From positions 1-59,205 of the forward strand of contig JAHRYV010000018.1 in assembly GCA_020621965.1 (NCBI GenBank): DNA of 59,205 nt, read 5' to 3'. Shown piece after piece: positions 1 through 59,205 of this stretch; the stretch's first letter is position 1; every line of letters starts with the position of its first letter. Source of the stretch: Curvibacter sp. (GTDB lineage Bacteria; Pseudomonadota; Gammaproteobacteria; Burkholderiales; Burkholderiaceae_C). The notes beneath the pieces are model-generated. The model worked only from the letters and a program-made list of their open reading frames with translations. It searched no databases and was not told the origin of the DNA. The position numbers and the translations under genes were made by a program.

Positions 1-54
1 CAGCGTGCCCGTAGCGCAGCGCAGGGCCGACGAATCCGGCTCGCCTTTTCTTTG

Positions 55-88
55 GGTACTTTCTTTTGGCGAAGCAAAAGAAAGTACC
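55..88. terminator. Perfect 14-bp inverted repeat, terminator-like
   Basis: Bases 55-68 (GGTACTTTCTTTTG) and 75-88 are perfect reverse complements around the six-base loop GCGAAG. A second short hairpin (CTCGCCC/GGGGCGAG) follows at about 87-104. The element lies about 70 bases beyond the stop of the 3-hydroxybutyrate dehydrogenase gene, so it can act as that gene's terminator. The T-rich and A-rich arms would make it work in either direction. It resembles dispersed terminator-like repeats I associate with Comamonadaceae genomes, but the family assignment is from memory. Bases 1-54 and 105-156 show nothing further that I can support. Confidence 0.6.
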
Positions 89-156
89 TCGCCCGCCGGG
101 GCGAGACCCGGCCTGCCACAAAAGCCCAGGACGAAATAGAAAGAAGAGAGGCGCTC

Positions 157-933
157 TTACTGCGCCACCCATCCCCCATCCATATTCCACGCCACCCCCC
201 GCACATTGTTGCCCGCGGCCGAGCAGAAGAACACGGCGAGTTCACCCAGCTCGTCCGGCGTGGTGAACTGCATGGAGGGCTCCTTCTCGCCCAGCAGCAG
301 CTTCTTGGCCTCTTCGTTGGAGATCTTGAGTGCGGCCGCCTTGGCGTCCACCTGCTTTTGCACCAAGGGGGTCAGCACCCAGCCCGGGCAGATGGCGTTG
401 CAGGTCACGCCGGTGGTGGCGTTTTCCAGCGCGGTGACCTTGGTCAGGCCGACGATGCCGTGCTTGGAGGCGACATAGGCGGATTTTTCGGCCGAGGCCA
501 CCAGGCCATGCGCGGACGCCACGTTGATGATGCGCCCCCAGTCGGCCGCGCGCATGGCCGGCAGCGCCAGGCGCGTGGTGTGGAAGGCGCTGGTCAGGTT
601 GATGGCGATGATGGCGTCCCAGCGCTCGGTCGGGAAATCCTCGATGCGCGCCACGTGCTGGATGCCGGCGTTGTTGACCAGGATGTCGACCCGGCTGCGG
701 CCGAACTGCGCGGCCGCGAACTTCATCATGGCCTCGATCTCGGCCGGCTTGCTCATGTCGGCCCCGTGGTAGGCCACCTTGACGCCCAGCGCGGCGATCT
801 CGGCCTTCGGGCCCTCGACGTCGCCAAAGCCGTTGAGCACGATGTCGGCGCCCTGGCGAGCCAGGGCCTTGGCGATACCCAGGCCGATGCCACTGGTGGA
901 GCCGGTAACGAGTGCGGTTTTGCCTTTGAGCAT
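157..933 (-). CDS. bdhA: 3-hydroxybutyrate dehydrogenase (SDR family)
   Basis: NAD-dependent cytosolic enzyme that interconverts (R)-3-hydroxybutyrate and acetoacetate, the exit step of polyhydroxybutyrate breakdown. The 258-residue protein is the normal size for classical short-chain dehydrogenases. It shows the cofactor motif TGSTSGIG near residue 11, NNAG near residue 87, and the catalytic Ser/Tyr/Lys set in SAHGLVASAEKSAYVASKHG. The C-terminal segment with TPLVQKQVDAKA is typical of this enzyme rather than of generic SDRs. The ATG at 933 has a good ribosome site (GGAGAAA) upstream. It is divergent from the hydrolase at 1007 with a 73-bp shared upstream region. The function is well supported by family resemblance; the exact substrate is inferred. 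Confidence 0.9.
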   Translation of the reverse strand: MLKGKTALVTGSTSGIGLGIAKALARQGADIVLNGFGDVEGPKAEIAALGVKVAYHGADMSKPAEIEAMMKFAAAQFGRSRVDILVNNAGIQHVARIEDFPTERWDAIIAINLTSAFHTTRLALPAMRAADWGRIINVASAHGLVASAEKSAYVASKHGIVGLTKVTALENATTGVTCNAICPGWVLTPLVQKQVDAKAAALKISNEEAKKLLLGEKEPSMQFTTPDELGELAVFFCSAAGNNVRGVAWNMDGGWVAQ

Positions 934-1006
934 GGATGTTTCTCCGAAGAGCGGGTCTCGATTGAATTACGATGCGTGAACACGTATTTGATCACCAGAT
1001 TGCACC

Positions 1007-1900
1007 ATGTCCGAGCCTACGTTGAACTACGTAACCTGTCCCGACGCCAGCGGCGGCCATCGCATGGCCTACTGGCAATGGGGCCAGCCCGATGCAAGGC
1101 ATGTGGTGCTCTGCGTGCACGGGCTGTCGCGCCAGGGGCGCGATTTCGACGTGCTGGCGCAGGCCCTGTGCGCGCGCGGCGGCGCCGGCATCCGCGTGGT
1201 CTGCCCCGATGTGGTGGGCCGCGGCCGCAGCGACTGGCTGCGCGACCCCATGGGTTACCAGATCCCCGCCTATGCAGCCGACATGCTGGCGCTGCTGGGC
1301 GCGCTGCAGCCCGCCACGCTGGACTGGGTCGGCACCAGCATGGGCGGCCTGATCGGCATCGGGCTGGCCGGCCAGCCGGCGCTGCCGTTCAAGATCCGCA
1401 AGCTGGTGCTCAACGATGTGGGGCCGTCCATCCAGTGGCAGGCCATCCAGCGCATCGGCAACTACCTGGGCGATCCGGTGCGCTTCGAGTCCGTCGAGCA
1501 GGCCGCCGAGGCCATGCGCATCATCTCGGCCAGCTTTGGCCCGCACACGCGCGAGCAGTGGCTGGCCCTGAGCCGCCCCATGCTCAAGCCGCTCGAAGGC
1601 GGCGGCTACACCTTCCACTACGACCCGGCCATCGCCGTGCCTTACCGCACCCTCACGCCCGAAAGCTCGGCCCAGGGCGAGGCGACGCTGTGGGCGCTGT
1701 ACGACACCATCAAGGCCGAGACCCTGCTGCTGCGCGGTGCCGACTCCGACCTGCTGTCGAGCGCAACGGCACAGGCCATGACACAGCGTGGCCCGCGGGC
1801 CAAGCTGGTGGAATTCGCCGGTGTCGGTCACGCGCCCACGCTGGTGGCGCCCGAGCAGGTCCGGGTGGTGGTCGACTTCCTGCTCGGCCCGACGCCATGA
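1007..1900 (+). CDS. Alpha/beta-fold hydrolase
   Basis: A 297-residue soluble protein with the alpha/beta-hydrolase layout: an HG oxyanion motif (CVHGLSRQGRDF, near residue 37), the nucleophile elbow GTSMGG (Ser near residue 110), a late acid (RGADSDLL) and a terminal catalytic His (GVGHAP). No signal peptide is seen. The substrate cannot be read from the sequence. The stop is 14 bases before the relA start, suggesting co-transcription, and the gene is divergent from bdhA, so a role on a hydroxyacid ester is possible but unproven. No clear Shine-Dalgarno precedes the ATG at 1007. Confidence 0.85.
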   Translation: MSEPTLNYVTCPDASGGHRMAYWQWGQPDARHVVLCVHGLSRQGRDFDVLAQALCARGGAGIRVVCPDVVGRGRSDWLRDPMGYQIPAYAADMLALLGALQPATLDWVGTSMGGLIGIGLAGQPALPFKIRKLVLNDVGPSIQWQAIQRIGNYLGDPVRFESVEQAAEAMRIISASFGPHTREQWLALSRPMLKPLEGGGYTFHYDPAIAVPYRTLTPESSAQGEATLWALYDTIKAETLLLRGADSDLLSSATAQAMTQRGPRAKLVEFAGVGHAPTLVAPEQVRVVVDFLLGPTP

Positions 1901-1913
1901 CATTGAGCCACGC

Positions 1914-4142
1914 ATGAGAAGCCAGGCTTTCGAACTCCCAGGCAGCGAACCGCGCTCCCCGCTGATCGCCGCCACCGCACACAGCCTGCCCGAGCAGGCC
2001 CATGCGCTGGCGCGCGCGCGCGCCTTTGCCGAGCCCTTGCTGGCGACCGAGGCCCTGGACACCGGCGAGAACACCCTGGCGCATGCCGACGCCGTGGCCG
2101 CCATCCTGCGCGCCATCGGCGGCTCCGAAGCCATGCAGGCGGCCTGCTACCTGGTCTACACCTGCGCCCACCTGAACAAGCCGCAGGAGACCATCGCCAA
2201 GGCCTTTGGCGAAAGCTACGCCGAGCTGGCGGTGGAGACCACCAAGCTGGTGCAGGTACAGCGCCAGGCCAGCGCCGCCCAGCAGGCGGCGCTGCGCGCC
2301 GGCACCGGGGTGCCGATGGCGCAGACCGCCGCCGCGCAGACCGAGAACGTGCGCAAGATGCTGCTGGCCTTCTCGCGCGACCTGCGTGTCGTGCTGCTGC
2401 GCCTGGCCTCGCGCCTGCAGACGCTGCGTTATTTCGCCGCCAGCAAGCAGCTGCCGCCGCCCGGCCTGGCCGACGAGTCCCTCAATGTCTTCGCGCCGCT
2501 GGCCAACCGCCTGGGCATCTGGGAAATCAAATGGGAGATGGAAGACCTGTCCTTCCGCTTCCTGGAGCCCGACACCTACAAGCAGATCGCGCGACTGCTC
2601 GATGAAAAGCGCATCGAGCGCGAGGCCTATGTGGTGCAGCTGCGCGAGCGGCTGGAGTCCGAGCTGCGCGCCCAGGGCATCGCGGCGCAGGTGCAGGGCC
2701 GGCCCAAGCACATCTACAGCATCGTCAAGAAGATGCGCGGCAAGTCGCTGGACTTCGCCCACGTCTACGACGTGCGCGCCTTGCGCATCATCGTCCACTC
2801 GGTGCCCGACTGCTATGCGGCGCTGAGCTGGGTACACAGCCAGTTCGCGCCGGTGACGGAAGAGTTCGACGACTACATCGCCAAGCCCAAGCCCAACGGC
2901 TACCAGTCGCTGCACACCATCGTGCGCGATGCCGAAGGCCGCCCGATCGAGATCCAGATCCGCACCCAGGCCATGCACGAACACGCCGAGCACGGCGTGG
3001 CCGCGCACTGGGCCTACAAGGAGGCCGGCAGCAAGGGTTACGCCGGCGTGACGGCCGACCGCGCCTACGACGCCAAGATCGCCGTGCTGCGCCAGCTGCT
3101 GGCCTGGGAGCGCGACCTCTCGGGACCGCAGCAGGCCCAGGGCGTGTTCGAGGACCGCATCTACGTGCTCACCCCCGACGCCGCCATCGTGGAGCTGCCG
3201 CAGGGCGCCACCGCGGTGGACTTCGCCTACAGCGTGCACACCAACCTGGGCCACCGCTGCCGCGGCGCGCGCGTGGACGGCGCCATGGTGCCGCTGAACA
3301 CGCCGCTGAAAAACGGCCAGACGGTGGAGATCGTCGCCGCCAAGGAAGGTGGCCCCTCGCGCGACTGGCTCAACACCGAGCTGGGTTTCATCGCCAGCCC
3401 GCGCGCGCGCAGCAAGGTGCGCGCCTGGTTCAACGCCCAGGCCGCGCACGAGACCATCGCGCGCGGGCGCGAGGCGGTGGAAAAGCTGCTGCAGCGCGAA
3501 GGCCGCACCGCCGTCAAGCTCGACGACCTGGCGGCCCAGCTCGGCTTCTCGTCGGCTGAGGCGCTGTTCGAAGTGGTGGGCAAGGACGAGTTCTCGCTGC
3601 GCAGCATCGAGGCCGTGCTGCGCCCGCCGGAGCCGCCGGCCGCCACCGACGAACAGGCCCTGCTCAAGAAGTTCAAGGGCGAGGCCGGCAACCGCGGCGG
3701 TGTGCTGGTGGTGGGCGTCGACTCGCTGCTCACCCAGCTGGCCAAATGCTGCAAACCGGCGCCGCCGGATGAGATCCGCGGCTTCGTCACCCGCGGCAAG
3801 GGCGTCAGCGTGCACCGCGCCGACTGCGTCAACCTGCGCCAGCTGGTCGCGCAGCATGGCGAGCGTGTGATCGAGGTGCAATGGGGCCGGCCCAAGGGCG
3901 GCGAGGCCCCGGTCTATCCGGTCGACGTGTCGGTGGAAGCCAGCGACCGCCAGGGCCTGTTGCGCGACGTGCTGGAGATCTTCGCCAAGGAAAAACTCAA
4001 CGTCGTCGGCGCCCAGACCCAGACCGTCAAAGGCGTCGCCTGGATGACGCTGACCGTGGAGATCGCCGACTCCAACCGCTTGGGCAAGGTACTGGCCACC
4101 GTGGCCGCGCTGCCGGGGGTACGCACGGCGCGGCGCCGTTAG
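1914..4142 (+). CDS. relA: RelA, (p)ppGpp synthetase (monofunctional)
   Basis: Makes (p)ppGpp from ATP and GTP/GDP on stalled ribosomes and so drives the stringent response. The protein has 742 residues, normal for RelA. The N-terminal hydrolase domain is present, but its metal-binding His-Asp pair is gone (the region reads CYLVYTCAHLNKP near residue 80). The synthetase domain (about 260-375) carries EFDDYIAKPKPNGYQSLHT; the acidic E-x-D-D form is the signature of synthesis-only RelA as opposed to R-x-K-D in SpoT/Rel. A TGS domain follows (about 420-485), then a zinc-finger/helical region with CC (KCCKPAPPDEI), and a C-terminal ACT domain. The ATG at 1914 is chosen because it follows the upstream gene closely; the frame is open further upstream. 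Confidence 0.93.
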   Translation: MRSQAFELPGSEPRSPLIAATAHSLPEQAHALARARAFAEPLLATEALDTGENTLAHADAVAAILRAIGGSEAMQAACYLVYTCAHLNKPQETIAKAFGESYAELAVETTKLVQVQRQASAAQQAALRAGTGVPMAQTAAAQTENVRKMLLAFSRDLRVVLLRLASRLQTLRYFAASKQLPPPGLADESLNVFAPLANRLGIWEIKWEMEDLSFRFLEPDTYKQIARLLDEKRIEREAYVVQLRERLESELRAQGIAAQVQGRPKHIYSIVKKMRGKSLDFAHVYDVRALRIIVHSVPDCYAALSWVHSQFAPVTEEFDDYIAKPKPNGYQSLHTIVRDAEGRPIEIQIRTQAMHEHAEHGVAAHWAYKEAGSKGYAGVTADRAYDAKIAVLRQLLAWERDLSGPQQAQGVFEDRIYVLTPDAAIVELPQGATAVDFAYSVHTNLGHRCRGARVDGAMVPLNTPLKNGQTVEIVAAKEGGPSRDWLNTELGFIASPRARSKVRAWFNAQAAHETIARGREAVEKLLQREGRTAVKLDDLAAQLGFSSAEALFEVVGKDEFSLRSIEAVLRPPEPPAATDEQALLKKFKGEAGNRGGVLVVGVDSLLTQLAKCCKPAPPDEIRGFVTRGKGVSVHRADCVNLRQLVAQHGERVIEVQWGRPKGGEAPVYPVDVSVEASDRQGLLRDVLEIFAKEKLNVVGAQTQTVKGVAWMTLTVEIADSNRLGKVLATVAALPGVRTARRR

Positions 4143-4160
4143 CCGGCGGGCCGGCCGCGG

Positions 4161-4871
4161 CTACTTCAGCTGCACCGAACCGCTGACGGTCACCTGCACC
4201 GTGGCCTGCCCGGCTTCCAGCGGCAACGGCGCCTCGGTGGCACTGCTGCTGCGCACCTCCAGCGTCATGAAACGCGGGCGCGGCGGCGCGCCCAGCTCCT
4301 GGCTGCTGACGTTGACCTCGCGCAGCGTGTAGCCCGAGAAACCGAAGGCGCGTGCGACTTCGCCGGCCCGCAGGCGGAAGCGCTCGATCCCCTGCGCCTG
4401 GGCCTGGGTCTCCAGCCGCTCGCGCTGCTCCCGGCTCAGGCCGAAGGCCACGCCGGCCACGGTCAGGCCCTGGATACGGCCGGCCGCGGCGGCAATGCGC
4501 TCGAAATCCCGTCCGGACAGCACCATCTCGGCCGTGCCCTGCCAGCCGCTGATGCGGCCGTCGCGTCCCTGGCGCGGCACCAGGCTGAAATTGCCGCTGC
4601 GCACCTCCATGGCCCCGGCCTGGGCCGTGCTGCGGGCATCGGCCAGCGCCGCTTCGAGCGCCGCCTTGAGCTGCTCCTGCACCAGCAGCGGCTCGCTGCC
4701 GTCGCGTGTGGTGCGCAGCGTCACGCTCAGCAGGTCCTGCCGCGCCTCGACCGCCGCCGTAGCCGACAGCTGGACCACGTTGTGCGGCACGGGGGCCTGC
4801 GCCGCCGCCGGCGGCGCGACGAGCCACAGCCCGGCCGCCAGCACACTCAGTGTTCGGATTGCATGTCTCAT
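4161..4871 (-). CDS. SIMPL-domain (DUF541) periplasmic protein
   Basis: A 236-residue protein beginning with a signal peptide (MRHAIRTLSVLAAGLWLVAP, cleavage near AAAQA) and continuing as one DUF541/SIMPL domain, recognisable from VVQLSATAAVEARQDLLSVT, the W-x-G segment SGWQGTAEMVLSG, and the C-terminal RPRFMTLEVRSSS. SIMPL proteins lie in the periplasm or outer membrane and have no agreed biochemical function (BP26 of Brucella forms channel-like assemblies). The start at 4871 is preferred over the longer frame to 5015 because it places the signal peptide at the N-terminus and has GAGGGC upstream. Its end converges with relA; it is divergent from ompR. Confidence 0.8.
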   Translation of the reverse strand: MRHAIRTLSVLAAGLWLVAPPAAAQAPVPHNVVQLSATAAVEARQDLLSVTLRTTRDGSEPLLVQEQLKAALEAALADARSTAQAGAMEVRSGNFSLVPRQGRDGRISGWQGTAEMVLSGRDFERIAAAAGRIQGLTVAGVAFGLSREQRERLETQAQAQGIERFRLRAGEVARAFGFSGYTLREVNVSSQELGAPPRPRFMTLEVRSSSATEAPLPLEAGQATVQVTVSGSVQLK

Positions 4872-5020
4872 GGTGAGCCCTCGATGAGGAAAGCATTTTT
4901 GGGCCGGCGCACTTGCATCCCGGCTCAAGATTTGTAACAGTGTGTCATAGTCGGGTCCGTGGGGGTCTCCCGGGCCGGCAAAATCGGACGGGTGTAGCCG
5001 ATCAACACTGAGCACAGAAC

Positions 5021-5752
5021 ATGACCTCCATTTCGAGCCGGGCTGACAAGATTCTCATCGTCGATGACGACGCGCGTATCCGCGACCTGCTGCGTCGTTA
5101 CCTGACCCAGGAGGGCTTCGAAGTCTTTCAGGCCGAGGACGGCAAGTCACTCACCCGCATCCTGCTGCGCGAAACCGTCGACCTCATCGTGCTCGACCTG
5201 ATGATGCCCGGCGAGGACGGCCTGTCGATCTGCCGGCGTTTGCGCGCGGCCAACGACAAGACCCCCATCATCATGCTGACGGCCAAGGTCGAGGACGTGG
5301 ACCGCATCGTCGGCCTGGAAGTCGGCGCCGACGACTACCTGGGCAAACCCTTCAACCCCCGCGAGCTGCTGGCGCGCATCAACGCCGTGCTGCGTCGCCG
5401 CCCGGCGCCCGAGGCCCCGGGCGCCCCCTCCGGCGACCTGGAAATCGTAAGCTTCGGCCCCTACACCTTCGACATGGGTGCGCGCACCCTGCGCAAGGAC
5501 GGCGAGGAGCTGCCCCTGACCACCGGCGAGTTCGCCATGCTCAAGGCGCTGGTGCGTCATCCGCGCCAGCCCATGTCGCGCGAAAAACTGGCGCAGCAGG
5601 CCCGCGGCCGCGAGTTCGAACCCTTTGATCGCAGCCTGGACGTCCAGGTCTCGCGCCTGCGCAAGCTGATCGAGATCGACCCGGCGGCGCCGCGCTACAT
5701 CCAGACCGTCTGGGGCGTAGGCTACGTCTTCGTGCCGGACGGTGCAGGTTGA
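5021..5752 (+). CDS. ompR: Response regulator OmpR
   Basis: A 243-residue two-component regulator. The receiver domain (about 10-125) has the acidic pocket DDD, the phospho-acceptor Asp in IVLDLMMPGEDG, the Thr of IIMLTAK and the Lys of YLGKPFNPREL. A winged-helix OmpR/PhoB DNA-binding domain (about 145-240) ends with RYIQTVWGVGYVF. The protein matches OmpR more closely than PhoB/KdpE types and is followed directly by an EnvZ-like kinase overlapping by four bases, so the two form one operon. By family, it controls porins and envelope genes in response to osmolarity or pH; targets here are unknown. Confidence 0.9.
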   Translation: MTSISSRADKILIVDDDARIRDLLRRYLTQEGFEVFQAEDGKSLTRILLRETVDLIVLDLMMPGEDGLSICRRLRAANDKTPIIMLTAKVEDVDRIVGLEVGADDYLGKPFNPRELLARINAVLRRRPAPEAPGAPSGDLEIVSFGPYTFDMGARTLRKDGEELPLTTGEFAMLKALVRHPRQPMSREKLAQQARGREFEPFDRSLDVQVSRLRKLIEIDPAAPRYIQTVWGVGYVFVPDGAG

Positions 5753-7218
5753 ACTGGCCACCCTTCCCGACCTCACGGCAACACGCCAGTCGCTGGCAAC
5801 CCTCGCTGATTGAAGAGCAGGCCGGTGCCGGTGGCGGCACAGCCGCCGGGCCGATCGAGACCACCCCGGCCGATCTGGAAGAGCCGCGCCGGCACGCGGG
5901 CCTGAGCCTCTTCTGGCGCACCTTCTTCCTGCTGGCGCTGCTGCTCTTCGGCAGCATCCTGGCCTGGTTGCAGACCCTGCGGGCGCTGGAATTCGAGCCG
6001 CGCGCGATCCAGACGGCGCAGCAAATCTCCTCCCTGGTCAACCTCAGCCGCGCCGCCCTGGTGCACTCCGACGCCATCATGCGCGTCTCGCTGATCAAGA
6101 CCATGACCGACCAGGAAGGCGTGCGGGTAATGCCGCGCGAGCCGCGCGACCGCTACGAGCCTTTTGAAAGCGACAGCCTGAGCCGGCGCATCACCCAGGA
6201 GCTGATGACCCGCCTGGGCCCCGGCACCGTCGTGGCCACCAGCGTCAACGGCAAGCCCGGCCTGTGGGTGGGCTTCCGGATCGACCGCGACAACTACTGG
6301 CTGCAGACCGACCGCTCGCGCTTCAACCTGACCGCCGGGCGCACCTGGATGATCTGGTTGGGCACCGGCGCCCTGCTCTCGCTGGCCGGCGCCGCCATCA
6401 TCGCCCGCCTGATCAACCGCCCGCTCAAGCAGCTGTCCTTTGCCGCCAGCCGCATCCGCGAGGGCGACTTCGCCGCCAGCCGGCTCAACGAGCGCGTGCC
6501 GACGGCCGAGATCCGCCAGGTCAACATCGGCTTCAACCGCATGGCGCAGCGCCTGGCCAAGATCGAGCAGGACCGCGCGGTCATGCTCGCCGGCATCTCG
6601 CACGACCTGCGCACCCCGCTGGCCCGGCTGCGTCTGGAAACCGAGATGAGCGTCAGCGACCCCGACGCCCAGGCCCATATGGTGAACGATCTGGAGCAGC
6701 TCGATGCCATCATCGACAAGTTCCTGGACTACGCCCGTCCCGACCATGTGCGCCTGACGCCGGTGAACCTCAACGAGGTCATCCGCTCCAGCCTGTTCGC
6801 CTTCAAGGACCGCCCCGACATGAAGTTCAACCTGGATCTGCAGGACGGCGTGCTGGTCACGGCCGACAGCGTGGAGCTCGGGCGCGTCATCTCCAACCTG
6901 GTGGAAAACGCCCGCCGCTACGGCAAGACGCCCGAGACCGGCATCACCACGGTGGACATCACCACGCGCGCGCGCGACCAGTGGGTCCAGATCCGGGTGC
7001 GCGACCACGGCCCCGGCGTCGCGCCCGAACACCTGCCCAACCTGACCAAACCCTTCTACCGCGGCGATACCGCGCGCACCGCCGCCACCGGCGCCGGCCT
7101 GGGCCTGGCCATCGTGGACAAGACGGTGCGCCGCATGGGCGGGCGCTTCGGCATCGGCAACAGCAACAGCGGCGGCCTGTCCACCCGCATCCAGCTGCAG
7201 CAGGCGTCGGGAAGCTAG
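5749..7218 (+). CDS. envZ: Sensor histidine kinase EnvZ
   Basis: Membrane histidine kinase partnering OmpR; 489 residues. Two transmembrane helices (about residues 54-75 and 198-220) enclose a periplasmic sensor region, followed by HAMP (RLINRPLKQLSFAASRIREG), a DHp domain with the phospho-His in AGISHDLRTPLARLRLE, and a HATPase domain with the N box (NLVENARRYG), G1 (DHGPGV) and G2 (GAGLGLAIV). The start is TTG at 5749, overlapping the ompR stop by four bases; no ATG, GTG or other TTG occurs in frame before the first membrane helix. The cytoplasmic N-terminal extension of about 50 residues is longer than in E. coli EnvZ. Confidence 0.88.
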   Translation: MNWPPFPTSRQHASRWQPSLIEEQAGAGGGTAAGPIETTPADLEEPRRHAGLSLFWRTFFLLALLLFGSILAWLQTLRALEFEPRAIQTAQQISSLVNLSRAALVHSDAIMRVSLIKTMTDQEGVRVMPREPRDRYEPFESDSLSRRITQELMTRLGPGTVVATSVNGKPGLWVGFRIDRDNYWLQTDRSRFNLTAGRTWMIWLGTGALLSLAGAAIIARLINRPLKQLSFAASRIREGDFAASRLNERVPTAEIRQVNIGFNRMAQRLAKIEQDRAVMLAGISHDLRTPLARLRLETEMSVSDPDAQAHMVNDLEQLDAIIDKFLDYARPDHVRLTPVNLNEVIRSSLFAFKDRPDMKFNLDLQDGVLVTADSVELGRVISNLVENARRYGKTPETGITTVDITTRARDQWVQIRVRDHGPGVAPEHLPNLTKPFYRGDTARTAATGAGLGLAIVDKTVRRMGGRFGIGNSNSGGLSTRIQLQQASGS

Positions 7219-7229
7219 GGAACCTCGGC

Positions 7230-7718
7230 CTAACGCACCAGCAGCACGACGGCGCGCGCCTCGATGCTCAGGCCCTGGCCTACCGGGCCCAGTTTTTCGG
7301 CCGTTTTGGCCTTCACGTTCACCTGGTCCGGCGCCAGGCCCAGCACGGCCGCGATGCGCTCGCGCATGGCCGCGATGTGCGGCGCCATCTTGGGCGCCTG
7401 GGCCACGATGGTGCTGTCCACGTTGCCGATCTGCCAGCCCTGCGCCCGCACACGCGCCGCGGCCTCGGCCAGCAGCACGCTGGAGTCGGCGCCCTTGAAG
7501 CGCGCGTCGGTGTCGGGGAAGTGGTGGCCGATGTCGCCCAGACCGGCGGCGCCCAGCAGCGCGTCGGTGATGGCGTGCAGCAAGGCATCGGCATCCGAAT
7601 GGCCGAGCAGGCCCTTCTCGTAGGGAATCTCGATTCCGCCCAGGATCAGCTTGCGCCCCTCGACCAGGGCATGCACGTCCCAGCCTTCGCCGACCCGCAT
7701 GGAAAACAGGATGCTCAT
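7230..7718 (-). CDS. ispF: 2-C-methyl-D-erythritol 2,4-cyclodiphosphate synthase IspF
   Basis: Cytosolic trimeric zinc enzyme of the MEP isoprenoid pathway; it cyclises CDP-methylerythritol phosphate with release of CMP. The 162-residue length is normal. Diagnostic motifs are the N-terminal RVGEGWDVH zinc-binding segment, [30 protein letters not shown] and the C-terminal [15 protein letters not shown]. Its ATG overlaps the end of ispD by four bases, so both are translated from one message. This gene, ispD and ispG (43981-45261) are three MEP-pathway enzymes in this window. Confidence 0.95.
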
Positions 7719-8449
7719 GCCGTGCTCCCGACGTTGTTACCGGCATCCTGCCGGGCCCGCAGCACGGCCTCGGCCAGCGCGAAGTCCTCGGGGTAGGTCA
7801 CCTTGAAATTCTGCGCGCTGCCGCTCACCAGCCGCGGCGCCAGGCCCAGGGCCTCGATGGCCGAGGACTCGTCCGTCACCTGCGCACCGGCGGTCTGCAG
7901 CGCGCGCTGCAGCAGGCCCAGGCGAAACATCTGCGGTGTCTGCGCCAGCCACTTGTCGCCGCGCTCCAGCGTCTGGGCCACACGGCCCTCGTGTTCCTGC
8001 TTCAGCGTGTCGGGCAGCTTGAGCGCCAGCAGGCCGCCCACCTCGTCCTGCGCGCAGGCCTCGATCAGCTGCAGGATCTGGGCCGGCGTCACCAGGCAAC
8101 GCGCCGCATCGTGCACCAGCACCCAGTCCTGCTCGTCGGCCCCCAGGCTGCGCAGCACGGCCAGGCCATTGGTGACCGTAGCCGCCCGCGTGGCGCCGCC
8201 GCAGTCGGCCACGACCCAGGCCGCCGACGGCTCGGGCGCCAGGAAACGGTCACCGGGCGCCACCACCACCAAGGTGCGCTGCACGGCTGCGACGGCGGCA
8301 AAGGCGGCCAGCGTGTGCCGCACCATGGGCTGGCCGGCCAGCGGCTGGTACTGCTTGGGGCCGGCACTGCCGGCGCGTGAGCCGCTGCCGGCGCAGGGAA
8401 TCAGGGCCCAGTAACGGGGAGGTGTGGCGGAGTGGAAATGGAAGCTCAT
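7715..8449 (-). CDS. ispD: 2-C-methyl-D-erythritol 4-phosphate cytidylyltransferase IspD
   Basis: Transfers CMP from CTP to methylerythritol phosphate, the third step of the MEP pathway. The 244-residue protein has the nucleotidyltransferase N-terminus [20 protein letters not shown] (the Gly-rich loop with Arg and Lys), [27 protein letters not shown] and [12 protein letters not shown], all typical of IspD. The start at 8449 gives a slightly longer N-terminal tail ([18 protein letters not shown]) than the E. coli enzyme. It heads a two-gene unit with ispF. A 43-base gap separates it from the end of the HD-GYP gene on the same strand. Confidence 0.94.
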
Positions 8450-8492
8450 GGAAGAGCCGCCATTCTAGGCCCAGGCTGCGAGCGGCCCGAGG

Positions 8493-11400
8493 CTACTGGG
8501 GCAAGGTATAGCCCTTGTCGCGCAGCAGCCGCTCGAAGGCATCGACCACCTGCGCGTCATAGTGCGTGCCGCGGCCGCGGCCCAGTTCCTCCAGGGCCAC
8601 GCCCAGGCCGCGCGCCGGCCGGTAGGGGCGATGGCTGGCGATGGACTCGATCACGTCGGCCACCGCCAGCACCCGCGCCTCGGGCAGGATGTCCTCGCCG
8701 CGCAGGCCGCGCGGGTAGCCGCTGCCGTCCAGCCGCTCATGGTGCTGGCGGATGATCTCGGCCACCGGAAAGGGAAAGGGCACGTCCTTGAGGATCTCGT
8801 AGCCGGTCTGCGCGTGCTGGCGCACCAGCTGCATCTCCAGCTCGGTGAGCCGGCCCGGTTTGGTGAGGATCTCGGCCGGCACGCCGATCTTGCCGATGTC
8901 GTGCACCAGCCCGACCATCTCCAGCGTGTCGCAGCGGCGGGCATCCCAGCCCATCTCGCGGCCGATGGCGCCGGCGATCAGGCCGACACGGCGCTCGTGG
9001 CCGGCGGTGTAGGGGTCGCGCTGGTCGATCATGTTGGAGACCGCCTGCAGCGTGCCGCGCATCGAGGCCTCGAGCTGCCGCACGTAGTCGGCGATCTGCC
9101 GCTCGGCCTGCTGCCGCTCGGTGACGTCCTCGGCCACGACGATGGTGGCCGGGCCGTCGTCCCACTGCACGCGGGTCCCGTGCAGCGCCAGCTCGCGCAG
9201 CTCGCCGCTCTTGCAGCGGATCGGCACGCTGTAGTGCACCGCCGCTTGGCCCGCCTCCAGCGCATCCCAGGCCGCGTGGATGCGGCGCACGTTCTCGGGG
9301 TCGTCGGTGGTGAACCGCCAGATCTCCTGGCCCACCAGTTCCTCGCGCGACCAGCCGATCATCTCGCAATAACGGGGATTGACGTACACAAAGCGCCCGC
9401 CACGCCGCACATAGACCCCCATGACGGTCTGTTCGATCATGGCGCGGAAATGCAGCTCGCTGGCGCGCAGCGCCTGTTCGCCGCGGCGGATCTCGGTCAG
9501 GTCGGTCCAGGCGACGATGGCGTCGCCATCGACCAGGGTCATGGTGCCCTGGGCGATGCGCTCGCTGCCGTCCTTGCAGCGCAGCCGCAGCTCCGGCGAA
9601 CGCACCACACCGCCCAGGCGCTGGGCCTGCGCCACGGCCTGCTGCCAGCTGTCGTGCAGCTGCTCGCGCACCTGCGCATCCGGATAGACCTTGTTGAACC
9701 AGTCCTCCTTGCCGCGGATCTCCTCCAGCTCGTAGCCCAGCCACTCGCGGTGCGCCCGGTTCATCGCCAGCATGGCCACCGTGTCCACCGACTGGATCTG
9801 CATCGGGGTCGGCGAGGATTCGAACACCTCGCGAAAGCGCAGCTCGGACAGTTCGGCGCGGTCCTCGGCCTCCTGCCGACGCCGGTTCGCGGCCATGCCG
9901 TTGAGGGCGAAGGCCAGGTCGGCCGCCATCTCGTCCATCAGGCTGAGCTGGCTCGGGTCGAAGGCGTCGACGCCGGGCGCGTACAGACCGATCACGCCGT
10001 ACAGGCGCCCTTCGCACAGCAGCGGCACCACGGCGCGCGAGCGGATGTCCTGCGTGCGCAGCCAGATGTCCCAGTCCGCATCGGCCGGCCCTGGCGGCGG
10101 CAGTGACAGCCAGATCGTGCGCCCGGCCAGGAAGTCCGGAAAGTGCTGGCCGAACAGACTGGCCGGATCGTCCAGCACGGCCTGCAGCCAGGGTTGCGCG
10201 CTGGCGAGGATCCCGTGCGTGTGGATGATGCGCATCGGCCGCCGCCCCTGCTCGCTCAGGGCGATGAACAGCGTGGGAAAGGCGCCGTGCTGGATCAGTG
10301 CGGCATAGACCTGGCGCAGCAGTTCCTGTTCGTCGGTGCAGCGCACGATGGCGCGGTTGGTCGCGCTCAGCATGTCGTAGAGGTAGCTCAGCCGCCGCAC
10401 CTGCCCCTCGGCCCGGCTGCGCTGGATGGCCTCACCCACGCGCTGCGCCACCGTGCTCAGCAAGGCTGTTTCCTCGGGCAGAAACGCCTCCCGCTCGCTG
10501 CGGGGATCATCGGGATAACCCACCGCGATGCGGGCCACGACCTGGTTGTTCACCCGCAGCTCGCGCACCACGCGGCAACTGGCGCTCAGGGCCGCGGCAT
10601 CGCCAAAGCTGCCCCAGTCGCCGACGATGCCCGCGCGCGCACGGTCCGCCGACTGGAAAGCCGCCGGCAGCAACCGGACCAGTTCGGTCAACAGCTGCGG
10701 AACATCGAGCACCGGCTGCTCCAGCAGGCGGGAGACGTGGTGCAGGCAGCGCAGCTCCTTGACGCGTTCACCCAGCACGCCCATCAGCTGCTCCCGCTCA
10801 CCCTCCTGACGCTTGCGTTCGGTGATGTCGCGCACCACCTGCACGATGCCGCGCCCGGGCTCACCCTCCCAGAACGGCGCCAGCGTGCACTCCACGCTGC
10901 CGGCGTCGCCGCCACGGTCGATCTCGGCCACGAAATGGGTGTCGCCGCGGGCCAGGCGGGCGCAGACCGGGCAGTCGGCCACCGGCACCGCCGCGGCGTG
11001 GAACAGCCCATGCACCGCCTGCCCCACCACGGCACGGGCCGGCAGGCCGGCGTAGCGCAGCGCGGCCCGGTTGGCCTGGTGGATGCGGCCGTCGACCCCC
11101 ACCACCAGCACCGGGTCGGGCACGGCGTCATAGGTGCCGGCCGTGCGCGCCAGCATGCTGAAGGGTTCGCGCAGCGTGCTCTGCACCAGGGCGAGGTAGA
11201 CGAACCAGTAGGCAAAGATCTTGAGAATGTGGCCGAACTGGTTGGCGCCGCCGTGGAGGCTGACATAGCGGGTGAAGGCGAACTCGGACAACACCATCAG
11301 CAGCAACGCCACCTGCATGCTCAGGTGCAGGCGCGGCGACATCAGCGCGCGGTCGCGCCACAACAGGGCGCCGGCCGCCAGCAGCATGACGATGATCACG

Positions 11401-12005
11401 TACTCCGCATAGATCTTGAACGGTGTCAGGCCCTGGCCGACCACATAGGCCTGGGGGAAATGACCGGAGAGGATCCACAGGGCGCCCAGCACCGCCGTCA
11501 GGCCGTAGGCCGCGTGCAAGGAGCCGATGCGCGCCACGCGGCGCAGGTAAAGCGGCGAGATCAGCAGGGCCGCGGCCTGGATGAAACGCGCCAGGATCCA
11601 GAACTGCGTCGGGGTGTCCGGATCCGGCGTGGGCAGCAGCCGCATGCCCTCGTAGGACACGGCATGGGCGATGTCCAGCGCGGCGCACCAGCCGATCGCC
11701 ACGGCCACGTGCACGGTGTAGTGGTTGCGTGTGAAACGGTGCGAGGTCGTGGCCACGGCCAGCGCCGTCAGGGCGATGACGATGGAGAAGACCTCGGCCA
11801 GCGTGTGGAACAGCAGGTTGCTCAGCTGCCCGGCCAACAGGCAGATCAGCGTCACCACCAGCGGGGGCAGCAGCAGGCGCGGCAAGGCGCGCAAGAACTG
11901 CGGGAGCCTGTCATTCTGGAACTCCAGCGCCTGGCGGGCCGGGCTGTCTTCCTCGACCTCGGCTGCGTCCTTGTCGTCCTGTCCCTGAACATCCTTCGTC
12001 AGCAT
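8493..12005 (-). CDS. Membrane sensor with MASE3, PAS, GAF and HD-GYP domains (probable c-di-GMP phosphodiesterase)
   Basis: A 1170-residue protein. A cytoplasmic acidic tail (1-40) is followed by seven or so membrane helices (about 45-275) resembling MASE3 (HTLAEVFSIVIALTALAVA). Then come a PAS domain (about 285-395), two GAF-like domains (about 405-545 and 555-715), two PAS domains (about 735-840 and 850-965), a coiled linker and a C-terminal HD-GYP domain (about 985-1160). The catalytic set is complete: VHDIGKIG with His-Asp at 1035-1036 and HHERLDGSGYP at 1088-1098. By family it hydrolyses cyclic di-GMP, here tied to several sensory inputs; the ligands are unknown. It is divergent from mfd with 124 bases between starts. 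Confidence 0.87.
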   Translation of the reverse strand: MLTKDVQGQDDKDAAEVEEDSPARQALEFQNDRLPQFLRALPRLLLPPLVVTLICLLAGQLSNLLFHTLAEVFSIVIALTALAVATTSHRFTRNHYTVHVAVAIGWCAALDIAHAVSYEGMRLLPTPDPDTPTQFWILARFIQAAALLISPLYLRRVARIGSLHAAYGLTAVLGALWILSGHFPQAYVVGQGLTPFKIYAEYVIIVMLLAAGALLWRDRALMSPRLHLSMQVALLLMVLSEFAFTRYVSLHGGANQFGHILKIFAYWFVYLALVQSTLREPFSMLARTAGTYDAVPDPVLVVGVDGRIHQANRAALRYAGLPARAVVGQAVHGLFHAAAVPVADCPVCARLARGDTHFVAEIDRGGDAGSVECTLAPFWEGEPGRGIVQVVRDITERKRQEGEREQLMGVLGERVKELRCLHHVSRLLEQPVLDVPQLLTELVRLLPAAFQSADRARAGIVGDWGSFGDAAALSASCRVVRELRVNNQVVARIAVGYPDDPRSEREAFLPEETALLSTVAQRVGEAIQRSRAEGQVRRLSYLYDMLSATNRAIVRCTDEQELLRQVYAALIQHGAFPTLFIALSEQGRRPMRIIHTHGILASAQPWLQAVLDDPASLFGQHFPDFLAGRTIWLSLPPPGPADADWDIWLRTQDIRSRAVVPLLCEGRLYGVIGLYAPGVDAFDPSQLSLMDEMAADLAFALNGMAANRRRQEAEDRAELSELRFREVFESSPTPMQIQSVDTVAMLAMNRAHREWLGYELEEIRGKEDWFNKVYPDAQVREQLHDSWQQAVAQAQRLGGVVRSPELRLRCKDGSERIAQGTMTLVDGDAIVAWTDLTEIRRGEQALRASELHFRAMIEQTVMGVYVRRGGRFVYVNPRYCEMIGWSREELVGQEIWRFTTDDPENVRRIHAAWDALEAGQAAVHYSVPIRCKSGELRELALHGTRVQWDDGPATIVVAEDVTERQQAERQIADYVRQLEASMRGTLQAVSNMIDQRDPYTAGHERRVGLIAGAIGREMGWDARRCDTLEMVGLVHDIGKIGVPAEILTKPGRLTELEMQLVRQHAQTGYEILKDVPFPFPVAEIIRQHHERLDGSGYPRGLRGEDILPEARVLAVADVIESIASHRPYRPARGLGVALEELGRGRGTHYDAQVVDAFERLLRDKGYTLPQ

Positions 12006-12063
12006 CGCCTGATCTTAGCGGGCCACACACCGGCAGACCGCCACGTCGCCCTCGCCCGGCCGG

Positions 12064-12069
12064 TAAAAT
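12064..12069 (+). promoter_or_regulatory. Candidate -10 element (TAAAAT) upstream of mfd
   Basis: TAAAAT at 12064-12069 lies 61 bases before the chosen mfd start and would start transcription near 12076, just before the hairpin at 12091-12118. No convincing -35 hexamer lies 17 bases upstream, so the call rests on the -10 match and its position between two divergent genes. Confidence 0.4.
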
Positions 12070-12090
12070 GCCCGCAATTGACCACTTGCG

Positions 12091-12122
12091 ACACCCCCCG
12101 TCATGCCACGGGGGGTGTTTTG
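12091..12122 (+). terminator. Intrinsic-terminator-like hairpin in the mfd leader
   Basis: ACACCCCCCGT (12091-12101) and ACGGGGGGTGT (12108-12118) pair perfectly over 11 bp around the loop CATGCC, followed by TTT and a T/G-rich run. This has the form of a rho-independent terminator, yet it ends 11 bases before the mfd start codon at 12130, on the same strand. The right arm (GGGGTG) is also the only sequence resembling a ribosome-binding site for mfd. It may therefore terminate, attenuate, or mask the ribosome site. Confidence 0.75.
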
Positions 12123-12129
12123 TATTTGT

Positions 12130-15630
<3,501 letters not shown>

Positions 15631-15634
15631 AACC

Positions 15635-16270
15635 ATGACCGCGCTGCTCGAACCCCTGCTCGCCCTCGCCCTGCTGCTGCCGGCCTTGTGGCTGCGGCCC
15701 TGGCGCCTGCTGGGCTCCAGAGACAAGCCCAGCGGCCTGCAGACGCCGCTGCTGGCCACCCTGGCCCTCCTGCCGCTGCTCTGGGCCCTGCCGTTCTGGC
15801 ATGCCATGCCGCTGCAGCTGCAGTGGTCCGGTGCCTGCCTGGTCACGCTGTGCCTGGGCTGGCCGCTGGCCGTGCCCGCGCTCACGCTGGTGAGTGCCCT
15901 CACCTGGCTCATCACGCCGGCCACGGGCACGCAGGCCCTGGCCCTGCTGCTCTGGCAGGGTCTGGTGCCGGCCACGCTGGCCCTGGGCCTGGGTGCGCTG
16001 CTGCGCCGCTTCCTGCCCCATCACCCGCTGGTCTACATCCTGGGCCGCGCCTTCTTCGGCACCCTGCTCGCCGTGTTCGCCGCCAATCTGCTGGCGCTGT
16101 GGGCCGGCCACACCCTGCCCAACGTGGGCCGCGAGCTGTCCTGGATCGCCCTGTGGCTCATGGCCTGGGGCGACGCCATCACCACCGGCATGATGGTGGC
16201 CATCTTCGTCGCCTACCGGCCCGAGTGGCTGGCCACCTGGTCCGACACCCTCTACCTCGACAAAAGCTGA
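15635..16270 (+). CDS. CbiM-like integral membrane protein (putative ECF-transporter permease-like)
   Basis: A 211-residue, strongly hydrophobic protein with about six or seven membrane helices and almost no soluble part. The closing segment (WGDAITTGMMVAIFVAYRPE, then a short tail ending in YLDKS) resembles the COG3235/CbiM-like family, often annotated as an energy-coupling-factor transporter permease. No metal-binding N-terminal His motif of true CbiM (MHI...) is present and no CbiN/Q/O genes are nearby, so transport of cobalt or nickel cannot be claimed. The ATG at 15635 lies five bases after the mfd stop, and serB follows within four bases, so the gene is part of an mfd-serB transcription unit. 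Confidence 0.55.
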   Translation: MTALLEPLLALALLLPALWLRPWRLLGSRDKPSGLQTPLLATLALLPLLWALPFWHAMPLQLQWSGACLVTLCLGWPLAVPALTLVSALTWLITPATGTQALALLLWQGLVPATLALGLGALLRRFLPHHPLVYILGRAFFGTLLAVFAANLLALWAGHTLPNVGRELSWIALWLMAWGDAITTGMMVAIFVAYRPEWLATWSDTLYLDKS

Positions 16271-16273
16271 CCC

Positions 16274-16987
16274 ATGACTGCAACCACCGAATACGCCCCC
16301 GGTCTCGTCCTGCAAGGCATCACGCCGCCGCTGCGCCGGCAGGACTTCAAACTGATCGCCTTCGACATGGACTCCACGCTGATCAATATCGAGTGCGTGG
16401 ACGAGATCGCCGACGCCGTCGGCCGCAAGGCCGAGGTGGCCGCCATCACCGAGGCCGCCATGCGCGGCGAGATCGCCGACTTCAAGGAAAGCCTGCGCCG
16501 CCGCGTGGCCCTGCTCCAGGGCGTGACCGTGGCCGACATGCAGCGCGTCTACGAGGAACGCCTGCGCCTGAACCCGGGCGCGGCCGAGCTGGTGGCCGCC
16601 TGCCAGGCCGCGGGTTTGAAGGTGCTGCTGGTCAGCGGCGGCTTCACCTACTTCACCGACCGGGTGCGCGACACCCTGAAGATCGACTACACCCGCTCCA
16701 ACGTGCTCGACGTGCAAGACGGCGTGCTGACCGGCCGCATGGTCGACCAGCCCTGGGGCGACATCTGCGACGGCGCCGAGAAGCGCCGCATGCTGCTGCA
16801 GACCTGCGCCCAGCTGGGCATCTCACCCAAGCAGGCCATCGCCATGGGCGACGGCGCCAACGACCTGCCCATGATGGGTGAGGCCGGCCTCTCGGTGGCC
16901 TACCACGCCAAGCCCAAGGTGCGCGAACAGGCCATGGTGGCCATCAACAGCGGCGGCCTGGACCGGCTGCTGGAGATCCTGAAGTGA
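16274..16987 (+). CDS. serB: Phosphoserine phosphatase SerB
   Basis: Final step of serine synthesis: hydrolyses O-phosphoserine in the cytosol. The 237-residue HAD-family protein shows the nucleophile motif FDMDSTLINIECVDEIA, motif II (LLVSGGFTYFTDRV), a motif III Lys region and motif IV GDGANDLPMMGEAG. It lacks the ACT-like N-terminal domain of E. coli SerB and is close to the short forms common in Betaproteobacteria. Its stop overlaps the GTG start of the thioredoxin-like gene. Confidence 0.93.
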   Translation: MTATTEYAPGLVLQGITPPLRRQDFKLIAFDMDSTLINIECVDEIADAVGRKAEVAAITEAAMRGEIADFKESLRRRVALLQGVTVADMQRVYEERLRLNPGAAELVAACQAAGLKVLLVSGGFTYFTDRVRDTLKIDYTRSNVLDVQDGVLTGRMVDQPWGDICDGAEKRRMLLQTCAQLGISPKQAIAMGDGANDLPMMGEAGLSVAYHAKPKVREQAMVAINSGGLDRLLEILK

Positions 16988-17553
16988 AAACCACCTGGCA
17001 GCGCCTGGGCGCGGGCCTCAGGTCCTGGCTGTGGAACTGGCTCAAGGACTGGCGCTCGCACGCCCTCACGCTGCTGTTCGTGCTGGCCGTCGTGGTGGGC
17101 GTGAGCGCCTGGCAGACGCGCCACATCCCCGAGGGCGCGGCGCCGGCCTTCAGCGCCGCGCTGGCCGGTGCGCCAGCCGGCACGCAGCTCGCCCTCGACG
17201 CGTGGCGCGCCCAGCATCCGGGCCGCGCCGTCGCCCTGCACTTCTGGGCCGAGTGGTGCCCGATCTGCAAGCTGGAGGAAGGCAGCATCAGCGCGCTGCA
17301 GGCCGACTGGCCGCTGCTGACCATCGCCATGCGCTCGGGCGAGGCCCCGCAGGTGGCCCGCGTGCTGGGCCAGCGCGAACTGCCCTGGCTCACCGTGGTC
17401 GACGCCGACGGCAGCCTGGCGGCGCGCTACGGTCTGCAGGCCGTGCCGGCCTTCATCGTGCTCGACGCCCAGGGCAACATCCGTCATGCCGCCGTGGGCT
17501 ACACCACGCAGGCCGGCATGCGGCTGCGCCTGTGGCTGGCGCAGCACTTCTGA
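16984..17553 (+). CDS. TlpA/DsbE-like membrane-anchored thioredoxin-fold protein
   Basis: A 189-residue protein with an N-terminal cytoplasmic segment, one membrane helix (about 28-45) and a periplasmic thioredoxin fold. The active-site motif is FWAEWCPICKLEEG (W-C-P-I-C, near residues 92-96), and the cis-Pro loop reads LQAVPAFIVLD. By family, proteins of this kind exchange disulfides with periplasmic partners such as apocytochromes or other Dsb proteins; the partner here is unknown. The GTG start at 16984 overlaps the serB stop by four bases, indicating coupling to the mfd-serB unit. Confidence 0.82.
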   Translation: MKTTWQRLGAGLRSWLWNWLKDWRSHALTLLFVLAVVVGVSAWQTRHIPEGAAPAFSAALAGAPAGTQLALDAWRAQHPGRAVALHFWAEWCPICKLEEGSISALQADWPLLTIAMRSGEAPQVARVLGQRELPWLTVVDADGSLAARYGLQAVPAFIVLDAQGNIRHAAVGYTTQAGMRLRLWLAQHF

Positions 17554-17563
17554 TCCGCGCCGC

Positions 17564-18571
17564 TCAGTCGCGGAACTTGACGCTCAGGCCGGTCAGCAGC
17601 AAGAGATCGAATTTCTCGGCCGGCGCCCAGGCGTCGTAGCGACCCTGCAGCTTGATGCTCAGGCTCAGGGTCTTGTTGATGTCGACCAGCAGGCCGGCGT
17701 CCAGCAGCGCGCGTGTGCCCTGCGTGCTCAGCAGGCCGGGATAGACCACGAACTTCTGCTTGAAACGCACCTGTTCGGCCAACTGGTGCGTCGACTCCTC
17801 GCCAAACAGGGTGTCCACCGTGTCGTAACGCATGCGCTGCCGGCCGTCGATCTCCACGCCGGGTTCATAGTAGAAGTCCTCGCGCCAGCTCAGGCCGGCG
17901 TAGGCATCCCACTGGTCGTCACGCTCCTTCACGAGGTGGCGGCCCAGGCCGATGCTGGGCTCGCTGCGCAGCAGCAGCTGGCGGGCCTCGTCGTGGCTGA
18001 GGTCCATGCCGACGAAGCCGAATTCGAGCGCATTGAGGTTGCGGTCGTAGCGCCCGCCCAGGCGCCAGCGCAGATCGGTCAGGCTGCTCGTCACCACGCC
18101 GTTGTTCACGCTGCGCGAGCGGCTCTCCAGGTACTGAGCCGACAGGCTGAGTTTGTCGTCGGGGCGCTGGTACACCGTGTCCAGGCCCAGCTGCACGGTC
18201 AGGCTTTTGGTGCTGCCTTCGGCCAGGGTCAGCGCGGCGTTGAAATCGCCCTCCCAGCGCCCCGCGGCCTGCAGGGGCAGCGGCGGTGCCAGCGCGGGGG
18301 CCGGGGCCACCACCACCGGCGCCGGAGCGTTCTCGGGCACCGGCGGCGCTGGCGGGGCTGTGGGGGCCGGCGGCTCGGCCGCCAGCACCGGCGCCACGGT
18401 GGAGTCCTGGAGCGGGGTGGCCACTGGGGCGATCAGCGGCGGCGGCGCGTCGACAGCGGCGGCCGCCGGCTCGCTGGCGGGGGCAACGGTAGGTTCGGGC
18501 GGCGGCGCTTCCTGCGCCAGGACCATGCCGCCGGCCCCCAGGGCCAGCAGCAGCAATGCATATCTCTTCAT
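17564..18571 (-). CDS. DUF481-domain outer-membrane protein with Ala/Pro-rich linker
   Basis: A 335-residue protein. A signal peptide (MKRYALLLLALGAGGMVLAQ) is followed by about 80 residues made almost entirely of Ala, Pro, Val and Glu, then a DUF481 region (about 105-335) with alternating aromatic/polar strands such as RWEGDFNAALTLAEGSTKSL. It ends with hydrophobic FDLLLLTGLSVKFRD, as expected for an outer-membrane beta-barrel closing strand. DUF481 proteins (YdiY type) have no firm function; some are induced by salt or acid. The ATG at 18571 is preferred over a GTG at 18583 because GGTGA lies 8 bases upstream. It lies behind the PhoD-like gene on the same strand. Confidence 0.75.
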   Translation of the reverse strand: MKRYALLLLALGAGGMVLAQEAPPPEPTVAPASEPAAAAVDAPPPLIAPVATPLQDSTVAPVLAAEPPAPTAPPAPPVPENAPAPVVVAPAPALAPPLPLQAAGRWEGDFNAALTLAEGSTKSLTVQLGLDTVYQRPDDKLSLSAQYLESRSRSVNNGVVTSSLTDLRWRLGGRYDRNLNALEFGFVGMDLSHDEARQLLLRSEPSIGLGRHLVKERDDQWDAYAGLSWREDFYYEPGVEIDGRQRMRYDTVDTLFGEESTHQLAEQVRFKQKFVVYPGLLSTQGTRALLDAGLLVDINKTLSLSIKLQGRYDAWAPAEKFDLLLLTGLSVKFRD

Positions 18572-18622
18572 CTGAACTTTCACCAGAAAACGCGTCGGCC
18601 ACCTGCGGCCGGACCGGGGTGA

Positions 18623-20203
18623 TTATTGCCGCTCGATCTGGGCACGCCCGGCTGCCACCCCGAACTGCGCCAGCGTGAAGGCCTCGCTGTCCGGTCGTGT
18701 CGCGTCCTGGACCGCGCGTAGCGTGGTCGTGAGCCGGCCCGGCGTGAACTCGGCCAGGCCGTAGCCGCGGTAGCGGGCCTCGCCGTAGACGAAGTGCGGG
18801 TTCTCGGCCAGGCGCTCGGCCGCCCTGGCCATGCCGCTGTCGCTGGCGCGCGAGGTGATGCTGGTGCCGCAGAACTCCACGCCCACCGTGGGGCTCGCCG
18901 CATCGGCGTAATCGGCCTTCACGTGGCCGACCCAGTTCTCGTGCACATCGCCGCCCAGCACCACCGGATTGGCCACGCGGTGGCGCTGCAGCGCGTCGGT
19001 CAGGCGCCGGCGCGCGCCGGCATAACCGTCCCAGCCGTCGTTCCACAGCCGCTGGCCGGGCCCGGGCTGGGCATCACGCGGGCCGAACAGGGTCTGCTGG
19101 CCGATCACGTTCCAGCGCCCGGCCGACTGCGCCAGCGCGCCGTCCAGCCACTGTTCCTGCGCCGCGCCCAGGTAGCTGCGCTGCGCATCGCCCCACTCGG
19201 CGCACTGTGCCGGGTCCACCAGCCGGCCGCCGGGCTGGCCGTCCTTCAGGCAGGGCTGGCGGTCGCGGTACTGGCGGCCGTCCAGCAGGTAGAGCTGGGC
19301 CAGGCGGCCGAAGGACAGCTGCTGGTAGATGCGCAGCTCGGCGCCCTGCGAGAGGCCGGCCAACCCCTGCGTCAGCATGGAGGTCCGCACCGGCATGTGC
19401 TCGTACCAGGCCTGGTAGGCGGCGGCACGCCGGGCCGGGAAATCGGCCACCGTGCCCAGCACGGGCACGCCCGTGCCCTCGTGCAGGCCGGCGTAGTCGT
19501 TCTGCACCTCGTGGTCGTCCCAGGTCAGCAACCAGGGGCAGGCCGCGTGCATGGCCTGCAGGTCGGCGTCGCTCTTGTGCAGCGCGTAACGCTGGCGGTA
19601 GTCGTCCAGCGTCAGCACCCAGCCGCCGGTGACGGCGCGCACCGCGTTCATGGCGCCGGGGTATTCGTAGATGTAGTCGCCCAGGAAGAGCACGGCATCG
19701 GGCTCGTCGGCGCGCAGATGGCGCCAGGCGGCGTAGTAACCGTGTTCCCAGCGCTGGCAGGAGGCATAAGCCAGGCGCAGGCGCTGCGGCTGCGCCTCGG
19801 GCCGGGGAAAGGTGCGGGTGCGGCCCACGGGGCTGACGGCGTCGCCCAGCATGAAACGGTAGAAATACCAGCGGTCGGGCTCCAGCCCCGCCACCTCGGC
19901 ATGCACCGCATGGCCCAGCGCCGGCACGGCCTGCACCTGGCCGCTGCGGGCGATGCGGGTGAAGCCTTCGTCGTGCGCCACTTCCCAGCGCAGCGTGAAC
20001 TCGGCGGGTTGCGGCTGCTCGAACTGCAGCCGCGTCCACAGCACCACGCCATCGGCGCTTGGCGCCCCGCTGGCCACGCCCAGGGCAAACGGGTCGTGCC
20101 GCAGGCGGGCCAGGCTCCAGGCGCTGCGCGGCAGCCAGAGTGTGCTGGCGGTGGCCGCGGCCAGGCGCAGCAGCCGGCGGCGGTCAGGAAGGTCTGGAGA
20201 CAT
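18623..20203 (-). CDS. phoD: PhoD-type alkaline phosphatase/phosphodiesterase
   Basis: A 526-residue exported enzyme. The N-terminus has a twin-arginine-like signal (DRRRLLRLAAATAST, with an AWS cleavage region), as expected for PhoD, which folds with Fe3+/Ca2+ before export. A PhoD N-terminal domain (FALGVASGAPSADGVVLWTR) is followed by the metallophosphatase core with ASCQRWEHGYY, LFLGDYIYEY, LTWDDHEVQNDY and, late, VVLGGDVHENW. By family it releases phosphate from phosphomono- and diesters in the periplasm. I see no Pho box in the 74-base gap to rlmB, so phosphate control is not shown. Confidence 0.87.
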   Translation of the reverse strand: MSPDLPDRRRLLRLAAATASTLWLPRSAWSLARLRHDPFALGVASGAPSADGVVLWTRLQFEQPQPAEFTLRWEVAHDEGFTRIARSGQVQAVPALGHAVHAEVAGLEPDRWYFYRFMLGDAVSPVGRTRTFPRPEAQPQRLRLAYASCQRWEHGYYAAWRHLRADEPDAVLFLGDYIYEYPGAMNAVRAVTGGWVLTLDDYRQRYALHKSDADLQAMHAACPWLLTWDDHEVQNDYAGLHEGTGVPVLGTVADFPARRAAAYQAWYEHMPVRTSMLTQGLAGLSQGAELRIYQQLSFGRLAQLYLLDGRQYRDRQPCLKDGQPGGRLVDPAQCAEWGDAQRSYLGAAQEQWLDGALAQSAGRWNVIGQQTLFGPRDAQPGPGQRLWNDGWDGYAGARRRLTDALQRHRVANPVVLGGDVHENWVGHVKADYADAASPTVGVEFCGTSITSRASDSGMARAAERLAENPHFVYGEARYRGYGLAEFTPGRLTTTLRAVQDATRPDSEAFTLAQFGVAAGRAQIERQ

Positions 20204-20277
20204 GCAAGGACGGGCGGGCCATGGACGCGGCCATCATGCCATGCCCTCGTGACGGCACCGTTGCCGTGCCAGGCGGC

Positions 20278-21012
20278 TCAGCCGCGCTGGCGCAGCGCCT
20301 CGTACAGGCAGACGCCGCTGGCCACCGACACGTTCAGGCTCTCCACCCCGCCCTTCATGGGGATGCCGACCAGCTCGTCGCAGGTTTTGCGTGTGAGCTG
20401 CCGCATGCCCTCGCCTTCGGCGCCCAGCACCAGGGCCGTGGGGCCCTTGAGGTCCACCTGGTAGATGGTCTTGGGCGCGTCGTCGCTGGTGCCGATGCAC
20501 CAGATGTTGCGCTCTTTCAGCTCGCCCAGCGTGCGCGCCAGATTGGTCACCATGAAATAAGGCACGGTCTCGGCCGCGCCGCTGGCCACCTTGGCCACGG
20601 TGGCGTTGATACCCACCGCATGGTCCTTGGGCGCGATCACCGCATGCGCGCCGGCGCCGTCAGCCACCCGCAGGCAGGCGCCCAGGTTGTGCGGGTCGGT
20701 CACGCCGTCGAGCACCAGCAGCAGCGGCGGCTCGCTCAGCGAGTCCAGCAGATCATCCAGCGAATGCACCTGGGCCAGCGGCTCCACCCGCGCGGCCACA
20801 CCCTGGTGGCCGTGGCTGCCGGCCAGCTTGGCCAGGCGCAGGCCGTCGGCCTCGATCAGGCGCACGCCGGCCTCCTTGGCCTTTTCCAGGAACTGGCGCA
20901 TGCGCGCATCGCGCCGGGTGGGCTCGAAATAGATCTCGATGATGGATTGCGGCGCTGTCTTCAGGCGCACGCCGACGGCGTGGAAGCCGAACAGGACTTT
21001 GGGGGAGGACAT
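20278..21012 (-). CDS. rlmB: 23S rRNA (guanosine-2251-2'-O)-methyltransferase RlmB
   Basis: SpoU-family (SPOUT, knotted) methyltransferase that 2'-O-methylates G2251 in the ribosomal P loop with S-adenosylmethionine. The 244-residue protein has the substrate-binding N-domain starting [14 protein letters not shown] and the three SPOUT motifs: [40 protein letters not shown] and [20 protein letters not shown]. Length and motifs are normal. The upstream side borders the low-G+C insertion. A small hairpin (ACGGCA/TGCCGT, 20248-20263) lies beyond the stop. Confidence 0.94.
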
Positions 21013-21084
21013 GGGGGGATTATCCCAGCATGTCCTTGGGCGGCCGGTAATGGCTAGTGTGGCGGCATCCCCTTCTTTGGGGAT

Positions 21085-21112
21085 AGGACGAAATGTGACA
21101 CGTCCTTAGAAT
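21085..21112 (+). promoter_or_regulatory. Candidate promoter with overlapping palindrome upstream of the HNH-like gene
   Basis: TAGAAT at 21107-21112 is a five-of-six match to a -10 element. Directly in front, AGGACG (21085-21090) and CGTCCT (21101-21106) form an inverted repeat with a ten-base spacer, covering the space where the -35 element would lie (TAGGAC at 21084-21089, weak). A second hairpin, ATCCCC/GGGGAT around TTCTTT (21067-21084), lies just upstream. The arrangement fits an operator for a dimeric regulator. Bases 21013-21177 hold no gene. Confidence 0.4.
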
Positions 21113-21177
21113 TATCCACAAGCGGTTCGTACGTGAAGTCAAACGTTCAGTGGTATGAAAGAGCGGAGAGTGCGTGT

Positions 21178-22011
21178 ATGGCAAGAGATGATTTTCCTTC
21201 TGCAGTTAAGACCGCATTGAGAATGCGAGCAGCGCTGATCTGCTCCAATCCAGAGTGCCGCAAACAGACGGTCGCACCCTCTGAGTCGGATGATGACAAA
21301 TTTGTATGCATAGGGAAAGCCGCTCACATTAGCGCCGCTGCAGGGGGCGGCCCTAGATATGAGACGGGCATGTCCTCTGAAGAACGCAGCTCAATCTCGA
21401 ACGCAATCTATCTGTGCAGCGGCTGCGCCGATCTTATTGACAAGAACAACGGTCAAGACTTTAGTACCGCCACCTTGAGGCAGTGGAAAGCAGACCATGA
21501 ACAATGGATCGCCTCTAACCTCAATAAGAGAAGTGAAGGTGTAGGTGGCGATGGCGGCAGCGGCACCATCTTCGGGAATCGAGGTACCGTGATCGGCGGC
21601 AAAGGTGGGCGTGGTGGTATGGCCGGGGTCGGAGGAAAGGGTGGCAGTGGATTCATCCAGGGAGATGACGGCCTAATCATCGGCGGAGATGGAGGTAGCT
21701 GTGGCACTGCCGATGGACGAGGTGGGAGAGGTGCCAAGGGGCCGACAGAACGTCTTGGGTTCGACACCTCGCGGTGGGGTTATGGAAGGGGTGGTTCTGG
21801 CACAAATCATCCTGAATACGACCGCAGAATTAGGTTGCTCGCTCAGTTTCGATCTGAGTACCTAGTGAGATTTCCCACCGATGCGCCGTACATTGAGGCT
21901 GGCGCAGACGCTGTTCCAGTCGATTGGATTAACCAGCGTCTCGCTGAGAGCCAGGAATCATGGCGAATTGAATTGCGCGAAGGCCTCTACGTACTGCCTC
22001 CTCTTCTATGA
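21178..22011 (+). CDS. Unclassified protein: HNH-like zinc domain, Gly-rich repeats, C-terminal domain
   Basis: A 277-residue protein I cannot assign. Residues 1-115 resemble an HNH-nuclease-like zinc domain: CSNPEC (22-27), Cys44, AAHI (His50), GGGPRY, then SISNAIYLCSGCADLID with Asn75, Cys80 and Cys83. The His that usually follows the second CxxC is Ala84. Residues 121-190 are Gly-rich and hold two copies of a 22-residue unit (123-144 and 152-173; first copy begins GGDGGSGTIFGNRG). Residues 191-277 form a charged, apparently folded domain (HPEYDRRIRLLAQFRSEYLV, then VDWINQRL). The ATG at 21178 has GGAGAG eight bases upstream and is preferred to a GTG at 21133. G+C is 29/60 at 21181-21240 and 32/60 at 21361-21420, below its neighbours, which suggests transfer. 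Confidence 0.75.
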   Translation: MARDDFPSAVKTALRMRAALICSNPECRKQTVAPSESDDDKFVCIGKAAHISAAAGGGPRYETGMSSEERSSISNAIYLCSGCADLIDKNNGQDFSTATLRQWKADHEQWIASNLNKRSEGVGGDGGSGTIFGNRGTVIGGKGGRGGMAGVGGKGGSGFIQGDDGLIIGGDGGSCGTADGRGGRGAKGPTERLGFDTSRWGYGRGGSGTNHPEYDRRIRLLAQFRSEYLVRFPTDAPYIEAGADAVPVDWINQRLAESQESWRIELREGLYVLPPLL

Positions 22012-22093
22012 GGCTCCGTATTGCCACCTAACAGCTTGCTGCAGCGGATGGTCTTTTCGGGCTGCTACTGAGTACAGCCGTTGCATAAATCGA

Positions 22094-22115
22094 AAAACCC
22101 GGTATGCCGGGTTTT
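22094..22115. terminator. Bidirectional intrinsic terminator
   Basis: AAAACCCGG (22094-22102) and CCGGGTTTT (22107-22115) pair perfectly over 9 bp around TATG. The T-run on either strand makes it effective both for the HNH-like gene (plus strand) and for the ABC ATPase gene at 22141-22812 (minus strand), which converge here. Bases 22012-22093 show nothing else that I can support. Confidence 0.85.
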
Positions 22116-22140
22116 CCTCATTCAGCAAACAACCTACCAT

Positions 22141-22812
22141 TCACCCGCTCGCCCTCCCCGCCTCAATCGTGATCCTGCGCTCACACCTCTGCGCAATCCC
22201 CGTGTCATGCGTCACCAGCACCAGGGTCGTGCCCTGCTCGCGGTTCAGCGTGAACATCAGTTCCATTACGGTCTCACCCGTCGCATAGTCCAGGCTGCCC
22301 GTGGGCTCGTCGGCCAGCAGCACGGCCGGCTGCACCACGAAGGCGCGCGCCAGCGCCACACGCTGCTGCTCGCCGCCGGACAGCACCTTGGGGTAGTGGC
22401 CCAGGCGCTGGCCCAGGCCCACGCGGCCCAGCATCTCGGTGGCGGCCTTGCGGGCGTCCTTGCGGCCGGCCAGTTCCAGCGGCAGCATGACGTTTTCCAG
22501 CGCGCTCAGGTGGCCCAGCAGCTGGAAGCTCTGGAACACGAAACCCACCTTCTGCGCGCGCAGCGCGGCGCGCGCGTCCTCGTCCAGCGCGAACAAGTCC
22601 TGCCCGTCGAGCATGACGGTGCCGCGCGTGGGCGTGTCCAGCCCGGCCATGATGGACAGCAGGGTGCTCTTGCCCGAACCGGAGGCGCCGACGATGGCCA
22701 CCGCCTGGCGCGGCGGCACCTGGAAATCGATATCGCGCAAAATGTCGAGTGTGCCGGTCGAGTCGGTGACGGATTTGTAGACGTGCTCGACGGAAATGAT
22801 GGATACGGACAT
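22141..22812 (-). CDS. ybbA: ABC transporter ATP-binding protein (YbbA/LolD type)
   Basis: A 223-residue ATPase of the MacB/LolD/YbbA group. It has Walker A ([16 protein letters not shown]), the Q-loop ([11 protein letters not shown]), the ABC signature [14 protein letters not shown], Walker B (VLLADEPTG) and the H-loop (LVTHD). In many proteobacteria ybbA is divergent from tesA, as here, and is paired with a large permease gene (ybbP); no permease gene follows in this window, because the insertion with the HNH-like gene lies directly downstream. Its start codon (22812-22810) overlaps the internal tesA start codon on the other strand. Confidence 0.85.
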
Positions 22813-23458
22813 GAATTTTTCTTTCTTGCGTCGCTACTGTATCGCGGCCGGCCTGTTGGCCGCGGCCGTGGGGTTTCTGGGGCTGGCGCCGGCCCGCGCT
22901 GCCGAACGCACCGTGTTGGTGGTGGGCGATTCGCTGAGCGCCGAATACGGCCTGCCGCGCGGCAGTGGCTGGGTGACCCTGCTGGAGCAGCGGCTGGCGC
23001 GCGAGCGCAAGGGGCTGCGCGTGGTCAACGCCAGCATCAGCGGCGAGACCACCTTCGGCGGCCGCTCGCGCCTGCCGGCCCTGCTGGCGCAGCACCAGCC
23101 CGCCATCGTGATCATCGAACTCGGCGGCAACGACGCCCTGCGCGGCCTGGCGCTGGACGCCACCCGCGCCAACCTGGAGTGGATGACCCAGCAGGCCAAG
23201 AAGTCCGGCGCGCGCGTGCTGCTGCTGGGCATGGAGGTGCCGCCGAACTACGGCCCCGACTACACGCGCCGCTTCGCCGGCCTGTACCGCCAGGTCGCGC
23301 GCAGCGAGAAGACCGCCCTGGTGCCCTTTTTCCTCAGGGGCGTGGCCGACGGCCCCGAGCCCACGCGCTGGTTCCAGAGCGACCGCATCCACCCCAACAC
23401 CGAGGCCCAGCCCCTGATGCTGAACAACGTCTGGCCCGAGCTAAAAAAGATCCTGTAA
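22811..23458 (+). CDS. tesA: Arylesterase/acyl-CoA thioesterase TesA (GDSL family)
   Basis: Periplasmic multifunctional esterase, thioesterase I/lysophospholipase L1 type; 215 residues. A signal peptide ([20 protein letters not shown], cleavage after ARA) precedes the SGNH hydrolase core: block I VVGDSLSAEYGL with the nucleophile Ser, block II Gly (ASISGETTFGG), block III IELGGNDALRG and block V DRIHPNTEAQ with the catalytic Asp/His. ATG codons at 22796 and 22811 are both possible; the later one is listed because it gives a compact signal peptide. Either choice overlaps the divergent ybbA gene. The stop TAATG overlaps the mnmH start by one base. Confidence 0.88.
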   Translation: MNFSFLRRYCIAAGLLAAAVGFLGLAPARAAERTVLVVGDSLSAEYGLPRGSGWVTLLEQRLARERKGLRVVNASISGETTFGGRSRLPALLAQHQPAIVIIELGGNDALRGLALDATRANLEWMTQQAKKSGARVLLLGMEVPPNYGPDYTRRFAGLYRQVARSEKTALVPFFLRGVADGPEPTRWFQSDRIHPNTEAQPLMLNNVWPELKKIL

Positions 23459-24528
23459 TGCCCCTGGTCACCATCACCGCCGAAGAAGCCCTGCAGCGCC
23501 TGGACGACTTCGACACCATCATCGACGCCCGCAGCGAAGACGAATACGCCGAAGACCACCTGCCGGGCGCCGTGAACTGGCCCACGCTGGACAACCAGCA
23601 GCGGCACGACATCGGCACGCTCTACAAGCAGGTCAACGCCTTCGAGGCCAAGAAACGCGGCGGGGCGATTGCCGCGCGCAACATTGCGACCCATATCGAG
23701 CGCGAAGTGATCGATAAACCGAAGGACTGGAAACCCCTGACCTACTGCTGGCGCGGCGGCAAGCGCAGCGGCTCGCTGAGCCTGATCCTGAGCGAGATCG
23801 GTTTTCGGGTGACCCTCATCGACGGCGGCTACAAGGCCTTTCGCGCCGCGCTGCTGCTGGACATCCCGCGCCTGGCGCCGCAATTCGACTGGCGCGTGAT
23901 CTGCGGCACCACCGGCTCGGGCAAGACGCGCCTGCTGCAGGCCCTGCAGGCCGCCGGCGCCCAGGTGCTGGACCTGGAGGCCCTGGCCAACCACCGCAGC
24001 TCGGTGCTGGGCGCCATACCCGGCGTGGCCCAGCCCTCGCAAAAGCAGTTCGACACCCGCATCTGGGACGCGCTGCGCCGCTTCGATCCCCAGCGCCCGG
24101 TTTATGTGGAGAGCGAAAGCAAGAAGGTGGGCAACGTGGCCGTGCCCGGCACGTTGATCGAGGCCATACGCGCCGCGCCTTGCCTGAACCTGGTGCTGCC
24201 CGATGAGGAGCGCGTGGCCCTGCTGCTGGAGGACTACGACTTCTTCGTCCAGAACCCGGAAGCCTTCTGCGAACGGCTGGATGCGCTGACCGAACTCAAA
24301 GGCAAGCAGGTGGTGGACGGCTGGAAGCAGGCTGTGCGCAGCGGCCACATCGACAACGTGGTGCGCGACCTGCTGCTGAGCCACTACGACCCGGTCTACC
24401 TGCAGTCCATGGCGCGCAACTTCAAGCAGTTCGGCGCGGCGCGGGAAATCCGGCCGGCCGACCGCTCGGTGCCGGCCATGCGCGCGCTGGCCGAGCAGCT
24501 GCTGGCGGCCTCAGGCAACACTGAATAA
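23458..24528 (+). CDS. mnmH: tRNA 2-selenouridine synthase MnmH (SelU/YbbB)
   Basis: Converts 2-thiouridine at wobble position 34 of Lys, Glu and Gln tRNAs to 2-selenouridine through a geranylated intermediate, using selenophosphate. The 356-residue protein has an N-terminal rhodanese domain (about 1-120) with the catalytic Cys in TYCWRGGKRSGS and a C-terminal P-loop domain with CGTTGSGKTRLLQAL (about 145-160). Length is normal for the family. The start ATG overlaps the tesA stop (TAATG), so the pair is co-translated. The stop codon lies inside the left arm of the palindromic element at 24513-24675. Presence implies selenophosphate synthetase elsewhere in the genome. Confidence 0.92.
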   Translation: MPLVTITAEEALQRLDDFDTIIDARSEDEYAEDHLPGAVNWPTLDNQQRHDIGTLYKQVNAFEAKKRGGAIAARNIATHIEREVIDKPKDWKPLTYCWRGGKRSGSLSLILSEIGFRVTLIDGGYKAFRAALLLDIPRLAPQFDWRVICGTTGSGKTRLLQALQAAGAQVLDLEALANHRSSVLGAIPGVAQPSQKQFDTRIWDALRRFDPQRPVYVESESKKVGNVAVPGTLIEAIRAAPCLNLVLPDEERVALLLEDYDFFVQNPEAFCERLDALTELKGKQVVDGWKQAVRSGHIDNVVRDLLLSHYDPVYLQSMARNFKQFGAAREIRPADRSVPAMRALAEQLLAASGNTE

Positions 24529-24675
24529 GTCCTGGCGATGGGCTGCGCCCCGTGTCGGGATGGGATGCAAGGCGCAAACCACAGCCATAGCCTCAGCTAT
24601 GGCGAGGATTTGCAACGCCGCAGACCGCCCGAAACGGGGATGCAGCACGCGGCGGGGACTTGTTCAGTGTTGCCT
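24513..24675. repeat. Palindromic element A between mnmH and mgtE-like gene
   Basis: A nested quasi-palindrome filling the space between two convergent genes. Outer arms 24513-24532 (AGGCAACACTGAATAAGTCC) and 24656-24675 match as inverted repeats in 19 of 20 positions. Inside, CCCCGTGTCGGG and CCCGAAACGGGG pair with one mismatch. The core (24557-24629) is shared with element B: the 22 bases 24557-24578 are identical to 25814-25835, and 24602-24629 match 25858-25885 in 27 of 28. The apical hairpin is GCCATAGC/GCTATGGC (24584-24603). No open reading frame of note. The two neighbouring stop codons lie in the outer arms. Confidence 0.85.
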
Positions 24676-25696
24676 AAAGCACCACCGCGCTGACGATGAC
24701 GAAGTAGGTCAGCAGGCTCAGCAGGTCCTGGATGATGGTGGCCAGCGGGCCGCTGCCGTAGGCCGGATCGCTGCCCAGCCGCTCCAGCAGCCAGGGCAGC
24801 AGCAGGCCGATGGTGGTGGCGATGCAGCCGGCCGCGACCAGGGCCCCGGCCACGGCCAGCGCAAGGTGGACATCGCCGAAGACCAGCCAGACCCCCGGGA
24901 AAGTCAGACCGCCCAGCACCACCCCGATCAGCAGCCCGGTGCGCATCTCGCCGCCGACCAGGGCCGACAAGCGCGTATGGCTGAGCGAGAGGCCCCGCAC
25001 GGCCACGGCCTCGGTCTGGGTGCCGATGGCGTCGGCCAGATAGACCAGGCCGGGCACGAAAAAGGCGATCGCCGGGTGCAGCGCCAGCGCGCCCTCGAAG
25101 CGCGCCACGATGAAGGTGGCCAGCACGCTGCCGAGCAGGCCCAGCAGCAGCCAGGGCAGGCGGTGGCGCAGACGGCGCAGCGGGGGTTCCTCGATGGCCT
25201 CGCGCGCGCGCAGGTTTTCGCGTGTGATGCCGGCAAAGTGATGGATGTCTTCCACGTGCTCGCGGCGCAGGATGTGCAGCAGCGCCGTGGCGGGCACCAC
25301 CCCCAGCAGCCGGCCCCGGGCGTCGATGACCGGCATCGCGCTGAGCTTGTGGTGCAAGGCCAGCGAGGCCACCCGCTCCTGGTCGGTCCCGGTGTGGACC
25401 CGCGGGAAACCCGTGTGCGCGACACTGCCGATGCGTGTGTCCCGGGGCAGGGCCAGCAGTTCGGCCAGGGCCATGACCCCGACCAGGTGCTCCCGGGCGT
25501 CGAGCACGCAGACGATGTCGACACAGTCGTAGGGGTGAGCCAGCAGGTCGGTGATGACGTCCTGGGCCGTCTGCTCCGCGTGGGCCCGCGGCACGCCGGC
25601 GATCAGGTAGCGGCCGGCGGTTTCGTCATGGCGCGCCTCCTCGGGCGGACCGGGCTGGTCGGCCCCGCTCAGGCTGTTCTGGATGGCATCCGTCAT
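24674..25696 (-). CDS. MgtE-like divalent cation transporter lacking the N domain
   Basis: A 340-residue inner-membrane protein. A tandem CBS region (about 35-165, with HPYDCVDIVCVLDAREHLVG and LSAMPVIDARGRLLGVVP) is followed by a linker helix and five membrane helices. Recognisable MgtE pore elements are ADAIGTQTEAVAVRGLSL in the second helix and DPAYGSGPLATIIQDLLSLL in the fifth, with the pore-lining Asp. The superhelical N domain of about 130 residues that precedes the CBS pair in classical MgtE is absent. By family it moves Mg2+ or another divalent cation, gated by the CBS domains. The ATG at 25696 has AGGAGAC upstream. Its stop TAG lies in the right arm of element A. Confidence 0.82.
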   Translation of the reverse strand: MTDAIQNSLSGADQPGPPEEARHDETAGRYLIAGVPRAHAEQTAQDVITDLLAHPYDCVDIVCVLDAREHLVGVMALAELLALPRDTRIGSVAHTGFPRVHTGTDQERVASLALHHKLSAMPVIDARGRLLGVVPATALLHILRREHVEDIHHFAGITRENLRAREAIEEPPLRRLRHRLPWLLLGLLGSVLATFIVARFEGALALHPAIAFFVPGLVYLADAIGTQTEAVAVRGLSLSHTRLSALVGGEMRTGLLIGVVLGGLTFPGVWLVFGDVHLALAVAGALVAAGCIATTIGLLLPWLLERLGSDPAYGSGPLATIIQDLLSLLTYFVIVSAVVL

Positions 25697-25769
25697 CAGC
25701 GTCTCCTGCTTGTTGCACAAGGCGGGGCTTGCGCCCGCAACTGTCGATGCGACCCGCCGGCCCGCGCGC

Positions 25770-26038
25770 AGAGCCTGTTCACGGTCTCGCAGGGGCCGCG
25801 CAAGCGCCTTGCCGGGATGGGATGCAAGGCGCAAAACGAAGCCGGGCTCCATGCCCGGCGAGGCTTTGCAACGCCGCAGACCGCCTGGCAAGGTGCTTGC
25901 CCTTCGGGTTGGGATGAAATCGGGCGATTTGCCCACCAAATCCCTTGCATGGGCATGAGCCCATGCGGCGTGATCTTGGCGGCCAACTCATCCCGATTGC
26001 ATCCCAACGCGACCCCTGCGAGACCGTGAACAGGCTCT
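25770..26038. repeat. Palindromic element B with 31-bp terminal inverted repeats
   Basis: Occupies most of the 341-base gap between the mgtE-like start and the stop of the lipoprotein gene. Outer arms 25770-25800 and 26008-26038 are inverted repeats matching 30 of 31 (they begin AGAGCCTGTTCACGG). Two stem-loops lie inside. Arm 1 (25807-25893) is closed by CCTTGCC/GGCAAGG, carries the core shared with element A and has the apical hairpin GCCGGGC/GCCCGGC (25841-25859). Arm 2 (25909-26007) is closed by 16 bp with one mismatch (TTGGGATGAAATCGGG) and holds hairpins GATTTG/CAAATC and GCATGGGC/GCCCATGC (25947-25966). No target duplication is clear. Confidence 0.88.
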
Positions 26039-26682
26039 CAGGGCCGATGCGCCGGCCCCGCACAGTCCGTCCCCTGCCACCAGCCCTTGAGGTAGGCGCG
26101 GCGCAGCGTGCCGGCGCTGATGGCGGCGGCCACGGCGCTGGAATGGCGCTCGGCGCCGCTGAGCTTGCGCACCCAGCTGCGAAACGGCACCACGCCGTCG
26201 ACCACCGAACTCACAGTGTTCTTCACGGTGCCGACCGCGTACTGGCCGACGACGTCGGTCGCCTTCTCCATCAGGCCGGGATCGGCGGCCGGGGCGGCAA
26301 CGGCGTCGATGTCGGGGCCGAGCGCGGCGTCGAGCGCCTGCAATTCGGTCAGCAGCAGCGTGCAGGAGTGCCCAGCCGGCTCGGCATAGGGCCCCTTCTG
26401 GGCCCCCACCAGCACGGCGGGAATCTCGTTGTTCAGCAGGTTGAAGTCGTTCAGGGGCTGGGTCGCCACCTGGGTCAGGCCGCTGTTGGCCAGCAGCGTG
26501 GTGGTAGCCGCGACGGCGTCCGGGGCCTCGGCCGCCGCGGGCTCCGCAGGCGGTGGCGTCGTGGTGCAGGCGGCCGTCAGGAGAGCAACACCCAGGAGCA
26601 GGAGGAAAGGTGTGCGGCGCCGGCCGGGAGCCGACGGGTCGCCGTGCCCTGCCCGCCAGGCCGTGCCGCCAGCACCCGCCAT
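26038..26682 (-). CDS. Putative lipoprotein of unknown function
   Basis: A 214-residue protein not recognised as a named family. Residues 1-38 form a basic, then hydrophobic export signal (RRRTPFLLLLGVALLTAAC) ending in a lipobox with Cys39, so the mature protein is probably a lipid-anchored periplasmic protein. A low-complexity TTTPPPAEPAAAEAP spacer follows, then a helical region of about 160 residues with one later Cys (HSCTLLLTELQAL) and another near the end (GTDCAGP). The ATG at 26682 lies one base after the stop of the small upstream gene. The stop codon TGA coincides with the outer end of element B, so the C-terminus may have been altered by that element. Confidence 0.6.
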   Translation of the reverse strand: MAGAGGTAWRAGHGDPSAPGRRRTPFLLLLGVALLTAACTTTPPPAEPAAAEAPDAVAATTTLLANSGLTQVATQPLNDFNLLNNEIPAVLVGAQKGPYAEPAGHSCTLLLTELQALDAALGPDIDAVAAPAADPGLMEKATDVVGQYAVGTVKNTVSSVVDGVVPFRSWVRKLSGAERHSSAVAAAISAGTLRRAYLKGWWQGTDCAGPAHRP

Positions 26683-26683
26683 T

Positions 26684-26875
26684 TCAGGGCTGCGCGTCCG
26701 GACTACCGGCCGCCGGTGCAGCGGGCGGGGCTTCGGCCTCGTCCGCAGGCGCCGTTGTGTCGTCGGGGTGGCCACCGGCCTTGCGCTGCGCCTTTTCCTT
26801 CAGCTTCTCTTCCTTCTTGCGCTTCTTGGCCAGCTCTTTCTGGCGTTTTTCGTATCCGTAATTGGGTGTTGCCAC
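26684..26875 (-). CDS. Small basic/acidic coiled protein, conserved in Burkholderiales
   Basis: A 63-residue protein with a conserved-looking N-terminus (MATPNYGYEKRQKELAKKRK), a Lys/Glu-rich helix to about residue 32, and an Ala/Pro/Asp tail. I have an impression of similar small unknown proteins in Burkholderiales. No enzyme motif is present; the charge pattern suggests nucleic-acid or membrane-surface contact, which is inference only. The start codon is GTG at 26875; no ATG is available. It sits directly before the lipoprotein gene and probably shares its message. Confidence 0.6.
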   Translation of the reverse strand: MATPNYGYEKRQKELAKKRKKEEKLKEKAQRKAGGHPDDTTAPADEAEAPPAAPAAGSPDAQP

Positions 26876-26964
26876 GGCGTGTACTCGACTTTCAAATAGA
26901 TGCGGACACTCTAGCAGTTCGCGACGCGAACTTCCATCACCACTGAAATATACCTGCCGCCTCG

Positions 26965-27315
26965 CTAGAGCAGTTCGATGCCGAACCGCCGCAGCGCCAG
27001 GGCCAGCAGGCCGAAGCAGGCCACGGTGATGAGCACGCAGGCCAGCAGCGTGGGCCAGAAGCCCAGGCGCTGCAGCAGGGCCGGGAAGACCAGGAACATG
27101 GGCAGCGTGGGCAGCACGTACCAGAAGGTGTACCAGGCGTGGTTGGCGATCTTCTCGGCCGGCTGCTTTTCCACGTAGAGCCAGATCAGCGTCAGCACCG
27201 TGACCAGCGGCAGCGCCGCGATCAGGCCGCCGAGCTTGTCGCTGCGCTTGGCCGCCTCGGACACCAGCACCACCATGGCGGCAGTCAGCAGGTATTTGGT
27301 GATGAGCCAGGTCAT
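26965..27315 (-). CDS. DUF3147-type small membrane protein
   Basis: A 116-residue protein with four membrane helices (about 5-20, 33-47, 63-82 and 86-107). The segment SDKLGGLIAALPLVTVLTLIW resembles DUF3147 proteins, which have no known function. The order of helices is regular and there are no charged pockets that would suggest an enzyme. A gap of 52 bases follows the flavin reductase gene upstream on the same strand. Bases 26876-26964 between this stop and the next gene show no clear structure. Confidence 0.7.
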   Translation of the reverse strand: MTWLITKYLLTAAMVVLVSEAAKRSDKLGGLIAALPLVTVLTLIWLYVEKQPAEKIANHAWYTFWYVLPTLPMFLVFPALLQRLGFWPTLLACVLITVACFGLLALALRRFGIELL

Positions 27316-27367
27316 GAAGGATATGCGGTGGGTGTGGGGCCGACTATAGCCCGGTGGGCAGGTGGCC

Positions 27368-27949
27368 TCAATCCCCTGCGCGCACGGAGGCGCCGGTGGC
27401 GTAGAACTGGCCGCCGGCCACGTAGTGCAAGGTGCGCAGTTCGTCCGGCGCGTCCTCGAAATGCCAACGCCCGGCGCTGAACACGCGTTCGTCGGCCCAG
27501 GCGGCCGTCACCTCGCCGATGAACAGGTCGTAGGCCTGCTGGTTGTGCGGCTCGGGGATGACCGTGCAGGCCAGCCAGGCCACGCAGCCCTGCACCAGCG
27601 GCACCGGGGTGGCGTCCACGGCAAAGGTCTGCACACCATGCTTGTGGAGCTTGTCGGGCACGTCCCTGGCGCTGTCGCTGCCCACCCCGACGGTCTGGGC
27701 GGCCAGGGCGCGGGCCGGCACGTTGAGCACGAAGCGGCCACTGCCCTCCACCAGCGCGCGCGTGTACGTGGCCTTGTCGATCACCACGGTCACCTTGGGC
27801 GGCGCATAGTCCAGCGGGCACGCCCAGGCGGCGGCCATGACGTTGTGCCGCCCCTGGTGGGCGGACGAGACCAGCACGGTCGGGCCGTGATTGAGCAGGC
27901 GGTAGGCCCGCTCCAGCGGGACGGGCGTGAGGTGGGCGGGGGTGGTCAT
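27368..27949 (-). CDS. Flavin reductase-like FMN-binding protein
   Basis: A 193-residue cytosolic protein of the flavin reductase-like/FMN-binding split-barrel family. Recognisable features are the N-terminal ERAYRLLNHGPTVLVSSAHQ, the NVMAAAWACPLDYAPPKV flavin-contact segment, SGRFVLNVPA, and a late GGQFYATG. Such proteins supply reduced FMN to monooxygenases or carry out flavin-dependent reductions themselves; no partner oxygenase is next to it. The start ATG at 27949 lies 16 bases beyond the stop of the ABC permease gene, suggesting shared transcription. Confidence 0.8.
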   Translation of the reverse strand: MTTPAHLTPVPLERAYRLLNHGPTVLVSSAHQGRHNVMAAAWACPLDYAPPKVTVVIDKATYTRALVEGSGRFVLNVPARALAAQTVGVGSDSARDVPDKLHKHGVQTFAVDATPVPLVQGCVAWLACTVIPEPHNQQAYDLFIGEVTAAWADERVFSAGRWHFEDAPDELRTLHYVAGGQFYATGASVRAGD

Positions 27950-27965
27950 GTCTGGCCTGTCGCGC

Positions 27966-28742
27966 TCAGCCCCTGAAGCGCCGGCGCGTCAGCGCCAGCG
28001 CAATGAGCCAGGCCACCAGCGCATACAGGGCCAGCACCACCAGGTGCAGCAGCGCATCGCGCGGCCACTGGCCCAGGAACAGCGGACGCACCAGTTCCAC
28101 CGCCTGGGTCAGCGGCAGCCAGGCCGAGACGTGCTGCAGCAAGACCGGCAGGTTGTCGCGCGGGAAGAACACACCGCTCAGGAACATCATGGGCGTGAGA
28201 AAAAGCGTGAAGTAGTAGGTGAAGAAGTCGTAACCCTTGGCCAGGGCGTTGAAGATCAGCGCCAGGCAGCTGAAGGTGATGCCGGCGAGCAGCAGGATGG
28301 GCAGCACGAGCAGCAGCATGGGGCTGCGGCTGATGTCCAGCGCCAGCATCACACCCAGGATGGCCGTGACGGAGAACAGCGACTTGAAGGCCGCCCACAG
28401 CATCTCGGCCAGCAGCACGTCACGCAGGGCAATCGGCGCGTTCATGATGCTGTCCCAGGTCTTTTGCACGTGCATGCGCGAGAAGGCCGAGTACAAGGCC
28501 TCGAAGGTGGCGGCGTTCATGGCGCTCATGCAGATCGAGCCGCTGGCCAGGAACAGGATGTAGGGCACCTGCCCCTCGCCCAGCGGCACCGTGCCGACCA
28601 GCGCGCCCAGGCCGTAACCGAAGGCCACCAGCCACATCAGCGGCTCGGCGATATTGCCCACCAGGCTGGGGATGGCCAGCTTGCGCCAGACCAGCAGGTT
28701 GCGCAGGAAAACGGGCCACCAGCGGAGCATCGGATTCATCAT
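27966..28742 (-). CDS. nodJ: ABC-2 type transporter permease (NodJ-like)
   Basis: A 258-residue inner-membrane protein with six membrane helices of the ABC-2 exporter family. The middle segment (FEALYSAFSRMHVQKTWDSI, then NAPIALRDVLLAEMLWAAFK) and LTPMMFLSGVFFPRDNLP are typical of NodJ and related exporters of lipo-oligosaccharides or other glycolipids. The substrate here is not known; the nod name reflects similarity, not nodulation. The start ATG (28742) overlaps the ATPase stop by four bases. A second ATG directly follows at 28739. Confidence 0.82.
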   Translation of the reverse strand: MMNPMLRWWPVFLRNLLVWRKLAIPSLVGNIAEPLMWLVAFGYGLGALVGTVPLGEGQVPYILFLASGSICMSAMNAATFEALYSAFSRMHVQKTWDSIMNAPIALRDVLLAEMLWAAFKSLFSVTAILGVMLALDISRSPMLLLVLPILLLAGITFSCLALIFNALAKGYDFFTYYFTLFLTPMMFLSGVFFPRDNLPVLLQHVSAWLPLTQAVELVRPLFLGQWPRDALLHLVVLALYALVAWLIALALTRRRFRG

Positions 28743-29671
28743 GCTTCCTCCCGGATCTGGCGGCCGGTGAGTTTCAGGAAGAGATCTTCCAGATTGGCCG
28801 GGCGGTGCAGGCTGCGCACGCCGTGGTCGTGTGCCAGCGCCTGCAGGATGGGCGCGGCGTCCTGGGTGTAGAAAAACACCGTCTCGCCGCTGACTTCCAC
28901 CCGGCTGGCCAGGGCCCGCAGCGGGCCCGTGCTCAGGGCCTGCGTGTCGCCGCCGTAGACCTCCACCACATCGGGCTCCAGGTGCTGGGCGATCAGTTCG
29001 CGCGGTGTGCCTTCGGCGATCTTGCGGCCATGGTCGATGACCAGCAGGCGGTCGCACAGGCGCTCGGCCTCGTCCATGAAATGGGTGGTGAGCAGGATGG
29101 ACTTGCCCTGCTGCAACAGTTGCTGCAACCGCTCCCACATCAGGTGGCGCGCCTGCGGGTCCAGGCCGGTGGTGGGCTCGTCGAGCAGCAGCAGGCGCGG
29201 GTCGTTCACCAGTGCGCGGGCCAGGCTGAGCCGCCGGCGCATGCCGCCCGAGAGCTGGCCGGGCTTGGCGTCGGCCTTGTGCGACAGGGAGGCGAACTCC
29301 AGCAGGCCGGGAATGCGGGCGCGGATGTCGGCGCTTTTCATGCCGAAGTAGCGGCCGAAAACCAGCAGGTTTTCTGCGCAGCTGAAGTCGGGGTCGAGCG
29401 AGTCGAACTGCGTGACCACGCCCAGCTGCGCCTTGATGGCGTGGGCGTCCTGCGGCATGCGCAGGCCGAAGGCCTCCACGTGGCCGCCGTCGGGCACGCT
29501 CAGGCCCAGACACATGCGCAGGCTGGTGGTCTTGCCGGCCCCGTTGGGACCGATCACGCCCAGGCACTCACCCGGGTGGATGGCAAAACTCAGGTCATTG
29601 ACAACCGTGGTCTCGCCGTAACGTTTGACGAGGTTGTGGCATTCGAGGAAGGCGTCGGGCATGGCGGCCAT
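28739..29671 (-). CDS. nodI: ABC transporter ATP-binding protein (NodI-like)
   Basis: A 310-residue ATPase of the NodI/CcmA exporter group. It has Walker A (GPNGAGKTTSLRMCLGL), the Q-loop (GVVTQFDSLDPDF), the ABC signature LSGGMRRRLSLARALV, Walker B (LLLLDEPTTGLD), the H-loop (TTHFMDEAERL) and the C-terminal extension of drug/glycolipid exporters. It works with the permease gene that overlaps its stop. Starts at 29671 and 29662 are both possible; 29671 is listed because AGGAAG lies about 12 bases upstream. The frame also stays open to 29707. Confidence 0.86.
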   Translation of the reverse strand: MAAMPDAFLECHNLVKRYGETTVVNDLSFAIHPGECLGVIGPNGAGKTTSLRMCLGLSVPDGGHVEAFGLRMPQDAHAIKAQLGVVTQFDSLDPDFSCAENLLVFGRYFGMKSADIRARIPGLLEFASLSHKADAKPGQLSGGMRRRLSLARALVNDPRLLLLDEPTTGLDPQARHLMWERLQQLLQQGKSILLTTHFMDEAERLCDRLLVIDHGRKIAEGTPRELIAQHLEPDVVEVYGGDTQALSTGPLRALASRVEVSGETVFFYTQDAAPILQALAHDHGVRSLHRPANLEDLFLKLTGRQIREEA

Positions 29672-29738
29672 TCTGGCATGGCTTCCTACTTCGCTGGTGA
29701 CAGCCACGCACTACGCGTGAAGAAGTTCAAACCGGGGA

Positions 29739-29892
29739 ACGCCGTGGAAGCGGCTCTGCCGGGCCACTGGCGTTGCCCCCTTGAGGGGCTGAAGGCTGCG
29801 GCTCCTGTCCTGCCTGCGCAGGACAGGACAGCCTGAAGAGGTACAGCCTCTGGCTGTCACCACAGGGCGCGCAGCGCCTCGGGGGTGTTTCA
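29739..29892. repeat. Terminator-like dispersed repeat, copy C
   Basis: Starts at the DUF2189 stop codon and fills most of the gap to the nodI-like gene. It shares with copy D (32064-32160) the block beginning ACGCCGTGGAA, followed by GCCGGGCCACTGGCGT and a C/G-run hairpin (GCCCC/GGGGC at about 29776-29790), and ends with a GCGCGCAGCGCC block and GGGGGTG at the stop codon. Copy C carries an extra perfect 11-bp hairpin: TCCTGTCCTGC (29803-29813) against 29818-29828 around CTGC. Read in the gene direction it follows the stop directly, as a terminator would. Bases 29708-29738 show nothing further. Confidence 0.7.
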
Positions 29893-30702
29893 ATCAATCC
29901 AGCGCACCGAACCGCGATACGCATGCCAGCTGGCATGCCCCAGCCAGGGGCCGACGACCAGCAGGCCCAGGCCCCAGGGCACGATGGCCAGCCCCACCAG
30001 CACCGTGATGAGCGCACCCCACAGCAGCAGCACCGGCAGGTTGGTGAAAAAGACCTCGATGCTGGTGAGTGAAGCCGAGATGGCGTCGGTGTCGCGGTCC
30101 AGGATCATGGGGATGGAGACCACGGAGGTGGCGAACACCAGGCCGGCGAAGGTGCCACCGACCACCAGATAGACCGCCACGAACTCCCAGTTCTCGGGAT
30201 TGAAGATGGCCTGCAGCACACCCACGGTGGAGGGCATGCCGGTGTTGAAGAACACGGCGAACACCACCAGCGAAGCCCGGCCCCAGAGCAGTTCCAGCAC
30301 GATGAGCACCAGCACGAGCATGCCCATGCTGCCCACGTGCTGGTCCCAGCAGGTCAGCGAGGCGCCCAGGTCGGACGCCAACCCCTGTTCACGCCGGCGG
30401 CTGACCTCGTACAGCCCCATGGCCAGGAAGGGGCCGACCAGCACGCAGCCGGAGACCATGGACATGGTGTATTCGGGCAGGTGGCGGAACACCGCGCCCA
30501 GTGTCATGGCCATGATCCAGAAGCACACGCCGTAGAACACCGCGATGCCCATCTCGGCGCTCAGGTCGCGCCAGCCGCGCGCCAGCCAGCGAAACGGGTC
30601 CGCAAGACCCAGGGTCACAATCTCGCGCTTCGGCCCCACGGGGGGTGGCGGCACATAGGGTTCAGGATGGGCCGGTGGGCCGATGTCGGTGCTGTTGCTC
30701 AA
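29890..30702 (-). CDS. DUF2189-domain membrane protein
   Basis: A 270-residue inner-membrane protein with six or seven helices. An N-terminal cytoplasmic Pro-rich segment (PYVPPPPVGPKREIV) is followed by ADPFRWLARGWRDL, MVSGCVLVGPFLAMGLYEVS and, at the end, GLLVVGPWLGHASWHAYRG, which mark the DUF2189 family of unknown function. The family is sometimes linked to cytochrome c oxidase or oxygen metabolism genes, which are not present here. The start is TTG at 30702, with GGGGAG eight bases upstream; no ATG occurs before the first membrane helix except one 62 codons earlier that would add an implausible N-terminus. Confidence 0.78.
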   Translation of the reverse strand: MSNSTDIGPPAHPEPYVPPPPVGPKREIVTLGLADPFRWLARGWRDLSAEMGIAVFYGVCFWIMAMTLGAVFRHLPEYTMSMVSGCVLVGPFLAMGLYEVSRRREQGLASDLGASLTCWDQHVGSMGMLVLVLIVLELLWGRASLVVFAVFFNTGMPSTVGVLQAIFNPENWEFVAVYLVVGGTFAGLVFATSVVSIPMILDRDTDAISASLTSIEVFFTNLPVLLLWGALITVLVGLAIVPWGLGLLVVGPWLGHASWHAYRGSVRWID

Positions 30703-30796
30703 GATCTTGCTCCCCAGTTTCTTGATCTGAAGCAAGACTAACGGCCAGAACCGGCCCTGCCTACTGAGGAAAACACCAGTCTGGAATTGAGCCAGC

Positions 30797-31993
30797 TCAA
30801 GCCAGCGCCCGCTGCAGCGCCTGCAGGAGATCTGCCTGCAGATCCTCCACCGCCTCCAGACCGGCGGAAAAACGCACCAGGGTGCCACGCGCCAGGTGGG
30901 CCGGCCAGCCCTGGCGCATGGATGCCAGTTCGTAGGGCACGGCCAGGCTCATCGGCCCGCCCCAGCTGTAGCCCAGCCGGAACAGGCGCAAGGCGTCGCA
31001 GAAGGCGTCGACCTGCGCCTGCGTGTAGCGGGCGTCGACGATCACGCTGAACAGACCGGCGGCCCGGCCCTCCTCGGCACCGCACAAGGCCTGCCACTGC
31101 GCATGGCCCGGCGAATCCGGCAGCGCCGGGTGCAGCACCTGGGCGAACTCGCTGCGGGTCTGGCACCAGCGCGCCAGCGCACGCGCCGTGCGGTCGTGCG
31201 CCGCATAACGCAAGGCCAGACTGGGCAGGGAGCGCAGCACCGCCTCGACGTCGTTCATGCCCACCCCCAGGCCCAGCCGCATATGGGTGAGCTTGAGGCG
31301 GATATGCAGCTTCTCGTCGCGGGTGATGACCGAACCCATCAGCACGTCGCCGCCGCCGCTGGGGTACTTGGTCAGCGCGTGGATGGTGAGGTCCACGCCC
31401 TGCCCCGCCCCCAGATCGAAGGCATCGAAGGCCAGGCCGGCGCCCCAGGTGTTGTCCAGCGCCGTCAGCACACCGGCGGCCCGGCAGATGCGGACCTGCT
31501 CCAGCAGGTCGGGAAACTCCAGCGTGACCGAGCCCGCGGCTTCGAGCCAGACCAGCCGGGTCTTGCCGTTGATGCGCCGCGCCAGGTCCTGCGGGTCCAT
31601 GGGATCGTAGAACTGGTGCGTGATGCCCCAGCCCTTGAGCTCGCCTTGGGCCAGGGCCTTGTTCGGGCCATAGGCGTTGTCGGGGATCAGCACCTCGTCA
31701 CCGCTCTGCAGCAGGGACAGCGCCACCGTGGCAATCGCCGCCAGGCCGCTGGGCACCAGCAGACACTGGGCCCCGCCTTCGAGCGCACACAGCCGCTCCT
31801 CCAACACATAGCTGGTGGGCGTGCCGTGCAGGCCGTAGGTGTAAGCGGTCTTGTCCTTCCACTCGCGGCTGCGCATGGCGGCCACGTTCGGGAAAAAGAC
31901 CGTGGAGGCCTTGTAAACACCGGGCTGCGGCGCCTCGAACCCCGCGGGTGGTACGTAGGGATGGTGGATCAGGCCGGTGGTCTTGTCGCTCAT
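30797..31993 (-). CDS. metC: Cystathionine beta-lyase (MetC-type PLP enzyme)
   Basis: A 398-residue PLP-dependent enzyme of the Cys/Met metabolism family; by best resemblance it cleaves cystathionine to homocysteine, pyruvate and ammonia in methionine synthesis. Motifs: YGLHGTPTSYVLEERLCALE, LVPSGLAAIATVALSLL, LDNTWGAG and the PLP-binding Lys in IHALTKYPSGGGDVLMGS. It belongs to the alpha-proteobacterial/betaproteobacterial MetC branch rather than MetB or MegL, but substrate choice within this family is not certain from motifs alone. No SAM riboswitch or Met box was seen upstream. The nearest upstream feature is repeat copy D. Confidence 0.86.
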   Translation of the reverse strand: MSDKTTGLIHHPYVPPAGFEAPQPGVYKASTVFFPNVAAMRSREWKDKTAYTYGLHGTPTSYVLEERLCALEGGAQCLLVPSGLAAIATVALSLLQSGDEVLIPDNAYGPNKALAQGELKGWGITHQFYDPMDPQDLARRINGKTRLVWLEAAGSVTLEFPDLLEQVRICRAAGVLTALDNTWGAGLAFDAFDLGAGQGVDLTIHALTKYPSGGGDVLMGSVITRDEKLHIRLKLTHMRLGLGVGMNDVEAVLRSLPSLALRYAAHDRTARALARWCQTRSEFAQVLHPALPDSPGHAQWQALCGAEEGRAAGLFSVIVDARYTQAQVDAFCDALRLFRLGYSWGGPMSLAVPYELASMRQGWPAHLARGTLVRFSAGLEAVEDLQADLLQALQRALA

Positions 31994-32063
31994 GGTCTGC
32001 CTTGAAGGGAAGCAAGGCCGAGCTTAACGCGATCCTCTGCGGACGAGGAAACCCAATTCGCGG

Positions 32064-32160
32064 GACGCCGTGGAACCGGCTTCGCCGGGCCACTGGCGTC
32101 GCCCCCTGCAAGGGGGGTGGCAGAGCGACACGAAGTGCGCGCAGCCTGGGGGTGAGCCTA
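32064..32160. repeat. Terminator-like dispersed repeat, copy D
   Basis: Second copy of the element at 29739-29892, in the same orientation. It contains ACGCCGTGGAA, the hairpin CCGGC/GCCGG around TTC, GGGCCACTGGCGT, the hairpin CCCCCT/AGGGGG around GCA (about 32102-32116), and GCGCGCAGCC with GGGGGTG. In the direction of the phosphoribosyltransferase gene it begins two bases after the stop codon, so it can terminate the 17-gene block above it and insulate metC. The remaining bases of 31994-32162 show no other signal. Confidence 0.7.
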
Positions 32161-32162
32161 TT

Positions 32163-32687
32163 TCAAACTTTCCACTTCGCCAGCAGCTCGGCCGGACGCA
32201 TGCGGTCATAACCCTCGAAGGGCTGGTGGATCCAGGGATTGGTGGGCAGGAACTCGACCGAGTAGTCGGCCTTGAAGGTGGACTGCGCCTTGGTCCAGAG
32301 CACGGCGCTGCGCAGCTCGGTGATGGCCGGGTACTTGCTGCGCAGCTGGGCGATGACTTCGTCCAGCGTGTGGCCGGTATCGGCCAGGTCGTCGACCAGC
32401 AGCACGCGCCCGGCAATCTCGCCCTGCGGCGTGGTGATGTATTTGGCGATGTCCAGATGCCCCTGCACTGTCCCGGCCTTGGCACGGTAGGAACTGGTGG
32501 ACATGATGGCCAGGGGCTTCTCGAAGATGCGCGAGAGGATGTCGCCGGGGCGCATGCCACCGCGGGCCAGACAGAGGATGGTGTCGAACTCCCAGCCCGA
32601 CTGGTAGACCTTGAGGGCCAGCTTCTCGATCAGGTTGTGGTACTCGACGTAACTCACATACAGGTGCTTGCCATCTTCAGTCAACAT
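32163..32687 (-). CDS. Phosphoribosyltransferase, purine-salvage type
   Basis: A 174-residue type I phosphoribosyltransferase. The PRPP-binding motif VLLVDDLADTGHTLDEVI is complete, and the N-terminal LARGGMRPGDILSRIF loop is as in hypoxanthine/xanthine-guanine enzymes. By position behind purA, it probably converts a free purine base and PRPP to a nucleotide, supporting AMP/IMP balance; the base cannot be chosen from sequence. It is the last gene of the long minus-strand block, 40 bases after purA, and repeat copy D follows. Confidence 0.83.
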   Translation of the reverse strand: MLTEDGKHLYVSYVEYHNLIEKLALKVYQSGWEFDTILCLARGGMRPGDILSRIFEKPLAIMSTSSYRAKAGTVQGHLDIAKYITTPQGEIAGRVLLVDDLADTGHTLDEVIAQLRSKYPAITELRSAVLWTKAQSTFKADYSVEFLPTNPWIHQPFEGYDRMRPAELLAKWKV

Positions 32688-32727
32688 CCGGTTGCTCCTC
32701 TTTTGATAGCTATCTTGTCAGGATCCG

Positions 32728-34125
<1,398 letters not shown>

Positions 34126-35274
34126 TCAGATGGCGCTGACAAACCACTGCCCGGCGACTTCCGTGAGCTCACGGTCGCACTGGAACTCGTCGATTTCGCT
34201 TTCATGACCGGGCAGCACGCAGACGACGGTCTCGCCTTGTGCGCGCAGGCGTGCGATCGCCGCACGCAACTCGGCCGATTCGCCCCAGGGGGCGCGGATG
34301 GCCGCGCGCAGCGCACGCGCCGGCACGGCGCCCACCAGGGTCTTGAGATCCAGGCTGAAGCCCACCGCCGGACGTTTGCGCCCGAACACGGCCCCCACCT
34401 CGTCGTAACGACCGCCGCGCAGCAGCGCGTCGCTCACGCCCTCGGCGTAGACGGCAAAGCGCACGCCGCTGTAATAGGCATACCCGCGCAGATCGGCCAG
34501 ATCGAAGCCCAGGGGTGTGCCCTGCAGGTGGCCGGCCAGCCACTGCAGGCTGTCCAGCGCCTGGCGCACCGCCGGCAGCGCCGGCAGCACCTTGGCCGCC
34601 TCGGCCAGCACGGCCGCGTCGCCATACAGCCGCGGCAGGGCCAGCAGGCCCTGGCGCGAAGCTTCGGGGAAGTCGTGGGTCAGCTCCTGCAGGGCCGGCA
34701 CATCCTTGGCGGCCAGGGCCGCCTGCACCTGGGCCAGGGTGTCGGCGTCCGCCGTCACGCCTTCGAGCAGCGCGCTGACGATGCGCACGTCGGCCAGATC
34801 GACGGTGTAGTTCTCGAGCCTAGCCGCCTTCAGGCAGTCCAGCGCCAGCAACAGCGCCTCCAGGTCGGCCTCCAGACCGGCATGGCCGTAAATCTCGGCG
34901 CCGAACTGCAGCGGCTCGCGGGTGGCGTGCGGGCTGGCCGGCCGGGTGTGCACCACCGGGCCGCAATAACACAGGCGGGCCACACCGCGGCGGTTGAGCA
35001 GATGGGCGTCGATGCGCGCGACCTGCGGCGTGGTGTCGGCGCGCAGGCCCATGGAGCGGCCGGAGAGCTGGTCGACCAGCTTGAAGGTCTGCAGATTGAG
35101 CGCCTGACCGGTGCCGGTCAGCAGCGACTCCAGGTGCTCGAGCAGCGGGGGCATGACCAGCTCGTAGCCATAGCAGCGTGCCATGTCGAGCAGGTCGCGA
35201 CGCAGTTCCTCGATGTGGCGCGCCTCGGAGGGCAGGACATCGGCAATGTGATCCGGCAGGAGCCAGGCGGACAT
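34126..35274 (-). CDS. hisZ: ATP phosphoribosyltransferase regulatory subunit HisZ
   Basis: A 382-residue paralogue of histidyl-tRNA synthetase that lacks aminoacylation and forms the active, feedback-sensitive ATP phosphoribosyltransferase with a short HisG. Class II features remain ([54 protein letters not shown], and a late [13 protein letters not shown]) while the anticodon-binding domain of HisS is absent. True HisS is encoded at 42658-43956. HisG itself is not in the window. It is preceded by a 67-base gap with a possible promoter. Confidence 0.93.
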
Positions 35275-35301
35275 GGGAAAGGGGGAGCTGTTAAAAACGT
35301 G

Positions 35302-35323
35302 ATTTTACCGGTCTTACAGACCG
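35302..35323 (-). promoter_or_regulatory. Candidate -10 element and small hairpin before hisZ
   Basis: On the minus strand TAAAAT (35307-35302) lies 28 bases before the hisZ start, directly after the small hairpin CGGTCT/AGACCG (35309-35323). This could be an internal promoter that lets hisZ-purA be expressed apart from the hfl genes. No good -35 sequence is seen. Confidence 0.3.
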
Positions 35324-35341
35324 ATAAGAATCAGGTCGGTT

Positions 35342-35533
35342 TCAGAACTGCAGCCAGCCCAGCCACAGCAGGCCGGCCAGGATGCTGCACAGACCGAAAA
35401 AGCGGATCTGGCCGTCGCTCAGGCCCAAGATCTGGCTGAACATGCGGCGCCAGCCACCCGGGGAGACAAAAGGAAACAGGCCCTCGATCACGAGGACGAG
35501 GGCCATGGCCAGCCAGAAGCTCTCGCTGTTCAC
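35342..35533 (-). CDS. DUF2065 small membrane protein (YjeT-like)
   Basis: A 63-residue protein with two membrane helices (about 7-25 and 42-61) around a short basic loop (SPGGWRRMFSQILGLSDGQ). This is the DUF2065/YjeT family, of unknown function, which is found beside hflC in many proteobacteria, as here (six bases after hflC). The constant neighbourhood suggests a role with the HflKC complex, but that is inference. Confidence 0.85.
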   Translation of the reverse strand: MNSESFWLAMALVLVIEGLFPFVSPGGWRRMFSQILGLSDGQIRFFGLCSILAGLLWLGWLQF

Positions 35534-35539
35534 GCGGCC

Positions 35540-36433
35540 TTATTTCCGGGGCGCCGTGCTCTGGCCGCGGAAGACCTTGAAGAACTCGGAGCTGCTCGGG
35601 TCGAGCACCATCACGTCGCTCTTGCTGGTGAAGCTGGCCTTGTAGGCCTCCAGGCTGCGGTAGAACTGGGCGAAAGAGGGGTCGCGGCCGAAGGCCTCGG
35701 CGTAGATGCGCGCGGCCTCGGCATCACCCTGGCCCTTGACCTTCTGGGCGTCGCGGTAGGCGTTGGCCACCGTCACCTCGCGTTGGCGGTCAGCGTCGGC
35801 GCGGATCTTCTCGCCCTCGGCGGCGCCGGTGGAGCGCAGTTCGTTGGCCACGCGCTGGCGTTCGGCTTTCATGCGGCCGTACACCGACTCGGTGATGGAT
35901 TCCACGTAGTCCACGCGCGTGATGCGCACGTCCACCACGTCGATGCCCCAGGGTTTCGCGCCACGCACGGAGCTGATCACCTCGGCCTTGACGTCGGCCA
36001 TCAGCGCCTCGCGCTTGAGCGAGAGCAGCTCCTTGACGGTGCGTTTGTTGATCTCTTCCTGGAAGGCATTGCGCACCACGCGGTTGAGCTGGCTGGTGCC
36101 GGCCGCCTCGTTCAGGCCGACGTTGCGGATGTACTCGGTGGGATCGCTGATGCGCCAGCGCACATACCAGTCGATCACCACCCGCTGTTTCTCGGCGGTG
36201 AGCATGGGCTCGTTGTCGGGGCTGTCGAGCGTGAGCAGGCGCTTGTCGATATAGGTGACGTTCTGGAACGGCGGCGGCAGCTTGACGTTGAGGCCGGGCT
36301 CGGTGATGACCTCTTTGATCTGCCCCAGCGCGTAGACCACGCCGAACTGGCGCTGGTCGACCACGAACAACATGGAACTGGCCAGTGCCAGCAGCACCAG
36401 CAGCGAAGAAAGGATGAATCCGATACGGTTCAT
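35540..36433 (-). CDS. hflC: Protease modulator HflC
   Basis: A 297-residue SPFH/band 7 protein anchored by one N-terminal membrane helix (IGFILSSLLVLLALASSMLF) and exposed to the periplasm. With HflK it forms a large cage around the FtsH protease and limits its activity on membrane proteins. Band 7 motifs: VVDQRQFGVVYALGQIKEVI, DKRLLTLDSPDNEPMLTAEK and the coiled segment RMKAERQRVANELRSTGAAE. The ATG at 36433 is chosen; the open frame extends 48 codons upstream but overlaps hflK. It starts ten bases after the hflK stop. Confidence 0.94.
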   Translation of the reverse strand: MNRIGFILSSLLVLLALASSMLFVVDQRQFGVVYALGQIKEVITEPGLNVKLPPPFQNVTYIDKRLLTLDSPDNEPMLTAEKQRVVIDWYVRWRISDPTEYIRNVGLNEAAGTSQLNRVVRNAFQEEINKRTVKELLSLKREALMADVKAEVISSVRGAKPWGIDVVDVRITRVDYVESITESVYGRMKAERQRVANELRSTGAAEGEKIRADADRQREVTVANAYRDAQKVKGQGDAEAARIYAEAFGRDPSFAQFYRSLEAYKASFTSKSDVMVLDPSSSEFFKVFRGQSTAPRK

Positions 36434-36443
36434 TCTGGGCTCC

Positions 36444-37799
36444 TTATCGGGTTTCACGCTCACGCGAGCGCACGCCCTGGCGCGAGCGCGCATCGCCGGC
36501 GGCGGCCGGTGCCGTCGTCTGCGGGGCGGCGGCGGACGGACCGGGCATGGCCAGGCTGGCCCCCACGTCGGCACCACCTTGTTGCATGATCTTGTCCAGC
36601 GGCAGGTACAGCAGGTTCGAACCCTGGCGGCTCTCGACCAGCACCTTGGTCACGTTGCCATAGATCTGCTGCATGGACTCCAGGTAGAGGCGGTCACGCG
36701 TGACCTGCGGGGCCTTCTGGTATTCGGTCAGCACCGAGCGGAAGCGCTGCCCGTCACCCTGGGCCTGCGCCACAATGCGCGACTTGTAGCCCTCCGCCTC
36801 TTCCTTGAGGCGCGAGGCGGTACCGATGGCGCGCGGCACCACGTCGTTGGCATAGGCCTCGGCCTCGTTCTTCAGGCGCTCGCGCTCCTGGCCGGCCTTG
36901 AGCACGTCGTCGAAGGCGGCCTGCACCTGCTCGGGCGGACGCACGCCGCCTTGCTGCAGATTGATGGCGACCACCTCGATGCCGACCTTGTAGCGGTCCA
37001 GGATCTCCTGCATGAGCTTGCGCACACGCGGGGCGATCTGGTCGCGCTCCTCGGACAGGGCCGAGTCCATCTTCATCTTGCCCACCACGTCGCGCACGGC
37101 GGTCTCGGCGGCCTGCACCACGGCGCTGGCCGGGTCACGGCTCTCGAACAGGTAGGCGCGCGCGTCGTACAGGCGGTACTGCACGGCGAACTTGATCTCG
37201 ACGATGTTCTCGTCCGCGGTCAGCATGGCCGACTCGCGCAGGCCGGTGGCCTTGATGACGACATCGCGGCCGACGTCGACCGAGCGGATCTGCGTCACGA
37301 ACACCAGCTCATGGCGCTGGATCGGATACGGCAGGCGCCAGTTGAAGCCGGCCCCGACGGTGGATTTGTAGCGGCCGAACTGGGTGATGACGGCCTGCTG
37401 GCCTTCCTGCACGATGAAAAAGCCCGTGCCCAGCCAGATCAGGACCACGATGGCCACGATCAGGCCGATGCCGAAGCCGGCGTTCTTCATGTCCGGCGAG
37501 GGACGGCCGCCCCCGGTGCGACCGCCGCGCCCGCCGCCGAACAGGCCGGTGAGCTTACGGTTGAAATCGCGCCAGAGCTCGTCCAGGTCGGGTGGGCCCT
37601 GGGTGTTGCCGGGCCGCGCGCCGCGGCCGGGGCCTTGGGGGGGCGGCTCGGCGTCGGGGCGCGAAGGCTCGGGCTTGCCCTCGGCGGGTTTGTCGTCACC
37701 ACGACCCCAACGCGGATCGTTCAGGTTGAACATGCCGCGCAGGCGGCCGGGCCAGTGCAGCGGACTGGCCCAGCGGAAGGCTCTTGCTTGGAGTTTCAT
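36444..37799 (-). CDS. hflK: Membrane protease subunit HflK
   Basis: Partner of HflC; 451 residues. A Pro/Gly-rich cytoplasmic N-terminus (to about residue 105, including FNLNDPRWGRGDD) precedes one membrane helix (about 107-129), a band 7/SPFH domain with VQEGQQAVITQFGRYKSTV and LTADENIVEIKFAVQYRLYD, long helices (RERLKNEAEAYANDVVPRAI) and an Ala/Pro tail. The ATG at 37799 has GAGAGACGAAG upstream; a second ATG at 37733 lacks a ribosome site. It lies 44 bases after hflX. Confidence 0.93.
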   Translation of the reverse strand: MKLQARAFRWASPLHWPGRLRGMFNLNDPRWGRGDDKPAEGKPEPSRPDAEPPPQGPGRGARPGNTQGPPDLDELWRDFNRKLTGLFGGGRGGRTGGGRPSPDMKNAGFGIGLIVAIVVLIWLGTGFFIVQEGQQAVITQFGRYKSTVGAGFNWRLPYPIQRHELVFVTQIRSVDVGRDVVIKATGLRESAMLTADENIVEIKFAVQYRLYDARAYLFESRDPASAVVQAAETAVRDVVGKMKMDSALSEERDQIAPRVRKLMQEILDRYKVGIEVVAINLQQGGVRPPEQVQAAFDDVLKAGQERERLKNEAEAYANDVVPRAIGTASRLKEEAEGYKSRIVAQAQGDGQRFRSVLTEYQKAPQVTRDRLYLESMQQIYGNVTKVLVESRQGSNLLYLPLDKIMQQGGADVGASLAMPGPSAAAPQTTAPAAAGDARSRQGVRSRERETR

Positions 37800-37843
37800 T
37801 CTTCGTCTCTCGTGGATCTCTGCTCAGCAGGCATTGTGCCCAA

Positions 37844-39027
37844 TCAGAAAGAGCTTGCGTGATTGTCCGGGAAATCCGCCGTCATTTCGACCGCTTCGGG
37901 GGCCGTCGGCGCACTGGCAATGACGCGTTCGGCCAACACTTGCCGCAATTGCGCCAGCCCTTCCCCGCCGCGCGCGCTGACGAAAACACGCGGCGTGGCC
38001 ACGCCGTCGAGTTCGTACACGTCCTGCAATTGCGGCGGGCGGCGCTCCGGGCCCAGGGCATCGAGCTTGTTGAAGACCAGCACCTGCGGGATGTGGTCGG
38101 CGCCGATCTCGCCCAGCACACGTTGCACCTCGGCGATCTGCTCCGGAAAGTTCGGGTTGGCGGCATCGACCACGTGCAGCAGCAGATCGGCGTCCACCGC
38201 CTCCTGCAGAGTGGCCTGGAAGGCGTCGATCAGGCCGTGCGGCAGGTCGCGGATGAAACCCACGGTATCCGACAGCGAGACCGAGCGGCCAGCCTCACCC
38301 AGGTAGAGCTGGCGCGTGGTGGTGTCCAGCGTGGCGAACAGCTGGTCGGCGGCATAGGCGCGCGCCTTGACCAGGGCATTGAACAGCGTGGACTTGCCGG
38401 CGTTGGTGTAACCGACCAGGGAGATGTTGAAGGCGTCACGGCGCTCGCGCTGGCGCCGCTGGGTCTGGCGCTGGCGCTTGACCTTGTGCAGGCGCTCCTT
38501 GGTGCGCTTGATGGATTCGGCGATCATGCGCCGGTCCAGCTCGATCTGCTTTTCGCCCGGGCCACCGCGCACACCGGCACCGCCGGTCTGGCGCTCCAGG
38601 TGGGACCAGCGCCGCACCAGGCGCGTGCTAAGGTACTGCAGGCGGCCAATTCCACCTGCAACTTGCCTTCATGAGACCGCGCGCGCTGGGCGAAGATCTC
38701 CAGAATGAGCAAGGTGCGGTCGTTGACCGGCAGCTCCAGCGTGCGCTCCAGGTTGCGCTGCTGCGCCGGGCTCAGGCTCTGGTCGAAGAGGATCTCGCTG
38801 GCACCGAGCTGCGTGGCCAGCAGCTTGATCTCCTCGGCCTTGCCGCTACCCACGAACAGCGCCGCGTCGGGCGCCTTGCGTTTGCAGGTGATGCGGCCCA
38901 CGGGGTGCAGGCCGGCGGTCTCGGCCAGCAGGCCAAGCTCCTCGAGTTCACCGTCGAAATGCGGCAGACCGAAGTCGACCCCGACCAGAATGGCCGCCGC
39001 AGGGGTCTGATCAGACAGTTCAGTCAA
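37844..39027 (-). pseudogene. hflX: GTPase HflX, split by a one-base frameshift
   Basis: HflX is a ribosome-binding GTPase that splits stalled or heat-damaged 70S ribosomes. Here it lies in two frames. The N-terminal frame (39027 to 38524) reads normally to HEGKLQVELAA and then runs into unrelated residues and a stop. The C-terminal frame (to 37844) carries RRWSHLERQTGG, GVRGGPGEKQIELDRR, the P-loop VGYTNAGKSTLFNAL, DTVGFIRDLP and NKLDAL. Restoring one G in the GG run at 38641-38642 joins them into one 394-residue protein with LQYLSTRLVRRWSHLE, as expected. Either a real disruption or a sequencing/assembly error. Confidence 0.88.
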
Positions 39028-39078
39028 TGGGGACGCTGCCGCCTCTTGATTAACAGTTGCAGTGGCACCGGCATCAGG

Positions 39079-39096
39079 CCGGGGCTGGCGCCCCGG
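39079..39096 (-). terminator. G+C-rich hairpin downstream of hfq
   Basis: CCGGGGC (39079-39085) and GCCCCGG (39090-39096) pair perfectly around TGGC, six bases beyond the hfq stop. There is no T-run, so it may only stabilise the hfq message end or slow polymerase before hflX. The repeated GCATCAGG on both sides (39071 and 39100 regions) is a short direct repeat. Confidence 0.4.
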
Positions 39097-39102
39097 ATGG
39101 CA

Positions 39103-39357
39103 TCAGGGCGCGCTGGGCGCTTCGCCTTCGGCACCCGTCGAGAAGTTGACCGCACGACCGGGCACGATGGTCGAGATGGCGTGCTTGTAGACCATCTGGG
39201 TGACGGTGTTGCGCAGCAGGACCACGTACTGGTCGAAGGATTCGATCTGGCCTTGCAGCTTGATGCCGTTGACCAGGTAGATGGACACCGGCACGTGTTC
39301 GCGGCGCAGGGTGTTCAGAAAGGGGTCTTGCAAGAGCTGACCTTTGTTATTGCTCAC
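39103..39357 (-). CDS. hfq: RNA chaperone Hfq
   Basis: Hexameric Sm-like protein that pairs small RNAs with messages. The 84-residue protein contains Sm1 ([20 protein letters not shown]) and Sm2 ([12 protein letters not shown]), with the conserved [20 protein letters not shown]-terminus and a short acidic tail ending GEAPSAP. The start is GTG at 39357, with GGAGAAT seven bases upstream; a TTG at 39375 would add six residues not seen in relatives. The neighbourhood der-hfq-hflX-hflK-hflC is the usual one in Betaproteobacteria. Confidence 0.95.
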
Positions 39358-39479
39358 GATATTCTCCGTGTTCAAGAGGTAGTAAAGAAGTCGTCACCAT
39401 ACCACAGGGGGCTGGAGAACGCTTGACAATAGGGGCTTATCCCCAGTACGGCGTCCGGACAAAGCGCGGCGTTCGGCGG

Positions 39480-40823
39480 CTAGCCTTCGTCCTTGTCGGC
39501 GTAGGGATTGGTCGAGGTCTTCATCTCGATGCGCATGGGTGTGCCGACCAGGTCGAACTCCTTGCGGAACCAGCCTTCCAGGTAGCGCTTGTAGGAGTCC
39601 GGCACGTGCTCCAGCGAGTTGCCGTGGATGATGATCACCGGCGGATTCATGCCGCCCTGGTGGGCGTAGCGCATCTTGGGGCGGAACATGCCGGCGCGCT
39701 TCGGGCTCTGGAACTGCACCGCCTGCTGCAGCAGACGCGTGAGCACCGGCGTGGACATCTTGCAGCTGGCGGCCTTGTAGGCCTGGATGATGGAGGCCCA
39801 CAGCGGCCCCAGCCCCTGGCGTTTCTGGGCCGAGATGAAATGGATGTTGGCGAACTTCAGGAAGGCCAGCCGCGTCTCGATGGAGCGCTGCAGGGTCTGG
39901 CGCTGGTAGTCGTCCACCGCGTCCCACTTGTTGACGGCCAGCACCACGGCGCGGCCGCTCTCAAGGATGTAACCGGCGATGTGGGCGTCCTGATCGGTCA
40001 CGCCCTGGGTGGCGTCGAGCAGCAGCAGCACGACGTTGGCCGACTCGATGGCCTGCAGGGTCTTGACCACCGAGAACTTCTCGATCGCCTCGAAGACCTT
40101 GCCCTTGCGACGCAGCCCAGCGGTGTCGATGAGCTCGAACTTCTGGCCGTTGCGCTCGAAGGGCACGCTGATCGCGTCGCGTGTGGTGCCCGGCAGGTCG
40201 AAGGCCACCAGGCGCTCCTCGCCCAGCCAGGTGTTGATGAGCGTCGATTTACCCACGTTGGGCCGGCCGGCCACGGCCAGCTTGATCACGCCCGGGATCT
40301 GCTCCTCCTCGGCCTCGTCTTCGTCCGGCAGGTTCAGCGGCGCCAGTGCCAGCTCGACCAGCGAGCGAATGCCCTGACCGTGCGCGGCCGACACCGGATG
40401 CACCTCGCCCAGGCCGAGCTCGTAGAACTCGCCCAGCTGGGCGCCTTCGGTCATGCCCTCGGCCTTGTTGGCCACCAGCACGCAGGGCTTGCCCAGGCGG
40501 CGCAGGTACTTGGCGATGTCATGGTCCTGCGCCGACAGGCCGCCGCGCGCATCGACCACGAAGATCACCACGTCGGCCTCGGCCACGGCCTGGCGCGTCT
40601 GCTTGGCCATCTCCTTGTAGATGCCGCTCTCGGCCGTGGGCTCGAAGCCGCCGGTGTCGATGACGATGTACTCGTGTTTGCCCTGCTTGCCGTTGCCGTA
40701 GTGGCGGTCGCGCGTGAGGCCGGCGAAGTCGGCCACGATGGCGTCGCGCGACTTGGTCAGCCGGTTGAACAGCGTCGACTTGCCGACATTGGGGCGCCCT
40801 ACCAGGGCCAGGACGGGTTTCAT
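39480..40823 (-). CDS. der: Ribosome assembly GTPase Der (EngA)
   Basis: Double GTPase needed for assembly of the 50S subunit; 447 residues. Two complete G domains are visible: [14 protein letters not shown] with DTGGFEP and NKAEG, and [17 protein letters not shown] with [10 protein letters not shown] and NKWDAV, followed by a KH-like C-terminal domain with [20 protein letters not shown]. All nucleotide-binding motifs are intact. It starts 12 bases after bamB; the 122-base gap to hfq contains a weak GGGG/CCCC hairpin and no gene. Confidence 0.96.
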
Positions 40824-40835
40824 AGCGACCTTCAG

Positions 40836-41990
40836 TTATTCAGGGCGCAGGCCCAGCACGCGACCCGCGCTGGTCACCACCACCAGGGTGTTACCGGCCA
40901 CGACGGGCGTGGCGGCGACGGGTGTGCCGTCGGTCTCGATGCGGGTCTGCAACGCGCCGTCCTGGCGCGCCAGGAAATGCAGGCGACCGGCGTCGTCGCC
41001 CACCACCAGGGCGGGGCCCATCAGCACCGAGCCCGAGAGGGCACGGTAACGCAACTGGTTCATGGTCCAGGCGCGCTCGCCATCCTGGCGCTGCCAGGCC
41101 ACCAGCGTGCCGTCGAATTCAAAGCCCAGGACCAGACCGGCATCACCCGCCAGCCCCGAAGCGCCCACCGCGGGCTTGGTCCAGAGCAAGGCACCGCGCG
41201 CCGCATCGACACAGCCGACTGCGGCCTGGAAGGCCCGGGCGCAGACGACGCTGCCCTGGCGGGTCACGACGCCGACCAGATCTACCAGGCGTTCAACATC
41301 GTTGGTACCCCGCGGCGAGGCCAGAGGCACCTCCCAGCGCGCGCCGCCGTTGAGCGGGTTCAGGCCGACCAGCCGGCCCGCCAGGCCCACCACCAGGGTG
41401 TCGCCCACCGCCGTCAGGACGCCGGGCTGGCGCAGCACCAGGGCTTCGCCGCTGCGACTCTGGCTCCAAAGGCGCCGGCCACTCTGCCCGTCGTAGGCGC
41501 TGACCGTGCGGTCGGCGCCCAGCACGAAAACCCGCGCCCCGGCCACCAGGGGCGCGGTGTAGGACGGCGCCGTCAGGCGCTGGCGCCAGAGTTCGCGCCC
41601 GTCCTGCAGGGCCACCAGTTCGTTGTCCGTGGTCATGACGGCGGCCAGCCGGCCGTCATGACCGACGCCGGCCGTCAGCGGCGCGCCCACGCTCACGCGC
41701 CACAGCGCCTCGCCGGTGCGCGCATCGAGCAGGCTGACCGCACCGTCGCCGGCCGCCACACCCACGACATGGCCGGCCGTCTGGACCACCAGGGGGAAAC
41801 TCACCTCGCCGATCTGGACGCTCCAGGCCTGGCGCACGCCCAGCAGATTCGGACTCGGCGGCAAGGGGGCCGGCTCAAGCCGGCTGGGTGCGCTGGAACA
41901 GCCGGCCAGGCCGGCGGCGATCAGACCTACCAGGGCCAGCGCCCGCGCGCGCGGCAACAGGCCGGCAACAGACGCTCGCCACTGGATCAC
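40836..41990 (-). CDS. bamB: Outer-membrane assembly lipoprotein BamB
   Basis: Lipoprotein of the BAM complex that inserts beta-barrel proteins into the outer membrane. The 384-residue protein has a signal peptide with lipobox (LIAAGLAGCSS) and an eight-bladed beta-propeller of PQQ-like repeats, each with a VGDTLVVGLAGRLVGLNPLNG-type signature such as GEALWRVSV and GRRLWSQSR. The GTG start (41990) overlaps the yfgM stop by four bases. BamD, another part of the complex, is encoded at 52044-52862. Confidence 0.92.
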   Translation of the reverse strand: MIQWRASVAGLLPRARALALVGLIAAGLAGCSSAPSRLEPAPLPPSPNLLGVRQAWSVQIGEVSFPLVVQTAGHVVGVAAGDGAVSLLDARTGEALWRVSVGAPLTAGVGHDGRLAAVMTTDNELVALQDGRELWRQRLTAPSYTAPLVAGARVFVLGADRTVSAYDGQSGRRLWSQSRSGEALVLRQPGVLTAVGDTLVVGLAGRLVGLNPLNGGARWEVPLASPRGTNDVERLVDLVGVVTRQGSVVCARAFQAAVGCVDAARGALLWTKPAVGASGLAGDAGLVLGFEFDGTLVAWQRQDGERAWTMNQLRYRALSGSVLMGPALVVGDDAGRLHFLARQDGALQTRIETDGTPVAATPVVAGNTLVVVTSAGRVLGLRPE

Positions 41991-42643
41991 TTCTTCTCCC
42001 CGGCCGTGGGCGTGATGCCCAAGGCGGCCAGCTTGACATCGACCACGCGGCGATAGCTGTTGCCTTCGCCCAGACCTTGCCAGGCCTTGCGGTATTCGGC
42101 GGCGGCCTCGGCCTTCTTGCCCTGGGCCAGGTAGACGTCGCCGCGGCGGTCGTCCGCCAGGGCGACGAACTCGGCCGGGAAACTGCCGGATAGCTGCTTG
42201 AGCGCGTCGTCATACGACTTGGCATCCAGCAACAGGCCGGCCAGGCGCAGGCGCGCCAGGGCCTGGTAGCCCTCGTCACCGGCCTCCTCGGCCACCCACT
42301 TCAGCGCGGCGCGCGCGGCGTCGTTGCGCCCGGCGCTGGCATGCATCGCCGCAACCAGCAGGGCGGCCTGCTGCGCCTGCGCGGTGCGGCCGAACTTGTC
42401 CTTCATGTCGGCCAGTGCGCGGTCCAAGCGCGCCGCATCGCCGCTGACGGCAATACGCTCGACCTCCTCGTACAGGGCCGTGGCCTGCGCTGCCTGCTTG
42501 CGCTGCCAGTACTGCCAGCCGTTCCAGCCGGCGTAAACACCCATCAGGACGATCAAGCCCCAGGTCACGAGGCCGCCGTACTGGTTCCAGAAATGCTTGA
42601 ACTGGTCAAGCTGCTCTTGTTCTTCGAGGTCGAGATGTGCCAT
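41987..42643 (-). CDS. yfgM: YfgM-like TPR membrane protein
   Basis: A 218-residue inner-membrane protein with a short cytoplasmic N-terminus (LDLEEQEQLDQFKHFWNQYG), one membrane helix (about 23-42) and a periplasmic tetratricopeptide region. In E. coli YfgM binds the SecYEG translocon and the chaperone network around PpiD. The family always lies before bamB and der, as here. Length and topology are normal. It follows hisS by 14 bases. Confidence 0.88.
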   Translation of the reverse strand: MAHLDLEEQEQLDQFKHFWNQYGGLVTWGLIVLMGVYAGWNGWQYWQRKQAAQATALYEEVERIAVSGDAARLDRALADMKDKFGRTAQAQQAALLVAAMHASAGRNDAARAALKWVAEEAGDEGYQALARLRLAGLLLDAKSYDDALKQLSGSFPAEFVALADDRRGDVYLAQGKKAEAAAEYRKAWQGLGEGNSYRRVVDVKLAALGITPTAGEKK

Positions 42644-42657
42644 GGCTGTCTTTACGT

Positions 42658-43956
42658 TTAAGTCCGCGATTGTAGGCGGGGGGCCCAGTCGGTGACCTGC
42701 CCCAGTGGGTGGCTGGTCTGTGCGCCCGCGCCGTCGCGCAGGGCCTTGACGGTGACTTCGCCGCGGGCCAGTTCGTCGGCGCCGAAGATCAGCGCGTAAT
42801 ACGCACCGCTGGCGTCGGCCTTCTTGAACTGCGACTTCATGCTGCCCATGCCCTCCCCCGTGCCGGCATGCATCTGCACGCTGACGCCGGCGGCACGCAC
42901 CGCCTGCAGCACGGACAGGACCTGGGGCAAGGCCGCGGCGTCCGGCACGATGGCGTAGGCATCGGGTTGCGGCAGCGGGTGCTCGGCGCCCTGCTCCTTG
43001 AGCAGCTCCAGCACGCGTTCCACCCCCAGGGCCCAGCCCACGGCCGGCGCCGGCTTGCCGCCGATCTGCTCGATCAGGTAGTCGTAACGGCCGCCGCCGC
43101 AGATGGTGCCCTGCGAGCCCAGGCGCGTGGTGATGAACTCGAACACCGTCAGGTTGTAGTAGTCCATGCCGCGCACCAGGCGCGGGTTGATGGTGTAGGC
43201 CACGCCGGCAGCGTCCAGGATGGCGCGCACCTGGTTGAAGTGGGCCAGCGAGGCCTCGCCCAGAAAGTCGATCAGCTTGGGCGCCGCTTCCACCAGGGCC
43301 TGCATGGCCGGGTTCTTGGTGTCCAGGATGCGCAGCGGGTTGCTGTGCAGACGGCGCTTGGCGTCCTCGTCGAGTTGCTCGGCATGCTGCTCGAAATAGG
43401 CGATCAGCGCCGCGCGGTGGTGCTTGCGCTCCTCGGGCTGGCCCAGGCTGTTGAGTTCCAGCCGCACATCATTCAAGCCCAGCACCTTCCACAGCGCGTC
43501 GGCCAGCAAGATCATCTCGGCATCCACCTCGGCACCGGCAAAACCCAGGGCCTCGGCGCCGATCTGGTGGAACTGGCGATAACGGCCGCGTTGCGGGCGC
43601 TCGTGGCGGAACATGGGGCCCATGTAGTACAGGCGCTTGCCGCCTTCGTACAGCAGGTTGTGCTCCACCACGGCGCGCACCACGCCGGCCGTGCACTCGG
43701 GGCGCAGGGTGAGCTGCTCGCCGTTGAGACGGTCCTCGAAGGAGTACATCTCCTTCTCGACGATGTCGGTCACCTCGCCCAGGCCGCGGATGAACAGCGG
43801 CGTGGGCTCGACGATGGGCGTGCGGATGTTGCGGTAGGCGAAGCGCGCCATCAGCGCACGCACTTCTTGCTCGAACCATTCCCAGCGCGCCGAGTCCGGC
43901 GGCAGGATGTCGTTCATGCCTTTGACGGCAAGCAGTTTCTCTGGCTTGGCGGCCAT
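42658..43956 (-). CDS. hisS: Histidyl-tRNA synthetase HisS
   Basis: Class II synthetase charging His tRNA; 432 residues. Motif 1 ([20 protein letters not shown]), motif 2 ([20 protein letters not shown]), histidine-binding [12 protein letters not shown] and [14 protein letters not shown], and motif 3 ([13 protein letters not shown]) are all present, with an anticodon-binding C-terminal domain ending [12 protein letters not shown]. Length is normal. The paralogue hisZ is at 34126-35274. It starts 24 bases after ispG. Confidence 0.96.
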
Positions 43957-43980
43957 GTTCTTCTCACTCTTCTATGTGGG

Positions 43981-45261
43981 TCAGACCGCCTCGGCAGCGG
44001 TCTTCTTGTGCGCGCCGAAGCGGGCTTCGATGTAGTTCTCGACGATCTGCTGGAATTCCTGGGCGATGGCCGAACCGCGCAGCGTCAGGCGCTTCTCGCC
44101 GTCGATGAAGACCGGCGCGGCCGGTGCCTCGCCGGTGCCGGGCAGGCTGATGCCGATGTCGGCATGCTTGCTTTCGCCCGGGCCGTTGACGATGCAGCCC
44201 ATGACCGCCACCTTGAGCGTTTCCACGCCCGGGTACTGCTTGCGCCAGACTGGCATCTGCAAACGCAGGAAGTCGTCGATCTGCTTGGCCAGCTCCTGGA
44301 AGGTGGTGCTGGTGGTGCGACCACAGCCCGGGCAGGCCGTGACGCTGGGCACGAAGATGCGCAGGCCCAGGGCCTGCAGGATCTCGTTGGCGATTACCAC
44401 CTCCTGCGTGCGCGACTCGCCCGGCTGCGGCGTGAGCGAGACGCGGATGGTGTCGCCGATGCCTTCTTGCAGCAGGATGGACAGGGCCGTGGCGGAAGCC
44501 ACCGTGCCCTTGGTGCCCATGCCGGCCTCGGTCAGGCCCAGGTGCAGCGGGTAGTCGCAACGCTTCGCCAGCTCGCGGTAGACGGAGATCAGGTCCTGCA
44601 CGCCGCTGACCTTGCACGACAGCAGGATCTGCTCGGCCGGCATGCCCAGCTCCTGGGCAAAACGCGCGGAGTCGATGGCCGAGGTGATCAGCGCCTCGTA
44701 CATCACGGCCTTGGCGTCCCAGGGCTCGGGACGGCGGCTGTTGGCGTCCATCAGGCTGGCCAGCAGTTCCTGGTCCAGGCTGCCCCAGTTGACGCCGATG
44801 CGCACCGGCTTGTTCCACCTCAGCGCCACCTCGATCATCTGGCCGAACTGGCGGTCACGTTTGTCGCCCTTGCCCACGTTGCCCGGGTTGATGCGGTACT
44901 TGGACAAGGCCTCGGCACAGGCGGGGTACTGCGTGAGCAGCGTGTGGCCGTTGTAGTGGAAGTCACCGATCAGCGGCACGGCGATGCCCATGCGGTCGAG
45001 CTGCTCGCGGATCTGCGGCACGGCCTGCGCCGCATCGGGCGTGTTGACCGTGATGCGCACCAGCTCGGAGCCGGCCTGGGCCAGTTCCTTGACCTGGATG
45101 GCGGTGCCAATGACGTCCACCGTGTCGGTATTGGTCATGGACTGCACACGCACCGGCGCGTCGCCGCCCACCGTGACGACGTTGTCGCCCCAGACCACGC
45201 GCGCCTGGCGCGAGCGCCGCGGCTTGGGCGCGGCCTGATCGATCGGACCCACGTTCTGCAC
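43981..45261 (-). CDS. ispG: 4-hydroxy-3-methylbut-2-enyl diphosphate synthase IspG
   Basis: [4Fe-4S] enzyme of the MEP pathway that opens methylerythritol cyclodiphosphate to HMBPP. The 426-residue protein has [40 protein letters not shown] and the cluster-binding cysteines in [20 protein letters not shown] with a third Cys in [19 protein letters not shown]. It contains the middle insertion of about 60 residues usual in Betaproteobacteria. Its GTG start (45261) shares one base with the rodZ stop. With ispD and ispF it completes three MEP genes in the window. Confidence 0.95.
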
Positions 45262-46292
45262 TACTGCACCTCGAATCGGGCCACGCCCTGCTTGGTGACC
45301 GGCTGCAGCGGGAAGGGCTTGCCGCGCACCTGCACCTCCGTCACGTCGGCCCGGCCGATGCTCACGTTCAAAGGCAGCGGACCGGAAGCCCCGACCGGCT
45401 CGCCCGGCTCGATCACACGGCTGAGCTGGATGACACCCCTGGCATCGGTTACCTCGATCCAGGACGGCTCGGTGGTCTTGAACACGACGATCCCGGTGGA
45501 CGCCAGTTTCTTGCGCACCGGCGGGGCCGCATCCGCACCGGCGGGCGCGGCCGCGGCAACCGGTGCCACCACCGGGGCGGCGGCCGGAATCGGGCGCGCC
45601 ACGGGGGCCGCAGCGGCCGGCGGCGCCTTGGGCGCTACCGGCGCGACGGCCTTGGGCGGGGCCGGGGCTGCGGCCTTGGGCGCCACCGTTGCTGCGGGCG
45701 GCGTCACCACGGGGGTGGTCGGCACGAGGACCGGTTCGGGCACCGCCTCCGCTGCCTCCGGTGCCGCCGGCGTGGTGGTGGGGGCTCGCGCCACGATGGC
45801 GCCGATCTCGGCGCGCTGCTCGCTGGAGGGGAAGAAGATCAGCACCAGGGTACCCATCAGCACGGCCAGCGCCGCCAGCACCATGGGCCGCGACAGGCGA
45901 TCCCAGAACGGCGTCTTGGCCACGTCACCCGGCGTATGGAAGGGGGTGTTCAGGCCCGGCGCGTCATACTGCAGCCGCGGCGCCACACTCTGCGGCAGCC
46001 TGGCGAGCACCGGACTCGCATCGATCTTGAGCGCCCGGCAGACGCTGGAGGCCAGCGCGCGCACGAACACCGCGTCGGGCAACAGGTCGAAACGGTCGCC
46101 TTCAAGCGCCTCGAGCTTCTTCACCGACACTTTCAGGGCCACCGCGAGCGAGCCCAGCTCGGTGCCCGCGGCCTCGCGCGCCTGACGCAACAGCGCCCCG
46201 GCACTGACCTGCGGCTCGACAGCCGCGTCTGCCACCGTTTCGGCCGTGGTCGCTTCAGCGTCCACGCTGCCGTTCGTTGCGACGTCACTCAT
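45261..46292 (-). CDS. rodZ: RodZ-like cytoskeletal membrane protein (HTH, DUF4115)
   Basis: A 343-residue protein. A cytoplasmic helix-turn-helix domain (about 30-100, [20 protein letters not shown] and [17 protein letters not shown]) is followed by one membrane helix (about 135-155, [17 protein letters not shown]), an Ala/Pro-rich periplasmic linker of about 110 residues and a DUF4115 domain ([19 protein letters not shown]). RodZ links MreB to the cell-wall machinery and sets rod shape. The ATG at 46292 has GGGGAGC upstream and overlaps the pilF stop by eight bases. Confidence 0.87.
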
Positions 46293-47100
46293 TAAATGCT
46301 CCCCGCTCGTACAGATTGAGTTCACGTGATTTTGGATAACGATTGCGCAGCTGACCACCCAGCTGGTCGCGCGCCACCCGGTTGCCCAGGCGCTGCTCCA
46401 CCTTGATGCCCAGCCACAGGCTCTCGGCATTGGCCAGCTCGCTGTTGTTCAGGCGCCGGATATAAAACTGGGAGCGCCGATAGTCGCCCCGCTGGTACAG
46501 CATGGAGGCCAGGTTGTAGCCGGTCACCGGGTTGCCGGCGTCGAGTTCGAAGGACCGCAGCAGGCTTTCCTCGGCTTCCCGCGTCTGGCCGGCGCGGGCC
46601 TGGCACAGCCCCTTGGTCAGCCAGGTCTTGGCGCGATCGCCATAGTTCGGGTTGGCCAGGGCCTTGTTGAAGGCCTGCACGCCCTCGTCGTAACGGGACT
46701 GCTGGCACAGCATCCAGCCGTAGTTCTGCAGCACGTTGGCGTCATTGGGACTGATGGCCAGGGCGCGGCGGAAGCTCTCCTCGGCCAGGCGCATGTCGTT
46801 GAGGCGCACGTAGATCAGGCCGCGCAGGTTGTAGGCGTCGATGAACGAGGGATCGATGTTCAGGGATTGCTTGACCTCGTCCAATGCCACCGTGGTCTTG
46901 CCCTGCTCGAAATAGCCGACCGCCAGCTGCAGGCGGATGCGCGCGCGCTTGCGCAACTCGGGCTCATCGGACTCCGTGACCAGGTCCGTATCGTCGGGGC
47001 CGCTGGCGCAGCCGGGCACAACGGCCAGGGTTGCCAGTGCGAGCATGGCCCCCAACAGCCATCGTCGGCCCGACCACTTGATTACGTCCGTCACTCTCAT
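46285..47100 (-). CDS. pilF: Type IV pilus biogenesis lipoprotein PilF (PilW)
   Basis: Outer-membrane lipoprotein pilotin that carries the PilQ secretin to the outer membrane. The 271-residue protein has a signal peptide ending in a lipobox (LATLAVVPGCASG) and six tetratricopeptide repeats, for example VDEVK-like LDEVKQSLNIDPSFIDAYN and LNDMRLAEESFRRALAISP. The cluster rlmN-pilF-rodZ-ispG-hisS is conserved in beta- and gamma-proteobacteria. No other pilus gene is in the window. Confidence 0.9.
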   Translation of the reverse strand: MRVTDVIKWSGRRWLLGAMLALATLAVVPGCASGPDDTDLVTESDEPELRKRARIRLQLAVGYFEQGKTTVALDEVKQSLNIDPSFIDAYNLRGLIYVRLNDMRLAEESFRRALAISPNDANVLQNYGWMLCQQSRYDEGVQAFNKALANPNYGDRAKTWLTKGLCQARAGQTREAEESLLRSFELDAGNPVTGYNLASMLYQRGDYRRSQFYIRRLNNSELANAESLWLGIKVEQRLGNRVARDQLGGQLRNRYPKSRELNLYERGAFNE

Positions 47101-47103
47101 GCC

Positions 47104-48252
47104 TCACGTCTCCTCGGATTTTCCAGCCAGGGTCACCACCGGGTGCAGCATCACCTTGCGCTGGCGCGCCATGCGCTCATCGACGCCGGTGCGGTCCTTG
47201 ACGTCGCCGGCCAGCTGGCCGCAAGCAGCGTCAATGTCGTCACCACGCGTCTTGCGCACAGTCGTCACGATACCAGCATCCAACAGGATTTTGGCGAAGG
47301 CCTGCACCCGCTCGACCGGCGAGCGCTTGAGGCCCGATGCGGGGAAGGGATTGAAGGGAATCAGGTTGAACTTGCACCAGACGCCGCCCGTCGCGTACTT
47401 GCGCACCAGCGCCACCAGCTCGCGCGCGTGTTCGGGTTGGTCGTTGACACCGTCGAGCATGCAGTACTCGAAGGTGATGAAGTCGCGTGGGGCGTGCGCC
47501 AGGTAGCGATTGCAGGCCTCCATCAGTTCGGCGATGGGGTACTTGCGGTTCAGCGGCACCAGGTTGTCGCGCAGGGCGTCGTTGGGTGCGTGCAGCGAGA
47601 CCGCCAACGCCACCGGGCAATCCTGCGCCAGGCGGTCCATCATGGGAACCACGCCCGAGGTGGAGACGGTGAGGCGGCGGCGCGACAAGCCGTAGCCGTG
47701 GTCGTCCAGCATGACGCGCAAGGCGGGGACCAGTTCGTCGTAGTTCTGCAGCGGCTCGCCCATGCCCATCATCACCACGTTGGTGATGACGCGGTCGGAG
47801 CGCTTGAGGTGCTGGCGCAGGAAGAATTCGGCAAACCAGAGCTGGGCGACGATTTCGCCGGTCTTGAGGTTGCGGCTGAAACCCTGGTGACCGGTGGAGC
47901 AGAAACGGCAGCCCACGGCACAGCCGGCCTGGGAGGACACGCACAGCGTGCCGCGGTCGTCCTCGGGGATGAATACGGCTTCGACGGCATTGCCGTCACC
48001 GACATCGAACAGCCACTTGATGGTGCCGTCGGCCGACATCTGCTGGGAGATGGCTTCCAGCCCCTGGATGCGTGCCGTGGTGGCAAGTTTTTCGCGCAGG
48101 GACTTGGCCAGATCGCTCATCTGGTCGAAGCTGGAGGCACCCTTCTGGTGGATCCAGCGGAACAGCTGGGTGGCGCGAAAGCGCTTTTCACCCAGCCGCT
48201 CGCAAAAGGCGGCCAAACCGTCGAGGTCAAAGTCGAGCAGGTTGGCCGTCAT
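47104..48252 (-). CDS. rlmN: Dual-specificity RNA methyltransferase RlmN
   Basis: Radical SAM enzyme that methylates C2 of A2503 in 23S rRNA and A37 in some tRNAs. The 382-residue protein has the cluster motif [18 protein letters not shown] (CxxxCxxC), the accessory N-terminal domain ([20 protein letters not shown]), [15 protein letters not shown] and the catalytic C-terminal Cys in [15 protein letters not shown]. All are intact. It begins 19 bases after ndk and ends three bases before pilF. Confidence 0.95.
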
Positions 48253-48271
48253 TGCATCGCTACAGCGCCTT

Positions 48272-48697
48272 TCAGCGGCTGTGGATATTCATGCCGGCGA
48301 AGAAGAAAGCGATCTCCACGGCGGCGGTTTCGGGAGCGTCGGAGCCGTGCACGGCGTTGGCGTCGATGCTGTCGGCGAAATCGGCGCGGATGGTGCCCTT
48401 GTCGGCCTTCTTGGGGTCGGTGGCGCCCATCAGGTCGCGGTTCTTCTGGATGGCGTTTTCGCCTTCCAGCACCTGGAGCATCACGGGGCCGGAGATCATG
48501 AAGTCGACCAGGTCCTTGAAGAAGGGACGGGCCTTGTGCACGGCGTAGAAAGCCTCGGCTTCAGCACGCGACAGGTGGGCCATGCGGGCGGCCACGACCT
48601 TCAGGCCGGCGCCTTCGAAGCGGGCGTAGATCTGGCCGATGACGTTCTTGGCAACGGCGTCGGGCTTGATGATGGAGAAGGTGCGCTGGATAGCCAT
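48272..48697 (-). CDS. ndk: Nucleoside diphosphate kinase
   Basis: Exchanges terminal phosphates among nucleoside di- and triphosphates via a phospho-His. The 141-residue protein has the start [40 protein letters not shown] and the active-site His in [20 protein letters not shown]. Length and sequence are normal. It is the first gene of the 17-gene minus-strand block; the 134 bases before it (48698-48831) hold no gene and no clear promoter. Confidence 0.96.
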
Positions 48698-48831
48698 GTG
48701 AGTTCCTGGGGCTGGTTATTGAAATCGGTTTCTGCCCGACCATGGGCAAAGCCCTGTATTTTAGCCGGTATCAGTGACGCGCGACGACGTCGCGCCGATC
48801 CATCCCGGCGCAAAGCGCTCGTCGCCCGCCT

Positions 48832-50216
48832 TCAGCGGCCGCCGCTGCGGCCCCCACGACGCGGGCCACCATTGCCGCCCCCGTTACCGCCGCCGCCACC
48901 ACCGCGGCGTTCCTGCCGCTGGCGCGTGAAGCTGTCGGCACCGATGTAGCCGAAGGAGGTTTTCATCGGGTCGGGCTGGCCGTCCCCGCCGCCTTGGCGG
49001 GCGTTGCGGTCCTTGCCACGGCCCTGCTGGCCCTGGCCGCCCTGGCCCGATCCACCTCGGCGCTGGCCGCCGGCGGAGGGACCAGCCGGGCGCGGCCCCT
49101 GGCCTTGCTGACCACCGCGGCGCTTGTTGCGCCCGCCGCCAGGTTTGCCCTGGGCGGGAGCGCGCTCGCCGCCCTCACCCGCTTCGCTCGCACCACCGGG
49201 GCGCCGATCGGCCGCCCGCAGCAGGCCCCGGATGTCGCCTTCGTCCAGCTCCATCCAGGCGCCGCGCTTGAGCCCGCGCGGCAGCACCATGGCGCCGTAG
49301 CGGATGCGGATCAGGCGGCTGACGGCATGACCGACGGCCTCCAGCATGCGGCGCACCTCGCGGTTGCGGCCCTCGGAAATCGTCACGCGGTACCAGCAGT
49401 TGCTGCCTTCGCCGCCGCCCTCTTCGATCGAACCGAACTGGGCCACACCGTCGTCGAGTTGCACGCCCTCGAGCAGGCGCTTGCGCTCCTCGCTGCTGAG
49501 CGCGCCCAGCACACGCACCGCGTACTCGCGCTCCAGGCCGAAACGCGGATGCATAAGCTTGTTGGCCAGGTCGCCGGAATTGGTGAACAGCAGCAGGCCC
49601 TCGGTATTGAGGTCCAGGCGGCCGACCGACTGCCACTTGCCCTGCTGCAGCTTGGGCAGCTTGCGAAACACCGTGGGGCGGTTCTGCGGGTCGTCGTGCG
49701 TGACGACCTCGCCGACCGGCTTGTGATAGGCAATGACGCGCGGCGGCGGCGGGTCGATGCGCACCTTGATCAGCTTGCCATTGACCTTGATCTGGTCGCC
49801 GTACTGGATGCGCTGGCCGATGTGGGCCGGCTCATTGTTGACCGAGATGCGCCCCTCCATGATGAGCTGCTCCATCTCCAGGCGCGAACCCATGCCGGCC
49901 TGGGCCAGCACCTTGTGCAGCTTGGGCGTCTCGGCCTGCGGTGCCAGCACACGCTTGGCCGGCAGCTCGGCTTCGGGGGCCTCCTCGTCGGCGTCGAACT
50001 CACCGGAAACGACGGCCGCAAAGCGCTGACTGGCGTCGACGGGCAGGTCCGCGCTCTGCGGCTTGCGCCCGCCACCCGCGGGGGCACCGGCTTGGGCTGC
50101 GGCAGGTGCCGCTTCGGCCGTGGCGGCGGCATCGGCCAGCGCGTCAGAGGCTGCGGGAGCCGTCGCAGCCGGCTCGCTGTGGTCTTCGGGCGGCGTCAGG
50201 CCGGAATTCTGTTCAG

Positions 50217-50220
<4 letters not shown>
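48832..50220 (-). CDS. rluB: 23S rRNA pseudouridine synthase RluB with long Arg/Gly-rich tail
   Basis: RsuA/RluB-family enzyme (pseudouridine at position 2605 of 23S rRNA in E. coli); 462 residues. An acidic/Ala-rich leader (1-95) precedes an S4 domain ([20 protein letters not shown]) and the catalytic domain with [20 protein letters not shown] (catalytic Asp) and [20 protein letters not shown]. From about residue 345 the tail is disordered and rich in Gly, Arg and Gln, interrupted by [17 protein letters not shown] (48916-48966). The ATG overlaps the scpB stop by four bases. Confidence 0.9.
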
Positions 50221-50891
<671 letters not shown>

Positions 50892-51021
50892 GGTTTCTTC
50901 GAATCCGATCTAGATCCCGGCGATGCGGGATGAGGAGGGTTCAGTGTGAGGGTCGGCCAGCGGATCATCACGATCCCCGGCTAGGGACACCCGGAGCTCG
51001 ACCGGGGCCAGGGCACGTTCT

Positions 51022-52044
51022 TCACAGAACGTCCTGCGGGTCATTGTAGCCCAGCCCCCAGGACTGCAAGGCCTGCTGAAAATCCGGGGGCGGCGGCGCC
51101 TTGAAGACCAGTTCGCGCCCAGTCACCGGATGGGCAAAGGCCAGGCGCCAGGCATGCAGGGCCTGGCGCTGCATGCCCGCGGCCGGTACGCCGCCGTAGA
51201 GCGTGTCGGCCAGCAGCGGATGGCCGATGGAGGCGGCGTGCACGCGGATCTGGTGCGTGCGCCCCGTGTGCAGGGTGCAGCGCAGCCAGCAGCCCTGGGC
51301 GAAGTTATGCAGCAGCTCGAAGCTGGTCCTGGCCGGCTTGCCGGCGTGGCGCTGCAGGTCGACCACCGCCATGCGCAGGCGGTTGCGCGGGTCGCGCCCG
51401 ATGGCGCCTTCGACCTCGCGCCGCGCCGGGCCGCTCCAGGCCTGGTGCGCCAGCGCCAGGTACTGGCGGCTGACCGCGCGCGCGGCGATCATCTGCACCA
51501 GCGCATCCATGGTGGCGCGTGTGCGCGCCACCACCATCAGGCCGCTGGTGTCCTTGTCCAGCCGGTGCACGATGCCCGCGCGCGGCAGTTGCACCGCCCG
51601 GGCGTCGTGCGCCAGCAGGCCGTTGAGCAGGGTGCCGCGCCAGTTGCCCGGCGCCGGATGGACCACCAGGCCGGCGGGCTTGTTGAGCACCAGCAGGTGC
51701 TCGTCCTGGTGCACGATGTCCAGCGCCATCGCTTCGGGCAGGAAGGCCTGGCTTTGCGGCGTCGGCCGCAGTTCGATACGGCCCTGCTCGCCGGCGCGCA
51801 CCTTGTGCGCCGGCTTGTGCAGCACCTGCGTGCCCTGGGTCACGGCCCCGGCCTCGATCAGCTGCTGCAGGTAGCTGCGCGAGAACTCGGGCACCAGCTC
51901 GCTCAACGCGCGGTCCAGGCGCAGGCCATGCTGGGCGGTGCCGATGGTCCAGCTGCGCAGTTCGACCTCGGAGGCCTCCTCGGCCGCGTCATCGAACTCT
52001 TCGATAACAGGGGCGGAAGATATAATTGATGCTTGATGTTTCAA
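51022..52044 (-). CDS. rluD: 23S rRNA pseudouridine synthase RluD
   Basis: Makes pseudouridines 1911, 1915 and 1917 in helix 69 of 23S rRNA. The 340-residue protein has an acidic N-terminal lead, an S4 domain (RLDRALSELVPEFSRSYLQQ) and the catalytic domain with VLNKPAGLVVHPAPGN and HRLDKDTSGLMVVARTR (catalytic Asp), then LHTGRTHQIRVHAASIGHP. The start appears to be TTG at 52044; no ATG or GTG occurs before the S4 domain. This TTG shares one base with the bamD start on the other strand. Confidence 0.9.
   Translation of the reverse strand: MKHQASIISSAPVIEEFDDAAEEASEVELRSWTIGTAQHGLRLDRALSELVPEFSRSYLQQLIEAGAVTQGTQVLHKPAHKVRAGEQGRIELRPTPQSQAFLPEAMALDIVHQDEHLLVLNKPAGLVVHPAPGNWRGTLLNGLLAHDARAVQLPRAGIVHRLDKDTSGLMVVARTRATMDALVQMIAARAVSRQYLALAHQAWSGPARREVEGAIGRDPRNRLRMAVVDLQRHAGKPARTSFELLHNFAQGCWLRCTLHTGRTHQIRVHAASIGHPLLADTLYGGVPAAGMQRQALHAWRLAFAHPVTGRELVFKAPPPPDFQQALQSWGLGYNDPQDVL
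52021..52026 (+). promoter_or_regulatory. Candidate -10 element (TATAAT) for bamD
   Basis: A perfect TATAAT at 52021-52026 lies inside the first codons of the divergent rluD gene and 18 bases before the bamD ATG at 52044. The best -35 candidate is TTCGAT (52000-52005) with 15-base spacing, which is weak. Transcription from it would give a leader of only about ten bases before 52044, or about 25 before a second ATG at 52059. Confidence 0.45.
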
Positions 52045-52862
52045 TGCGATTGCCTCTGATGTCCAGCGCCAAATTATCGGTTGTCTCCGCCCTGCTCCTG
52101 GGCGCCGCCGCGCTCTTGGCCGGCTGCTCCAGCAAGCCGCTGGACCCGACCGCCAAGATGACGCCGCAGGAGATCTACGAACAGGCCAAGGAAGAGATCT
52201 ACAACATCCAGTACGCCAAGGCCGTCGAGCTGCTGGACAAGCTGGAAGGCCGCGCCGCCGGCACCCCGCTGGCGCAACAGGCCCAGCTGGAGAAGGCGCA
52301 TGTCCACTACAAGGCCGAGGAACCGGCCCAGGCCATCGCCACGCTGGACCGCTTCATGCGCCTGCATCCGGCCAGCCCGGCCATCGACTACGCGCTCTAC
52401 CTCAAGGGCCTGGTCAACTTCAATGAGAACATGGGCCTGTTCTCCTTCCTCGTGCGCCAGGATCTGGCCGAGCGCGACCAGCAGGCCGCCAAGGAGTCGT
52501 TTGCCGCCTTCCGGGAACTGGTGACACGTTTCCCCGACTCGAAGTACACGCCCGATGCGCGCGCGCGCATGATCTACATCGTGAACTCGCTGGCGAAGTA
52601 CGAGGTCCACGTGGCGCGTTACTACTACAGCCGCGGCGCCTATCTGGCTGCCATCAACCGCGCCCAGCAAGCCATTGCCGACTACCGCGATGCCCCGGCC
52701 CTGGAAGAAGCGCTGCACCTCCTGGTGCAGTGCTACGACGCCCTGCAGCTGCCCCAGCTGCGCGACGATGCCCGCCGCGTGCTGGAAAGCAGCTACCCGC
52801 AGAGCCAGTACCTCAGCCGCAACACCACGGTCAAGCAGGATCCGTGGTGGAAGCTGTGGTGA
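52044..52862 (+). CDS. bamD: Outer-membrane assembly lipoprotein BamD (ComL)
   Basis: Essential lipoprotein of the BAM complex; 272 residues. A signal peptide with lipobox (LLLGAAALLAGCSSK) is followed by five TPR-like repeats including MTPQEIYEQAKEEIYNIQYA, HPASPAIDYALYLKGLVNF and FPDSKYTPDARARMIYIVNS, typical of BamD. ATGs at 52026, 52044 and 52059 are in frame; 52044 is listed. Its end overlaps the stop of the helicase gene by 32 bases tail to tail, which is unusual for two housekeeping genes. Confidence 0.92.
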   Translation: MRLPLMSSAKLSVVSALLLGAAALLAGCSSKPLDPTAKMTPQEIYEQAKEEIYNIQYAKAVELLDKLEGRAAGTPLAQQAQLEKAHVHYKAEEPAQAIATLDRFMRLHPASPAIDYALYLKGLVNFNENMGLFSFLVRQDLAERDQQAAKESFAAFRELVTRFPDSKYTPDARARMIYIVNSLAKYEVHVARYYYSRGAYLAAINRAQQAIADYRDAPALEEALHLLVQCYDALQLPQLRDDARRVLESSYPQSQYLSRNTTVKQDPWWKLW

Positions 52863-54840
52863 AACCCTGCAGAGTCTGCACCACCTCGCCCTCGGTCTGA
52901 ATTCTGCGCATCGGCGGCAGCGCCGCCAGCAGGCGCCGGCCATAGCCCATCGCCACCAGGCGCGTGTCGCAGATCACCAGCACCCCCCGGTCGGATTCGC
53001 GCCGGATCAAACGCCCCGCCCCCTGTTTGAGCGCCACTGCCGCCTCAGGCACGTAGTAGTCGTTAAAAGCGCTGCGCCCGGCCTGCTCCAGGCGCCGGCT
53101 GCGGGCCTGCACCAGCGGATCGCCCGGCGGCGGGAACGGCAGCTTGTCGATCACCACCAGCTGCAGCGCCTCGCCCGGGATGTCCACCCCCTCCCAGAAC
53201 GAGGCCGAGGCCACCAGCACGCAGCCCGGCTGCCCGGGTTCGGCGCCCCAGCGAAAACGCTCCAGCAATTCGCGCTTGGGCAGTTGCCCCTGGCTCAACA
53301 CCTGCAGGCCGCTGGCGACCGGTAAGTCCTGGTGCAGCAGCTCCGTGATGGTGCGCAAGGCCCGCAGGCTGGTGGTCAGCACCAGCGTGCGCCCGCCCAG
53401 CAGCGGGGCCAGGCGCGCCACCAGCGCCGCAACCTCCTCGCTATGCCGAGGCTCCGCCGGCTTGGGGAAGGGACGCGGCACATAGACGGCCGCCTGCTGC
53501 GCGTAGTCGAACGGGCTGTCCACCCGCAACACCCGCGCCTCGCTCAGGCCGCAGGGTTCGGTGAACCAGCTCAGGCGCTCATCGTCGCCCAGCGTGGCCG
53601 AGGTGAAGATCCAGGCACGCGCCGACGCCTCACCCTCGCGCGGCGCCAGCAACCGGGTCTGCACCGCCTCGGCAATGTCCAGCGGCGACTCCACCAGCCG
53701 CAGCTGCTGGCTGACCTCGAGCCAGCGCACCGATTCCGGCGCGCGTTCGGCCAGAAAGAACTCGGCCAGGGCCGCCAGCGCGCGGGCGCGCTCGGCCAGG
53801 CGCAGGAAGTCCGGCCCCAGCTCGCTGACCTGCTCCAGCGCGGCGCGCGCCCCGGCGCAGGCCTGCAGCAGGCCCGCCAGCGCCGCGCTCCAGGCGGCCG
53901 CGTCGATGCGCTCGGGTGCGGCCTCGTTCCAGGCGTGCCGGCTGCCGCCGGCGGGCGCCCGGCCGGCGCACAGGCGCAGGTCGCGGGCGGCCCGCTCCAC
54001 CGCGCCGGCCAGCTGGTTCCAGTCGGCCAGGCCGCGCGCCTGCTGCAGCCCGCAGGCCAGCAGGTCGCGGCAGAAGTCCAGCACCTGGGCCGTCGACAGT
54101 TGCCGCCCCAGGAACTGCACGCCGGTCTCGTTGAGCGTGTGGGCCTCGTCGAAGACCACCGTGCGCACGCTGGGCAGCAGCTCGGCCATGCCCGACTCGC
54201 GCACCGCCAGGTCGGCGAAGAACAGGTGATGGTTGATGACCACCACGTCGGCCGCCAACGCCTCGCGCCGCGCCAGGTTCACATGGCAATCGCGAAAACG
54301 CGGGCAGTTGCTGCCCAGGCAGTTGTCGCGTGTCGAGGTCACCAGCGGGATGACCGGGGAGCGTTCGTCCAGGCCCGGCAGCTCGGCCAGATCGCCGCTG
54401 CGGGTCTGTTGCGCCCAGCGCTCCACCCGCGCCAGGGCATGCGCGGCCAGGGGTGCGGCCGCAGCGCCGTCCTGCCGGGCCAGCTCCATGCGGTGCAAGC
54501 ACAGGTAGCTGGCCCGCCCCTTGAGCAGGGCCATGCGCAGCGGCAGGCCCAGGGCCTGGACCAGGCGCGGCAGATCACGGGCGTAGAGCTGGTCCTGCAG
54601 GGTCTTGGTCGCGGTGGACAGCAAGACCCGTTCGCCGCTGAGCAGGGCCGGCACCAGGTAGGCGTAGGTCTTGCCCACGCCGGTGCCGGCCTCGGCCACC
54701 AGCACGCTGCGCTGGGCGATGGCGTCGGCCACCGCCAGCGCCATCTCGGTCTGGCCGCTGCGCGAGCGAAATTCGTCGACGGTGCGTGCCAGCACGCCCT
54801 CGGGCGCGAAGGCCGCGCGCACGGCATCAGGCAGATTCAT
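52831..54840 (-). CDS. yoaA: ATP-dependent DNA helicase, DinG/YoaA (XPD-like) family
   Basis: A 669-residue superfamily 2 helicase with an iron-sulfur domain. Walker A AEAGTGVGKTYAYLVPALL, the FeS cysteines (SYLCLHRME, then DNCLGSNCPRFRDC), VVINHHLFFAD, the DEAH box VVFDEAHTLNE, ASASFWEGVDIPGEALQLVV and QGAGRLIRRESDRGVLVICD are intact. YoaA-like helicases help repair stalled replication forks; DinG resolves R-loops. The choice between them is not certain, and the gene symbol is by best resemblance. The ATG is preceded by a YdcH-like gene overlapping by 14 bases. Confidence 0.86.
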   Translation of the reverse strand: MNLPDAVRAAFAPEGVLARTVDEFRSRSGQTEMALAVADAIAQRSVLVAEAGTGVGKTYAYLVPALLSGERVLLSTATKTLQDQLYARDLPRLVQALGLPLRMALLKGRASYLCLHRMELARQDGAAAAPLAAHALARVERWAQQTRSGDLAELPGLDERSPVIPLVTSTRDNCLGSNCPRFRDCHVNLARREALAADVVVINHHLFFADLAVRESGMAELLPSVRTVVFDEAHTLNETGVQFLGRQLSTAQVLDFCRDLLACGLQQARGLADWNQLAGAVERAARDLRLCAGRAPAGGSRHAWNEAAPERIDAAAWSAALAGLLQACAGARAALEQVSELGPDFLRLAERARALAALAEFFLAERAPESVRWLEVSQQLRLVESPLDIAEAVQTRLLAPREGEASARAWIFTSATLGDDERLSWFTEPCGLSEARVLRVDSPFDYAQQAAVYVPRPFPKPAEPRHSEEVAALVARLAPLLGGRTLVLTTSLRALRTITELLHQDLPVASGLQVLSQGQLPKRELLERFRWGAEPGQPGCVLVASASFWEGVDIPGEALQLVVIDKLPFPPPGDPLVQARSRRLEQAGRSAFNDYYVPEAAVALKQGAGRLIRRESDRGVLVICDTRLVAMGYGRRLLAALPPMRRIQTEGEVVQTLQGFTTASTTDPA

Positions 54841-55030
54841 CGGGCCTCAGTTCGTGTTCCAGAGAGCCGATTTCGTCGCGCAGGGCCAGGCGCCGTTTCT
54901 TGAGCCGGCGCATCAGCAATTCGTCGAGTTCGCCGGCCTGGCCCATGCGGTCGATCGACACGTTGAGGTCGGCGTGCGCCATGCGCAGTTCGATCAGCCG
55001 GCGCTGCGGCGAATGCAGGTTGGAGTCCAA
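54827..55030 (-). CDS. YdcH-like (DUF465) small coiled protein
   Basis: A 67-residue, fully helical protein with LHSPQRRLIELRMAHADLN, DELLMRRLKKRRLALRDEI and an acidic end, matching the DUF465/YdcH family of unknown function. The start is probably TTG at 55030, since no ATG occurs before the first conserved residue. It lies directly before the helicase gene, overlapping it, and is divergent from the PP2C gene. AT-rich stretches at 55055-55080 may hold both promoters. Confidence 0.75.
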   Translation of the reverse strand: MDSNLHSPQRRLIELRMAHADLNVSIDRMGQAGELDELLMRRLKKRRLALRDEIGSLEHELRPDESA

Positions 55031-55147
55031 GAAGTCAGGCCCGGGAGGAAATCGGTATAAAGCGAAAATACTTGTCGGCCATACTCTGGCGTCTCGCCTG
55101 ATAATACGGCTTTCGGCCCAGCTTGACGGGTCGATGTTAGGGACACT

Positions 55148-55924
55148 GTGGACCAGATAACTATGAGCAAGGGCTATCGACTTTCGGCGGCAACCGGCAT
55201 CCACAAGGGCGACCGCGACTATCAGCAGGACCAGGTAGCGGTCTTCACCCACCCGCGCCACAACGGCTGCATGCTGGCCGTCGTGGCCGACGGCATGGGC
55301 GGGCGCAGCGGCGGACGCAAGGCGTCCGACCAGGTGATGCTGACGGCCAAGCAGCTGTTCGAGCGTTACGCCCCCGAAACCGACGACGCCGCCGCGGTGC
55401 TGTCGCAGCTGGTGCAGGAGGCACACATCGTCATCAAGCTGACCGCCATCTCCTCCGAACAGGAGCCGCACAGCACGATCGCTGCCTTCATCATCAACCC
55501 GGGCGGCGACTGCCACTGGATCCACGCCGGCGACTCGCGCATCTACCACTTTCACGCCAACCGCATGGTGCGCCGCACCCTGGACCATTCCTACGTGCAG
55601 ACCCTGGTCAACCGCGGCGAGCTGACCGAGGAAGAGGCGGCGGTCCATCCGCAGTCGAACATCCTGATGGGCTGCCTGGGCACCGAAAGCGACCCGCCCG
55701 AAGAGAAGCATTTCATCCCGCAACTGCGTCCGGGCGACGTCCTCCTGGCCTGCACTGACGGGGTCTGGCACTACTTCAACAACGACGAACTGGGCTCGGT
55801 GCTCTCCAGCCTGTCGGCGCGTGAAGCCTCGGAGTTCCTGATCGACAAGGCCCGCGAGCGCGCCGGCGGTGGCGGCGACAACCTGTCGCTGATCATCGTC
55901 AAACTCGAACCCCTGGGCCGATAA
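55148..55924 (+). CDS. PP2C-family protein Ser/Thr phosphatase
   Basis: A 258-residue cytosolic phosphatase of the PPM/PP2C family. Metal-binding and catalytic motifs: GDRDYQQDQ (with the first Asp), VVADGMGGRSGGRKAS, HAGDSRIYHF, LDHSYVQTLV and CTDGVWHY, GGGDNLSLIIV. All acidic residues that bind Mg/Mn are present. A GTG start at 55148 has AGGGA five bases upstream; an ATG at 55163 without a good ribosome site is an alternative. No protein kinase gene is beside it, so its substrates are unknown. Divergent from the YdcH-like gene. Confidence 0.88.
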   Translation: MDQITMSKGYRLSAATGIHKGDRDYQQDQVAVFTHPRHNGCMLAVVADGMGGRSGGRKASDQVMLTAKQLFERYAPETDDAAAVLSQLVQEAHIVIKLTAISSEQEPHSTIAAFIINPGGDCHWIHAGDSRIYHFHANRMVRRTLDHSYVQTLVNRGELTEEEAAVHPQSNILMGCLGTESDPPEEKHFIPQLRPGDVLLACTDGVWHYFNNDELGSVLSSLSAREASEFLIDKARERAGGGGDNLSLIIVKLEPLGR

Positions 55925-55939
55925 GGGCCCGGCGCCCGT

Positions 55940-56563
55940 TCAGGGCGGCACCGGCAGCGGCCGGCTGGTGCTCGGCCCTTTTTCCGATTGTGCGCGTTCG
56001 CGCGCCTGCCGCCGTTGCTCGGCGCGGCGCTGTTTTTCCTCGTAGGCACGCTGCTGCTCCAGCCGGCGGCTGGCCGGGTCAGCGCCCTTGCCAGGCGCCC
56101 GGCTCCCGCCCGGGGCTGCGGACGCCGGCGGGGCGGGCCGGTTCTGCTGTTCGGCCTGTTTTTCCCGGGCGCGATCCAGGCGCTCCTCTTGCGCTTTCTG
56201 GGCGGCCTCGCGCTGCTCGCTCGCCTGCGGCGCGCCGCGCTCGGCGGCCCGCGCGTCCACCCGTTGCTGCTGCGCAGCCGCCGTCGCGGCGCGGCGCTCG
56301 TCGTTCAGGATGAGCTCCTGGCGGCGCAGCTCCTCCAGGCTCACGCGCCGGCGCTTGCGCACGCCGCTCAGGCAGTCGTTGACGGCAAAGCGCTGGTAGC
56401 AATCGGCCTCCTCCTTGCCGTGGCGCTCCATCGTCTGCTGGCGCTCGACGGCGATGCGGGCACGCTCGCGCGCGTCGAACTCCGGGCTGTAGGAGGTCGA
56501 CTGCTGCGCCTGGGCCGTCGCGACGGCCAGCAGACAGCTCAGCAGGATCAGGAAATACTTCAT
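55940..56563 (-). CDS. Secreted Arg/Gln/Glu-rich coiled protein of unknown function
   Basis: A 207-residue protein with a signal peptide (MKYFLILLSCLLAVATAQA) and a mature part dominated by Arg, Glu, Gln and Ala that should form long helices or coiled coils. Two Cys (ADCYQRFAVNDC, residues 55 and 64) could form a disulfide, followed by a basic VRKRRR. A Pro/Ala/Gly spacer leads to a second helical stretch (QQRAYEEKQRRAEQRRQARE) and a Pro-rich end. I do not recognise a named family. The ATG (56563) overlaps the zapE stop by four bases, so both are co-translated, but any link to division is inference. Confidence 0.7.
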   Translation of the reverse strand: MKYFLILLSCLLAVATAQAQQSTSYSPEFDARERARIAVERQQTMERHGKEEADCYQRFAVNDCLSGVRKRRRVSLEELRRQELILNDERRAATAAAQQQRVDARAAERGAPQASEQREAAQKAQEERLDRAREKQAEQQNRPAPPASAAPGGSRAPGKGADPASRRLEQQRAYEEKQRRAEQRRQARERAQSEKGPSTSRPLPVPP

Positions 56564-57660
56564 GTCAGGCGGGTATCGACCACGCGGCGCTCCTGCTCCA
56601 GGAACTCGCGTGACTGCATTTCGTTCAGGCGTGACACTGTACGCGGAAATTCGTGCACCAGGGGCCCTTCGGTGTAGAGCTGCTCCGGCGCCACCGCGGC
56701 CGACATGATGAGCTTGACGCGGCGGTCGTACAGCACGTCCACCAGCCAGGTGAAACGACGCGCCTCGGAGGCCATGCGCACCGGCATGTGCGGCACGTCG
56801 CTCAGGAACACGGTATGGAACTGGGTCGCGATTTCCAGATAGTCGTTCTGCGAGCGCGGGCCGCCGCACAGCGACTTGAAATCGAACCAGACCACACCGC
56901 CGGCCTTGCGCCGGGCCTGGATCTGGCGCGCCTCGATGTGCAGCACCGGGTCCTCGTCGTGGGACTCAGCCAGCCGATCGAAGGCCTGCGACATGGCGGC
57001 GTCCGCCTCGGGCCCCAGGGGCGTGTGGTACATCTGCACCTGCTCCATGGTGCGGCGGCGGTAATCGGTGCCGTTGTCGACGTTCACCACGTCCATCGTC
57101 TGGTTCAGCAGCGCGATGGCCGGCAGGATGCGTTCGCGATGCAGACCGTTGGGATAGAGCTCGTCCGGCCTGAAGTTGGAGGTCGCCACCAGGCCCACGC
57201 CGTTCCTGAACAGCGCCGCCAGCAGGCGGTGCAGGATCATGGCGTCGGTGATGTCGGCGACGTGGAACTCGTCGAAGCAGATCAGCTTGAACTTGTCGGC
57301 CATGCGCTCGGCCAGCGCGTCCAGCGGATTCACCGTGCCCTGCAGCTCGGCCAGTTCGCGGTGCACCTCGCGCATGAACTCGTGGAAATGTAGGCGTGTC
57401 TTGCGCTTGAGCGGCACGGCATTAAAGAAGCAGTCCATCAGGAAGCTCTTGCCGCGCCCCACCCCGCCGTACATGTAGACGCCCCGGGGGATGTCCGGGT
57501 GGTTGATCAGCTTCTTCAGCCGGTTGGAGCGCTTTTCCTTGTACTCCGACCATTCGGCCGCGCAGCGCTCCAGCGCCTGCACGGCGCGCAACTGCGCGGG
57601 GTCACTTGCGTAACCCCGCGTCTTCAGTTCGGCTTCGTAGGCGTCGCGGACGGATGCCAA
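56560..57660 (-). CDS. zapE: Cell division ATPase ZapE (AFG1-like)
   Basis: A 366-residue AAA-like P-loop ATPase that in E. coli destabilises the FtsZ ring in an ATP-dependent way. Motifs: PRGVYMYGGVGRGKSFLMD (Walker A), HFHEFMREVHREL, LICFDEFHVADITDAMILHR (Walker B), VGLVATSNFRPDELYPNGLH and, later, WFDFKSLCGGPRSQNDY. Length is normal. The start appears to be TTG at 57660, since no ATG is in frame before the conserved region. It follows lpd by ten bases and lies in the sucA-sucB-lpd operon, a common Betaproteobacterial arrangement. Confidence 0.9.
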   Translation of the reverse strand: MASVRDAYEAELKTRGYASDPAQLRAVQALERCAAEWSEYKEKRSNRLKKLINHPDIPRGVYMYGGVGRGKSFLMDCFFNAVPLKRKTRLHFHEFMREVHRELAELQGTVNPLDALAERMADKFKLICFDEFHVADITDAMILHRLLAALFRNGVGLVATSNFRPDELYPNGLHRERILPAIALLNQTMDVVNVDNGTDYRRRTMEQVQMYHTPLGPEADAAMSQAFDRLAESHDEDPVLHIEARQIQARRKAGGVVWFDFKSLCGGPRSQNDYLEIATQFHTVFLSDVPHMPVRMASEARRFTWLVDVLYDRRVKLIMSAAVAPEQLYTEGPLVHEFPRTVSRLNEMQSREFLEQERRVVDTRLT

Positions 57661-57670
57661 GCTGCGGACT

Positions 57671-59098
57671 TCAGAAGTTCAGCGTGCGCTTGTCCACCGC
57701 CAACGCGGCTTCCTTGGTCGCCTCGGACAGCGAGGGGTGCGCATGGCAGATGCGCGCGATGTCCTCGGCGCTGGCCTTGAACTCCATGGCCACCACGGCC
57801 TCGGAGATCAGCTCGCTGGCCATGGGGCCCACGATGTGCACACCCAGGATCTCGTCGGTCTTGGCGTCGGCCAGGAACTTGACCATACCCGTCGTGTCGC
57901 CCAGCGCGCGCGCGCGGCCATTGGCCAGGAAGGGAAAGGTGCCGGCCTTGTAGGCCACACCGTCCGCCTTGAGCTGCTGCTCGGTGCGGCCGACCCAGGC
58001 AATTTCCGGGCTGGTGTAGATGACCCAGGGGATGGTGTTGAAGTTCACGTGCCCGTGCTGGCCGGCGATGCGCTCGGCCACGGCCACACCCTCCTCCTCC
58101 GCCTTGTGCGCGAGCATGGGGCCACGCACCACGTCACCCACGGCCCACACGCCGGGCAGGCTGGTCTTGCAATCGCCGTCGACCACGATGGCGCCACGCT
58201 CGTCGAGCTTGAGGCCCACGGCTTCGGCATTCAGACCGATGGTGTTGGGCACACGACCGATGGAGACGATGAGCTTGTCCACGTCCAGCGTCTGGGCCTC
58301 GCCCTTGGCATTGGTGTAGGCGATGCTCACGCCCTTCTTGCCGTTCTTGATCTCGCCGACCTTCACGCCCAGCTCGATCTTCAGGCCCTGCTTGTCGAAA
58401 GCCTTCTTGGCTTCCTTGGCGATCTGCTCGTCCACGGCGCCGAGGAACGTGGGCAGGCCTTCCAGCACGGTGACGTCGGCACCCAGGCGGCGCCAGACCG
58501 AGCCCATCTCCAAACCGATCACGCCCGAGCCGATCACGCCGAGCTTCTTCGGCACGGCGCCGATGCGCAGCGCGCCGTCGTTGGACAGGATGTGCTCCTC
58601 GTCGAACGCCACGCCGGGCAGCGCGCGGGCGTTGGAGCCCGTGGCCACGATGACCTGCTTGGCCACCAGGGTCTCTTCCGCGGCACCCGCCACCTTAATT
58701 TCGTAGCCGCCCTCGGCGGCCTTCACGAACGAGCCGCGGCCATGGAAAAAGCTGACCTTGTTCTTCTTGAACAGGTACAGGATGCCATCGTTGTTCTGCT
58801 TCACCACGGCGTCCTTGCGGCCCACCATCTTGGCCACGTCCATCGTCACCTTGCCGGTGCTGATGCCATGGTCGGCAAAGTGCTTGTTGGCGTGCTCGAA
58901 ATGCTCGGACGACTGCAGCAGCGCCTTGGACGGGATACAGCCCACGTTGGTACAGGTACCACCCGGGGCCGGGCCGCCCTTGTCGTTCTTCCACTCGTCG
59001 ATACACGCCACGTTCATGCCCAGCTGGGCCGCGCGGATGGCGCCGATATAACCGCCAGGGCCGCCACCGATGACGACCACGTCGAATTGCTTGCTCAT
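57671..59098 (-). CDS. lpdA: Dihydrolipoyl dehydrogenase (E3)
   Basis: FAD enzyme that reoxidises the lipoyl arm of 2-oxoacid dehydrogenase complexes, passing electrons to NAD. The 475-residue protein has the FAD-binding [20 protein letters not shown], the redox-active disulfide in [17 protein letters not shown], the NAD-binding [14 protein letters not shown], the second FAD motif [20 protein letters not shown] and the C-terminal His/Glu pair in [16 protein letters not shown]. All are intact. Because E2 of 2-oxoglutarate dehydrogenase lies just upstream, it is the E3 of that complex. Confidence 0.96.
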
Positions 59099-59111
59099 GA
59101 AGTGTTCTCCT

Positions 59112-59205
59112 TAGATGTCGAACAGCAGACGAGCGGGGTCTTCGAGCGCTTCCTTCATCGCCACCAGGCCCAGCACGGCTTCGCGGCCGTCGATGATGCG
59201 GTGGT
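59112..59205 (-). CDS. sucB: 2-oxoglutarate dehydrogenase E2 (dihydrolipoyl succinyltransferase), C-terminal end only
   Basis: The last 30 codons are present; the rest lies beyond the window edge. They read [12 protein letters not shown] and end [10 protein letters not shown] followed by TAA at 59114-59112. The active-site motif DHRxxDGR and the closing LLFDI are diagnostic of E2 succinyltransferases. The stop is 13 bases before the lpdA start, as in sucB/odhB-lpd operons. Confidence 0.88.

Follow-up and report, generated by a model that had tools for sequence, protein, structure and literature searches.

Elements A and B, two palindromes of a Curvibacter sp. contig, are probably copies of one superfamily of non-autonomous mobile elements (MITEs) built from a folded core and changing, IS5-like ends. 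MITEs are usually taken as decayed transposons with ends and interior of one origin; here one folded interior occurs with ends like those of two transposase subgroups, similar arms are also found without the core, and the fold is strand-biased. It is this modularity of core and ends that is new here.

Elements A and B and their genomic setting

Among nearby inverted repeats in the window, i.e. the whole analyzed stretch of 59,205 nucleotides, A and B rank as the strongest two. The region comprises:

23458..24528, + strand: rhodanese-domain gene, ending ...SGNTE* within element A
24511..24513, + strand: left flank of A, TCA (right flank TAA, 24675-24677)
24514..24674, + strand: element A, candidate one-core (short) MITE of 161 bp, delimited by its TIR boundaries; core match 108 bits
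24514..24532, + strand: left TIR of A, type A (GGCAACACTGAATAAGTCC); the TAA within it is the present stop of the mnmH-like gene
24545..24640, + strand: folded core of A (covariance model R1, 108 bits)
24656..24674, + strand: right TIR of A
24674..25696, - strand: gene for an MgtE-like cation transporter with a CBS domain; the right border of A falls within its TAG stop codon
25771..26037, + strand: element B, long form of 267 bp, from its arms and R1 matches
25771..25800, + strand: left arm of B, type B TIR (GAGCCTGTTCACGGTCTC...), 97% complementary to the right arm
25802..25896, + strand: first core of B (R1 90.5 bits)
25912..26006, - strand: probable second core of B, inverted and diverged (R1 28.2 bits, E 8.6e-5)
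26008..26037, + strand: right arm of B
26038..26040, + strand: right flank of B, TCA, equal to the stop TGA of the gene at 26775-26038 (- strand)

The initial annotation had rightly placed both elements, with borders at 24513-24675 for A and 25770-26038 for B that are here moved to 24514-24674 and 25771-26037; the ends of B were taken from inspection of the borders, the automatic arm finding having misplaced them. The rhodanese-domain gene in front of A is presumably MnmH/SelU-like, and 25 orthologous mnmH loci of relatives, where the gene order differs, gave zero matches to model R1. The flanks of A (TCA/TAA) may represent a target duplication of TAA carrying one change, and those of B differ (GCA left, TCA right). 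A standard composite transposon of the form A-mgtE-B is excluded, because the ends of A and B differ.

A conserved folded core

The common origin first proposed for A and B from their shared core blocks holds: one shared block of 40 nt is 85% identical and another, of 29 nt, is 97% identical, and core strings of 22 and 20 nt (up to 3 mismatches) occur in the window at A and B only, against means of 0.00 and 0.02 expected from shuffles. In the core, which is about 95 nt long, a bulged stem is conserved and the helices covary. The stems of B (GCCGGGC/GCCCGGC and CCTTGCC/GGCAAGG) and those of A are as annotated, but the conserved blocks, described as unpaired, pair with each other (TGC-GCA, GCG-CGC, CAAA-TTTG), leaving small A-rich bulges and one GA/GA mismatch. 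In an alignment of 38 copies, 89.9% of the cells at paired positions were paired vs. 79.8% after shuffling, and the covariation score was 0.274 vs. 0.102 (0 of 500 shuffles as high), which bears out the claim that the stems covary; the measure of further pair types in the same alignment stayed within the shuffles (73/500 as high). RNA folds of the + strand were better than those of shuffles (A, z = -5.10; B, z = -5.68), with 0 of 200 shuffles as good in either case. Covariation, + strand stability and the direction of wobble mismatches described below are all in agreement with the initial reading of a folded nucleic acid.

The covariance-model search proposed at the outset found relatives of the core across Pseudomonadota. 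Zero Rfam matches were obtained in the window at gathering scores, and at a loose cut-off six distant loci gave four matches, all sub-threshold; a known Rfam RNA is thus ruled out.

A further core, diverged and in inverted orientation, is probably present in element B. The proposal is modestly supported and leans on related long forms, because the 28.2 bits obtained for B are only slightly above the 24.5 bits that the reverse strand of the palindromic core of A scores with R1; in the related long forms, the corresponding position has an R1 match in 17 of the 33 loci searched, with up to 40.8 bits.

Copy number and distribution

The genome of origin contains 7 core matches, and core matches were found in 76 of 299 genomes of the family, some of them by chance. 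Of 29 new loci (L008-L036), three that lie in coding sequence (L014, L024 and L029) match by chance, so that some of the 76 genomes with a single match may be spurious; a reversed control pattern likewise gave a single match in ten genomes. The number of pattern matches differs widely between genomes, reaching 152 copies in one of them (G065) by count alone. The 133 copies collected are small (as in A, 161 bp, and B, 267 bp), dispersed and devoid of a transposase gene, and different copies adjoin different genes. They divide into 12 without clear arms, 25 called long forms and 96 short elements. The strand-energy test used 90 of these 96; wobble mismatches were counted in 87 distinct arm pairs, of which 69 served for the analysis of duplications. 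A search of phages with B gave no match, while plasmid records matched once with B, five times with A and once with the core of B; the left arm of B occurs in 24 plasmid records, with no transposon among them as listed.

Ends of the elements and evidence of movement

The outermost arms of A and B do differ and are each inverted repeats, as initially described; judged from their sequence, they are best read as two different kinds of IS5-type TIRs, not as an evolving RNA helix. Inverted arms were detected in 121 of the 133 copies by automatic alignment, which misplaced some of them, and 120 copies could be given an end type. The left TIR of A is similar to the ends of an IS5_4-group transposon of Acidovorax sp. 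Leaf191 and of a multi-copy insertion sequence in another genome (G309); for the left arm of B, similar ends are those of IS5_3-group transposons from Vandammella and from Acidovorax Leaf191. Vandammella carries type B elements together with an IS5_3-group transposon whose ends (GAACCTGTTCAAAATCTTTT, with TAA on either side) match closely, and Simplicispira carries type C elements together with an IS5_4-group transposon with type-C-like ends, a looser match. In Acidovorax Leaf191 the IS5 ends are type A-like and B-like and the copies inspected there (L124, L147, L175, L177) have type C. A resident IS5 thus matches the element ends in two of these three genomes (Vandammella and Simplicispira, not Leaf191). 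IS5 elements bearing such ends were not found in the assembly of origin, which is fragmented and 86% complete.

Evidence of movement comes from the flanks. Identical 4-bp flanks were found in 11 of 29 copies vs. 4.7 expected from re-paired flanks (p 0.0006) and identical 3-bp flanks in 10 of 40 vs. 5.4 expected (p 0.012); these target duplications of 3-4 bp lie at TNA or CTAG-like targets, and most copies lack an exact duplication. Between folP and glmM, an A-type sister copy parts its flanks in the genome of origin, and the joined flanks run unbroken in 20 of 25 relatives.

One core with different ends

Among ten copies from the own genus, the cores are 92% identical, while the ends are 66-71% identical between copies and 94% matched within a copy, the change being concentrated in the last ~19 bp. 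Arms without a core occur in 6 of 26 genomes of the genus, one pair being almost exactly the arms of B, and different ends, matched within each pair, flank cores that are nearly identical. The core is joined to ends like those of two IS5 subgroups. A tree of the cores requires 27 changes of end type vs. 63 in shuffles, 11 of them between IS5 subgroups. End type clusters on this tree, so that ends and core have largely been inherited together; the tree is too short for firm end-swaps, its starred branches forcing just one or two per type.

Strand bias and position at gene ends

The + strand is the more stable one in 87 of the 90 short elements tested. Mismatches within the TIRs (87 distinct arm pairs) are of the wobble type on the strand of the core in 115 cases and on the reverse in 24, a bias that has the same direction in 27 of 28 informative organism groups and is partly due to shared ancestry. 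It is weak in type B ends (9 vs. 7), reversed in Vandammella (2 vs. 6) and weaker in whole class-level elements (16/24, p 0.02; 24 of the 28 loci L280-L307 used). The G-U-favouring mismatches on the core's strand suggest that a folded single strand, which may be RNA, is under selection.

Elements lie at gene ends in 82 of 92 cases, compared with 33.5% of 1840 control positions. Orientation toward the neighbouring gene is even (61 left, 63 right), which fits poorly with a role in the mRNA of one gene. No terminator-like site was found on the + strand, and an intrinsic terminator is therefore ruled out there; the - strand has two such sites vs. 0.8 expected.

A mechanism can be proposed on this basis. 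An IS5 transposase encoded elsewhere would move any copy whose ends fit, with the core as a passenger that may have been joined to different ends over time. The fold would be kept because a folded single strand in the orientation of the core, likeliest an RNA read from the gene in front, could let the element sit at gene ends harmlessly or even usefully. Since its ends contain stops, the element may also be able to supply a new stop codon in place of the one at the landing site.

A more far-reaching reading, which we put forward tentatively and consider somewhat doubtful as a whole, is that the core may be an independently conserved folded module, spread over much of Pseudomonadota, that persists because the ends of various transposon groups carry it; that the single strand of core and arms, with its bulged stem and its wobble pairs on one strand, may be selected as a functional RNA or ssDNA ligand of some factor; and that two-core elements might present one correct core to transcripts from either side. 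If the core is such a module, many Pseudomonadota would have a common and apparently unnamed structured element at the 3' ends of genes, which would account for the "covarying palindromes" that sequence readers take for structured RNA. The binding partner of the core and selection on the interior of MITEs thereby become questions open to direct test.

Alternative explanations

Ordinary deletion derivatives, each TIR type stemming from its own IS5 with the core as leftover subterminal DNA, would explain the clustering of TIR types on the core tree (27 vs. 63 changes). We nevertheless consider this origin unlikely: the core is widespread and occurs with ends of two IS5 subgroups, and the four IS5 loci searched for it (L308, L309, L310 and L312) lack it, so that a remnant of the interior of a parent IS is not borne out there. 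Less likely still are hairpins useful to the host at 3' ends (a terminator or mRNA stabiliser), held by selection and mobile by accident. Position at gene ends and stable folds speak for them, against which stand the lack of terminator-like sites on the + strand with two vs. 0.8 on the - strand, two examined sites that are not common to relatives, and copy numbers very different between genomes.

Template-switch (quasipalindrome) repair, offered by the initial annotation as one explanation, would keep palindromes matched without selection on the fold, as the arms are (94% within a copy vs. 66-71% between copies). It leaves unexplained why change is confined mainly to the outermost ~19 bp around a 92% identical core, why the arms resemble IS5 ends and why the mismatches are directional, and we regard it as very unlikely. 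The most improbable explanation seems to be a structured RNA (cis-regulator or sRNA) that does not move, was copied by chance and has stems changing through compensatory drift. Strong covariation, conserved bulges and strand-biased wobble would suit it; it conflicts with presence and absence at an orthologous site, IS-type ends with target duplications, differing gene neighbours and a window without Rfam matches at gathering scores.

Relation to known repeat elements

MITEs with IS5-like ends thus remain the preferred reading of A and B. The likeness to the IS5 family (NCBIfam transpos_IS5_3 and transpos_IS5_4) lies in the ends and the TA-containing flanks, the difference in the absence of a transposase gene from A and B and of the core from the four IS5 loci. 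RUP, Correia/NEMIS and ERIC are likewise bacterial MITEs with foldable transcripts, but one core with ends of several transposase groups is not described for them in the part of the account consulted (PMC2229807). No earlier account of this element was found in the literature, although the paper on the Polaromonas JS666 MITE, which the consulted portion of a review (PMC10969869) cites from the JS666 genome paper as MITEs in Polaromonas (Comamonadaceae), or that on YPAL may hold one.

Nearest in kind are YPAL, QMITE2 and possibly BRE, the last two compared by description. YPAL/RU-2 of Yersinia, according to the sections available, is a ~168-bp palindromic miniature insertion abundant between genes (PMC2229807, PMC2759123); it shares target duplications with the present elements and makes long hairpin transcripts, but its duplications span 3 to 26 bp and, by that description, the inverted repeats are internal. 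RU-2 has no sequence similarity to these elements (scores below the shuffled mean), and RU-3 scored slightly above the shuffled mean, within the shuffles. QMITE2 of Coxiella, as far as the excerpted text goes, is a MITE of 150-190 bp; it has TIRs and a palindromic stem that is conserved but more divergent at the tip, and is found mostly in 3' UTRs and overlapping gene ends, with small TIR-less versions and relatives in another class (PMC5896051). It thus resembles A and B in size, TIRs, palindromic stem and gene-end position, but has direct repeats of 7-11 bp and a GTAG REP, where the duplications here are 3-4 bp.

The beta-proteobacterial repeat element BRE, in the portion of its description seen, is 75-91 bp long, GC-rich and mostly intergenic, and occurs in Bordetella, Polaromonas, Acidovorax, Delftia and other Comamonadaceae (PMC3110155). 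It differs in being described as partly tandem and VNTR-like, with TIRs not mentioned in that portion (PMC3110155). In size and host range it is similar to the core, and, compared by description alone, BRE may be an earlier sighting of it.

A conserved folded core

From their sequences, elements A and B are classed here as members of a MITE superfamily in which a folded core is conserved and the IS5-type ends can be exchanged. No other nearby inverted repeats in the window are as strong as these two, which, as the initial annotation noted, have two core blocks in common; the blocks occur at no other place in the window (up to 3 mismatches).

24514-24674: element A, 161 bp, one core
25771-26037: element B, 267 bp, first core at 25802-25896 (+ strand)
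25912-26006: probable second core of element B, inverted and diverged (28.2 bits with R1, our covariance model of the core)

Both elements fold far above shuffled sequences, and in both the + strand folds better than the - strand. The paired stems reported in the initial annotation are correct as stated, but the core blocks, described there as conserved and unpaired, are in fact base-paired to one another (TGC/GCA, GCG/CGC and CAAA/TTTG); the resulting stem has small A-rich bulges on both sides and includes a GA/GA mismatch as well as a U-G pair that is nearly fixed. Covariation of the matched stems was borne out: across 38 copies the structure persists and covariation clearly exceeds that of shuffled and slid controls, the only exception being the count of further pair types (35 vs. 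32.5). The R1 alignment comprised 112 matches aligned to the model. No Rfam family matches the window.

The score of the second core of B compares with 24.5 bits for the palindromic core of A against its own reverse strand in the same search. Among 33 loci of the long form (core plus a second inverted module), 17 have an opposite-strand match to R1 at the second place (17.6 to 40.8 bits), to be read against reverse-strand self-matches of 23.8 and 24.5 bits. In distant families, core words are directly readable in the second module of some long forms (e.g. loci L283, L288, L291 and L297).

Distribution

When searched beyond the window with R1 (E <= 1e-4), the core was found in relatives: 70 of the 369 genomes searched at class level carry it, as do 46 of 398 at phylum level, the own genome included in both. 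Carriers among the matches listed include Acidovorax, Comamonas, Vandammella, Simplicispira, Diaphorobacter, Variovorax, Xylophilus, Alcaligenaceae and Oxalobacteraceae; a few MAGs of other groups also carry it, possibly through mis-binning. The element is rare on plasmids, and a search of phages with B gave no match.

End types and IS5 relatives

The inverted ends of core copies look, by sequence, like transposon ends. As read from the copies displayed in relatives and among the matches listed in named genomes, they fall into a few types plus rarer ones, and a type could be assigned by consensus match in 120 of 133 copies.

Main types of inverted ends of core copies
Type A: GGCRACGCTGAAYAAGTC
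Type B: GAGCCTGTTCA...TCTC
Type C: GGGANCCTCTGCACGAATC
Type D: GGAACCTCTGAACAAGTC

In Vandammella, element copies carry type B ends. An IS5_3-group gene there lies between inverted GAACCTGTTCAAAATCTTTT ends, in a unit that spans 848 bp and has TAA on either side; the gene may be broken or frameshifted, because its open frame is only 177 aa. Simplicispira hankyongi has an IS5_4-group gene with type-C-like ends and elements of types A and C. Acidovorax sp. Leaf191 has type-A-like ends on an IS5_4-group gene and type-B-like ends on an IS5_3-group gene; unlike these, all four element copies read there carry type C ends. A multi-copy insertion sequence in G309, a genome of another family of the order, has GGAAACACTGAACAAGTC ends after TAG or TAA, one base different from the right arm of A, and a putative transposase visible at its start only. 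It sits at contig ends (L068, L075, L079, L083, L085, L086). In the own genome, the elements are the only places with type A ends (up to 2 mismatches) or with type B ends at no more than 1 mismatch, and the single DDE transposase match was not linked to these ends.

Loci of distant families (L281-L302) often have the core within ends such as TAGTGTACTGC- or TAGTACTCCGTCA-, foreign to the Comamonadaceae types. Genome G303 has an exact lone 18-bp type B end at each of two loci (L097 1501-1518 and L110 1501-1518), with no partner in the sequence displayed; one of them is immediately 3' of a stop codon.

Proposed exchange of ends

Ten own-genus copies have cores that are on average 92% identical, vs. 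66% (left) and 71% (right) for ends compared between copies; within a copy, the left and right ends are 94% matched. On the core tree, which is poorly resolved, a minimum of 27 changes of end type is needed, vs. 63 in shuffles, and 11 of them cross between the two IS5 subgroups. None of the four IS5 loci examined contains a core. Palindromes of 35-48 bp that lack a core but have type-B-like ends were found at seven places (L268-L274, e.g. L269 1501-1546), spread over 6 of the 26 genus genomes, and four of the seven are flanked on each side by CTAG-like sequence; the one at L270 (genome G318) is almost exactly the arms of B. Apparently, such palindromes are mobile units of little but two ends.

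Target duplications and empty sites

Both mobility and the nature of the ends were demonstrated comparatively, from sequence. Four-bp flanks (CTAG, CAAG, CCAG) are identical in 11 of 29 copies and 3-bp flanks (TNA) in 10 of 40, in each case more often than in re-paired controls. An A-type copy of the own genome lies between two genes that we take to be folP and glmM. Its joined flanks are unbroken in 20 of 25 relatives, split in one and without a match in four, and the target sequence is the same in 13, so that this copy has, as judged from the alignments, an empty counterpart in relatives. For element A itself, R1 finds no core at 25 orthologous mnmH loci of relatives, where the neighbouring gene differs too. 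At L239, L240, L243 and L250, by eye, the mnmH-like gene is directly followed by the gene to the right of B, and therefore the A-mgtE-B block is absent there. In the window, the mgtE-like gene sits between two different MITEs (24514-26037).

Relation to known elements

By analogy, the A/B elements would work like other bacterial MITEs. YPAL/RU-2, as partly described (PMC2229807, PMC2759123), resembles them in size and kind, with a different sequence. QMITE2, compared by its description in parts of PMC5896051, has a similar plan and location, with longer duplications and a GTAG REP as features of its own. BRE, compared by description only (excerpts of PMC3110155), equals the core in size and host range and may be a previous record of it. 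The available portion of a 2024 MITE review (PMC10969869) cites MITEs in Polaromonas and leaves Comamonas, Acidovorax and YPAL unmentioned.

Strand bias of the fold

The + strand is more stable in 87 of 90 short elements (means -108.1 vs. -95.7 kcal/mol), and in distant families in 20 of 24 cores and 16 of 24 whole elements, where the bias is possibly inflated because the distant copies were chosen by a model permitting G-U. When the left and right ends of an element are compared, 115 mismatches would be G-U on the strand of the core, 24 are the reverse and 64 are transversions; counted as distinct events, the first two number 52 vs. 19, and by organism group 27 are G-U-biased vs. one opposite, with six ties. 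Type B ends have little wobble bias (9 vs. 7), and in Vandammella the direction is opposite. Among pairs of the core, leaving out the near-fixed U-G, the count is 45 vs. 25. A mutation bias linked to transcription would not yield such a G-U bias in elements that face genes in both directions; shared ancestry explains part of it. We infer a role for the fold.

Location at gene ends

The mnmH-like gene takes its stop codon from the end of A (...SGNTE*), that of mgtE spans the right border of A, and the right flank of B serves as the stop of the next gene. Of the 92 copies whose flanks were long enough, 82 have a predicted open frame of at least 100 codons ending -60 to +30 bases from an element end, vs. 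33.5% of 1840 control positions; with at least 200 codons the figures are 70 of 92 vs. 13.7%. Gene ends are equally common at the left and right sides of elements (61 vs. 63).
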